Positions 1 through 64,000 of a stretch of DNA of 64,000 nt are shown here, piece by piece. Origin of the DNA: Arctopsyche grandis (taxonomy: Eukaryota > Arthropoda > Insecta > Trichoptera > Hydropsychidae); NCBI RefSeq assembly GCF_051622035.1, contig NC_135362.1, positions 11,349,501-11,413,500 on the forward strand, given 5' to 3'. The position numbers were made by a program, and so were the translations under genes. Numbering within the stretch: position 1 is the first letter of the stretch; every line of letters starts with the position of its first letter. The notes under the pieces are model-generated. The model was not told where the DNA came from. It saw nothing but the letters and a program-made list of their open reading frames with translations, and did no database searches.

Positions 1-1183
1 CGGGATTAGAATGAAATCAGTTTAGCTTTTTTTTATTAATTTTTGTTTCAATTTTTAATTTTATTTCACGTTCGTTTCGTGTATCTACATTTTCCTCATA
101 ACTACATCGCTATTTAATATTGTGCTATGTTTATTTACAAAGTTTGTTTTATATCAATTTTCTAAATCTACAACATTTATTTTAATACTATGCTTGATTT
201 TAAACATCACAATTGTTTGCAGGTTTTCAACATAATGTTTTTTGAGTCGAGTATAAAATAATTTGTAAATATTTGGTTTAGACAAATGCATACATGTAAA
301 GATTTCATGAACACAAGTCAACATTTATAGAATATTTTAATATTTGAAAATAAAGGTTGTACGCCTGAGACGTTGCCTTCTGAATTTGATAGTATAATTT
401 CCATCTTGGTAAAATTAAATTATATTTGTTCGATGAAAAACAATTTATTTTTAGAAAATAATATAAAGTACTGCAGCAATCGTGATACATAATAATATAA
501 ATATTATCAATTAATATTTATTGACACTCACTTACATAATAAATATATACACATGAAAATTAATTTATACACGTAGGTGCTCTATTTACAATTAATATAA
601 TTGAAATAATTTGCTCTCGATATCAATAAATATTGATTTACGTTTAAAAATATTACAAAAGAGATCATAAGTTTTATTTTAACATATACAAATGTTTCAT
701 GCAAAAATCATTCAACGGAAAAGCTTCTTTTTAGCACCACATTAAAAATTAAGTACATTCGATAATAACACCTACATACAGGTGACATCAAAATTCATTA
801 AATATTGAACTTGACGCGAGTGAACATATCGTAAAAGTAGACATTTAATTAATGAGATTACTATTTTTATTTTTTGGTAATGTTAGTGTTAAAAAGGGCA
901 CAGTAATCAATACACAATAGCTGTAATCAAGCGATTTGTGTAATTATTATTACGCATATGTCAGTACATACAAAAGTATATATTACATGTATTGGCATAT
1001 GCGCAAAATTATATTACATAATTTTATTAGCTTTTAATTAAGTAAAGTATGCACTTTTTTTCAATTTTAACACTGTTGTTTAATTATGAATTTCGATCAA
1101 TGAACACTGCGAATTAATTTTCCCCTAACAGTTATAGTTACGAATATATTTTATCGGGGATAAACACAGTTTTTATGCATTTT
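1..1183. other. AT-rich region 3' of Gsc
   Basis: This stretch would hold the Gsc 3' UTR (after 1184 on the minus strand) and intergenic DNA. Apart from the candidate AATAAA on the minus strand at 1023-1028, no gene, RNA or clear repeat was seen. The short open frame at 305-490 is low complexity and has no recognisable content. Confidence 0.5.
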
Positions 1184-1342
1184 TTACGCCACCTCTAAAT
1201 CTGAAGAATCACCATCGGAATACTGAAGAGTGGAACACTGTGAAGGTGGCATGGATACAGCATCTTCCTGAAGTCTTCGAAGTCTTTCCTGTTCCTCTCG
1301 CTTCTGTTTCCGCCATTTTGCTCTCCGATTTTTGAACCAAAC
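1184..1342 (-). CDS. Gsc: Gsc coding exon 3 (homeodomain recognition helix to stop)
   Basis: The exon follows an acceptor TTTTCAG and begins [20 protein letters not shown], the recognition helix and basic tail of the homeodomain. It ends in an acidic Ser/Asp-rich tail ([10 protein letters not shown]) and a TAA stop at 1184-1186. Phase 0 at its 5' border matches exon 2. A possible polyadenylation signal AATAAA on the minus strand lies at 1023-1028. Confidence 0.93.
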
Positions 1343-4300
1343 CTGAAAATATAAACGAAGTTTTTACTATATTATATTATAACTAAAAACGCAGGTGGCG
1401 ACATGAAAACATTTGAAATTATTGCGTTGCAATGCCACTCATTCCCGTTTTGCCCGTTTCCGTTCTCTTTTGGGGAGATTATTTTTTACAGAAACTATCA
1501 CGGACATACACAAAATAACTCCTGTGCGTTTCATCGCAATCGGTTGAATGGTATAGGAACGCATTCGTGACAGACAGGCAAACAGACACACATTGATTTT
1601 TATATAAATAGATGTATATTATATTTTACAAACAAATCACGCATAACAGAAATCTAGTGATAGGAGCTCGATGCCTCCTGCGGAAGCTGAGGAAGTTATC
1701 AAATTGGTACGTGTCATAGGAGAAGAGAACAAACTACGGAATCTAATGTATCTGAATTGTCCGGGAGCATTGAAGCTCGATTCTGCAAGAATTTGAGGAT
1801 TGATCACCAAACCAACCAGTAATTAGTAGAAATGTTTTCCCAATTGTACCTTTTTATATAATAATTGTATTGCACAATTTGCACGATTACAAAAATAAGT
1901 AAATATAAAAAAGCATGTTTGTGCGGTAATTTAGTTAATTAATTATTGTTTTGAATTGATTTCGCAGAAGAATTAAAATTAAGCAGATAAGCCGTAACAC
2001 AGTGCAAAAATTAAATGATCCATGATGGATTTGTTTACGTTTATTTTTAAATATTACAATTTTTCGCGGGAAAGTTTGAGAGCGGGAGGAAAAATTAAAT
2101 TTGTGCGGGGGTGGGTGGGCTAATTAAATTGAAATGCCATTTTTCGTCGCGGTGAAATCATTTTTCCCGTTTTAATTACGTTATCCGCGCTTGTTTCATT
2201 AACTTGGCCGCGGTGAGGCTTTATAATATAATTTAGTCGATTTTTCGATACTTGCCGTCGAGTTTTAATAAGATTCTGCCCGGGTACGGAAGACGCACAA
2301 GTGCAAAATAAATTAAAAGCGAACCGAGCTCGTCGTAAACCGACAGCTGGGAATAAAACCGACTTTTAAACCCCCTACCCCCCCCCCCCTGTACGGCGGG
2401 AACTGCTTCGTTTCAACGTATCAGATTTATGTCGGATAAAAGGGGATGAAAAACAATACGGAGGTAGAAATAATAAATCGCACACCTTCCAAATCGTCAT
2501 CGCGGTAATATTACAATTAATCTTTACCTAGCACCCACACACCCAGAAGGCTGACAAATACAAAGTTTAATCAAAGTAAAACAGTATAGCGTAACCATGA
2601 ACATGTACATAAGTATAATACATTCAGACTTTGCGTATGAAATTAAGCAATCATTTTACTTAATATGAAAATATAATATTTATTTTAAAATACAATTATG
2701 TTTATATAACCTACGCATTGTAATTGAATAGTTTTCAATAGTTAATGATATTTCTAAACTCATGTGCTGCATTATGTCTATCCGCTGTGCGTCGATAAAG
2801 TACTTTTTATTTACGAAGGCATTATGTAGCTTCACGCCATTTAACTTTCATTAAAAACCCAGCATACAATTAAAAAACCTTCAGCATGTTTGGCAATGCT
2901 TGATTAAATTATTTTCAGCCACGTAGCGTGAAGGAAACAAGAGGAAGGAATATATGTATGTTTGATAAGCTGAAACCAATCGAATTTACAATCCTTGGAC
3001 ACCGGTGCCTTGTCCATACAAACGTATTACACTTCTCCCTTCATCAATTATGGCACTAGAGAAATTATTTTTTAATATGCTATGGATATCCACCATTGGG
3101 ATGCATCTATCGTTTTATTTTTTTGATTAGTTATTTTTTATAGGAGCTAGGAGCCGCCAAACAACTATAAAATCGCCTCTTTTTTACACCCACGAAAAGA
3201 GTCCAGCGTGCTTATTTAACGGTCGATTTAAAAAAAAATACGCGCATAGTTGCACAGAAAATATTTTTCTCATAACGATGATGATTTTTTTTTTAAATTG
3301 GTCCAGTTTTGGAGGAGAAAATAGGAGAATACGAAACCTCGATTTTGTCGATTTAAACTTATCGTATTATCTGGTTGAAGCGCAACTGTCGCATTCACTC
3401 AATATATATATCGAAGAAAGGAACGGCAACAAAATTAAGGTTTCGGGTGTACAGCCCTCTTAAGGCGAAAACACACTGAAGGGACCGGCACGCCACGTAT
3501 TCGTGGCTTCCAGCCAATGAAGGGCTTTCCCAATTAATTGTTAATTCGTACAACCTTATTATTTCGTCAAGTTTCTCCTACATTTCTTCAAATATGGGAA
3601 TCTCCGTTATCGATCACCGTAAAGCCCATGTCAGATTCAAGAATAAAATTTCACTGAAAGTATTTTCGGACTGTCTGGATAAAATATAACCGAATTGATT
3701 TTTGAGAATGCGTGCTTGGGTTTTTTTACACGTGAAAAAGTATCTAAAAAAACACGTGCCGCGTGCCTCTCAGTGTATTTTAGCCCTCAGTCACGTCTTG
3801 TTGGTAGATTTCAGATACCGCCAAAAAATAATAATTGACCTTTCCACTAACGTATGAACCTACAAATCAAGAGAGCACAAACAAATTATTTTGACGATTG
3901 TGAACCATTTTTTGTGCGAAAAGAACTTTTTTTGTAACTAGGTTGGTTGGTTATTTCTTGAGTCTTAGTCTGTTTAGCACACTCATTACTTTGGAGGAAT
4001 CTGTTAGGCGAGTGTGCATGATTAATTGATGTGATAAATTGAAACTATAATATTTTTGTACTACCGCTAGTATCAAAGGTTGAATTTTAGTCAAAAACCG
4101 ATATAACCATTTTTGGCAGTGCCAGTATTGGAATCCCTATTAGGGACAGATACGGCTCGGTAAGGGTTAATGGTTGCCAATAGATTTTTATAGAATCTCA
4201 ATGTCGTTTTCAGATTTTACATGAATAATTCAATTGCGTGCGAGGGTGTTGTATATGGCATTGGGATTCGATTTCATCGCAAATAATATTAGCATATTTT

Positions 4301-5737
4301 GCGCGATAAGATCGCATTGTGAGTGGCACTATAAGCAGAATAAGAGCTTTCTGTTTCGGTCGTTTCTATCGCGCGAGAAAACTCTCGAAAACAATCATCA
4401 TAACAATTGAAATGCACATCCCCCATTGTACGTAAGCACAATATAATATCGATATATTATTATTATATGTACATATGTATATATGTATATCAAATTCAAA
4501 ACAAAATGAATGTTGCATGTACATAGTATACCGTTTTACGTTATAATTTAGCAGTTTTTCGATTGATACGTTGTAACTGGGGATCTTTTTGTTGTCGGTG
4601 GGTATTATAGTGTTAAGAAATTACACAGTGAGCGAAGCCGCAATGAATGGCCGGTACCGAATTGTCTGGCCGTTGTTGGGGGCATTGTCGGCTCGTCGGG
4701 GGCTCAGCCCCGGGGGGCGCGGCTGTGGGGTTGATTGGCCATTACGCGGGCCGCTGCACTCGAATACCCCGCGCCTCTGCACAAACATCTCAAACGTTCC
4801 GAAATCGACACCACAACCAACGCCTCTCAAACTTTTGTCACTATGTATATCCAGATTGATCAACGAACCGGGAGGGTGAAATAAAAAAAAAACGCAAAAC
4901 TTTGTATGAGCTCGATCCCAGACTCGGTTCCAAATGAGCAGTTATATTTGAGTGGCATAAATCCACAATCTCTTCATTTCGAGAAATATTTTGCAAACAT
5001 TAAATATAATGTTTTGACCTGGAGTCACATATATACATACATACATATCATATATATATATATATATACAGTGGCGGACTGGGACTGAAATCAGTGGATG
5101 CCAGGAGTCAAAGGGGGCCCACCCAGGGTTAAAAAAATTGTATATATTAAATATTTCTATCATATATCCTATATACATGGATGTGTCTAGATTAGGAATA
5201 GATTTTATATTTGGAAACTGTTTAAAATTGTGTATTTAAATCTTACTATATCGTCGAAGTATAATCAAATGTTATTTTGAAAGTATGAAGTAAATTTAAA
5301 TCGCTAGTTGATGAATCGTCCTATCAAAATTGTTTTAAGCAATTCAGTTTATATTATTCACGGAAATTTGTTTATTCCCATTTTTATTTCAGTAGGTAGT
5401 TGTTACATAGGTATTGGTATATACATAATCTTGAGGTTGGAAGTGGGCCCGGCAAAATGGCCCACGCAAATGTTGAAACTTATATTTCGAGCCTAATAAA
5501 AAAAGTTAACCGATCCTTGGGCTGTTAAAGCAGGTAGTAGTTTGTGTATATCGTAAGAAATTTGTTTTGTTGAAATACCCAAACTTTAGGTCCCAAAGTG
5601 CAATATCCTATAAATTTTTACACACGTGAAAAAGTTAAAAAAAAACGCTATTTAATTTTACTGAGGGCCCATATTTTCTAACAGATAGGGGGGCCCACAT
5701 GCCATCGGGCATGTTCGCTTGTATGGCCAGTCCGCCA

Positions 5738-5816
<79 letters not shown>

Positions 5817-8800
5817 TATACATATATCCAAGGTCTGGCCAGCAACTTCGGGCCAGGGATTGAATCCGTGACCCATCAGTTGATAGAATTATACGCTAAG
5901 CACTGAGCTGTTGCTGTCGAGCTATTTGTATACATAAGAAAATTGGCATAAATATGATCTTTTAACTTCATTTATTACATATTTTTTTATTAATACTTGA
6001 AAAAAAATAATTGAAACTAATTGAAAATAATCATAATTTATACATACATAAAAATACATATATGTATGTATATACCAGGAAGGTCAAACAGGTAAACCTT
6101 AATGTGTCTTGACACCTTCATTGAAAAGATGTATTAGCAAATTCAAGAAGCTTTCAACTCGAAAGGTTGCCTATTTGTTGTAACCGTTTTAATGAAATCA
6201 GATAAATTGACAAATTCTGATCGGAAACGATGAGTCACATATCCATATATATGTACATACATATATGTACATTTTCTTAATAATATAAATCATAAAATAA
6301 ATTATCTAAAATATTTTAGTAAAATGTTAATTGAATTGAAAGATTGAGAAATGTTGGTATAATTTCCACTCGTATGAGTGCGGTTCGATTTTATCAACAA
6401 TGCTCGCTGTAACTATACAATGATGATGTGTTGAACGATTCAATTTTATTTTTTTACTTTATCTACATTTTCAGAATGAACCAATTTTATGTATGTATGT
6501 ATAATAAATGCTAAAAATATATTTTTTGTAGTTTTATCTCATATAGAGATTACTACATTTAATAATTATATTGACATATTGCAATATGACTTCATATGCC
6601 CAAATGTTTCTAATCTGTTACCGATAAATCCCTATTCCAATATAGCGAAGCCCTATATATTTTTTTCTTTCATGGTGTACAAAAGGCGGCTTTGGCCACC
6701 GGGCGATGTTTGGCAAAAGGGTTAACAAAGGGGTTGAAAGAACCACTTGCAGTGTATGGTGGACCACACGGGGTTATAGCGCAAATGTTTGGAAGCCTTG
6801 CAACAAAGCCTGCAATTATATCTGTGATGGCGGCAAGAAACGTCACAGAAAAAAAAATAAACGCATCAATTTTCACACGTAAATAATCTGACGGTTCAAT
6901 AGAATCGTATTACACACGTTGTATTACGCGAAACATGTGAACATGAAAAAGTAACCCTTATATAATTTTATATTATTTCCATAAATTACTACGCAGGCAA
7001 TTAAGTCATTTGTAAACGAAAAGAAAAACATGAAAAACACGTTTCGAATTTTTCGGGTATTTTTTCCTAGCTTATGTTGAATCGGCGAAACGTTGAAAAC
7101 AATATTTTGACATTACAAAAGAAGCCCGAGAAACAAGCTCCGAATTTTCGGCACCTTCAGAGGGAATTGACTACCTTGTTATATAAAACGAGGCCCTATT
7201 CTACGGTAGCTTATGATTTTTTTTAATTTCATTTTCACCTTTCATCTTTAATAGGATAATTCGAATGTCGGTTTGTATTCGGAAAAATTAAGAATTAAAT
7301 GTCATTGTGTAAAGTAATCTTTCACCGAGTTATAATTAACTCAGGAGTGGTCAAATCTTTTATAGCTTTTGAAATGCTTCCCATTATTACTTTTCATTTC
7401 AGAAATATCCAATACAATATACGATTTCTTTTGATAAAATCAATAATAGTATTTCAACTGAAAAATAACTTTAAAATAAGATATAATATTTCTTGAAGTC
7501 CTTTTCTGATCGGGGACAGAAAATTCACAGAATTTTTGAAGTCCCACGTCCCAGGAATTCTCATCTCGAATTCCAGAAGAAAGGATTGTGTGTTTTGACT
7601 ATAAATGAAGAATTGAATAAGTAGTTATCAAAGATAATGTACACCCTGAAAAAAATTTAGATTTAAAAAAAATGAAAGCTTTTTTCGTTGGTGTAAACCA
7701 AATATAGAGCTTTAGGATACTCATTTAAATATTTTAGTATTCTTAAGAAGCTATTTCAAATAAATTTTATTGTATAATTTAATTTTTTACAGTTAATAGA
7801 TATATGTACTTTTTAAAATAAATTTTATTTATTTTTATCACGGAAATTAACTAAATCAGAAACCCAAGTGCGTATGTATTAAGTCTGTACAAAAGCGTAT
7901 TCTAACCAAACGACCATAAATGCTTGCGCTATCTATAATTGAATTATTTAATCATCGATTTTATTTCCTTTTTTTATCCCTTTTTATTCCAAAGCCAGAC
8001 GTTACAATATCAACCGGCATAACGCTACATAATTATGTAATATATGTACGTATGTACATATATGGATTTTAGACATACATATTTATCTACGTATCTTTTA
8101 TACTGAAAAATCTGACAATTAACTTGAATAAGGCTAGATATATTCCAACGTATTCTAAAAGGTAAATTAATTCGATGGAAGACTGTACTTTGGCAAGCAC
8201 TGAAAAATTGAAGAAAATACTAACGATTATCGTTCATGAAAAACACTTTTATATAGTATGAAATAAAGGGCTACACTGCTCAATCAATTTAGTGGATTGT
8301 GCATTGATAAACCGCAGAAAGTGCAGAATAGAACAATGCGTGCAATTTTGAATGTGAGGAAACGTAAGAATGTTAGATGTATGTTAGATGAATTGAAATG
8401 TTTGCATATTCGAAATAGTCTTAAATTAAGCACTTTAAAATTTGTATATAAGCTAGATAAGAATCTATTACCCAAATATATTAATAATTACATAGCTAGG
8501 TATAGAGATATACATAATTACATATAAAACTAGGAATAGGAATAAATTAACTATAGGTAGTGTTAAGAAAGCAAGAACTGTAGGCGGTTTTTTCCACATA
8601 TGTAGGTGTTCAAATCTACATATAATGCCCTTCCCGATAGCATTAGAAGTGCTAATAACATTGGTGCTTTCTTGAAGGGTGTTAATAAATGCATTGTTTG
8701 GCATTATGCAATATTGTGTTATGGTCACTAATTATTTTTTGTTAATTATGTTATACTAGTGTTTTTATATTATTATTTTATATTATTTGTAATATAAACC

Positions 8801-11800
8801 ACTTAAACATGGCTAATCTAATAGTAAACATTTTATTAAATTTATTTGAATACTCATTTGTTTTTTTATTAAATTGACTGTCACGAACAAACAAACATAT
8901 GTATATACTAAGTCTCTTTCAAAATTATATGTATACCAGAATCCGGCGCCTGCGCCCCCGGGGACTTCGAATCCTTTGAATCGAAAAAAAAAATCCAATG
9001 TGTTGTCTACGAACCAACCAACCAAGGTTACATATATGCAAAGTCACTTTCGACATTATATTAGATTATAGTTATAATTTTAGTTGTTACTTTTGTTATA
9101 TATGTATTCATTAGCAATTTGCTATAAATTATTAAATAAATAAATATAATATTATATCTAAATTGTACCTATTATATGTATGTACATAAAAGACACATGT
9201 CAAGTGACATGAATGGAGACATAACACCCGAAGAAAAACATAAACAAGGATATGATATACCCACGTATGTACCTACTACCCATGAGGATTTGTTTGTGCG
9301 ATCGTACGGGGTTAATCCGTTCCCATTATTATAAGAAGTCTTAGTTACACACGATTTCGGATAACAATTGTTGGCTCCTTCTGTGTTACTCTTCGCCGAC
9401 CGTGGCCGCACACATGTAGGTCATTGTTGTTAGGGATTGTGTGCTCGCATAAAATTACACGCGGATTTCCTCGAGGCGAACTCCATTGATGTCGGTTGCA
9501 ATCCTTTCGTCATTTGACGAACGAATAATTGGCGTGGAAGTTTAAAACTTGTGTGGTCCGACGATTCAAAGTCCTTTCAGGAAAAAAAAATGTTCTTTAC
9601 ACACGCATTTCCGGATCGCAATGATGGGATTCGTATACGAGGCGGAAAATCAGCTACGAACTGTTGCATATTTTTAAGATTTAATTACATACATATATTT
9701 ATATATGTATGTATATTGAAATGGCATCTTAATACGAAAATAGTAAATCGTCGGCCATAGGCTATATTATCCATTCTAGATTAACTACATATTTTTTTCT
9801 ATTTCGTTAGATCAATGCGGAATGGGTAACATTAATGTACCATTATTCAAATACCAAAATGAAATGACCCATATATTTTATATTCAAATTCAATCATCTT
9901 CTATATATTTTTTTGTTAAATCATATTTCGCTTTTTATATTAATAAATTTAAAATTTTATACGTTTGATATTTTGATAATCAATGGCCTGTTATACAGTT
10001 TTACTCATAAAAAAACAGACCATAGGCAATCAATAATATTGAGTGAAGAAACATTCCGCATATCTTAAACGTAGATATTTAAAAAAATCTTAACCCAAAA
10101 TATGTATTGAATTGTAAATATACATACATATATAGAAAGAGTTCAAAGGTGAATTTTAAAAATGCCTACTTACATAAATTACTTTCATACAATATGAGAT
10201 TGAAAAGAATTAGAGACGAGAGACGCGATCTAAACAAAGTTCACAAAATTAATAATAGCCACCATAATTGTCCTATAATTAACCTCCTAATGTTTGAAAA
10301 AAAACACTCATCTGAGAGATAATATTCTTAGACTCAAAAAGGCATATCTTTCAAAAATAATTGGAAATTCCTTATTTTCAAATTGAGTGGTTAAAATTAA
10401 GCATAGTCTACTAAACGAATAAGTAAATTTTAAATTTCTTTAAAAACAAACTAATGATTTCGTAAATATTAATTGTTTTTTGTAGATCTTCTTTTTCTGT
10501 TAATTCTAATTGTATTTTTTTTTTATTTTATGTCCTCTAATTCGTTTTTTTCTTATTATATTTATTTGTTATTATTATCGACAAACCCGATGGGTTCATC
10601 AGCTATGCTTGCCTCTCTCAAATATTTTGAAATAAATACATAATTTGAGGCTTGATCTGAACTCAATAAGTAGAAACTTACTACCCGAATTCGGTTAGTA
10701 AATGGAAATGAAATAAAAACCATGAAAAAAAATCTCCATTTGTTTCATAATATTATTTAACGACCGACCAATCACAAACGTCTTTGATCAACCCAGCCAA
10801 CCAGAAACGACTTTGACGACAGCCAATCAGAAACGAATTACAGACGCCGTTTTGGTTTTATATATAAGCTATACTTTGATAAATTAAATCCTGATATTAA
10901 TTTTGAATATAAAACTATTATATATGCATTACATACAATTAATAAAAGTCAACTGAACGATCCGTTGAAAGTCATAACTAGAATTATATTGTTCCGATGA
11001 ACCACTGAAACGGTTTTATCTTAAAAAAAAGGTCAACGTTTACACGCGTCTGCGATCCGAAAAAGTATCAAATGTCATCGTTAAATTTGTCAATAATTAA
11101 TTCGAACGATGTGGGAACCCGACTATAATGCTCTATCAAATTACGTTAGCAAAAACAGCAAACGGGGAAAGTTTAGGGGTAGACGAGACAAGAGAAGTTA
11201 AGGGGGAATCGAGCACTCAAATCAAACGCCCCACTAAATAAAACAATCTGCACGCACTAGGGTAAATACCGCGAGAAAAAAATAGTATCCAAGAGGTGAA
11301 CGAGGGGGGAGGCTGCCCTTTTCACGAGATGCGAAAAAAAAGGAACACTAATGTACACTTAAATATGTAAACAGGACAAATACGGGGACGGATGGGGGGA
11401 TGGGGAGGGGGCGGATAAATTAGCGACGGGGGCGGAGCGCCCGTTCAACTCAATTATGCGGCAAGTGGCAAAGGCGAGATATCATCTGCGGCTTCTTGCC
11501 ACTCGTAGGCGAGGGTAAATGGAAGTGTGGGTGGGTATAAAAGGGCTTATCGTCAAATTGGGTGCTTGTTTGTTTTTGACATCTTACACGCGCCGGATAA
11601 TAAAGATAGTATCTGATATGGATTTCTATCGCGGTACCAACCGACGGCAAACGCACGCCAGATATGTATGTTTAATTTATATGCATTTTTCTCGTATGCG
11701 CATTAATCTGATCAACGGTTCTAAAACATGCATATTGAATTGCTGGTAAGTTCCGCAGTGCTTTCATTCATTGAGGATTATGTTTAACGCTACGAGATGT

Positions 11801-14800
11801 TACATAGTTTGAACACGTTTGATGTTAGTATCCATTACTAATTAAACTCACAGACATGGAATGTTCAAAAGGAAAAGCATCCGTTCTAAATTTCATGTGA
11901 TTAAATCTTCATATCAAAATATAAATTATTACCTCATAAAACTAGAATACATACACTTTACCTGATACAAATTAAAATCACGTATAGATGAACGATAATT
12001 GAAAATGGCCCGTACTTCTATGGTCAGTTTCTAATTCCCCTTTTCAGTCAGTAAATTAAATATGTCGTCAGTGATACATCAAAATGGTCAGCTAGTATCA
12101 TAAATGGTCTGTATCCATTGGTCTTCCACACGAACAGTTCGATGATTTGTTTTTAAAATAATCGGAAAACATGAAATCAGAAATCAAATCACTGAACGAT
12201 CTGAACATTCATTCCTGTATAAAAATAAAATTGATAAAAACCGAAATATAAGATGAAAATATCTACATAATTATTTGACAAGTAGAATTAAATAGAAGTA
12301 AATTGTCTTTGTCAAGTAGAACAGTGGCGTTTGGACGATACTGAGTTACCAGAATCAGACAATTCACCATTTATGATTTTATGGTATTATGTTGTCTCAC
12401 AATGTAAAATATTGTTTTTTTTTACATTAATGTTTAATGTTTTTATTGACCGTTTAATATTTTTTACCATTCAATTTTTTGTTGACCGTTCAATGGTTTT
12501 TACTGACCGTTTAATGTTGTATTGATCACTTTTATGAATAGGTACTGATTATTTTTGATTTTGGTTACTGATCAAAACATTTTTTGCCATTGAAAATTAA
12601 TACACTCATAAAATTTTTATATAATAATTCACTTATTAATATTACTAATTCCAATTGTATTTACATAAATCCTTGACTTACAAACAGTAATGTATAATGC
12701 TTTTTTATGTTCGTAAATTGATTTTAAACGCTTTTAACAATAAACTGGAAAATAGTATAAAAATAATTTTAGACATTCATTGTTTGTTATTGAACTCCCA
12801 AAACCAACAAAAATAAAGTCTACAAACTTTTTCAATATAAATACTTAATTCCCTAACAATATAAAAACAGTCGAAAGAAAAAATCCTCGCAAACAAATAA
12901 CAATAAAAAAAAAGAATAAATAAGAAAATTCGTGGTTTTCCTCGAAACCACGTGACTCGATGGAATCGACGATTGTATAATTTAATCGTAAAGTTTGTTT
13001 CGGAGCGAGTCCATTGTAGACAAAGCGCACAAAGCCCTAAGAACTTGCCTCGAGAACAAGCAAGACAAACTTCTCGAGGCCCAACAAAGGTCCTACCGAA
13101 GATTAATTTAGTCCTCAAACGTACCTAATACTGAAGTGAAACATTTACGCAACGGCTGAGCGCGAAGCTTAGTGAATATCTTAACAGCGCAAAACCCTCC
13201 AACCGACCGAAAAATTATTAATGACATCGATCCCAATTCATCACCACACACACAGACCCACATAATTCGAAAGATCGGAAAACGTTAATGTAATCGGCAA
13301 TTTTCCGAACGAAGCGTGAACTTTCATGCATTTTTGGCCATTTCACTGAATAGCTGCCGATGGCATTAATCAAATGTTTACTTTGCGTGCAATATTGCAA
13401 CTGGTTATTGTTGCAAACTGTAAGTATTATTTCTGGCTAGGCTACGGTGAATGTTCTATTGTTTACCGCGGCCTCTACGCTGTTTTGCAGATGCAGCAGC
13501 TGCACCGTAGCGTCGTAGCGCATGCGCCAAGCCTGCATGCTACGTGTGCAAATGCGATGCAATGGAATAACAAACGTTCACGGGTGCAAATCCTCACGTC
13601 GACGTAGAATAAATATTATTGCGATGAATGTCCGAATACCAACGGCCAATTTTGTGGGTAAAATATTTGAAGATTTGAGTTCCTTCATTCATGCTTTTAA
13701 TCATAAAAAATACATCAGTCAATACAATGATTGATTGTTTCAAAGTTTACGGCATTCTAAGGATTTTCTCACGTGACGAGTATAGGGTAATGCGACTCTT
13801 TTCATCATTTTCATCAACTTGTTATAATTAGAGGCGTAAAGGCAGACCCTATATTAATAACCGATCAGATTAATCTTATGCATTGCAGTATATATGTATT
13901 TTACTACCACCCAAATTCGATTGATTTGTTTTTTTTTTATAAAATTTATTTGAATTATTTAATACTTTGTTTAATATATAAGATATGTATAACTTAAAAC
14001 ACTCTTTGGCATTATTGAATATGTTAAGTAATATATTCCATCTAACCTGGTACCAACTATATACATATGTATATGTATAGTTGAAGTGTATTTTCACTTG
14101 TAATATATTTTGACTAGTTGGAATATATTCCGTCTAGCCTACGTAAGTTGATTCATATAAAAAATTGCATTCCAACTAGTCAAAATATATAACAACTGAA
14201 AATTCATGTCAACTATAACGTCACTCGACTATTAAATTGAATTGTAAAGTCACATTTTTGTTTTGACCACATTCTTAGAGTTATCGTAATACTCAATACT
14301 CATTGCCACAATTTTACGAGGAAAAACCATTTAATTTAATAGTCAACCCCTTTTTTTCACTCGTTTATAATTAGAACAAACAAGGCCCTTACAAACAAGC
14401 ATCTCAATCTTCATACGCGGTTGAGATTCGCGAAGAGCTACGTCTGGACAGTATTACTACACGGATGTGAGACGTGGACTCTGAAAACCAAGATGATCAG
14501 CCGCATTGAAGCTTTTGAGATGTGGGTCTATAGGCGTATGCTGAAGATTCCGTGGACCAAAAAGATATCAAACGAAGCTGTCCTCGGCATGATGGGGAGA
14601 GGCAGGGAACTTGTTTCTGTCATCAAGCGGAGAAAGATGGAGTACCTCGGACACATGATACGGGGTCCAAAATACGAATTTCTCCGTTTGATAACCATGG
14701 GGAAAATAGAAGGAAAAAAATGGATTGGCAGGAAAAAGTTATCTTGGCTTCGAAACATGCGCATGTGGACCGATATGAGCGCCGAAGAGCTGTTCCGAGC

Positions 14801-15135
14801 TGCTGAAGACCGATGCGGATATATTCAAATAATCGACGAGGTGGTCGCCAACGTCCGGATGCGGACAAGGCATTAACAAGAAGAAGATAATTAGAACATT
14901 CGATTTATTAGAAAGTTTGTATATGATACATACTATTTATTAAAAATAATATAAACATCTCGTTTGTTTATGAACATATTAGTTTGTCTGGCCAAACTAA
15001 AATCTGGCCAGTTATACTGTACACAAAGAAAAATAAAAATTTACGTCGTGTCGATAAGAATTTCAGTAACCGATACTAAGTTTCAGTTCGATAGGACTAA
15101 CGGTGTTAAAAATATCCCCAAAATACACACACACA

Positions 15136-15194
<59 letters not shown>

Positions 15195-18100
15195 TTTTTC
15201 TAGATCATGAAAACGTGATCAGTGATCGATTCTGAGTTCGAATCAGTCAAAATCTCGAGTTCGAATTTTCGCATGATCACAAAACTTCATCTATTGTTAC
15301 TACGTACATAGATAAAGTAACAAATTGACATATGAACTAATTTTTACATGCGAAAAATAACAAAATGCGAAAAATGGTATTGCTTTCAACGCTTATTTAA
15401 AATATCAAAGTATTAGTTTTTGTATATAATACAAGGAAATATTGATGATCGTCTTTAAACTTTCAAAAATGATTCTTATCCCCATACATTAGCTCAAAAC
15501 ATGCCTACGACGCGTTTAAAAAATGATTAGAATTTCGATTTATTATTTAATATTATACATGTGCATTTAAAATTCCATTATCTTCATAGAATTAATTTAA
15601 AATATACGCATATACATATTTATGTATATAAAATTGAAAATTTTTGTTACTTTAAATAAATAAAAAAAATCACAGTACGTATTTAGCTTCAATGAAAGTA
15701 AAAGCAGTGAAAATTTTGGTAATTAAAAATAAATCCGCCTAAAAATATAGTCGAAATGCTACTATATTAACTCCGTTAAAATGAACTGCTAAGGGATCGT
15801 GCGAGCATTTATGACGAAGTGGGTGGAGCTGGGGGGGGAGTAAAAAAATCACGTCGATATATCGGCATGCTTTCGGTCGAAAATGATTTGATTTAATTAA
15901 ACGAAAGATATGCAACAATATTTGGGGATCAGATTGACTGCTTCCTATCGACCACCCACCGCCCATCCGGCCACCCTCTCCGCCGCCACCCCCATCCCCA
16001 GGATAAATAAATGATTCAAGATACATGGCGAGGGGGTGGCGTGAGTTCGGCGCGTGGTGTGTGGTGTGTCGAGGCTCAACCCACGCCGGCTTTAATTTTG
16101 TTTATTCTCAAAACATTTCATTGTTTCCCGACGGATCAAAAATTCAACGCGCAACGAGAGCTTAATTACTGTGCCCACCCGCCCACCCTTCCAACCATCG
16201 ATGGGGTCGAACACTCACCCCCTCGCATACGACCGGCAACATTTCGAGAGACGATGGTGATCATTGACTCTAATTGTGTAATTCTCGTCTCGATTTTTAT
16301 AAGCTACATTTAAAATTCACGATCGATTATTTATTTATTTACATATTAGCCACAGTGACATTGCGTGAATACTCTAACGCGTCACTGTGATTAGACATAT
16401 AAGACAAATACTATATGTATATATAAGAAAATTAGCGAGACATCTATGTTATCTTCTATACGAGTCTACGTGACGAGACAGAATGTTAAATGACAGAAAA
16501 CGCAAATATCGGAAGGCAAAGATCGAAAATCGAAAGATCTTAAGTCGAAAGATCAAAAAAAAACATGGTGCATGGTAAACGGTACATACTCACTTAATTT
16601 GCGCGAGCAGGATACAACAGGAACAAGAGGAACAGGCTTTTCCTCCCGTATTAATGTGCGCGCGCAGAATTTTTTTTGATCTTTCGATTTTCGATCTTTG
16701 CCTTCCGATATTTGCGTTTTCTATCATTTAACATTCTATCTCGTCACGGATACCGCTTCTATACATATATGTATATACATATGTATATGTATATGTATAT
16801 ATATATAAAATTGAATGTCTGTCTGTGTGTCTCGTATAGTCTCCTAAGCCACTGAACCGATTAGGATGGAACTTTCAGGATTAGTTGTATACATGTCCGG
16901 AAACATTACTGTGAAAAAAATCGCCCAAAACGGGAAAAACGGGAATGAGTGTCATTGCAACGCAATAATTTCAAATGTTTTCGTGTCGCGAACGAGAACG
17001 GAACAAGAACGAGAACGGGAACGAGAACAGGAATGGGAACAGGAACGGGAACGAGAACGGGAACGGGAACGGGAACGGGAATTGCATGCGGTATTGTTGC
17101 ATTGTAACGCATGCCGGGTTCAGCTAGTGTTTAATAAATTTTTGAAATCATAGTGGTGACATAGTGGGTATGATGGTTTTTGCCAGTTTGATGGAGGAAC
17201 CGCTTCAACTATGAAATCAGATAAATTGGCAAACCCTGATAGGAAACGATCGACGGAGTCACAAATATCTAAGTCTGACCAGCAGTTTATAAATTATATT
17301 CGGAATAAATTCTTTTCAATCGCGGTCAGCTCACGGGATTGAACCCGGTGACCTCTCGGTGCTTAGTATTAACCACCGAGCCATGCTGTTGGCTACGTAC
17401 ATATAATATATTTATCAATGTACTCGTATTATACGGAATTGGTTTTACGTTATATCACCAACGTGTGCAACGGCAGATAAATATATATGTGTGCAACGGC
17501 AGATAAATTGCATTTCTCCTCTAATGCTTCGTTTATTGTATTTTCATGATTAAAAACATTATACACGTTTTAGAAGACTTTCAATGGAAAAAACTAATAT
17601 AAAGTTTGTAAAATGATTTCGAATTAGTGACTTTAAATGCACGACTAGTATTAGTAGCTTTAAATGCACGACTCTTTTCCGTAAAGCGAGAAGTGTGTGT
17701 TTCTATATTTTATTATGGATGTTTGACAAATAATTCAGAGTTTTTGCTGCATACATATGTATGTATTTTGTTCGTTTGAATCAAATATTATTTTAGGACA
17801 TGACGTCTGTTGTATAAAAATAATAATCAAAAAAATTTGAACGCCAGAAGAGTGTGTAAAAGAAAAACCTATATTTTCCATCGAATGTTCAAAATGCAAT
17901 TTTCTGTGGTTGAAAATTAGACATTCAAATCATACATAACTGATATTAAAAGTAAAATCTATATTTTACATGGTATTGTAATAGCATAATAAAAACATGT
18001 ATGTATGTACATATGTACATATATTATACAGACATATATGTATATATATTTATAAGTATGTATGTATATACATATTTATATTTTAATTTATCTATACATT

Positions 18101-18904
18101 TATATGTATGTATATTTAGTGAAAAAAACCATTATTTACAGCAACAATTAAAATTATCAGACTTTTTCCATAAATGGTCAGTAACTTTTACGAAAGTTTA
18201 GTGATAGTAGTGTACTATATACATTTGTATGTATGTAGATGAAAATGAACGGTCAGTAACAGTCCCGGCCTTACACCCGATGGCGCCCTCAGGCATTTTT
18301 TTATAAACACCCTTAGAAAGAACTTTCGCCTTTGGCGCTCTAATCTAAAATTTTGAATGGCTTTTGGCGTTCTAATTTTAAATTTTAAAGCGCCTTTGGC
18401 GCATCGTTCGGCGCCCTAACTTATTTGGCGCCTTCGAGCGCCGCCCGAACCAGCCCCCCCCCAAAAACCGGCACTGGTCAGGTCAGTAAACTGCTAATTA
18501 TTTTAAAGTATTTTTTGTCACACATATGTACATAAGCATCCTAATTTATTATATACATATATATATATATATAATCAAAAACACATTTAATAAGTGTAAA
18601 ACATTTTCTTAAACAGTGTTTTTTAGAATGTAGTGCAAGGGCTCCCAAAAAGGTCTCCCAAGGGCTTTTAAAACGAAAAAATTAGACCAATTTAACAAAA
18701 GCTTTACTCTCATTAATGAGCTTCATAAAATTTGAAGTTTCTTATCATCACCTTCAAATTTCAATGAAAATAATGTTAATAAAGTCTAGCAAAAACCATC
18801 GCAATGATTTTTTCAATGGATTTGGGAAATTTAGAATTGCAGTAGATTGAATTGTAAAATGACGTTACGGTGACACAATTGAAATCTTATTATAACATAT
18901 ATAA

Positions 18905-18989
<85 letters not shown>

Positions 18990-21900
18990 AATATATATAT
19001 GAAATCGATTGAATCCAGAAAAATACTCAAATATAAAGTATGTTTATGACATATTTATAAAAATAATTACAAAAATTATTTTGATATTTTGTAAATAAAA
19101 ACTGAATATTTTCAACTTATAAGAAAATTAATAAAATCACCATGAAAATTTAGATGAAAAGAACATATCTCCCAACCTCTAAAACAGTGGTTCTCAAGTG
19201 CGGCCACTAGTGGATTTTACTGCGGCCACCAGCGACTTAATAGTAAATAATACTAATATTTAAAAAAAAATTAATATATTTTAAAAACCACAAAAAAGTA
19301 ACTTAACAATAATAGAAACCATACTCATCATTGACAAACTAAAAAATATAGCGAAAAGACTTGTGACAGAAGTTTAAAAGGACAATTTTTCAATTTTATC
19401 TTCTGTTAGTGATTTGATAGATAAGATGACAGACACAACTTCAAAATTAAAATTAAAACTTATAATAATAGAGTATCTTAAATCTCTGAATCTGGAACTT
19501 GATAAAAGGTTCGAAGAATTGAATTTTTTTTTTAATTGTTTCTTTTGTATCTTCCCCTTTTATTATGATGACAAATGAAAATTTCATAATAATACAAAAT
19601 AGATTAAAATAATTTTCAGTATTGAGATTAATTAACTGGGCTAACGTAAAATATGCATTATTAGAAATTAGTCATGATCAAATACTTAATAACCATTTTA
19701 ATAATATTTCGGTTCAAAAATTTTGGTCGGAAATATACGTTGACAATGAAACAAACCAATATAAAGATTTGGCAGCAATTGCTTTATTTATATTGTCTAT
19801 TTTTCCCACTGCCGTATATTGCGAAAGATCATTCAGTATAATGCACTTTATCAAAAACAAATTTAGAAACCAGCTAACAGACGCAAACTTAGAAGCAGCA
19901 ATGCGGCTTGCATTGGAAGAAAGGAGTATTGAGCAATTTCCATTTGCATTATTATTAAATAAATAGATACCACAATTTTAAAATTTCTTTTATTTTATGA
20001 ATAAATTGATTCACTTTTTTGTAACTTTAATTTATTTGATTAAATCTGGTGCGGCCACCAGACATTTCCATGGGACCCCTATTATCACCTGTGCGGCCAC
20101 GGTAAAATTTTGCCTGAGAACCACTGCTCTAAAAGGTTGAGTAACCTTGGTGTAGTGAAGCTGTATCAGTAATCAATAATTATAAAATCTTATATAATGG
20201 TATTAATTATATGTACATATTTAGCAATGCAAGCTTTTCCCAAAGGGAATGAAACATAATTATGCGGTCGTAGTGTAAAAATACTTCATGCAGGAAATAA
20301 AAATAATTCTTAAATATAACTGACGTAATTTAACCCACAAAACTCAAAATTGTCCTCGATTTATTTAATCGGTATTATGTAATATAATAATTACATAATA
20401 TTTTGTGCGGATGTACGACAATAAAAATCGCGTTGGCACCTACAGTCGAGCCAGCAGCAGAGTTTTCTTAAATGGCGTAATAATTTGTAATTGTTCACGC
20501 ACAATGGGGTAAAATTAACGAGCTGTTGATACCTGTGCTTTTGCACATACACACACCTACCAAAGTCATTAAACTCGCCGACGATAAAGGGCGGCCACCT
20601 ACAACAAATAATAAAGAGTTGGCGCTCACTCCTCGCCCCGTTCGAAACGACAAAACGTACATTTAAAATAAAATAATGATAATACAACAAAAAAAAAAAA
20701 CCGGGGATTCGTCGTCGCCATGGCAGATTCATTACGACAAATTACGTGTCAACTCACGGGTATATATGTAGGGAAAGGGCGTGGGGTCGAAAGTTGTGCA
20801 TCGACACAATCCTCTAATAACTACAGTATCTTTTGGGAAATCATTTCAATTATTAATCTGAAAATAATATTTTTTTTCTAGAAAATTTTCACCAAATTTA
20901 CATTTTTCAATGCAACCAATAAAAATAACTTTCCGATTTTGAATTACAAGCCCGATTGTGGGGCTGAGTCGAAGCATTTCATGCATTCGTAAAAATCAAT
21001 CGACTCCAACTCCATCTTATTATATTCTTTAATCAATAGTATTATGGTATGCGTCAACTAGACTCCAGTTTCATTGAATTAAAGCTACTAATAAAATGGA
21101 ATCTAACAATTTATTAACAAAAATCATGAATTTAAATTACATTTAATACAATCGTAAAATTGTTGTGGCCAAAGCCGATTGTCTCATACTCTTTTTTTAT
21201 TTATTATATTTATTTATTCTCGTTTTTTTTTATTAAATTGATTTTTTTGTGCACAAAATTAATCCACCTACACTATGAATGTATGTACATACACACTTTT
21301 ATTTACACCTATTGCATTACCAAAAATTCAATAAATGGGAATACTGTCAATTTTTAGTGATTTTTTTTAATTACTTGAACTTTTTGTATTTTAAAAAGTG
21401 CCATTATATTTATTACTAACAATTTTATACATTAGCGAGAAAATTCAATCTTACTGAAATCGTTTAAGTTGGGGCCGGAGTCGGACTTGAATCATAAGGT
21501 AAAGTCGTAGTAGGAGTCGGTTAATTGTGAAAGGACACCACAAGCCCTGATTACAAGTTGTGACAGTTTTAATTCTTGACAGTATTTAACCCTTTTTTAC
21601 GCCAACGACTCACCCATGAGTCGCGCATTGATTCGCCTTGTACGCCATCGACTCATCAGCGTCGATTTCTCTTCCGAATCGTACAATATTTAACGTATAA
21701 AATTGTTTTACAAGCACTATCTATGGCCAGATTTGGTTACAAAAATTTAAAAAATCCACAGTTTTTCAGGATTAACAAAACTGCAATGTATATCATCAGG
21801 GTTGCCACTTAATCCATTATATTGAGAAATCTCAAACGTCTACAAACTCTCGTGCATCATGACACGTGTCATGCAGATGCATGCAAAGTCACTCCAAGCC

Positions 21901-24900
21901 TCACTTGTTCTTTAGTATGGAAAAATCCAAGTTTTCCACGACATTTTCTCATTCCACAAACAAACAGCGGTCGTTTTTTGCACAATTACTTAAATTTCAA
22001 CAGTCGCCTTCTTAACGCAAAAACAAGGAAGCGTTTATATATTTATTAAATTGTTTAATTAATTTGAGCTTCGAAATAATACCTACATGCACATGTACAT
22101 ATGTACATATATACATATGTAACAGTTGTAGAAATGAAAAACGATTACGAGTGAATTACGTCAAATAAATAATGACACGAATGTGTTTAATTTCATGTGA
22201 TTGTATTTTGAGAATGTAACTTTTGTACAGCGCTGTACGTTGCCCGAACGTCCAGGTAATAATGTGGGGGCGGCGCGCCGTGAACGGGGGCGGGTAGGGG
22301 CGTCTCCCCCGCGAAGGCTTTGATCGCTGATCTGTTTATCAGTTGATGAAATCAAAGTGACGTCCTTTATCAGACGCCCGAACCGGAAACATCAAATTGT
22401 CTCCGAGCCGTTGGCAATAACGCCGCGTTACTGCCGCACGTGCACACACACACACACACATATAATATATGTATGTACTATGTATGTAGATACAACACCG
22501 AATACATGTAGATCTTGTCTACTTTATATTATGGCCTCTATATTTATATAATATATAAGATATGTACATATATATGAATATTATATTTATCTCATGCACG
22601 TATTGCCAGTTATACCTATACATTTTAGGTATACCTACCTAGTATAAAATCATTGAAATTTCAGATGATTCAATGGGATGGTGAGAGTCAAAGATTTCAT
22701 TACATTTATATCCACTGTCATCATTTGAGCCATTTCTTTTTTTGCATTTTCAAAAGACTTTTCCGGAAAATTCTTACGAAATTGAATTTCTGCGCCCAGC
22801 CACGCCTTGCTGAATGGCGCTGCTTTCGCTCTCACCAAAAGGCTTCGCTCTCCCAAATTGATATTTATTTCAAATGCGAGCAAATGGCAAATCGGTGGCG
22901 TCTGCACACTAGGTAGACGCTGAAGAATCCCTCATTTTGTAACTTTGAGCCAATAAACTTCCACTTGGATTTGAGGAAACCCGTGCACGGCTAGGAATTT
23001 AATAAAGAACATATGTATTTACTTTTCAATTGTATCATTTTTTTATGTATTAGATTTTCAATATCTTTTTCGATATTACGTTCATACGTACATACATACA
23101 TACATGCATTTGAACAGACAAATTTTGAACAAATATGCGAATATAAATTTTTGAAAAATGATATTCTAATTCAAAATGTAATGTTTTCAACTAAGGAGTC
23201 ATGGGTTCATTCGCTGGCCCGGTGTTGCCAACCAGACCTTGGATATATGAGATTCAAGGTCGATCAGATTTTTTCAATGTATCTGACTTCATTGTTGAAA
23301 CGGTTCCACCAATTTGGCACAAACTCGAATTTACATTCTTTATATTCGAATTTATATTATTCTTTCTCACAAATTCGAATTTATAGCATCTCAAATTTGA
23401 TGATTATTATATATGTAGGTATAAATATGCTACCCACTCTGTAAAATGTATATATTTCTCGCAGAAGTTTGCTGTATTTCAAATTTGTCCATTGATATCT
23501 CTATGATACTGTATAAATATAATTTTTTATCAAAGTTTGTAATTCGCCAGAAAGGTGCATTGGGTTTGCCTGCTAGGTATATGATATATGCAGGGCTTTT
23601 TTTACCATGTAACACGGTGGAACGGCGTTCCGGCGGCGATCTTTTTGTCTCAGCATTTTTTATGTTTCAAGCGAATATTCTATATTCTATATCTTATATA
23701 CATATGTACATATACCCTCGTGGTATATGTATGTATAAAATAATATGTAAATAAAATGAAACATACATTAGCATTAAATTTTGATCTAAACATATTCATG
23801 AAATTGTTTTGATTTTTCAATTACTTTCCAATCCACCGAAATGACTTAAACCATTGTTATAATGATCGACACGATTTAACGAATAAATTGCTTCAAATCA
23901 TAGTCTTTATCCATATTACTATTTTTATAATATGTACATATTTTTGAAACATTGGCAATTATGGTATTTTACGACACCATCATATTTCATAGCCTGAACA
24001 TTTAGAGCACACATCAGATCGTGAAAAATTATTTTCATTTGTAAATATCCCTGAAACTGCATTTTGTTAATTGAGCGCATTTAGATATGGAGAGTTTGTA
24101 TAACCGAATGGCCCCTCTCGGTTTTCAACCCTTCGAGCGAGGGAAGGAAGGGCAAACGGAACACAATTCATTGCTCATTTACCCACGCAATCAAAATAAA
24201 CATTTGACTTGATTCGGCGACGGCAGCTGCGTATTTATCCGCGTCGAAACCTCAAGTATCCTCCTCCGACAGATAGATACCTTCACATCTGTATACGGGG
24301 AGGGAGAACCCTTCCGATATTGAAAACAATGCAAGCGATCACAATGCAATTGTACCGTGAAAATCATACGTGCATTCTCGCTTTGTTGCGAATAATAATT
24401 ATGTGTGGATCCCGTCGTTAAATCGTCTCAAAGGGGAAATAAGTGCTATTGTCTTTGTGTCGCGGATGTCAAACGAATGAATAAATGACACTGCAAAGGG
24501 GCGAGAGGAGCCCGTTTATTCGGTTGAAGTTGTAAATTATGCATAATTGTTGAAGGATTCCAACGAAAGCACACTGGAATTATTCTCTATGTCGTAGCGT
24601 ATTTTGAAAGAAAGATACACTGTTTGCCAACGACTTGAATAAACACAGAGCTTCTACTCGGCAATGACAAAGCAAATGCGCTCTTCTACACTCAAGAGAC
24701 AAAATTATGGTAGAAAGACCAAAATGTCAACGCAATAAAAAAGAGTATTTAAGATAAAATAGAAATTTGTAAATAAATTAAATTTTACTATTTTTATTAC
24801 TTATAATATAATAAACATTTTTACACAAAATAAAAAAAGCACAAGATAAACAGCAGTGCATTTTTATATGTAATTAGCACACAAATAAAGATAGGTTTTC

Positions 24901-27900
24901 AAAAGTATCCATTTTTTAAACATGCTGTTTGATGCATATGTACATATATACCTAAATAAATAAAAAGTTATATTGATGATAAAGTCTAATTATACTGTTA
25001 TTTCACAATTAAATATTTAAAATAAATTAATACCATGCTCGGTCTTACATATGTATGTATGTATACCAATAGGTTTATTTCATGCTGATTTAGGTTTATG
25101 TGCTAAAGGTTTATATTGTCTTTATGTAGCTTGGATTTAAAACAAAACCACCTAAACCAACAATTCAGAAACACTGAATTTAGTCGGAATATGAATGGAA
25201 ACTTGGTCCTGAAACATAGTGATTTAAAGATACACCGAACTTTATAATGCATTTAACAGATGAGCCGTCGGATAGAACTTTCATAAAAATAAGATCTATG
25301 TATGTAATTTGTTATATATTATACTTACTACTGACTACAAATTTCTTTGTTTTGAATCGTCCAGGAAACGATGGATGAAACGGGGATGTGAATAATTGCA
25401 AATGAATCGCATTTTCCATACAATATACATACATATGTACATACAAGACCATTGAACGATTTATTATATTAAAAATAAAACAAGCGATAATGGAGTGTGT
25501 GCTTGCATTTTATCGGGGTATAATAATAATTTGTTGGAGTTGAATCGCTTAAGGGTGGTTGCGGTATTCGAGCCACTTTCGAATCCACCCACAACCACCT
25601 CAAAGCCCTCCCTCCCCTCCATCTCCACCCACCGACCGGGTAAAATATTTAATTCAACAATCCGATATGCGAAAATCTAGCATACGTGGCGAAGTCGTAC
25701 AAAATGGCGAACTCGTCGACTGCACGCCATGTTTTTGTTTCGTTCCCATTTCCATTTAGGTATTTTGTTTTTTTTTTCAGACCATTCGCTCCTTCTTCCG
25801 GTGAACGAACTGCAAACGCTGCCGGTTTTGCAAACGTTAGAATATTTGTTTTTACAACGATAACCGAATTTTACATTAGCCTACTTTAATAATAAATAAA
25901 TTAATTGATTGTAAAACTTCTACAAATAGAACAAGAAAATTAAACCATCCAAATTGTAATGCTGATAAAATTTAAACTCTCAATCTATGTATTCATTTAA
26001 TAATTTTGCCCCGCCATGATGACATTAAAATTTGTTTGTCTTAGAAGGTTTTTGAGATACAATACAAGCGAGTTAAGAATAAGACTTTTTTTTTTTTGGT
26101 GTTGTGTGATCTCACTCAAATTAATTTCATTGTTGAAAGGCTAGAATTGGAATAAAAATAGCCAGCAGATCGGTGGTTGCGTTAATGCTAACCACCAAGT
26201 GTTTCCCGGGTTCAAGCATTGGGTTGACCTCGATTGAGGAGAATTAATTCAGAGTATTTCTGTAGTGCTACTGGTCAGACTTGAATATTTGTGACTCCAA
26301 GCGGATCGTATCCTATCAGAGTTTGCCAATTTATCTGATTTAATTGTTGAAACGGTTCCTCATCAAAATAGCAAAACCATCCTACCTACTATTTGTCACC
26401 ACCATTTGAATATGATTTCAAATTTATACTTTTTAAATGATATATGTTAAATACCATGGTCGCACAAGAGTACCAGGTGTCACTCAAGAATAAAATCCGT
26501 AATGGCATCATGGAAAAATATATATTAAATTGAGTTTCGAAGCATCAATTTGTAAAGTTATAGTAATAAACACTTCTTATATAAAAAAAACCTTGTAAAT
26601 AAGAATATTTTTAGATACGATTTGGTCTTTTGATATGGCACATTTAAAATTACCATATCATCAATATTTCTCTATATATTTCTCAGTCCGAACTATGAAA
26701 ACAGTGGAATAAAATCTAAAAGATATATTCATTGAAACAGATCTTTCTTTTTACGTGACACACAATACAGATGGAATCTCCACACTTTAAAGAATTTATT
26801 TGATCTTGTGTCTGCCTAGAGCGATCCGCAAATTCAATCCATCAACATCGACGCGGCTAGCCATGTGATTAATCCAATTGGGGGTGGAGTGGAGCTTGGG
26901 GTGAAAAACCGAGGTAAGTCTATTTCTAAACAAAGCCATTTTAATAATGCATTTTTCAATTTTCCTAAAACAAATAAACGGCGGCGAGGTCATGACGTCA
27001 CGCGCAAACCACCCAGCACCCCCCTGAGAATGGGGTAGGTCAGGCGAACCACCACATACACACGCCCTCGCCATTCTGCAACTCCAATTTATTATTTGCG
27101 TAATACCTGTTCCTGTATCCGTACATTGCATAACCCTATGAAGACGCATCAACAACAATTATCCTTACCTTCGACTTTGACGCACGTAACGACTTTGTAC
27201 GGCTTTTTAATCTTTTCTTTGAAAATTCACCTTTCATCGTACAAAAAAAAAAATTAATTAAAAAATTTTAGCATGCGTTGTATAACGAGTCCGTGCTGTG
27301 ACGTGGGATGTTTCTAGAATTGCCCACGTTTTGCAAACAAAGTCTAGAGCCGCGATTTTTTTCACTCGAGGACACATTGTTTCTTAACAAGTTTTTTTAT
27401 TTTCATGTCGTGGGAAAGAATTTTTTTAAATTCACTTGATTTTCAAATTATGAAACACAGAATTAACCAAAAGATGTCAAAATATTGTGTCAATATTGAC
27501 ACAATCTTTTGTACTTTCTATCTAGAAAGCAGTGATTAAAGAGCAATCTATCAACAAATATGGGAAAATAAAAAATAATACAAAATGTTGACATATCATA
27601 TAATATCGCTATTCTGTCTGTGTGTCTGTCTGTCTGTCTGTCTGAGATAACGCTCTGCGTACTAAAATAGTCGTTTCGATTCGACATACATATGTAAATA
27701 TGCACGTCACAGCTAAACCACTGGCAAAACGTATATACAATACAATAACAAAAGAAAAAAACTTCTATATATACTACACCAATGTTTCCTCTTGGCAGAG
27801 AATTTACCGCCATCTATTGAAAATTTATTTAATTAATTAATTTTTCTATTGGTGTTTTATATTGTTTACATGTAGGTAGGGAGGTAGTTTTTTTCCTCTT

Positions 27901-30900
27901 TTTTTCAAATTAAACAATTAAATATAAAAAAGTATTTGAAAAAAAATTCGACCGCTTGGTGATCGAAAACATGACCGACGACACAATTATTTTAATTTTT
28001 TTTATTTAATAACAATAATATGCCAACACCCATGCGATGATATGTCATCGGGTACAACACTAGTGTATTATATTTACCACGCAGTGAAATGGTTTCGGGA
28101 AAGGTTTTTATCTCCAATGATTTTCCGTATGCGTTCTGAAGCGAAAAGATTGGAAATTAGTGATTGATTTTGTTTTTGGTGGTGCCAATTTTGTACGGAG
28201 CCAACCCGACAAAAATTTTGTGATAAAACTGGCAAAATTTCATAAGAAATAGTCGACTTGAACCAGATCTTGCCAACAGCGATTCACATATTCGTAATGG
28301 AAAAAAAATATATTTCAGGATTTGAACCTACAAATCCGTTTACATGTACATACATATACAATTGCTTAACGAATGAACTACGCTGTGTAAATTTAATACC
28401 AGTTTAAAATGAATTGCTGGTCAATTCGAAATACCAAAATTTCCAGATTCCAGGGTAACACGACATTCTCAGAAAGGGAGACTATCATTCCATATGGACG
28501 ATCACATACATATGTACATATATATATGTATGTATGTACATGATTACACAATTCTCGCCGACGAATTCACAGCGGGGAATATTTCGACGGAGATTTTTCC
28601 GAAATTGAGGATACCTACGACGATCCAACCGACGATGAAGGAGCAGTGTAAACACGAGAGAACGGTACTGGCGCATCATCCCGGACGGACAGCAGCCCTC
28701 TCGAGTCGTTAACAACCCTGATGTGCTTGCTCAGCAAACAACACTTGCGGCTACCGTGGACACGACGATCGCTCTCAACCTTTTTCAACACCGTCAACAT
28801 TGTTAAGAAGCAACATTTGCGAATCGTTCGCATCGCAATATACATACATATATATATGTATATATGTGTACATAGTTGTATTTACGTTGATAGTTAGCTC
28901 ACTATGACGTTGCGTCAGTTCATCCACGAAGAGATCCGCGGTTCACAATCGATCGGAATCATGCGGAAAATTGAGGCTAATTAGTTTGTACGTTTAATAT
29001 ACATACATATGCGTCCAATCAACTGAAATAATTTCATTCGTAATTTAACGGTGACTTTGCACCGCCGATAGTAATTGAATCATATTTTTTTAACCTACCC
29101 ATGACTGGTTTATGTGGATTAAATGTTGGTAATCAATATTTTTCAGAATACATGAATAAAAATGTAGAAATTAGGGTGTGGTGTCGGTTAAAAATTAACC
29201 GACTCCGACTCCAAAGTGCAATTCCAACTTGAATGATTTTAGTAACATCGACTTTTCGTATAAAATTGGTTATTAAAAATGAAAATAATAACGATATTCA
29301 AAATATAAAAAAATTAAGGTACCTATTAAAAAAATCATTGAAAATTGACATGTCACGCAATTTATTGAATTATCGGTAATGAAATAAGTATAAATAAAAA
29401 TTAAGAAAACAAATCGATTTAATAAAATAATTTAAGAGTAAAATGAAGATAAAAAAGTATGTGACGGAGGAAAAAATCAGTTTTGGCAATTACACATCAA
29501 AATACGTGAAATTCAATGATTTTATTTATGGTGTAATTTAAATTTATAATTTTTAAAAATAATTTATGAAATTTTAATTTATTAGTAGAATTTCTTCAAT
29601 AAAATTGATGGTTCTAATTGACACATACCGTAATAAAGTAAATAATTAACAGGAGTCGGTTGATTTTTTACGACTACAACTTGCTTGAAATGCTCCGACT
29701 CCACAGCCCTGGTATAAATCCATGTGTTGCGTGGTTTTATTTGTCTTTCAGTAAAACACCTACATATGTATGTATACTCAACAATTCGAGTTCATTAAAA
29801 ATTACAAAATGAAAAAAAAATTTTTGTTCATGTTGATGGCTTTTATTTAACCAGAAAATAATAAATGAATACGATAGTTAATTTATTTTGCTTCAATAAG
29901 TAATGAATTATTTATTATGCTTTTCACGATATTTCATTCAATTAATGCGAATGGAAATGAAACATAAAATAATGCTTCATGATATACATTTGTACAAATA
30001 TATATTATATATGAATTTAAATACGGGTTTTAATAATTTTGTTAATTGATTGGCCTTATTTTACTAAATGATTAATTTAAACATATTTTATGTATATTAT
30101 AATATGAATGTACATATGTACTTGAGTATGCAACAGAAAAATATGTCGAATCTTAAAAAATAAAATACTGATAAAAATTCTGTATCCATATACATACATA
30201 TGCACACAAATGAGAATGAAAGTTTCAATCTTAACATTTCTATTAAATACGATAAAATGTGTAAAATCACATACTCATGTTTGCACAAACCGTGAACGGA
30301 GGAGATTCGACGCTCGGTTTGTGAAAATAACAGAAGCGCGACCAGAAAAGAGATTTTTGAATCAATAGAGTCGAGCACACTCGAAGTGTACATCGACCGT
30401 GGAATTTTGAAGAATTACAAGGATTAGGTATACCGAGTGGTGTTGGCTTAGGACTTGGAAACCGACCACTTGAGGCGTGTGTGGGCGACCGATGATGAGG
30501 ATGACTGTTACAAAACAAAAAAGTAAAATAAAAACGAAATAAACCCACATACATATGTATACGTACTGTACGTAGTACATACATACATGCATATGCACAC
30601 AGACAGACAAGAGCACTGATGTCGCATCGTCGCGTTTTAATTCATTAAACATTCTAAAGGGCGCAAAAAAAGTGCGGGTGAGTAAGCGACGGGGTATATT
30701 AGCTTTGAGATGGCAAAGGGCAAGTAAGTAATCAGGTAAACGCTGAAAAGTAATTTCGCGCGAAAGTAGGATAAACCTGATTGAAGTCGACGGTTAGGAA
30801 ACAGAGTAATACGCGAAAGGCTATAATATCGGAGCTTAAATAAAAGTAATGCCCGGCCCGAGGCGTAGCTCCCGGGAGGTTGGGGGGGGGGGGGAGAGGT

Positions 30901-33900
30901 GGAGGGATGAGAGGTGAGTCTGAGGGGTGGGATTTGTAGGGATACCAAAGCCACCCTTGGGCCATGGCAACCGGCTTCGACACTTTTGTGCGACATGTTT
31001 TCCGCGCCTTTTAAAGGATTCCAAACTGAATTATCTAAATTAAACGAAACCCTCCCCCTCCCTCTCCAGTTCTCCCATCCGTTCGGTGTATGTCGAAGCC
31101 CACCCACCCGCCACCCATCGTCCTAGAATTATTACACCTGTAATGCGGCTCGTGCGACACCCCACCTCCATCGAATAACATCTGCGTATATTTTGATCTT
31201 TAATACGAATAGGTGGGTAAATAAGAGCAAACGGGGATGGGGGAGGGGGGGGGGGGAAGAGTTCGTGGAATTTAAAAAAAATAATATTACACACACACAA
31301 ACAGTACAAGTATAGGATATATGTATGTATTTCAAAGAAATATGTAGTTTCGTATGTGTTTTGACAAATTAATTACTTTACATATGTACATTAACGTACT
31401 AATGTGCATACATACATACATATGTACATACATAGTACATACCTACATATGTACATACATAGTACATACAAGTTGTAGTAAAGAAGTTTTCCCTCTATAT
31501 TTGGTAATATTATGTATATTTAAATGATTAAATTATTCTTAAAAGAAACTCACTCAACGTTGTATTTTGAAATATATATCATACATTTTTTTTAGGCACA
31601 TACATTTTTATTCAATTTTATAAAATGTACGTTTCTAAAACGCGATTGAAATTAAAACCAGAAAAAAATCACTGGATTTTTCAAAGTTTATAATAAAATC
31701 AAATCATTAAGTAAACGATTTTTCTTTCTAGAACTTCACCTTTTTTTATTGAAGTAAAAATATTAAAAATATTAAAGTCTCGTAAGTATAATTTGACAAA
31801 ATTAAATTCGTAAATGCGACTATTATTATTGTTATTTTTATAAACCAGATTTAAAAAGTATAATAATATTAACAAATCTGACTAAGCAATCACGATAAAA
31901 ACAGATATCTCGATATTAATGGAATACGTACATAGGTGAGAATAGTATGTACATATCTAAATGTTTAGTTTTGAATAAACGAGCAATAATATTATGTATG
32001 TATGAATGTATAATAACTAAAACATTTTTATCCCTTCTGATATAAAAATATTCACAAAGGCAAAAATGAGCGTAAGAAAAAAAATCTGAATCGTAAATTT
32101 GAACACAAAATAAAACGAATTCGCTTACTCGAGGGTGAGAGTTCCTACATACATACATAAATATGTACATCCGTATGTATATGTACATAATATATAATAT
32201 ATAGGTATATACATACATACACGTTCTTTCTAACAGGAAATTATCGACGACAGCGATTTCTGTTATTGTACGAAGCCCTTTTAAAAGAGACAGAATCCAG
32301 AAGGGCTTCATCGGTTTGATGAGATTTTTCATACTGAACAATTCTTTAATCTTTTTTGTATATATACATATACATACATATGTACATATGTATGGATGTG
32401 GGTATTTCTAACACAAATTCGAAATGTATCTCGAGTCAGTCAACTATTTATTAGTCAGGCTATTGTATTAATTAAATTTATTTTATTTTATTGATATTTT
32501 TTCCTCGTTAAGATTTATAAATATAAAAATCAAACTAAAATATTACATCTATTATCTATTAAAATAATGAATAAAGTCATCAAAGTTTAATTATCAACAG
32601 ACTTGTGATAATAATTGTACACATACAAAACTAACGTAGTAACTGATTTCATTCTGAACATCTCTATTTAAATTTTGCGTTATTTTATTTTCGATACAAT
32701 TTACCAGGCAATTTTTGTACTAGTCTCAATTTGAAATCATTGGGCAGTTTGTACATAGATCAAAAATAATTGCGAATTTCTCAATAAGTTCTTAGTATTA
32801 TTTAAGCCTCGATAACATCAATATTTCACCCGTTTCCTGACTCCTATATCACATTACCCAGCCAAAATAATAAATTAAAATGTTCAAAAAGTCCTCATTG
32901 TCCAATAACTTTGACTTGGGGGACGCCAGAAATATGTATTTATATCTATATTAATGTCCAAGTGTAAATTTCATTAATTCGTGAATATACTAGTTTGTTC
33001 ATAAACAAATCAATATGGCCAGTTATAGTGTACAGTTAAAAGAACAAATTTTAAACGAACTACATAGTTTGTTCATGCACACACTATTAGGCATAAGATT
33101 AAGTAATCTCAATCGTTTGTCCCATCCTGTATGTACATATGAATGTATATATGCTTACGCTGGCTTGCAATATTTTTACTAACCTCTTCTTACTTTTTAA
33201 TATTAGTGGAAACGGGAATTATAACAACGTTGCAATGCGGTTTCAATAGGTTTTCCCATTTTAAATAACTCCTCTCCAACCTTCTTTTTACCCATCACCA
33301 CCAAGATTTTTATAAGTTTAAATCCAAGTGTACATTTAGTTCTTTCATAAACATACTAGTTTGTTTATACACGAACTAATTCAGCCAGATTATAAGTATA
33401 CACAAAATAACAAATTGACAAACAAAGTATGTAGTTTGCTCATGCACAAACTATTAGGCATAAGTTTCAGTAGTCTCGGTCGCTTGTCTCATCTTCTATG
33501 TTGCGATATTTTCAGTATTACCAAAAACCGGATTTATAATAACGTTGAAATGTGGTTTTCATATGATTTACCCGTTAAATACTTGACGTATTGACAGCTA
33601 AAAGTGTAGCTGGCGGAAGTCTATTTGAAGACAGATTTTGACTCAATAAGACAATAGTTCGTGTACGAACAAACTAGTATTTTCATGAATGGACTAGAGT
33701 GAACACTTGGACAGATACTACATATGAATTTATTCCGATTTGATTTAAAATGTTTAAAATCCCCACGGAACAATTGACGTATTGTATAAAAAAATGAAAC
33801 ATAAACACAAAACCTGGACAAATATACAAGTACACTTTGATTTATATAACGTAATTTTCCCTACTTTCTCAGCGGTGCGGTGAAACGAACAAAGAGAGAA

Positions 33901-35441
33901 TTATTTTTTTGTGCGGGCTCGTACACATTCGTTTCGATAAATAAGCCGATTCGAACATAATTCTCAAATAAACGAAAATGCGATTTTTTCAAAAGGGAAA
34001 ATATTTACACACATACATATGTATATAATAATACTTGACGTACCTCAACCCTTTCTTCTTTGAGGTCGACTTTGAGCGCCAACTGCTCCCGTAAAACAAC
34101 ATCCGGATAGTGCGTTCTGTCGAATGTCGCTTCCAATTGCTCCAATTGTTCCTCGGTGAAAATTGTCCTGTGTCTTCTTTTGCGTTTGGGAGGTGGTCCT
34201 AGAGGTGCCTGAAGTCCTGCAGCGACTGCTGCTTGTACATATCCTCCATACAGACCAGGATACGCCACAGCTGCTACACAGAATAAAAATCGATTATTTA
34301 AATATGTACATACATATAACACCAAAACGGTGGGTTTTTTCGATGAGGAAAAAATTACGCGCATTTTCGTATTGCCAAACATTCACAGCTAGCCGTGCGA
34401 GCTTAAATATTACAACTTCATCCTATTTCCAATAAGTTCAATAGGCACGAGAGAATCGGAACGGAAAAGCTTTTAAAATACAAATGCGCGAGTCGGCGGG
34501 GGTTGCGAAAAGCCTTAAGCTTTCGCAGAATATTCCCTAAGTTCCAGCGGGTCGAGCTTCTTCATCACATTCGCAGATTTTTCCGGCTGTCAGCCATCGC
34601 AATAACAACAATGTGACTCCAGCCAAATGCGAAAAATCCCAACGTAAGTAGGGCGTGTGGGTGTAGGTATGTATGTATGTGTGAAAAAGAATTCTCTCTA
34701 TATACATATATACATACATATTATACACAGCCAAGTATAATATTTTGCATGATCGATGCTGTGACATGACATAAGTAACTCTACAGATAAACATATAATC
34801 ATATGACGACAATTTCTTCTATGTAAATAATTTCACGAAGGAATTTATTTTTATGCTTTAAAAGATCAAAAAAACATTGTCGAATTTCATTATTTATGTA
34901 TATTGAAAATACACAGAGACCTAATAAAGTTCAATGACTCATTTATACCGGATTTTCCAAATATATCTACATACATACATACATACATATATTTACATAT
35001 ACACTCGCTCGTACGATTCTGAAAAACAATATTCCTTTATTAGTTTATGTACATACATATGTAATTCAAAATTTGCGTTTTGATCTCCATCTCTGGTATT
35101 ATTATATTTATTATTTAAAGTATCTTTTCAGTTTTTACTTGTTCTGCGTATTGACATTTTATGAACTCCGTGCTGTTTTTGTGGGGTTTTCAATTACACA
35201 GATTTTGGCAGTCATTCGACTGCGTAAACGTGGGTAGATATGCTTGTGATTTAAAAAATTAGTACTGAGCTACATATGTAAAAAAAAGTACGCTTATATT
35301 CATCTCAAGATTTATATTTTATCAACATATGTATCTACATACATACTTGCTCCATATTATTTAAATTCAAACTTTCAACATACATATTTCTGACATGACG
35401 AAATAATAATCTGGATGGAAATAAATGTAAACAGGAATAAA

Positions 35442-35510
<69 letters not shown>

Positions 35511-38500
35511 GGTATTTTGAACAATTGAAGGCTTAAACAGACATCAAAATTTTACATGGAAGTATGTATACTTATTTATGTATATATATTGGTATATATG
35601 AGGAAAATAATTTCTATTCACTATCTTACCTTACAATTTTGATTATTATATTATACACTTACTGCATATAAAGGAATACTAGACCTTTGGATCGTGTAGA
35701 GGAAGAAGACAAAGATCCTCGACAAATGAAGCTTGAATGAAATGCTCGATGAATCAAGCTTGCTTTTATTTTGACAGCTCATCGTACTTTTCATCTCAAT
35801 AAGTTCAAAGATAATTATTCAGAAATTCGTCATGAATTGCAATCTTCAGTCATTAATTCACGTAATTTATTTATTTGATTTTTTGATTATTTGAATTTGT
35901 CACGTAACATATTTTTCACGTTGAAAAATTGAACAATGGAATAGTTGAATATTATTAATTCTTTTGTTTTATTTTTATACACAACCGAATTCAAATTTTT
36001 ATCGAATTCATAATATTGAAAAAACAATCTAATATTCACATAATATTATCAATTGTTATAAGATCACAAGCTAATGCGAAAAAATACGATTTGAAGTAAG
36101 TATGTATCAAATTCGAACGTTGTGTGTCTTTGTGGCTTACGGGCATTTGGAGGGGCGCACGGGCACAAGTTTCAAAGGATACTCATCCTTATGGGTAACG
36201 GACACCGGCGTAGCCCCGCAAATATCTTGGGCAAACATTTTAATGCCCGTCTCCCAGAATCAATATATCAGGGTAAATCTGCCGTTCCTAAGAATACCAT
36301 TGCCGATGCGGATTTTTACACAGTTCAGAACGTTCACTCCGGCACGGCGCGGGCGGGGAGGGCTCTTTTATCCATGGTGTGTTTACCCTGAACACCCCAT
36401 CGCTACCAAGCCTCCCTTTCGGATGTTCTCCTCACTCCTCAATCCATGATATAGTTCTCTGGAGCTCCTTCTCGCTCGCTCATCGACCACCCATCCCCAC
36501 CCACCCTTCCGAGAGCGCTAACCGCTTACGCTAATGTTATTCTTTATTTTTTAGAATAATATTTTGACGGTTGAATGATTCGCTTCTACGCATAAAAGAT
36601 TATTCTTTCTCCCAGCATCCACCATCCACCCCCTCCCCACACCATCAATTTCGGAAAGGAGGAGTAGAAGGTTGGAGAACATTGAATTATATACCGTTTT
36701 CTTTTTCCACGGTGTATATTTATCACAAATGATAAAAATATCCATAAGTAATTAATTCGACATTGAGAAATACAATACATACATATATGTATGTATGTAC
36801 ATATATGTGAGTGTTTTCATAGAATCACAGCTGAGACGTGGCAATTTGTGGCTTTCATCCCCCTTGATTTGTATCACTTACAGCGCTTTTGAGACTAACT
36901 AAAGAAAAAAGGGGAACGGCAAAAATATATCCCATTGTGATTCAACTTTGAAAATATCCACATATGTACATGTACTTAAAAGGTAGAAGGTTATTAAAAC
37001 AAAAAAAAATAATCACATCAACGTAAATATGTTTGCAGAAAATATGGTTTCAATTATTATGAAATTTTAAATCAAATACGGTTGGATTAATATGTATGTA
37101 TGTATATATGTAGTTACTTATACAGAAAATTATCGGACATTAAATTTTAGATGTGGGATTATTATTTGATTGAAATTATTCCACGCCGAAAATAGCCTAG
37201 CTCACTTTTTATATACGTATAATATTTATTTCATTACACTTTATGATTCCATAAAATGAAACAATAAGCTTTGTATAATGTTCATCTTATCATGTTTTTA
37301 ATATTAATTTACGATTAATATGCACTGTGTTTAATTTTGATGCTGAGTAAAAATGAGGCAGCGCTTTAAACAATATCAAATTACACAGATTTATGTCTAA
37401 TTAAATAAACAGAAATATTGGTAAATTGAAATTGCAAGTACATATATATAAAAAGAGATGCAAATAAATAAAATTCCCACCTCTCATTTTTCAAAATAAG
37501 TCTATTAGATAGGATATATGTTCATGTGTATGTATTTATGTAGATACGATCCAATAACAAGTTGGACTATACTAACGTGTTTTCAAACGATATTGCTATA
37601 TTTAGTTAATATAACAATATATTATACATATGTATGTATGTACAATGATTAGAAAATAAAAGTTTGACACTGTAAATACCATTGCTTCAATGAAAATCCA
37701 TAGAAATAAAAATTCCGCTCGATATTTTTCTTATAAATATGTAGTAGTGTGAAAAATGAGAAACGTTAACGAACCTGAAGTTTTAATTAAAATCCCGATC
37801 CAAGTAGAGAACAGTGTTCCGTGAGAATTCGAGAAATACATAAGTTTTCGGATTCATTTAATTAATTTGCGCGTAATATAATAGACTACACTATTCAAAA
37901 TAAGGTGAATAAAAGGTCATGAATACTTTCATACAAATGAAGTCATAAGTATTTCCATACCTAGGTACGTAAGCAATTGATTTTTATTTAAGGTTCAAAA
38001 TAATACAATTATTTTGATTTTTTAAATTCTTATAGGTTGTTGAATTTTTGATTAAATATTCATATGTACATACAAAAATATAAACGCATAAAAATAAATA
38101 AAATTTAGAAATCCTGTTTAAAATGCATTGCATTTGTTATTTAGTCAACGACATTGGTTTTTTTTTCTTGTTCATTTAGGTAATACAATTGAGATCATTA
38201 GCAATTTCAAAAAAATCTATTACGGAGATAATAATGAAAATATCTCATAATGTAAATTATTATACATATTTATGTTGTATAAATAAAGTTTTGGTTTTAT
38301 TTGGTAATATATAATAACCAGGATACACATATTAGAAAAACGTTTAAATTTCGAAAAAGTATATTTGCTAATGCGGAGTTGAGTGTATCTACAATACAAA
38401 CGGATCCTTTTTTCTTAGAAATGATTTATCTCTTTGTCGATGACTTTTTGAGTAATATAATAATCCTTTTGTCGCGAAATAAGATTTGCCGCTAACTATA

Positions 38501-41198
38501 GTCGGGAAAATGTTTAACTACATAATCCTATAATTTGAGCACAGCGTCGGCTCTCATCAAAGCATAAATTGAGACGTGCCTTATCTTGAAAAGATGTGAA
38601 GACTTAACACGTTTACCTGAAAGGATCTGAGGATTAGGTACACTCAAAGGTATCGATGGCAAGCATAGATTGCAATGGTTAAAAAAAAGTTGAAAAACTA
38701 TGTATGTAGTTGTCTAGTAACTAGTTGACTGGCTTTCTGTAATCATTTTTGTGTAAACATAATGTAAAAATTACAATAATATTCATAATCTGGATAAATC
38801 AATTTTCAACGTCTCTAAAAAAATAACTTGGATATAATATGTAGATAGTCTAAGATGTTAACATATTTAATTTATAAGTTTATTTGTTTCAATAATTTTA
38901 TTGTTTTTATTTAAAATAGACAAATACAAATATTTTGCGTACAGTAAATAATTTCTAGTAAAAAAAATTATTCCATAAGTTCTATCGAGTCTGTGAAAAT
39001 GTATATGTAGTTATTGCTTAATAGTCCTTTATAACATTTAAAATAATAAATAGATTCAAAAAAACATGTTCTTATTTATATGCATGTTATTTGTGTAATT
39101 AATTCAACCTCGGCGGGCTATTTTTATGTAATGTTTTTGATATTTGAGTAAATCCTAAATTTTATATAATTAATCTACCCTCTGACGTACATATGTATGT
39201 ATTTTTAATATGTAATATGTTAGGGCTGGTGGCCAATCCTATATATACCCCAGAGGTTTGTCACCTCACAAGAAAGTAAACATAATATATGTACATATGT
39301 ACATAAAAAAATTACCTTCACCAAAAACGAATAAATTTCGGGGTGGAGTAAAATAAAAGTTTCAAAATAACAAACATTAATATTAAATAGAGCAAAAAGC
39401 GGATAAAAACATACACACAGAAGAGTTGAATTTGTTTATAAAATAAAATAAAAAATACTAATAACCATGATAGCGATACAAATTGAGCGCAAATGTATGG
39501 AAACTTGCACAAGACAAAAGTTCTACTTCCGGCTGTCGGATTTTGTTCAATTTTTTTTTAATACTTAAAGTCACTATCAGTATTATACAAATTAAATATT
39601 AAGAAAATACAAATAATTTAAAAGGGCAAAATAAAATAATGAAATATTGTTTTAAAAAAAAATACTACTTCCGGTTTACGAATTCTGACCAAAACCTTAT
39701 CAGCTCTAAGTTAGTACATAAATAATACAAATATAAATTTTCAGCTTAATACGCTCAGGGGTGTGGACAGAATCCAGGCGACAACATTTTTGACCTTTCT
39801 AAGAGGAAAAAATAAAGGAAAGTAAAATAGGCACATGTGTATGTATGTTGATACATCGAAACATTTAAATGAGCTTCAAAATAATCTAAAATAAAATAAA
39901 AATCCGGGTTTCAATGTATGTAAAATCCATTTATACCAATTTTTATTGTCGTTAAATAAACGATTTAACAGCATATTTATTAATAACTAGTGTTTTTACC
40001 CGGCTTCGCTCGGTATTTATAATACAAACCGCTTAAACATGGCCAATCTATTGTAAACATTTTATTAAATTGATTTGAATAGTTTTAATTTATTTAAATT
40101 TATTTGAATATTAATTTGTTTTTCCACGAACCAACAATAGTTACATTCAAAGTCTCCTTCGAAATTATATATCTATTAGTGTTTTCACTCAGCTTCGCTC
40201 GGTATTTGTAATACAAACCGCTTAAACATGGCCAATCTATTGTAAACATTTTATTAAATTGATTTGAATAGTTTCAATTTATTTAAATTATTTGAATATT
40301 CATTTGTTTTTCCACGAACCAACAATAGTTACATTCAAAGTCTCCTTCGAAATGATATATCTATTAGTGTTTTCACTCAGCTTCGCTCGGTATTTGTAAT
40401 ATAAACCGCTTACACATGGCCAATCTAATAGTAAACATTTTATTAAATTTATTTGAATAGTTTTATTTTATTTAAATTTATTTGAATATTCATTTGTTTT
40501 TCCACGAACCAACAATAGTTACATTCAAAGTCTCCTTCGAAATTACATATATATCTATTAGTGTTTTCACTCAGCTTCGCTCGGTATTTGTAATATAAAC
40601 CGCTTACACATGGCCAATCTAATAGTAAACATTTTATTAAATTTATTTGAATAGTTTTATTTTATTTAAATTTATTTGAATATTCATTTGTTTTTCCACG
40701 AACCAACAATATTTACATTCAAAGTCTCCTTCGAAATTATATATCTATTAGTGTTTTTACTCAGCTTCGCTCAGTTTTTTTATTAAATTGAACGTCACCG
40801 TCTCTACGAACCAAACATATATACATACATACATACAAAGTCTCTTTCGAAATTATATATTAGATTAGATTTAAAAATGTGTAACAAAAACCAAAAATAA
40901 TAAAGGAACCATTTCGTTAATTTTTCCACCTACTACAATAGACATGAAACGTTGAAATGAATGTCTTACCGAAAAAATCATGAGCCGCGTGAAACCCTGA
41001 AGCGGCCGCAGCGAGATGATGCAGCCTGAGGGCGGGGGGCGCCAATGGGGGCCTGGGGGGCCTCGGAGGCCGGGGCGCCAGCAGACTCGCTATGGTAAAA
41101 GCAGCCCCGGGGGCGCCGGCTCCACCCGCGGCCGCCCCCGTCTGCCCTCCCCCGCCGCCCTCCCCCATCGCATCCCCGCATCCAGCGGCGCCCCGCAT
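1184..41198 (-). CDS. Gsc: goosecoid homeobox gene, whole coding span (3 exons)
   Basis: Joining 41198-40970, 34273-34044 and 1342-1184 gives an open frame of 205 residues with compatible splice phases (1, then 0) and GT/AG borders. The protein has an N-terminal eh1/GEH repression motif ([11 protein letters not shown], about residue 37), a Pro/Arg/Ala-rich linker, and a full homeodomain beginning [20 protein letters not shown] and ending in [15 protein letters not shown]. Lys at homeodomain position 50 is typical of Gsc/Bicoid-class factors that bind TAATCC. In the known family, goosecoid is a nuclear repressor acting in embryonic patterning and the foregut/nervous system, using eh1 to recruit Groucho. 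The intron inside the homeodomain, between Glu and Val-Trp-Phe, is a common site in paired-like genes. The N-terminal half is short and Gly/Ala/Pro-rich compared with many relatives. Identification is firm; the exact start codon is less so. Confidence 0.93.
1385..1640 (-). mobile_element. Helitron-like short element, minus copy (TGTCTG-type family)
   Basis: Read on the minus strand it runs TATATAAAAATCAATGTGTG, TCTGTTTGCCTGTC, CAACCGATTGCGATGAAAC, GGAATGAGTGGCATTGCAAC. This aligns by eye with the copy at 16790-17128. The family pattern (TGTCTG repeats, an 'accgatt-rgatgaaa' block, then a GC-rich end) is widespread in insects. It lies only about 40 bp inside intron 2 from the Gsc exon 3 acceptor. 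Element class is inferred, not proven. Confidence 0.5.
5069..5740. mobile_element. Non-autonomous hAT-like element with CAGTGGCGGACTGG termini
   Basis: The left end CAGTGGCGGACTGG (5069) is matched by its inverted copy CCAGTCCGCCACTG ending at 5740. Both sides are flanked by TATATATA, compatible with an 8-bp target duplication but ambiguous inside a TA tract. The 672-bp interior has repeated GGGCCC motifs and no transposase reading frame. Confidence 0.65.
5741..5810. repeat. (TA)n microsatellite
   Basis: An uninterrupted run of about 35 TA units directly follows the right end of the element at 5069-5740. Confidence 0.98.
5825..5935 (-). mobile_element. tRNA-derived SINE head fragment
   Basis: Read on the minus strand, this shows a tRNA-like head with a box-B-like GGATTCAATCCC and an A-box-like AACAGCTCAGTGCTTAG. 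It resembles the head of the SINE at 17150-17397. Only the head and a short piece of body are present. Confidence 0.5.
6165..6240 (-). mobile_element. SINE body fragment
   Basis: The string AATGAAATCAGATAAATTGA and the following CTGATCGGAAACGATGAGTC match the body of the SINE copies at 17150-17397 and 41911-42315. Confidence 0.45.
8270..8720 (+). pseudogene. Non-LTR retrotransposon (jockey-like) 3' coding remnant
   Basis: The frame 8297-8527 reads [19 protein letters not shown], then [16 protein letters not shown] and [14 protein letters not shown], the pattern of the C-terminal region of jockey-type reverse transcriptases. After a frame change the sequence continues as [20 protein letters not shown] near 8615-8690, the usual end of such proteins. 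No catalytic RT domain remains. It is a 5'-truncated, frameshifted, dead copy. A related copy lies at 54185-54600. Confidence 0.7.
8756..9065 (-). mobile_element. Helitron-like element with GC-rich internal segment
   Basis: On the minus strand it starts TCTAATATAATGTCG and ends near CTAG at 8756. It shares ATGGCTAATCTAATAGTAAA and GTCTCTTTCAAAATTATATG with the 39988-40866 array. The usual GC hairpin beside the 3' end is degraded. A segment of about 65 bp at 8938-9003, including GGCGCCTGCGCCCCCGGGGA, is not present in the other copies. Confidence 0.6.
10768..10846. repeat. Three imperfect tandem copies containing CCAATC(A)AAACG and CTTTGA
   Basis: Three units of about 27-29 bp share CCAAYCASAAACG, and the first two follow it with CTTTGAYSA. 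Each holds a CCAAT-like core, and the first has CTTTGATC, a TCF/LEF-type site. A TATATATAAGC sequence follows at about 10858. It could be a regulatory cluster or a TE fragment; no coding content is seen. Confidence 0.45.
14040..14220. mobile_element. MITE related to the 50942-51132 element
   Basis: It begins ATCTAACCTGGTACCAACT and contains AGTTGAAGTGTATTTTCACT, CTAGTTGGAATATATTCCGT and ACGTAAGTTGATT. All are shared with the element at 50942-51132. The right end has decayed. Confidence 0.5.
14415..14890 (+). pseudogene. LINE endonuclease/reverse transcriptase C-terminal fragment (RTE/CR1-like)
   Basis: The 151-codon frame 14421-14876 reads [20 protein letters not shown], then [20 protein letters not shown]-like text, [28 protein letters not shown] and ELFRAAEDR. 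This is the standard C-terminal tail of insect endonuclease/reverse-transcriptase LINEs. The catalytic RT and endonuclease domains are absent, so it is 5'-truncated. An AAGAAGAAG-type tail directly follows the stop. The frame is intact over this length, which suggests a fairly young insertion. Confidence 0.8.
14935..15110. repeat. Fragment of the CCAAGTGTA/ACTAGTTTGTTCATA MITE family
   Basis: CTCGTTTGTTTATGAACATA, TCTGGCCAGTTATACTGTAC and the following text resemble the interior of the copies at 32958-33240 and 33324-33710. No complete ends are visible. Confidence 0.4.
15124..15193. repeat. (CA)n microsatellite
   Basis: A nearly pure CA run of about 35 units with one GA interruption near its start. 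Confidence 0.98.
16470..16747. mobile_element. MITE with about 70-bp terminal inverted repeats
   Basis: The left arm 16470-16539 (starting GTGACGAGACAGAATGTTAA) is the near-perfect reverse complement of the right arm 16678-16747 (ending TTTAACATTCTATCTCGTCAC). The arms differ at a few positions. The 138-bp centre has no coding potential. No clear target duplication was identified. Confidence 0.75.
16790..17128 (+). mobile_element. Helitron-like short element with GGGAAC minisatellite
   Basis: It begins near AAAATTGAATGTCTGTCTGT, contains CACTGAACCGATTAGGATGG, and ends GCATGCCGGGTTCAGCTAGT. A GC-rich end followed by CTAG resembles Helitron-like 3' termini. Internally there is an ACGGGAACGAGAAC-type 6-bp tandem repeat (about 16993-17082). 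Homologous to the copy at 1385-1640. It produces a long open frame with an Arg/Glu repeat that is not a real gene. Confidence 0.55.
17150..17397 (-). mobile_element. tRNA-derived SINE
   Basis: On the minus strand the 5' head has TGGCTCGGTGGTTAATACTA (A-box-like) and GGGTTCAATCCC (B-box-like), as in a tRNA. The unrelated body includes CTGGTCAGACTTAGATATTT, TTTCCTATCAGGGTTTGCCA and GTTGAAGCGGTTCC, and it ends TGTCACCACTATG. Related copies occur at 26160-26410 and 41911-42315. Confidence 0.75.
18260..18480. mobile_element. Small non-autonomous element with GGCGC-rich interior
   Basis: It opens CAGTCCCGG and closes CCGGCACTGGTCA, so the ends are short imperfect inverted repeats. GGTCAGTAA occurs exactly on both sides (18251-18259 and 18481-18489), possibly the target duplication, though TGGTCAGTAA is common locally. 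Internally CGCCTTTGGCGC-type motifs recur. No coding content. Confidence 0.45.
18905..18985. repeat. (TA)n microsatellite
   Basis: A pure TA run of about 40 units. Confidence 0.98.
19185..20125 (+). mobile_element. Internally deleted hAT element with 8-bp target duplication
   Basis: The ends CAGTGGTTCTCAAGTGCGGCC (left) and ...GCCTGAGAACCACTG (right) form an inverted pair. They are flanked by a perfect 8-bp direct repeat CTCTAAAA (19177-19184 and 20126-20133). This is the hAT signature. The interior keeps only the C-terminal part of a transposase (separate entry). At 941 bp it is much shorter than an autonomous hAT. Confidence 0.9.
19622..19966 (+). pseudogene. hAT transposase C-terminal (dimerisation) domain fragment
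   Basis: The open frame carries [40 protein letters not shown] and [13 protein letters not shown], the classic hAT dimerisation region. There is no proper start codon: the frame is entered from degenerate upstream sequence that still hints at homology ([13 protein letters not shown] near 19490-19525). The catalytic RNase H-like core and BED finger are missing. It lies inside intact hAT ends, so it is a deletion derivative and not a domesticated gene, although the surviving frame is notable. Confidence 0.85.
20951..21549. mobile_element. Non-autonomous hAT-like element, GGAGTCGG family copy 1
   Basis: A perfect 8-bp direct repeat ATTACAAG flanks it (20943-20950 and 21550-21557). The ends are degenerate relatives of CAGGGCTGTGGAGTCGG. 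Near the ends are ATCGACTCCAACTCC and AGGAGTCGGTTAATTG, the same motifs as in the element at 29172-29711. The short frame inside is not recognised. Confidence 0.65.
22085..22460. promoter_or_regulatory. GC-rich island within Gsc intron 2
   Basis: Positions 22230-22450 are GC-rich in an AT-rich intron and hold GATAA, TGACGTCC (CRE-like) and GCACGTGC (E-box) motifs. No splice-bounded coding exon was recognised. A regulatory role is only an inference from position and composition. Confidence 0.25.
23195..23335 (+). mobile_element. SINE fragment
   Basis: GCTGGCCCGGTGTTGCCAAC, CAGACCTTGGATATATGAG, ATCTGACTTCATTGTTGAAA and CGGTTCCACCAATTTGGCA parallel the SINE copies at 26160 and 5825. Head and tail are decayed. 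Confidence 0.45.
26160..26410 (+). mobile_element. tRNA-derived SINE, plus-strand copy
   Basis: It begins AGCCAGCAGATCGGTGGTTG, with the B-box-like CGGGTTCAAGC downstream. The body CTGGTCAGACTTGAATATTT, CGTATCCTATCAGAGTTTGC and TTGTTGAAACGGTTCCTCAT matches the copies at 17150 and 41911. It ends near TTGTCACCACCATTTG. Confidence 0.75.
29172..29711. mobile_element. Non-autonomous hAT-like element, GGAGTCGG family copy 2
   Basis: The left end TAGGGTGTGGTGTCGG and the right end CCGACTCCACAGCCCTG form an inverted pair. The flanks GTAGAAAT and GTATAAAT match at 7 of 8 positions, as expected for an aged 8-bp target duplication. Near the left end GTTAAAAATTAAC is a small palindrome. The interior is AT-rich and non-coding. 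Confidence 0.65.
30840..31250. other. GC-rich, poly-G and CCACCC-rich island in Gsc intron 2
   Basis: The island contains G tracts at about 30881-30895 and 31240-31256 and repeated CCACCC/GGGTGG motifs. Several overlapping open frames exist on both strands, rich in Pro/Ser/Arg, none with a recognisable domain. I treat it as non-coding. It could be a regulatory element or a G-quadruplex-prone region. Confidence 0.3.
32958..33240. mobile_element. Partial MITE of the CCAAGTGTA family
   Basis: It starts CCAAGTGTAAATTTCATTAA and contains ATACTAGTTTGTTCATAAAC and TTCATGCACACACTATTAGG. It is a truncated neighbour of the complete copy at 33324-33710. Confidence 0.55.
33324..33710. mobile_element. 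MITE with long diverged terminal inverted repeats (CCAAGTGT...ACACTTGG)
   Basis: The left end CCAAGTGTACATTTAGTTCT, continuing through ACTAGTTTGTTTATACACGA, is mirrored at the right by CGTGTACGAACAAACTAGTA and ends GAACACTTGG. The repeats exceed 50 bp with several mismatches. The 387-bp element has no transposase. Relatives occur at 32958-33240, 49105-49560 and 14935-15110. Confidence 0.7.
34044..34273 (-). CDS. Gsc: Gsc coding exon 2 (linker and most of the homeodomain)
   Basis: This exon encodes [20 protein letters not shown], a proline patch, then [10 protein letters not shown] onward to DLKEERVE. It ends in GAG followed by the donor GTACGT at 34043-34042. The 5' border is phase 1 after an acceptor reading TGTAGCAG, which offers two in-frame AG choices 3 nt apart (exon starting at 34273 or 34270). 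Either choice restores the frame and differs by one alanine. Confidence 0.93.
35444..35506. repeat. (TA)n microsatellite
   Basis: A pure TA run of about 31 units inside Gsc intron 1. Confidence 0.98.
36110..36510. other. GC-rich segment in Gsc intron 1
   Basis: The segment is distinctly GC-rich. The open frame 36102-36449 lacks a recognisable domain. Motifs such as CGGCACGGCGCGGGCGGGGA occur near 36340. I see no exon borders that join it to Gsc. It may be regulatory. Confidence 0.25.
39510..39800. repeat. Two imperfect copies of a TACTTCCGG-containing unit
   Basis: TTCTACTTCCGGCTGTCGGA (39519) and TACTACTTCCGGTTTACGAA (39663) begin two loosely matching stretches about 145 bp apart, each followed by similar AT-rich text. 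This resembles a transposon-derived repeat, class unknown. Confidence 0.4.
39988..40866 (-). mobile_element. Head-to-tail tandem array of Helitron-like elements in Gsc intron 1
   Basis: Four units of about 188-194 bp plus one internally deleted unit of about 115 bp are repeated in the same orientation. On the minus strand each unit begins near TATATAATTTCGAAG and ends with a GC-rich inverted-repeat-like block CCGAGCGAAGCYGRG, then TRAAAACACTAR. The outermost unit begins TCTAATATATAATTTCG and ends CTAG followed by TT. A TC start, GC-rich hairpin, CTAG end and insertion between A and T are Helitron-like hallmarks. No Rep/helicase is encoded. Confidence 0.75.
40970..41198 (-). CDS. Gsc: Gsc coding exon 1 (eh1 repression motif)
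   Basis: The frame is open from an in-frame TGA upstream. The first ATG is at 41198, giving [16 protein letters not shown] and then the eh1-type motif [12 protein letters not shown] proline/arginine/alanine-rich stretch and the end HAAHDFF follow. The donor reads TCG|GTAAGA at 40969, leaving phase 1, which fits exon 2. The exon is very GC-rich, unlike its AT-rich surroundings. The next Met, at residue 11, could be the real start. A partial copy of this exon's last 35 nt occurs at 55849. Confidence 0.85.
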
Positions 41199-41560
41199 CC
41201 AGCGGCCTGAGCTCAACGTCTCCACCGTGACGACACGAAAATCACCGATTAATCACCAAGAGCGCATCACACGCACAGCACCACTCAAACCACTAACAAC
41301 TTCTAACTCGACACTCGCTCACACATCTTGTTCACGAATGCGATATCGCCGTATTTATTGTCGTACTTTTTGTATCGTACTTTGCCACTGTGGTAAAATC
41401 GGTGCTAGATGTAGTGGCGCGAGAGTCTTTTCAATAATGGCGCGCGTTGTGGCGGGAATGAGCTACGAACCCGAACTCCGGGGGCGGCTCCAGTAGGCGG
41501 GGCTACGCAAATGCGGGGCTCTGATTGGTCGGGTGGCATCTGTCACACGTGAGGATCCCA
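40971..41560 (-). promoter_or_regulatory. Gsc: GC-rich CpG-island-like Gsc promoter and first exon
   Basis: A block of high GC content spans the first exon and its upstream region. Reading on the minus strand upstream of the exon there is a CCAAT box (CCAATCAGAG, about 41522-41531), GC boxes (CCCCGCCTAC; GCCGCCCCC) and GCGCGCCATTATTG, which resembles E2F and Pho/YY1 sites. No TATA box is evident near the exon. This fits a TATA-less developmental promoter, but the start site was not located. Confidence 0.5.
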
Positions 41561-41910
41561 CCGCGGATTATTATAATTAGCGATGAATAACAACACTGTT
41601 ACAGTATAATCCCACTAAATGGTACGGGTTCTTTTTTTTTTATATTTGGCCCTGTCGTGTCAAAACAATCTAGAAATTGTTCATTTAACAAAACTTTTTA
41701 TAGTTCATATGTACATATAAGTTTTTATTTTATTTTTATTTTTTACATATATACCAGGAAGGCCAAATTACATGAAGGTACAAATTACAATTACAATTAC
41801 AATGCAGCATTTTTATTACAAGTCGTTGAATTACGAGAAATTGAAAAACTCGCAAATTAACGAGACATCTATGAATTGCATATAAATTTTATTGTACATT
41901 AATCATACTT

Positions 41911-42315
41911 CAAATAGTGGTGACATAGTAGGTAGGAATGATTTATAGCCAATTTTTTTTTAAACGGGAACCGTTTCAACAATGAAATCAGAGAAAATTG
42001 CCAAACTCTGATAGGAAACGATCTACCTGGAGTCACAATATCCAAGTCTGACCAGCAGCACTACAGATGTACTCAGAATTTTTTTTTTCCAATCGAGGTC
42101 AGCTCATGAGATCGAACCCGGCGCCTCTCGGTGTTAAGCAGAAGCTTAACCCTTTGTGGCCCAACCTCTTTTTTCTTTTTTTCTCTGGTAACGCTAAAAT
42201 CGAAGTTGTGTCGAAATGGAACCACTGAGACACTAGGGAAAAGTAATGAAATTGTGGGCATTCCACGGCACCACTGGGACACAAAGGGTTAACGACCGAG
42301 CTATGCTGCTGGCTC
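41911..42315 (-). mobile_element. tRNA-derived SINE interrupted by a piggyBac-like MITE
   Basis: Read on the minus strand, the head has GAGCCAGCAGCATAGCTCGG and the B-box-like CGGGTTCGATCTC. The body matches the copies at 17150 and 26160, including TTTCCTATCAGAGTTTGGCA. The head is split at a TTAA by the insertion at 42150-42288. Confidence 0.75.
42150..42288. mobile_element. piggyBac-like MITE with TTAA target duplication
   Basis: The ends CCCTTTGTGGCCCA and TGGGACACAAAGGG are inverted repeats with one mismatch. They are flanked by TTAA on both sides (42146-42149 and 42289-42292), the piggyBac target signature. It is 139 bp long, non-coding, and sits inside a SINE. Confidence 0.85.
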
Positions 42316-42354
42316 GCTCGCAATACATTTATTTATTTAAAATTACCTGGTTTG

Positions 42355-42579
42355 TTAGTGTTTATTATTGTTTTACCCGGCTTTGCTCAGTGTTTGTAAT
42401 ATAAACAGCTTAAACATGGCGAATCTAAATAGTAAATATTAATTTGTTTTTTTTTTTAATTTATTTGAATAAAAAAAAATGTATGTCGATATCGTCGTCA
42501 TAGAAACTTTGATTTGTTTTCGATGTTACCAACCAACATTATATACTTACAAAATCGCTTTCGAAATTATATATTAGAT
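42355..42579 (-). mobile_element. Helitron-like element split by a hAT insertion
   Basis: It contains GTTTTACCCGGCTTTGCTCA, ATAAACAGCTTAAACATGGC and TCGCTTTCGAAATTATATAT, matching the 39988-40866 family. Its 5' terminus (minus strand TCTAATATA) is where the hAT element at 42580 inserted. Confidence 0.65.
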
Positions 42580-43284
42580 CAGTGGTTCTTAACCTTTTTG
42601 GAGGTACTGAACCCCACCAGTTTCATATGCTTTCAGACGTTTTGGGGCAACCTGTCAGGTCACACTGGTCATTTTATTTTGTTATTATTTTAAAATAATA
42701 ATAAATTTAATAAAATAAATAAAATAAAAAATATGCGCATTCACCAAACCCTTCTTAATTGGAAAAATAAAATATGATTTTTTTCAAATTCAAAACATAA
42801 GTATATATTTTACTGGTGCACAAAATGAACCGTGCATCAACATCACTGTGTTCACAGAACAAAACCATTAAAACATGATTTTCACACAAAAACAAAAACA
42901 TAATAATGAATATTTACTGCAAATCAGTGTGGCTTCTTCTGTTTTTTCCTTTTAGAGATCAGTTCAGAAATGCGCGGCTTTACCTTGGCAAGTGCCACTC
43001 TCATGTTATTTTCGCAACAAAGTCTGTTCCTTTTCTTCGTTTTTATGTCCAGCATCCTCGAAAAGAATTGCTCGCAAAGATATGTTGTAACAAACGGTAT
43101 GAAAATCTCCAGAGCTTTCTTAGCAATAACAGGGTACGTTACCATTTGTTGACACCAAAACGTTGAGATCGTTGTTGTTCTGAAGAGTTGCTGTTGAACC
43201 TGGCTCTGCTGAATTTCCGTCGAACCCCTGAGATTGACTCACTGAACCCCTGGGGTTCGATCGAACCCAGGTTAAGAACCACTG
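42580..43284 (-). mobile_element. Internally deleted hAT element with perfect 8-bp target duplication
   Basis: The ends CAGTGGTTCTTAACC and GGTTAAGAACCACTG are perfect inverted repeats. They are flanked by TATTAGAT (42572-42579 and 43285-43292), identical on both sides. The minus-strand frame 43145-42924 encodes a hAT C-terminal fragment (separate entry). The element is 705 bp and is nested in a Helitron-like element. Confidence 0.9.
42924..43145 (-). pseudogene. hAT transposase C-terminal fragment (ZBED-type)
   Basis: The frame reads KKALEIFIPFVTTYLCEQFF, SRMLDIKTKKRNRL and ENNMRVALAKVKPRISELI. This is the dimerisation region of hAT/ZBED5-like transposases, where LCE-FS is the conserved core. 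Catalytic residues are absent. It is a remnant inside intact element ends. Confidence 0.8.
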
Positions 43285-44253
43285 TATTAGATATTTGGTA
43301 GATGTGGCATCGTCACACAGTGGTATTTGGCCTGAAAACCTGGCCAAAAATATTTTTTTACCAAAAAATAGCTTTCCGTACTATTACATGAGAGCTATTG
43401 ACGATTGTAAACAATCTTAAAATTGTTGATAATTTTTCAATATTCCTCAAGTTTCGCAGGAGGGCACTTTGTAACAGTTATTAGTTTTTTTCGTCTCAAT
43501 CTTTGAATTTTTTAATAAAAAGTCTTATTATATCAAATACATGCTTTCGGGTTATAGACATTACAGAATCCTCAGAAACTGGAATATAAATAAAGACTGA
43601 AAATATGTAAAAAATTAGAGTACCAAAATACGCTTATTATTGATTATTTTTTTAATCACTTAATCGCCAAGCGCGCACCGGTGCACGCTCTTTCGTGTTT
43701 AAGACTATGATTCGAAATTAATTGACTCTAAGGGTACGACCTTTCAGATAAGTGATTTTTTGTTATACATACATACGTATAACGATAAAAATATGACAAT
43801 TGTAGTAGTTATTTATAATTTTGTAAACGTCGATTAGGTCGTCTCTCATTCTTGTCATCTATAATGTGGAGAGATTCATACTTTTCAATCTCATTTACGT
43901 CTCAAGTCTATTTTAATAAACTATTTTTCTATTTTACACATTATTTTTACTGTTACTATTCACCATATAATCTTATTTTAACGTTTGTGATGTTTTTTGT
44001 AAAACACTTTTTTCTGCAAGTTGTTTTCATCGCAATGAAAAAATCATGTTTTCATGTTTTCAAAATCGATAAAGCGTATTGCTTTTTTTGAATTTTTAAA
44101 ACTAGATGTTACATATTGCGGATTAAATGACTGCAGATGAGAATGAAAGAGATGAAAACTATTGAGATAAGTATTGAGTACTAATGTATACATATGTAAG
44201 TGAGGTAGCAGTATGATGAATTCGATCTAATAAAAAAATCATATTAAACTAAG

Positions 44254-44324
44254 AATGTTGAAAAAAGTTTTAATTCATAGCTAACACTTAAAAAGTTTTA
44301 AGTGTTAGCTACGAATCAACATTT
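44254..44324. repeat. Long hairpin palindrome
   Basis: ATTCATAGCTAACACTTAAAA is followed almost directly by TTTTAAGTGTTAGCTACGAAT, with outer arms AATGTTGA and TCAACATT. The inner stem of about 20 bp has one mismatch and a 2-nt loop. No gene is nearby; Gsc exon 1 lies about 3 kb away. Confidence 0.7.
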
Positions 44325-46213
44325 GTTTGGTTTTTCATGGTCACTTAGATATTTACAGTTAACCTTTAAGTTGTATCCCGTGGGTTAGATACTTAATAAC
44401 TTACATGCATACATATGTACGTATACATATACCTACAGTATTCCAAAAATATCTCATTTGGTTCTACGTATTTTCATTCTGATGTAATTGTGGTTGTACT
44501 ATGAATAACTATAGACCACATTATAACAATATTCATAGTATTATAATCAAGCTGAATACATTTCCATATTTGTAACACATTTTTGACTTAATTATTTAGT
44601 ACTTATAGACAAAAATATGAAAAGAATTGGTATATTATATGTTACTAATTGTTTGCCATTCGCTTTGAGTTTTAATCTTTCGTTTTGTAGGTTGATAGAA
44701 TGTACAATGTATTTAGCCATTTTTTCGTCTTTGCTCTTTCGTCGTTCGATTCATTCGCCACAAATGTCTTTTGTGCGTGTTTGCAAGGAACCAAAAAATC
44801 ACAAATGGATCAAGCGGCGGCACAAACTAGTTTTTTATTCGAAACAAAAATAAAAAGCTTTTCGATGAGAGCTTTTGTACGTTTACGTAAGTTCGAGATG
44901 TGGAGAGATGGGGGAAGAACGAAGTTTACTTATCGTACACAGCCATAACGCAAATCAGGCACACGTTTAATTCTATTCTCTTCATCGTAGATAATTTACT
45001 ACGTTTAAATTTGTAATGGTTCCCTTACATTTAAGTTTTTAATAACTTGATCTATTCTTCATTTCTGTAAAAAAAATTAAGAAATACTAATTAATTTTAA
45101 GAAGGCCCTACATATGTACGTCTCAATGGCGAGAAACATTTATATATACTACCTCAAGAATAAGTAATACATTTATGTATAATATAATATGTTTTGTTAC
45201 CCATATATGTATAGACCGATATAAAGTATTAAACTTTGTTGATGAAATTTATTTATATTTTTACTGTATTTCATATTGTCTGTATAAAGTGTTTCGAATA
45301 CAATGCGTGTTTTATAAAGGAACTGTAGAAGCTATTAAATGTTAATCCAGAATAGGGACTGATTTATCCGTAAAGGAAGTAGAAATCGATGGAATCCTTT
45401 GGGGAATAATGTGGGTGGGCTGACCCAGAATAAGCGGCATTAAATGACAAATTTATATAAACAGTTAGACCATAAATATTTTCGCATTTTTTTTGATTAC
45501 AACAAAATATTAACGTGTTATCAATTTATGTGTGTTTTCAATCTCACTGAAAATAAACTCCACGTGCAAGCTTTATCTTTATATGTTGAGATTAGCCTTG
45601 CCGAAGGTCAATCTCAATCTCGGTATTTATTTTCGGGTTTTGCTCCGGGCAACGTGTGGGGGATGGTTTACCTTGCCTTAAATCTTTTCAAATGAGCAAT
45701 TTCTGTGTAAAAAAAGGATTTTCTTGTCGTGAAACCTTTTAATCGAATTGCAAGAATGAAATCTCGGTAAGAAGGACACGTGCACATCCAGATCAAACAA
45801 AATATAAAAAAAGTAAACGACAATGACACTATTATATTTGAATTCGGAAAATATAAGCTTTATGTGTATTTTCGTATGTAAGCTCATGCTCACAGATATG
45901 AAATATAATATACATATATGTATGTGTATTGAGACAAATTCTTATTTTTTTTCACTTTAAATTAGAACTGTTGAATATCGATCACATTTTTTCAGCATTC
46001 GCTTCTGAGTAAATATAATTTAAACGGGATAAATTAATGTAAACAAACTGTCCAATGTATGCCTACCTGTATCGAGTTTGGTCAGTTGGTTTCAAAGTAA
46101 ACAGTAATTAAATTACACAGGAAGTCGAACCGTTAACTGATTGTTTACTAAAATTTGTCTAAAGCAAATATAAATTATTATATGTACCTTTACTTGTGTA
46201 CGATTTATTATAC

Positions 46214-46460
46214 ATATGAGCCGTTATATTTGATAGTGTCGGAAGTCCAATTTTCAGTTCCAAAAACACTATTACTGTTTGACTTCATTCACAAATTGCT
46301 ATCACTTCTTTTAATTCAAAATTTCCAGAATCTGAGAAAATCAGAATACATATTGTTAAACGCAAATCATTATACTTAAAGTTTTACGTGATATTTCTCG
46401 AAATGAAAAAAAAGTGGACTTATGTAGATATGCCATTTTCAAATATATAACGGCTCATAT
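46214..46460. mobile_element. Small MITE with ATATGAGCCGTTATAT ends
   Basis: ATATGAGCCGTTATATTTGA at the left is inverted at the right as TCAAATATATAACGGCTCATAT. The element is 247 bp, AT-rich and non-coding. No clear target duplication was seen. Confidence 0.6.
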
Positions 46461-46670
46461 ATTGAAAATTACTTTTATTTTTAATTTCATTAGCATGAAT
46501 ATCCTCCTATGTAATGACATATTTTGTAATTGAACAGTTTTTGTTGGTTTTGATTTAAATTTAAAAAAAAAAAACAAATGATGGTTTAAATTTCATTTGT
46601 TAAATTTTATACGAAAAATTTATTTTATTCTACACGTAATATTACAAGCAGCTGATTTACATTTTCTTTA

Positions 46671-47193
46671 TCTAATATATACTTTTGAAAAAGACTTTGT
46701 ATGTAACTATGCAACTATTGTTGGTTCGTAGAATTCGTGACGTTCAATTTAATAAAAAAAAAAAAACAAATAAATATTCATATAAAATAAAACTATTCAA
46801 ATAAATTTAATAAAATGTTTACTATAAGATTGGCCATGTTTAATCTACACAGATTACCTAAACACAATCTGCTTCAGGTCATTGACTTTAGAGAGTCTTT
46901 ACTTAATACTATGTATTAGATGTATTATGAGCATTTATAAGAATTGTAAATAGGTTTTTGAGCTCTTTTTCCTATTATGCTGTACATTAACATTAGAATA
47001 ATATATTACTATGATTACTAACCAAATTAAATTAAATTGTAAAATAGAAAATGATCAGTAGATCAGTAGCTATTAAAATAGATATAAGATGTATTGTGAA
47101 CATAATTTCGTAATAATAAAAAGCATTTAAAAATCAAAATAAAAAAATCGGTTTATATTACAAATACCGAGCGAAGCTGGGTAAAACCACTAG
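46671..47193 (+). mobile_element. Helitron-like element carrying a 300-bp insertion
   Basis: It begins TCTAATATATACTTTTGAAA and ends CCGAGCGAAGCTGGGTAAAA, CCACTAG. The family sequence breaks at about 46842 (GGCCATGTTTA) and resumes at 47149 (CGGTTTATATTAC). The intervening segment ends AATAATAAAAAGCATTTAAA followed by A-rich text, as expected for a retrotransposon 3' end inserted into the Helitron. Confidence 0.65.
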
Positions 47194-47219
47194 TATAATA
47201 TAATTACAATAATGAAATC

Positions 47220-47760
47220 ATGAGATGTTTCTCACGCTTTTTCTCACCACCTGTACCTATTGTAATGTGTGTTCATTTGAATGCGCCTTTATTTACAATT
47301 AAGTTGTACAAACAAGGGATGTCCCTCACGGCCACCGTTAAACCAACCATCCAACGGAAACTTTCATTGTTTCGGGAATCATTTGTAAACTTTTTTCATT
47401 CAGGGAATCGTTTGGGTACATTTTCATATTGCCGACGGATTGCAAGGGCTAATGAGGTGTGCAGAGATAGTGACAGAGTCGTTGTCACTGGACCAGTGTC
47501 GGAGGAGAGGACACGTGTCAGGGGCTGGCCGTTGTTCGCCGCCAATGGCAGACGGCTCCGCCCCCCGTCGCCCCCCAGGTGCCCCCTTGGAGGGTGCCGG
47601 CGCCCCCCGGGGATGCTCCGTTTGCCCCTCGGGGCCCTTGTCTCCGAACGGGTCTTAATTCGCGCTAAACTGAAGCGCACTCGTGTAATCCGATGCGTCG
47701 GAACGAATCTAATGCTTAAACACATGGGTATTTGAAATGCACAAATTAATATGCACTGTC
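47220..47760. other. GC-rich island upstream of Gsc, overlapping unexplained open frames
   Basis: Positions 47480-47670 are strongly GC-rich (CGCCCCCCGTCGCCCCCCAG-type text). A 171-codon plus frame (47220-47735) and a 186-codon minus frame (47956-47396) cross it. Neither has a recognisable domain and both are low-complexity in the GC-rich part. The long frames are a likely by-product of composition. A regulatory element or an uncharacterised exon cannot be excluded. Confidence 0.3.
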
Positions 47761-49104
47761 GTCGTGTTCTTGGTGAACTTGAATTATTAACCCACTTAAC
47801 AACGCAAGCTCGCATTACCAATAATCGGCTTTTCTTAACAAGATACTGTTGCATATGAATGTGTGCATATAAATCCAATATATAACAATTTTTATTTAAT
47901 AATCTATAATATAATATAATACATTTATTAAATTTTGACCGCGAAGTTTTAATCAATTAATAATATTCACAATATGGCCTAATTAATTGTATATGTTTGT
48001 ATATTGAATTCAATTACACAAGCTCGACGTTGATGGAGTATAAATTTGTGGGCGTTTCAAGACTATATTTTGAATATTTCAGCTGAGGAATTCGAGATTT
48101 AATAAAAATAAACTGTGAAAGGCTTCGTCAGACTTAAAGTATTGCTTGAGCTAATATGTAAAAATAGGGTAAATCTGATTATGAATGTGTATTCCAGTGA
48201 CAAGAATAATCGCATTCGCTTATTGCTGTCACACCACCTACAGGCTCAAGACATTTTTTCTTTTATACATGAATTATTAATAATGCAAAAGAAACCAAAC
48301 AAATGAAAACATGTGCAATTATATGTATATGTATATAAGTACACATAAAAGATATATTGGTTTGTTATGTGTATGTACCATATATTTACAAAATATGCGT
48401 GTACTATTTATGTAATCCGAAATGTCTGAAAATACGAGCGCTAACGTTTTATTATTTCCATTTTGTGCCGATTCGATCGATACGGATTATTTTCTGTCTG
48501 TCAGGATTTTATTTAGCCAGGACCTACGCGCGGGATCAAGGTTTTTACATTTAACACGCAGATAATACGTACCGGCTAAAGGGATTCCAAGCAGAGCCCC
48601 ATAACTGGAACATACATAAAATAATCAAATTAATTCTAAAAGTATCATCGTCGATTTTTTTGACTAAATGAAATGTATGAATTTTGTTTAATATGAAAAT
48701 AAAGCAATCGGCCAAAGCTCACTCGAAAAGTTTCTTCTGAGAAGCTTATTAACATGAGACATATTTATCATTTTTTTCAAACAAAAAAAAAAATATATAT
48801 AGATACATAATGAATATTATTCTTTTAATTCATATAGCGGAAACAATAGAAAACGATCTTAAGTGATTGGTGATGTGGAGGGAACAATGTAGTGATAAAA
48901 GCAATTAGAGAAGTCGATTGTTGTTTGAAGGGTAAATAATAGATCTCGCAGATGAATAAAATGTGTTTATATGATATATATGTAGTCATAGCCAATATAT
49001 ATTTTTTAATATAAAACATCCAGTAAAGGAAATTTAAAATTTATAAGTTTATTTATTTCATTGTAAAAAAAAGGGGGGGGGCATTAGTTACATTTCCATG
49101 CGGG

Positions 49105-49560
49105 CCTAGTTTGTTCATACACGAACTATTGGATATAGTTTGAGTGCTTACAGTCAAATGCAATCATCAAATAGACTCACCAGCATTAAACTTTTGGCTG
49201 TCAAAAATTTTAACCTGCAAAACCTTTAGGATGTCAAAACGCCAAGTATTTAAAAGATAAATCGTTGCAACCCAGGGTAAGCATACATATGTATGTATAT
49301 ATGTACATAAAGCGATTGAGAATTTTAGCTGTCAAAACTTTTGAGTTGTCAAAACCTTTGAGATGTCAGTACGCCAAATATTTAAAAGGGAAATCATGTG
49401 AAAACTACATTACAACTTTACTATAACTCCGGTTTTGATAATATTAAAAATATTGCAACCCATAGTAAGCATTAATACATAGAGGATAAGACAAGCGATT
49501 GAGAATACTTAAACTTATGCCTAATACTAATATGTTCATGAACGAACTAAATTTACACTT
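49105..49560. mobile_element. Inverted copy of the CCAAGTGTA MITE family with internal duplication
   Basis: GCCTAGTTTGTTCATACACG at 49104 and ATGTTCATGAACGAACTAAA near 49532 frame the copy. Inside, two similar stretches of about 190 bp share GTCAAAACSCCAAGTATTTAAA-like and TTGCAACCCAKRGTAAGCAT text, so the interior has been tandemly duplicated. Confidence 0.5.
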
Positions 49561-50941
49561 AAAATGTAACATACACAAAACTACAAAGAAGTTTGAGGAT
49601 GGTAACAAGGTAAAGGAAGCTACAGAATTAAAACTAAGTAATTCGCTCTCAAGATTAGTGCAAAAATATCACATAAAAATAAATCACCAAGTAGCAGACA
49701 GAAAGTAAATTGTCATAGTGAAGCAACTAATCTTAAAATCGAATATACATAAAAAAAAATGAAACGATCAATGTGATGATAAATAAAATGGATCGAATGC
49801 AGACGACGAGCAGAGGCAAAAAGTCAGATAATTAATTGAAGAATCAATGAACCACGATGTTGAGACTTCCGACGATTATTTTATATACATTCGATCACTT
49901 TCACCGGTGAAATTTCGAGAGCGGATTCTCAGAATTAAGAATTGATATGGCTGTTAATTTTGCATGAAATTAACTTGTTTCGGTTCGCAAAATTGGGCTT
50001 TATCCGAAGACTAGGCAGCAGCCAACGAACGTTCGCAGTTGAAGTGAATGCGTTCTGTCAAATCCATCAGCCAGCATTAGGGACTATACTTATAGGGACC
50101 AGAGGGTTAGGATAGGGATCAGCGCCTAATGCTTACCCACACATGCGAGATAAGCGGTCCATGTTTAAAACCGCGGGAACACACTGTTACCCAGCATACA
50201 CAATCATGCAAATCATGACCAGCGATGGAAAACGGTGGAGGTTCGTGTGAAAAATACATTTTGATCAAATGTACGGCTATTATTATATGCAGTGCGTACA
50301 TATGTACATATGTGCCTTTATACGAGAGTGGATATAAATGTAATTCAATATTCAAAATGAGGCAAATGTTTTAATGCTGCACGTTGTGTGGGTATTGTTG
50401 GTATAGTGTATACGAAATATTCAGCGTGTATGTGAAATACGAAGATTAATATGAACGTTGTTAATCTGGGATCAGCGTGGGTATCACAAAACCTATTAAC
50501 GACCAGAGTAATATAATTAAACCGGTCAATTTAACAATATTTGGATGCGATTTTTGAAAAAAAATAATTACAGTAATAGGTATATATCAAAATATGTATT
50601 AATACATATTTTATTTATCTACAAAGTTCCATATTTTTTAAATTACTTTTTTAGTTTTTGAAAATGTGGGAAATAATTATATACTATGTATGTATATGTT
50701 ACAGACGAAGAGTATTTTCAGTTGTAATATATTCGAACTGGCGTTTTAGGTCATCCACATTCGAATACAATTCAAGTATTAAATTATAACTCTACAAGAG
50801 CAAATACACTTTCAACAATGTGCGTCAGTTGTAATCTTATCTTCGACAGTTCTGATATTTTAACGAATGCTTTAGAATTCAATAATGCGTTAATATTTGC
50901 AAGGTATTACGAATTATGGTAATGAGTTACCTAACCTCTAC

Positions 50942-51132
50942 ATCTAAACTGGTACCAACTTATAGTTGAAGTGTATTTTCAGTTGTAATATATTTTTAGC
51001 AGTTTGAATTTAATTGTCCAAATTAATCAACTTACGTGGGTTAGACGGAATATATTCCAACTAGTCAAGATATATTAAAATTGAAAGATATATTACACTT
51101 CAACTTTAACAGTTGTTGGAACCAGGTTAGAT
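50942..51132. mobile_element. MITE with ATCTAACCTGGTACCAAC inverted ends
   Basis: ATCTAAACTGGTACCAACTT at the left is mirrored at the right by TTGGAACCAGGTTAGAT. The second-level motif AGTTGAAGTGTA / TACACTTCAACT is also inverted. It is 191 bp and non-coding. A related copy lies at 14040-14220. Confidence 0.65.
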
Positions 51133-51726
51133 AGAATAGACACAATTCAAATAGACTCGAAGATACACTTCAACTGTAACATATATAAAAATTAGAAACT
51201 TTCTTCACTGTTAATTTATTTTCCAATAATGTTTCAGATCAGTCTCTCATATAAAATAATAATGGGCTAAACATATATCAGCGTATGTTCTGAATCACAA
51301 TTCTCAATTAATAAATGAAAAGTATTAAAAAACGCTTTTTTAATACTTTTTGTCATATTTTGCACAAATTTAGTCTTCATTGTACTTATTAACTTATAAT
51401 TACTGAAAATATGAAAGAATGGAAGGGAAAACGATTAAAAATTGATCTATAGGTACATATATATGTACTTTCTCTTGATGGTTTTCGTAAATGCGGGAGT
51501 TTTTTCCAAATGGGTCGCAAATTGAGGCTCACGAATTTTATGAATTTAAATTAATAAATACGTATTTTTAAGACTTAAAGTAATATCCAAAGATGCTATG
51601 ACGAGGCTGACCCAAATTTTAATAGGATTTCTATCAGCACATTGATTCGTCTTGTTCGTCTGGTACAAGCATTACTAGATAGTTTGAAAAGAGTACTTAT
51701 GACTAGTCACCGGAGCCTGAGGGGGC

Positions 51727-51952
51727 CGTGTATTGTTCAAAGGTTGTAAATGCATTGTTTAAGGTTTGCCGAACCTTTTTTACAAAGGATTTACAACAAT
51801 GGAACAATCGATAGCACTGTGACTATCCTACCTCTACTTATGACTAAAGCCCAAATAACCAGCGTGCCGTTCATTGTTCAAATGTTGTAAATGCATTGTT
51901 AAAGGTTTGCCGAACCTTTTTTACAAAGCATTTACTACAATTGAACAATGAG
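51727..51952. repeat. Two copies of an approximately 78-nt hairpin in a 143-bp unit
   Basis: Each copy begins ATTGTTCAAAKGTTGTAAAT, has GGTTTGCCGAACC at its centre, and ends with the mirrored RCAATKGAACAAT. The spacer between them carries CTACTTATGACT, which also occurs upstream (51692) and downstream (51973), suggesting a tandem unit. It could be a palindromic MITE or a paired small-RNA hairpin locus. No coding sequence. Confidence 0.6.
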
Positions 51953-54184
51953 CGGCGCGTTTTGGGTCCGTACTCTACTTATGACTGGACAAGTGGAGAG
52001 TTCTCGGAAAGACAAAGGTCCCCTACTCAATGAACTGGACAGATATATCTATGACTAAAGAGGGTCTATCTAATTAGGTTAGCAAAATGAACTCGAGAGA
52101 TCACGACCCTCTGCACAGATGATATCAATTAAAAATAAGAAACACGTGTTATATTTATATATTATTTGATAAAAATATTTTGTCGTAATTTTCAAGGGAA
52201 AATTCGTCTATTTCAGCCGGAAGGCATTAATGTGTTAGGGCCTAAATCCTGATTTGGTACGGGCCGAGCGCCTGATGGTGCGAGCATTAATTTGCATTGA
52301 AAGTGTTTGAATTGGAATTTATTATACCATTATACTTATTCCCGTGAAGGGAACGAGCACAAGCACAACAATGTTTACTCTTGTTCCGAGCGAATTATTC
52401 GGGACGATTTCTATTGTCGGCAATCTTTTATTGGGCCATTGTAAAAACACGGCGAAAAAAATGCCCACGCACACACGCACGCACGCATCTGGCAAACCGA
52501 ACGCGAAAAATAATTGTTTTCTATTTAGCGTTTAAATTTGAAGGAAGAAAACGTTCGATAGCCAGTGTCCGTTTCCGATTCGAACGTTGTTCGAAACCGT
52601 TCGGACATTGCGCCCAAGGAAGATTAGGCCTTTGATTAGTACATACTAGGTACTTTGCTCAAGCAAGGGGAAAATTTTTGAATGAATATTGTGCCAGAAC
52701 TTGTATGGGGGTATTGTATAGTTTGGGCGCAGTTCCGGAGGTAACACGAAACACTTGTTTACCGTTTGCCGAGACGCACCTATGCAAACTCCGGTGCCTA
52801 ATGTGTTAACTCGATCGGAACGGGCAATACTTAACGGCGATTGTTAACGCTTCAACTGATATTTGGGATGTTTGCGAGCCGTACACACATCAAACAAATT
52901 TCAGCATATATTTTACCTATTATATTTTCATATAATCAATTCATCCGCATTTGAAAAAAATATCAGAAAAATGATTTTCCTTTGCGAAAAGTATATGTAT
53001 GTAAGTACCCAATTACACAAAGGCGTGTAAGTGTGTACTATAGATATATTTACTACTTTTAGTTAAACATGTAATATAATATACATCTATCACACATTTT
53101 TATTCCGTGTGAATTATACAATATAATAAAAATGATAATAAATGCATCCGTCAGTAAATTGAACAGTTCAAAATAATGTCAACATCCCGGCGCGGTAAGT
53201 CATCCGTGTAAACTGTCATGGGTATCAAATGACCGGACACATTGCATGTGTCGATGCTTTCAATTTTTTTGTACAATAACCTTTTCGATGCAAATATTGA
53301 AGCTTTTTTTTGTACGTCGCGTCGTCGCGATGTTACATCGCCGTTAATTGCGCAATTTTACATTTCGCTGATCACTGACAATTTCCAGATGCAAAAACAA
53401 AGTGTCGATTTATGCACTTTTCAATATTGAGAAATTGTTGCTATTATTTATTATGTAAAATATTATTCAATATTAACATCTCTTTTGAGTGAGTGTGTTT
53501 GTAATGTTGAAACAAGGAGATGGGTAGGTATGAATATAAAATTTTGACTGTGTTCTCGTTTTAATTTATTGAAAATGAAAAGCGTCCCTTAATTTTCATC
53601 TCATTTTCTTCTTTTCTGTTTAATTATTATCGCTCGGATCTTATTTCAATTTTACCTGAGAGAAAAGGTTTTTCCGGTGTCTGTGTCCACTTCCACGAAG
53701 ATATTCTCGGAACGTTCGTTACAAGAGAGAGCGACGTTTTGCTATTTAATTTGTATTATTTTAAAATGCAAATTAAATATTAAAATAATTAAAATGGAGT
53801 AAATATTATAATTTTAATTAGTTTTTATTGTATTTACAAAGAATGCCAATATACGTATGTATGTAAGTATATAATGATCAAAAATGATAATTTTTGACTT
53901 GTTTTGTAGTTAATTCGAAATATTCGATACCAACAATCATTATATAAGAAATTTTATTCAAATAAATATGTAAAAAGTTCAATTGTTTTATACGTACAGA
54001 TGTGTTACTCAAAAAACAAATTTGAACAATAAATATTTTAAATTAAACAATTAAAATCAGAATATACATATATATATTTTTTTCAATTTTATCATCATCC
54101 GATAAAATGATAGCATTATGATGACATGCTTAATCTGTCAGATTAGTAATCTTATTTATTTATTTATATATATTTTAGCTATCA

Positions 54185-54600
54185 AGCTAATTTAAAAATA
54201 CATCTTAATTATTATACTTAACTATAAAATTTATAATTAACTTATATGTACTGTCCCTCACAGAGGTGTCTCTTCGCACCTCGCAGGAATGCATCCATGT
54301 TTTTAGCAGACCTGATGCACTCAGGGAGGGCATTATACATGAGCACACCCCTGTGAAAAACACCCCCAGCCGTCTTATTCTTTCTTACTCTACTTATTTC
54401 TAGTATAAAAACTATGTTTATGTCTATTCCTTATTATATAATCATCAAAATACTTAGGTAATAACTTATGATCTAACTTATAAACAAAAGACAATATACT
54501 AATATTTAGACTAATTCTAATACTCATCCATCCTAATTCATCTAACATACTTCCAATACTCTTAAATCTATTATGGATGAGGAGATTAAAAATGAGGGGT
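54185..54600 (-). pseudogene. Jockey-like LINE 3' coding remnant, minus-strand copy
   Basis: On the minus strand it reads SMLDELGWMSIRISLN, then SFVYKLDHKLLPKYFDDYII. After a frame change it continues VLMYNALPECIRSAKNMDAF. This is homologous to the remnant at 8270-8720. It is interrupted by stops and frameshifts. Confidence 0.7.
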
Positions 54601-55793
54601 CATTAGATTGTTCAATTCACATTCCCACTATGTAGCACATGAATCATTGGAAAGAAGAATTTAAACAGTATAATCGAATATAACACCCAATCGTATGTGT
54701 ATTATATAATAATTGAATAATAATTTATAGTTTAAGACATCGCTCAATAAATCAAAATACGGCATTTTATATATGGACGGACTTTGCGACGGGTGGTATG
54801 CAAATTTTCCGATTCAGTATATTTTGCGAGTGCCGCCACCCACTAAGATAACAACCCATCGGTATATTTTGGGTGTTTAGCCTACCATTTGTTTTGAGTA
54901 TAAAAATTCTTTGTGATAAATATTAAATGGACTGCTTGCGAATTTTGTCACTGCTGATTTTGTCTACTGTACGGCAAAAGGTAATCGTTTAGTATCGACG
55001 TAAAAATCGAAACTGGTGTGTATCGGGCGGGAGGTGGGTGGGGTGGAAAAGGGGGTAGCCGTGTCCAATCGTACGATTGCCGCTTTGCTTTTGTGAAGCG
55101 CAAAAAAAGGTGTTGCGCAACCGACCAAACGGACCATTGCGGGACAATTGCGCATGGTTGAGCATCGATGTTGTCACCGAGCGGCCGTTGCTTTCGTCAA
55201 AAGTTAATTTTTCCCAACAAAAGGCGAAAATTTTCGCGAAGCCGTTGATGGAAACTCCAGCGGTGTGAAAAATACGGAATTTCGTCATCGGTATGCGCAA
55301 CCACTGGCCTTGGACCTCAAATATGAAAATAGCGAATTACATCTCGTAGACTATGCCCAATTGAAATTTTTCACCCCTTCGAATAATTTAATATGCTGTA
55401 TGAGTTTGCTGACAATAGCCGCTTACATGTTGTATTAAAACGAAATAAAAAGAAAATCAAATATTTTTTATTATTTATCAAAATATTAATATATAAGCTT
55501 CATTCATAATCAGGGCCGCCGACAGGAATTCCGGGCCCTGGAAAAATAATTCCATACCCTATGACAAACCAAAAAAAAATCTTATATTTTTAATATGCGA
55601 ATAATCTACCAGAACTACATATTAGAAAAATACCTGTATTTATATGTACATATATAATATAATATGTTAAATGCTATTTTTTGAAATAATCGAATAAGAA
55701 AGTATGATATAACACGTACGATTTAACACGCGCGGATTTAAAAATAATAAACATTTAGCATTAAAAAAATATATGTATTTTCATGCTGAATAA

Positions 55794-56129
55794 TCTAATA
55801 TATAATTTCGAAAGAAACTTTGTATGTATTTAACCATTGTTAGGGTTACGCTTCAGGGTTTCACACGGCTCATGATTTTTTCGGTAAGACATCCATTTCA
55901 ACGTTTCATGTCTAGCGTAGGTGGAAAATTTAACGAAAGGATTTCTTTATTATTTTTGTTACATATTTTTAAATCTAATATATAATTTCGAAAATGACTT
56001 TGTATGTAACTATAAATTTAAATAAAATAAAAATATTTAAAAAAATCTAATAAAATGTTTACTATTAGATTGGCCATGTTTAGGCGGTTTATATTACAAA
56101 TACCGAGCGAAGCCGAGTAAAAACACTAG
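55794..56129 (+). mobile_element. Helitron-like element carrying a Gsc fragment
   Basis: It starts TCTAATATATAATTTCGAAA after an A and ends GAGCGAAGCCGAGTAAAAAC, ACTAG before a T. This matches the family at 39988-40866. A second internal copy of the 5' terminus begins at about 55974. Between the two 5' termini lies the Gsc-derived segment. Confidence 0.75.
55849..55976 (+). pseudogene. Captured copy of Gsc exon 1 end, splice donor and intron 1 start
   Basis: CTTCAGGGTTTCAC, CGGCTCATGATTTTTTCGGT, AAGACAT and CATTTCAACGTTTCATGTCT are shared with the minus strand of 41004-40866. The alignment runs about 130 bp with a dozen or so substitutions and two short gaps. It comprises 35 nt of coding exon, the intact donor GTAAGA and about 95 nt of intron, ending at the Helitron 5' terminus. 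It is too short to encode anything. Confidence 0.88.
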
Positions 56130-56555
56130 TAATATATAAAATATCAATATAGATCAGTCGAACGTCCCAACACGGGGCCCCTCAAGTAGTCCGGGCCCTC
56201 GACCTCTAACCCCAGCTTCCCCCACCCCCCTCGGTGGCCCTTTTCATAATGCTTGATATTTCAATTAAATTTTTACGCGCATGATAATATTCATTAAACT
56301 TGTGATGAATTGTTTCATACAAATGCTCGTTTGAATTTACTTGACGCTTTGCAGAAAGTTAGCAAATGAAATGAAAAAGTGTGACAAACGGTTAGTTAGA
56401 TTTGCCTGTCGACACAATTGACGATGTTGGTCCAGTGAGCCATGAAAAACGAGAGAAATACAATTGCAGATATAATAAACGAAAAAAAAAGGTATAACAC
56501 AACCGCCGGTTTCATTATGATTCGACGCTGTGGTTTACTTGGAAGAAAGTGCTCA

Positions 56556-56590
56556 TATAAATAGTGGTCCGTGAATGGAACAAAGTCAGT
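56556..56590 (+). promoter_or_regulatory. TATA box and initiator of the His-rich gene
   Basis: TATAAATA at 56556-56563 is followed 32 bp later by an arthropod-type initiator TCAGT (A at 56588). A second TCAGT follows at 56591. Spacing and sequence are canonical for a TATA-dependent insect promoter. Confidence 0.8.
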
Positions 56591-56741
56591 TCAGTATTGG
56601 CTTTCAATCCAAATTAACACCTTCTAACAATAACAGTGAAAACGTAGGTGTTTTAAAAAGATCGTTTTAAAGTGTTTGTTATATAATCAGTGAAATTACA
56701 AGTGTTTGAATAAAACTAATTTGAGTGTGTGTTTCAGAAGC

Positions 56742-57479
56742 ATGCGGTTGTTATGGTTAGTCACCGTGGTGGCGGCTTGCTGCTTTGTAGCAAGCTGCAG
56801 TGCTAAGCAAGAAGAGGAATCTTCGGATTTGGTGGCAGCTGCTTCTGGCAAGTCGAGCCATCACGAGTCTGGAGGAGGTCATGAGCACCATGCTCATCAC
56901 AGCTCCAAGCACGGCAAGAAGGGAGACAAGGGCTACAAATCCGGACACCACTTCGACAAAGGAGAACACGGCCACCATGGTAAAGAACACCACGGTGGAC
57001 ACTACGCCGAACACGGAGGACACAAGAAGAAGCATCACGACGAAGCTGAACATTACGGAGGACACCACGAAGCCAAGAAGGGACACAAGGCTGGAAAATT
57101 CGGCGAAAAGAAAGGTCACAAGAAGGGATCTAAAACCACCGGATACCACCACAAAGCCCACAAAGACGAATACCACAAAGAGCACAAGTTCTACGATGAC
57201 TTCCACAAAGGTGGACATCATGGCAAACACGGCGACTTCCATGGACACCATTCGAAGAAGGCTGGAGGACATAAGAAGGGAGGCAATCACAAGTCCGGAT
57301 ACCATGATGATCACTACGGAAAGAAGGGACATCACGACAAGGGTCACTACGACGAGGATCACAAGGGACACAAAGGACATCATGGCCACGAGGAGCATCA
57401 CGCCCACCACTCCGACTTCGGAAAGAAGGGAGGTCATTCCGGTGGAAAGGAGTATGGCTTCAGCAGTGGCAAACACTGA
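56742..57479 (+). CDS. Secreted His/Gly/Lys-rich protein
   Basis: The 245-residue product starts with a signal peptide MRLLWLVTVVAACCFVASCSA. The mature part is about one quarter histidine (55 counted), with Gly, Lys and Asp/Glu and a few Tyr, in loose repeats such as HHxKGHxxKHH and YHKEHKFYDDFHKGG. This start is preferred over an upstream ATG at 56706 because a short intron is visible: donor AAC|GTAGGT at 56644, branch-like CTAAT, and acceptor GTTTCAG ending at 56737. That makes the upstream ATG intronic. TATA box, initiator and AATAAA (57579) complete the gene. Similar His-rich secreted proteins exist in several insects, often unnamed or called histidine-rich glycoprotein-like. Function is unknown; metal binding or cuticle cross-linking is inference. 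Confidence 0.88.
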   Translation: MRLLWLVTVVAACCFVASCSAKQEEESSDLVAAASGKSSHHESGGGHEHHAHHSSKHGKKGDKGYKSGHHFDKGEHGHHGKEHHGGHYAEHGGHKKKHHDEAEHYGGHHEAKKGHKAGKFGEKKGHKKGSKTTGYHHKAHKDEYHKEHKFYDDFHKGGHHGKHGDFHGHHSKKAGGHKKGGNHKSGYHDDHYGKKGHHDKGHYDEDHKGHKGHHGHEEHHAHHSDFGKKGGHSGGKEYGFSSGKH

Positions 57480-57578
57480 TGATTCCTACTGTCGCATTAG
57501 TTCTAAAGCTTACCGTTTTTGTTGATTTTGTTATATTAACTTTTGTTATTGATCTGTATTAATTTGTTTTGTTTGCGT

Positions 57579-57584
57579 AATAAA
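57579..57584 (+). terminator. Polyadenylation signal AATAAA of the His-rich gene
   Basis: AATAAA lies 100 nt after the stop codon, followed by a T-poor then mixed region. A further AAATAAAC follows at about 57588. Confidence 0.7.
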
Positions 57585-57600
57585 TTTAAATAAACATCAT

Positions 57601-58850
57601 AACATTCGCATTTCATAGCCCACTTCCTACCCACGTTCGATTGATCCTTGTATTCAATTTCCAGTACAAAAAGCACAACAAAGAAGGGAAGGGTTCTGTA
57701 ATACGGCGGGATTGCTCGGCGACCTTTTAAAAATGTTAATTAATTTTCAATGGGAGTGAAATAAGTTTGCGCTGAATATTACAGCAGAATAAAGCTCCAT
57801 TGTGCCAAATGTGATTGGGAGCCTTTCGTAGCGGACAATAAAGCCATATAAGCGAGTCAACAAATAATTGGGGTGGCCCTCCTTCCTCTTGACTCGGGAC
57901 TCAATTAGTGTGAAGTGTTTAACGGCTGGCGAGAACGGAGGGAGACAACCATCTTACGATGAATTGATATCAAAGCTCGACGAAGGGACTAAGGGCCGCA
58001 TTGGTTCAATATTGTATAAATATAAAAATCACTCTTCTATACTAAAAAAAACATCATTCAAATAAAATACCACTATAACGAGTCATATATCTAAGAGTAT
58101 GAATTCAAATAGGACACTTATATTCATTTTATATTGGGTTGTCTTGTATAAATATGTACGTACATAGATATTCATTGAGATCAATATAATATTTCAATTT
58201 TCAAATGGTTAAGATTAAAAATTGAAAATATAATGTTGATATTAATTAAATGTATTCACTGATTCGTTCTATAACGTACATTTGATGTATACGTTTCATC
58301 AGAAGTAGTAACTAAAAGCCATATCACTCGGGGCTATTGTTGTCATCCGCACACTCGGGTATCATAATACCCCTCGTTCGCCCACAACAAAACTCATTCT
58401 TCCATATTATGCGAATTTGATGGGTCGTAGGGGCGGGTGGAGTGCTTCGCGAAATTTTATTCGACAAATTTCATTATTTAAATGTGTTCTCAAAGCCTTT
58501 GCACATGCCGTAGACAAACTTTCGCGTTAAATACAGTGCAGTTGGTGTGAAATTGTCATATGTAATTGAAGTTTCATATGCATAGTTGCATTATTTTTGC
58601 ATCACTCATTCCAGTATGCACATATATTTAAATATTTGATTATATATTTTTTTATCAATGTATTTTGCATGCATGACAATTTCACTTATCTGATATTGTC
58701 ATATGTTTTAAAAATAATAATATTTCATTTTACATATCAAAAACAAACGAAAAATATATTCGTTTGAAAACAAATTAAAATCAATGAAGATATAAATAAG
58801 CTAAAATAGCAAGGAGGGTAAATAAAATAGTATCATCAGATGTAATAAAA
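57601..58850. other. Intergenic region between the His-rich gene and eIF3k
   Basis: The two genes converge here. Nothing recognisable was found. The frame 57868-58065 has no domain. There is a GC-richer segment near 58320-58450. Confidence 0.6.
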
Positions 58851-58856
58851 TTTATT
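58851..58856 (-). terminator. Polyadenylation signal of eIF3k
   Basis: AATAAA on the minus strand, about 50 nt after the eIF3k stop codon. Confidence 0.6.
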
Positions 58857-58907
58857 TTAAAATCATTTTTGATCAATTACACGTGTACAATATGAAAAAA
58901 TTGCAGT

Positions 58908-59062
58908 TTACAAGCAGGATGCCATTAAAGGAGCCAAATTTTCAAAATCGATTTTTTCTGTAATATTTTTTGTTTTGATATTTTCATCTTGAGACGCGAT
59001 AAATATCAGATCGCCGTCGTCTTTCCATCCATATTTTTTCACCCAATGCTTCGATGTACCAT
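58908..59062 (-). CDS. eIF3k: eIF3k exon 4
   Basis: After acceptor TTTTCAG it encodes [40 protein letters not shown] and [11 protein letters not shown], then TAA. Confidence 0.93.
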
Positions 59063-59842
59063 CTGAAAATGAAATAATAAATAAAGATTGAAAAAAGAGT
59101 GTTCGGAATAATTTTCAATTGGATCAATTGGTTAAAAGTTCTAACCATCGACGCCTCCCAGAAGATTAGCCAAATTAGGCTTTTCAATAGTTTGGTAAGT
59201 AATACCAACAACGTGACAAACAAACTTTCGAATTGAATCGTGGAATCCGACAATGCGATTGCATAGTTCGGGCATCTGATGCACGCGGTTCCAGAACTGC
59301 GCAAAATCACACTGCTCCAAAATATCGGCTAAATATTTTATTTGACTTATTGTTTCCTCCTCCGACTAAAATAAACGCAATATAAATGATTAAAAATATT
59401 ACCAACAATATAATATGTATGTACATTCAATATAAAAAAAAAATACTTGTGACTCGAGAAGTAGGCATTTGCAAAGAGTAAAATCTGTATGTGGGAAATT
59501 AGTCAGCGCCTTCAATAGAATAATGCACGTGATGTCCAAGTTAAACAAATGCGGGTTGAACTGATATAGTTTTAGTACTGTGAGGTTAGCTTCCAGATCA
59601 TATACATTCTCCCGAGCTTGGGCTTCAATGTATCTTTGAAGGGCGGGCAAATTGTTGGGATTGTATCTGAAATCGAATATTTATTTATAATCATAAAATT
59701 GAAATACATATTGTCAACGTTGGCATTTCCAAGCCGATACATTTCATTTGAGGTTATGTCGGTATGAGACGTTTAAAATATGACGATACCTTTCAATACC
59801 CGTCAACATGGCCGCAACAGACTGCTTCATATCATCCGCCAT
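58908..59842 (-). CDS. eIF3k: Eukaryotic translation initiation factor 3 subunit k, whole coding span (4 exons)
   Basis: Joining 59842-59790, 59666-59447, 59365-59146 and 59062-58908 gives 215 residues, close to the usual length of about 218. Hallmarks are [68 protein letters not shown] and the C-terminal [13 protein letters not shown]. The fold is HEAT-like plus a winged-helix (PCI-related) domain. eIF3k is a non-core, peripheral subunit of the eIF3 complex that binds the 40S ribosome in the cytoplasm. All splice sites are GT/AG with matching phases (2, 0, 1). Head-to-tail downstream of TBP. Confidence 0.95.
59146..59365 (-). CDS. eIF3k: eIF3k exon 3
   Basis: After acceptor TTTTAG it encodes [20 protein letters not shown] through [20 protein letters not shown] to NLLGGVD. 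The donor is GTTAGA, phase 1. Confidence 0.93.
59447..59666 (-). CDS. eIF3k: eIF3k exon 2
   Basis: After acceptor TTTCAG it encodes [20 protein letters not shown] to [11 protein letters not shown], then donor GTATTT (phase 0). Confidence 0.93.
59790..59842 (-). CDS. eIF3k: eIF3k exon 1
   Basis: Encodes [17 protein letters not shown] and two bases of Arg, ending at donor GTATCG. The ATG is the first in the exon and matches the conserved N-terminus. Confidence 0.9.
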
Positions 59843-60084
59843 CGTGAACTAGTGATGATCAGTTTATTAGTAACGAAACAATTAACTAACAAACTACCGC
59901 AGTTGAATATTACGATGACAGCTGACTCGCGCTGGCCACGCCACGAAAATATAACCCACAAGTAATATTAATGCGGCCATTATCTTTTATAAATTTAATA
60001 CATAAAATGCCTCATTTCTTTTAATAATAATAAAAAGCTTGTGAAAGTGGGCTACACAACAATTGGTGCAAGTCCAAAAGGTTC

Positions 60085-60176
60085 AACGACAAAATGTACC
60101 CGAAAATTAGTGCACTGACAAAATGTACCCGCGACAAAATGTCCACGGAAATAATGTTCAAGCGACAAAATGTTCA
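60085..60176. repeat. Degenerate GACAAAATGT repeat
   Basis: ACAAAATGT occurs four times (near 60089, 60117, 60133, 60165), mostly in GACAAAATGTACCCG or GACAAAATGTCC contexts about 16-32 bp apart. Such text often marks transposon ends, but no element borders are clear. Confidence 0.45.
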
Positions 60177-60672
60177 AAAATCCTAAATTTTCCTCTTTTA
60201 ATGGAAAAAGTAACTTTTTATTGTATTATATTTATCGATGTATATAGTACTTTTTATCGTATAGATCGCGGATGTTATTAAATTAGTATAAATTACAGGT
60301 GTTCTAAGAAGTAAGAGCGACAAGGATGGAGACAGATTCTCAATAGTATTAAAAAAGTGAATCGATACATTGTTTTTAATAAGAATTTTCATTGTGTTCA
60401 TTGGATTTTAATTTCATTTTTTTTATCACCCCCTCCTAGAAATAATCCTGGATCTGTCCTTGTAACCACATGATTTAAAAATATTAGTGACACTTTAAAT
60501 GAATATAGCATTGAAAAAAAATCTCATAGGTACAGATGTATAGTCTCAAAATACATAGATACAGATGTATATGATTTAATCACTAACTTAAAAATTTTAG
60601 TCATGAACTATATTCATATGTACTAAAGATCGGTAAACGGACTACTAGTCATATGTTAACCAGTCACAGGAC

Positions 60673-60829
60673 AACCGGTCGCTCTAGATCGGTCACACGT
60701 GATCACCCGTCACACTAAAACTGGTCACACCATAAAATCGGTCACGAGAAAACTGGTTGACCGATTTTATGGTGTGACCAGTTTTAGTGTGACGGGTGAT
60801 CACGTGTGACCGATCTAGAGCGACCGGTT
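60673..60829. repeat. Large palindrome, about 72-bp arms and 13-bp loop
   Basis: The left arm 60673-60744 (AACCGGTCGCTCTAGATCGG...ATCGGTCA) is mirrored base for base as far as I can read at 60758-60829 (TGACCGAT...CGACCGGTT). The loop is CGAGAAAACTGGT. GGTCACAC recurs in the arms. It is probably a palindromic MITE. Confidence 0.85.
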
Positions 60830-61279
60830 TACATTTGACTAGTAATCACCGAACCCTAAAGATCAATCAATTATTACTAGTTTAATTTCTTGCTTTTTTT
60901 TCTACAGCGAGAATAAATCAAATAAATTAATATACATATGCAAGTCTACTCATTTTAGGTATATTTGACATTTTGGTGCTACACAATAAATAGTATATTA
61001 TGGTATGTATTATACCAACATTTTATTTCGATATACTTGCCATTTAATATGTAGATATGAAATTCCTCAAGTGCTTGGTATATGCATATATTAATATATA
61101 TCAAAAGTATATGCATATAAAAACATAGGCAATATGTTATTTAAAATTAAAAAAAAAACAATGAAATGTATGAAATTACTTTAATCATAAATCTGACATA
61201 TATTACAAAACTCGATTGTTTTAGATTGTATATTTCAGCAGTCCATATTTACACCTTAAAATCTAAATTAATAGTAAAT

Positions 61280-61555
61280 TTATTGTTTCTTAAAACTCTT
61301 CAAGATTGGATATATGTTGTGAAATGCTTCATCAATTTCAGATTTGACTTTGGCTCCTGTTAAGACGACTTTTCCAGATACGAATATTAAAAGGACAATT
61401 CTGGGTTTAACCATCCGGTAAATAAGACCCGGAAATAATTCTGGTTCATACGAACTAAACTGACCGTGAGTCAGAACTAAGCCCTCTAATCGAATTGGAA
61501 ATTTAACATCGCAGCTTCCAACCATGTTCTGAATTTTGAAATCTAAAAATTTTGC
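61280..61555 (-). CDS. Tbp: TBP coding exon 4 (core repeat 2)
   Basis: After acceptor TTTTTTTAG it encodes [20 protein letters not shown] to [16 protein letters not shown], then TAA. The stop codon overlaps an AATAAA string. Confidence 0.95.
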
Positions 61556-63033
61556 CTAAAAAAATAAAAACAAAATGAATAATTAATTGAAATGGAAAAC
61601 GTATTTTGTTATTAACTCAAAAACAAACCATAAATCCAAGTTTTTGAATAATTCTCGCATATTTTCTAGCAGCAAGTTTAGAATTGTGTTCACTTTTAGC
61701 TCCAGTACAGACCATTTTACCAGATGAAAATATCAGCGCAGTTGTCCTCGGTTCTCTGATACGCATAATTACAGCCGCAAATCTTTTTGGATTATACTCT
61801 GCATTACGTGCATGAAGTGCTATTTTTTTTAGATCTAGTTTACAATTGAGATTAACGGTGGATACGATATTCCTATAAAAATAAAATTTTACTTACAATA
61901 ATATACCATGTATTATGAATATTTAAATAAAACATTCCCTCTCCAGTGACTAATTCAATGAGGATTTTTGCTTTATAATTTATCAGGTTTTTCTATGTCT
62001 GTCAGTCTTCACATCTACTGCACCAATTTTTGGCAGATAAAAGCCGGGGCTCAACCATGAGCGGAGCTAAACAAGAAATAAGTGAGCGGAACAAGAAATG
62101 GCATAAATGAGGTGAAGGTCCACCGACAAATAGTTTGGTAAAGAGGCTAGTGCAGTGCTGAGTCTAGAACTGATGGATTTTGTCCACAACACAAAATTGA
62201 GCAGATTTCCGAGACCGACAAGATTCTTTAAAAAAGCAATTTGTCGCTCGATACATTTCTTGGAGAATGGTGTCCTACCCAGAGAGTTTCCATTAATGTT
62301 TTATAGTAAATAATAATATGAGGAAGGACATCAATTATCGTAGAGAAAACTCTAAAACAATTTTTGCTAGGAAACAATAATAAACGAGGGTGTGAGGGGC
62401 TTCGCCTCACTCCGCTCGAAACTCGCAACAGATCAGTTGACACAGCAAGATCTCTACGTCCTCATTCGTTTCGTTTCGCTCAGACTTTCTGCAGTAGAAC
62501 TTCAACTATAGTAATTAGTCCTTGCTAGTTGAGCAGAACTAAGTTAAGCTAAAAATGGCTCTGTTCCGCTCGCAGTGGAGCCCCGGCATAAATATATAAA
62601 ACATTATGCCATGTAATTAAATGTCGAAAATAATTACTGTAATTGTGGTAAAATAGCAGGGTCAACGGAATATGGAGTCATCGGAGTCATAGGAGTAGCA
62701 GGACCACTTATTTGATTCATCCCACTTTGCATACTCATGCTTCCCATTTGAACCATTGGTGACATATTTTGCTAAAAAAGCAATTGAAAAAAATTAGAAA
62801 ACAATCATGTGGGATGTAAAATATTTTACATTACACTATTTTACCGGCGTCTGAGGTTGTATCAGACTGTGAGGAGTAGAATATATTGGGGCATATGTAT
62901 GCATCGATCGAGGAGGTGTAGGTGCATTGGCTGCTACAGTGGGAGGCAGAGGAGCCACAATTTGTTGTTCCTCCTCCGGCTGATGCAGCGGTGTATCAAT
63001 GCTGGAGAACAGCGGGCTCCCCATCAACTCCAT
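61280..63033 (-). CDS. Tbp: TATA-box-binding protein, whole coding span (4 exons)
   Basis: Joining 63033-62845, 62771-62638, 61872-61629 and 61555-61280 gives 280 residues. The first 110 or so form a divergent N-terminal domain rich in Pro/Thr/Met/Gln without a polyglutamine tract. The C-terminal core of about 180 residues is the two-repeat saddle: [40 protein letters not shown] and [11 protein letters not shown] in repeat 1, and [40 protein letters not shown] and [11 protein letters not shown] in repeat 2. The four DNA-intercalating phenylalanines are present. TBP nucleates RNA polymerase I, II and III initiation complexes in the nucleus. Splice phases (0, 2, 0) all match. Confidence 0.96.
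61629..61872 (-). CDS. Tbp: TBP coding exon 3 (core repeat 1)
   Basis: After acceptor TTATAG it encodes [20 protein letters not shown] to [14 protein letters not shown], with donor GTTTGT. The usual LGFPAKF is LGFMAKF here. Confidence 0.95.
62638..62771 (-). CDS. Tbp: TBP coding exon 2
   Basis: After acceptor TTTTTTAG it encodes [20 protein letters not shown] to [12 protein letters not shown], including two PMTP repeats. Donor GTAATT, phase 2. Confidence 0.9.
62845..63033 (-). CDS. Tbp: TBP coding exon 1 (N-terminal domain)
   Basis: Encodes [20 protein letters not shown] onward to SLIQPQTP, with donor GTAAAA. The start is the first ATG after the acceptor TTTCAG at 63073, which opens a 5' UTR segment 63072-63034. 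Confidence 0.88.
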
Positions 63034-63300
63034 GATGGTAATTTGGAGTTATTCAACGGGGTAACGAAAAATCTGAAAGAAAAACATAATAAAACTAATT
63101 TATATCAATATTGACAGCCTTTTTAAATTTACGTTTATAGGTTAAGTAACCAAATTTGTTATCCATTGAATAAAAATTAAAATCCATTGATAATTTCATT
63201 AATGGTGAACATTAAAATAGATTGTTTAATGAGGGAGACCCAAAACTTAATCGCATAACTCACCAAATGGCAATATTGAGAGCCGGCAACTGTCAGACGT
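63034..63300 (-). other. Tbp: TBP 5' UTR with non-coding first exon and intron
   Basis: A donor GTGAGT at 63263 (after ...CATTTG) and an acceptor TTTCAG ending at 63073 define a 190-bp intron in the 5' UTR. The first exon extends upstream of 63264 to about 63300. The exact transcription start was not found. Confidence 0.6.
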
Positions 63301-64000
63301 CAACGCGTACACAAGCCAAAATTAATTTGGCCGTAAATGCATGATTACCGTAAAAAAATCCAGGTAAGGGAAAAATGTCGTTAGTAACTTGAATTAAAAT
63401 AATACATTAACATTAATCAATGATAAATTAATGTATCTCTTGATATCACTTAGTGATGAAAAAGTATAAAAGATGTCTAATCAGCAATATTTTAATTTTA
63501 AAGTTAAAGTGACTAACGACTGTAGTGTTTCCATTTTCTCTACTTTTTTTAATATTATAAGAGGTTTGACACATATCGACAGCATTAGCTATAAAAATAT
63601 CTATTCACCCGCTTAAAAATATGTAACTTAAAAGGTAAAAAAACATACTATATGAGCAATCATTTAAGAAAAATCTATTTAGAAAAAGCGCTCAACTTGA
63701 TCCGTTGGATTCAAGCGGTCTATTATTCCACATACATATGTATATTCATCGATTCTTTAAGTAAGTTACCTACTGTAGGTAGATGGTCAGTGGCATTTAT
63801 TTATATTTATTTTAGTAGTGTGGCGGCAATACGACATGGTCGAGCTTCGGTCACCATCCTGCGAGTTGGGACCAACTCGGCAAGTTGTCTGTCGCTACTT
63901 TACTTTCTTCCCGCCCATCAGATTAAATAGTCATGCCTTAACAATTCTGTCGTTTCACTCCATACGCCCCCATAAAATAATTTGAAACGATTTTTGGAAA
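63301..64000. other. Upstream of TBP; right edge
   Basis: Mostly AT-rich. A GC-richer stretch at 63826-63940 follows a TTTATTTTAG acceptor-like site on the plus strand and is open in one frame to 63983, with no recognised domain. It could be the edge of another gene, but this is weak. Confidence 0.3.

Follow-up and report, generated by a model that had tools for sequence, protein, structure and literature searches.

Gene-fragment capture, filler-DNA capture by insect Helitrons and a captured splice donor have all been published, and the chimera described here is a further instance. In the portions of the papers available, silkworm Helitrons are credited with 3724 captured gene fragments and with new Helitrons built from two (M.-J. 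Han et al. 2013, PMC3789558), while insect Hel1 Helitrons of Spodoptera frugiperda have internal filler-DNA captures with end junctions of 2-13 bp, for which the filler-DNA model was favoured (G. Han et al. 2019, PMC6544945). The Helraiser paper describes 3' transduction, and HelibatN3 with a captured NUBPL promoter and splice donor that produced exon trapping in a cell assay (PMC4778049). Captures by TIR transposons show a cis bias and microhomology (median 2 bp), and the single-copy ones are mostly gap filling (Tan et al. 2021, PMC8277862). No paper in the literature searched, which excludes most subscription papers, had 'goosecoid' and 'helitron' together, or any of five sequence strings of the present Helitron-like family; 'helitron' is absent from the main text of a caddisfly paper (PMC8881205).

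In the window, i.e. the whole 64-kb stretch of DNA analysed here, a Helitron-like element at 55.8 kb contains a piece of the goosecoid gene (Gsc), standing between two Helitron 5' ends that begin at 55794 and 55974 (Table 1). BLASTN within the window aligned 40830-41004 with 56008-55849 (85% identity, 175 columns, E 3e-53). The Gsc part of this match, 55849-55973 (+), is a diverged copy of 41004-40865 (-), with 9 substitutions at 125 aligned sites and 3 gaps, and takes in the final 35 bp of Gsc exon 1, the splice donor, and intron 1 as far as its own Helitron-like element. The copy sits about 15 kb from the donor, in cis and in inverted orientation. An earlier note on this DNA had claimed as much, namely that the exon end, splice donor and intron start were copied, that the copy was inverted and 15 kb off, and that a Helitron-like element enclosed it; the alignment and the A/TC...CTAG/T ends at 55794-56129 bear this out. 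It had also placed the end of the match exactly at the Helitron 5' terminus, which is right for the Gsc-specific part, but the similarity itself runs 35 bp further, into the Helitron 5' end at both loci (33/35 identical by eye). Relative to the chimera, the Gsc locus has five extra bases (TCTAA) at the intron/Helitron border.

Table 1. Features of the chimera, of Gsc and of the Helitron-like family in the window
Feature	Coordinates	Strand	Basis or remarks
Chimeric Helitron-like element	55794..56129	+	336 bp, 5' TC, 3' CTAG, between A and T
Outer Helitron 5' end	55794..55848	+	~55 bp; on far side of captured piece
Copy of final 35 bp of Gsc exon 1	55849..55883	+	alignment
Copy of Gsc intron 1 start, GTAAGA intact	55884..55973	+	alignment
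Inner Helitron: second 5' end, internally deleted body, 3' end	55974..56129	+	motif and alignment
Expected empty-site sequence at chimera locus			CTGAATAA/TAATATAT
Gsc exon 1, coding part	40970..41198	-	predicted from first in-frame ATG; eh1-like FTIASLLA motif
Donor exon segment	40970..41004	-	BLASTN match
Donor intron 1 segment, splice donor to Helitron	40865..40969	-	BLASTN match
Gsc exon 2, first homeodomain part	34044..34273	-	limits predicted
Gsc exon 3, coding part (VWFKNRR...)	1184..1342	-	limits predicted
Helitron-like lead unit and tandem array in Gsc intron 1	39987..40864	-	TRF
Interrupted family member	46671..47193	+	~300 bp unrelated DNA inside
Diverged family member	42355..42578	-	3' end approximate

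When the donor was masked and its 139-bp stretch 40866-41004 was searched against the window, 55849-55977 scored 166 bits, compared with a best of 39.2 bits among 200 dinucleotide shuffles and 30.1 bits, at chance level, for the next-best match; hence there is one second location only for the Gsc part in the window. Since 9/125 substitutions and 3 gaps separate the copies, an assembly duplication artefact is unlikely. The exon part of the copy has 1 substitution in 35 (K2P 0.029) and the intron part 8 in 90 aligned sites (K2P 0.095), together with the 3 gaps, which total 15 bp and include one of 5 bp at the Helitron border. The sole exon substitution is of C-to-T type at a CpG and turns codon GCG into ACG; altering a codon is, as expected, what a passenger would show. 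The splice donor survives in the copy, with bases -6 to +9 identical (TTTTCG/GTAAGACAT), and would likewise be a passenger, to which we ascribe no function at the present site.

Downstream of the chimera lies a gene for a histidine-rich protein with a DUF4779 domain (PF16009, E 5.5e-42; 85 relatives), at 56733-57476 (+) and thus starting some 600 bp away. This gene may have its promoter at a TATAAATA string, which stands roughly 430 bp past the chimera. There is no evidence for functional exon trapping at the present site: with the putative promoter that far past the chimera, the copied splice donor would precede the DUF4779 transcript start.

The donor gene has a homeodomain that extends over two exons, 34181-34041 and 1345-1280 (-), where 46/47 and 21/22 residues match a typed Gsc probe, and exon 1 ends (-) with ...CATGATTTTTTCG/GTAAGA at 40970/40969, in a phase that agrees with exon 2. 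The assembled protein has 1173 matches at E <= 0.001; among the best 120 of these, insect goosecoid accounts for many of the entries that have a name, others going under names such as 'visual system homeobox 1' or 'uncharacterized'. We aligned the window Gsc with 21 of these best 120. The exon 1 end (17 residues) aligns with HHLAHSPFHRAHDFFG of Bombyx, with like strings in most Lepidoptera rows, and its final 10 residues align with SPFHRAHDFF of Bombyx Gsc. Two beetle rows have GHIAAAAGGFG..SADF opposite the exon 1 end, where GHIAAAAGGFG matches the residues preceding those final 10. This end aligns less clearly in Ostrinia and Chilo (P0037, P0039); exon 1 is missing altogether from rows P0059 and P0071. 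By this alignment the host is an insect, likely from the Lepidoptera/caddisfly group. The eh1-like motif of Gsc, at 41076-41099 (-), reads FTIASLLA, compared with FTIDSILA or FTIESILA in the aligned Lepidoptera rows.

Because the exon end is conserved in goosecoid of other insects, the direction of transfer is read from gene to element; on this comparison of sequences the coding part is ancestral gene sequence, with Gsc the donor and the element the receiver. The opposite direction, in which the shared 125 bp would be a transposon piece gained by Gsc exon 1, is scarcely credible: the exon 1 end is conserved in Bombyx Gsc and in beetles, which rules such a gain out for the 35 coding bp, no further copy of the shared 125 bp was found inside the window, and nothing emerged in favour of this reading.

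The 5' motif of the family, TCTAATATATAATTTCGAAA, occurs five times in the window at <=3 mismatches (shuffle mean 0.07), two of these sites being the chimera's own, and the 3' motif occurs seven times, five of them within the Gsc intron 1 array (shuffles 0.00). All four elements with an intact left end (chimera, Gsc, 46671 and 42578) begin with TC, a count that omits degraded ends near 8.9-9.07 kb, while the inner Gsc array units do not start with TC. CTRR is found at 5/5 right ends, as CTAG in the chimera, the Gsc array end, 47193 and the 8.76-kb copy, and as CTAA, followed by C, in the 42.36-kb copy. Insertion is between A and T without target duplication (A before TC 4/4, T after CTRR 4/5). 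The 3' subterminal hairpin folds weakly, with 31, 12 and 32 of 200 shuffles folding as well at three 3' ends. We use the label "Helitron-like" because the termini and A/T flanks fit Helitrons and the hairpin is only weak; the family is probably a nonautonomous Helitron.

By TRF, the array in Gsc intron 1 has a period of 194 and 4.2 copies (39988-40779), with units of ~190 bp. Four full units stand head-to-tail, 0.5-6% apart (K2P), and the inner junctions read CACTAATAGATATATAATTTCG or near it. The lead unit is shortened, lacking internal sequence present in the chimera. For the insert at 46846-47149 in the 46671 member, the best window source is only 63 bp at 73%; a nested element or another filler capture might account for it. 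A separate dispersed repeat family (17134-17395, 26159-26427, 41901-42133; copies 77-79% identical) has one copy upstream of Gsc exon 1. Exact patterns for the 5' end, body, 3' end and Gsc splice-donor piece each gave 0 matches in viral contigs, as did the 3' end pattern in prokaryote contigs; these zeros weigh little, both collections being poor places for insect DNA. The chimera's left flank has a best second match of 37.4 bits in the window, and its right flank has none at E 0.01; the window thus yielded no copy of the empty site.

The 3' part of the inner Helitron differs from array units u1 and u2 at 8/119 sites each (K2P 0.071 each), from u3 at 13/117 (K2P 0.121) and from u4 at 12/118 (K2P 0.110). 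At 9/125, the divergence of the captured piece is thus close to that of the inner Helitron from u1/u2, and somewhat below that from u3/u4. The comparison of divergences that the earlier note had proposed therefore gives roughly equal values (8/119 to 13/117 for Helitron copies), and the capture is roughly as old as the split among the Helitron copies, the numbers being small. Among window copies, the inner body is nearest to u1/u2 (92% identity); by eye, it lacks a GTGTAAG change common to those two units.

How did the gene piece enter the element? On balance, we favour filler-DNA capture, in which template switching, in the course of repair or replication, would have brought the 125 bp of Gsc into a short nonautonomous Helitron-like element. 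The 55.8-kb Helitron would have suffered an internal break or fork stall, followed by extension on the Helitron of Gsc intron 1, via the common ~35-bp 5' end; synthesis would then pass the Helitron terminus into the Gsc intron and on into the exon, and rejoining to the left part of the acceptor would take little or no homology (about 2 bp). The outcome would be two 5' ends around a Gsc piece; in addition, the inner body must be assumed to have lost internal sequence in a deletion of its own. The Gsc copy, its joint to Helitron 5' sequence and both intact outer termini are observed, and we infer the steps from break to rejoining. A source locus in hand and captured DNA internal to the element are features of filler DNA. 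Also in its favour are the pair of 5' ends around the Gsc piece, a donor only 15 kb off in cis (compare the cis bias and microhomology of TIR captures, and the 2-13 bp end junctions of insect Hel1), and the similar divergence of the captured piece and of the inner Helitron from u1/u2. Counting against it, the closeness of the inner body to u1/u2 also fits an origin in the Gsc intron.

The two junctions differ in homology, with 35 bp at the right border and only a 2-bp CG at the left, no more than chance could give. The joint of the outer 5' end to Gsc is ambiguous, as the CG is common to a family-like reading and the Gsc side; in an alternative reading, the preceding letters AGGGTTACGC resemble, by eye, the following Gsc bases with a 2-bp gap. 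At the right, the inner 5' end and the present Gsc lead unit part company beyond the first 35 bp, so that the switch-back point is not placeable. Involvement of the Gsc intron 1 Helitron in the capture is very likely, since a Gsc-derived edge <=5 bp from a Helitron 5' terminus has a uniform chance of ~0.09% (0.0009) in 64 kb, a rough, after-the-fact figure that disregards orientation and is based on five termini, including two that belong to the chimera. As to the role of mobile vehicle that the earlier note gave to the Gsc-flanking Helitron, template-switch repair fits the layout at least as well.

That role is part of a possible, though rather unlikely, history in which the chimera arose in the course of rolling-circle transposition, either at the Gsc locus or elsewhere, with the Gsc-intron Helitron as vehicle and the 5' end of another Helitron reached by a switch, and came to 55.8 kb finished. 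The intact outer 5' TC, 3' CTAG and A/T flanks would suit such an arrival, as would the fact that, of the copies in the window, the Gsc array units are the nearest to the inner body. However, nothing in Gsc exon 1 corresponds to the outer 5' end, which makes a template switch necessary here too, and part of the chimera's inner body is missing from the lead unit that Gsc has today. It is very unlikely that the locus arose by segmental duplication, in inverted orientation, of the border between Gsc exon 1 and intron 1, Helitron included, followed by a second Helitron and a deletion: the copy is indeed inverted and 15 kb away, but its flanks match no Gsc sequence outside the 125 bp, and insertion and deletion would have had to leave a clean 336-bp element with A/T flanks. 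In end bypass (3' transduction), captured DNA comes to follow the original 3' end and is closed off by a new 3' end further downstream. This fails here, because the captured DNA precedes the inner 5' end, and the 3' end is the family's usual one.

The value of the locus is that donor, acceptor and both junctions are readable together in one window. That the captured piece precedes a 5' end is evidence against end bypass and gives concrete form to an origin by template switching. Host flank between two 5' ends, or 5'-side capture, would be the mirror image of 3' end bypass. Perhaps the common 5' terminus acts as a landing pad for homology-guided switching that lends host flanks, and the chimera spread a working splice donor, a combination that we consider quite unlikely. 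If the landing-pad reading were true, any Helitron in a gene could lend its upstream flank to another member. Should other family members turn out to have host flanks between double 5' ends, a genome-wide test of 5'-side capture would become possible.

Set against described systems, the case is less novel than the earlier note had it: "unusual" was an overstatement, as the HelibatN3 splice donor (PMC4778049) and the Spodoptera Hel1 filler captures (PMC6544945) precede it in the available parts of those papers. A double 5' end around captured DNA had no counterpart in the portions compared of the Helitron-capture papers, the name itself not being among the search terms. Lepidopteran nonautonomous Hel-2 (PMC4344730) is likened here by its partial description only, as short and noncoding, with 5' TC, 3' CTAG and A/T flanks. 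The single-copy Pack-TIRs (PMC8277862), ascribed there to transposition-independent gap filling, share with the chimera a capture in cis with, in the chimera, putative microhomology, but are TIR elements, whereas the chimera is Helitron-like. As in silkworm (PMC3789558), a gene fragment has been captured and a Helitron made from two others, that study being, from its available text, a genome-wide catalogue and ours one case. HelibatN3, as excerpted, likewise pairs a captured exon piece and splice donor with a nonautonomous Helitron; it carries a promoter and forms an amplified subfamily, whereas the chimera has 35 bp of exon and no promoter known. With Hel1, in the sections available, the chimera has in common host DNA inside the element, a source locus that was found and short homology at the junctions, although the 2 bp at the chimera's left one may be chance, but Hel1 has several captured regions and exemplars that multiplied, whereas here a gene piece stands between two 5' ends with its donor 15 kb off.
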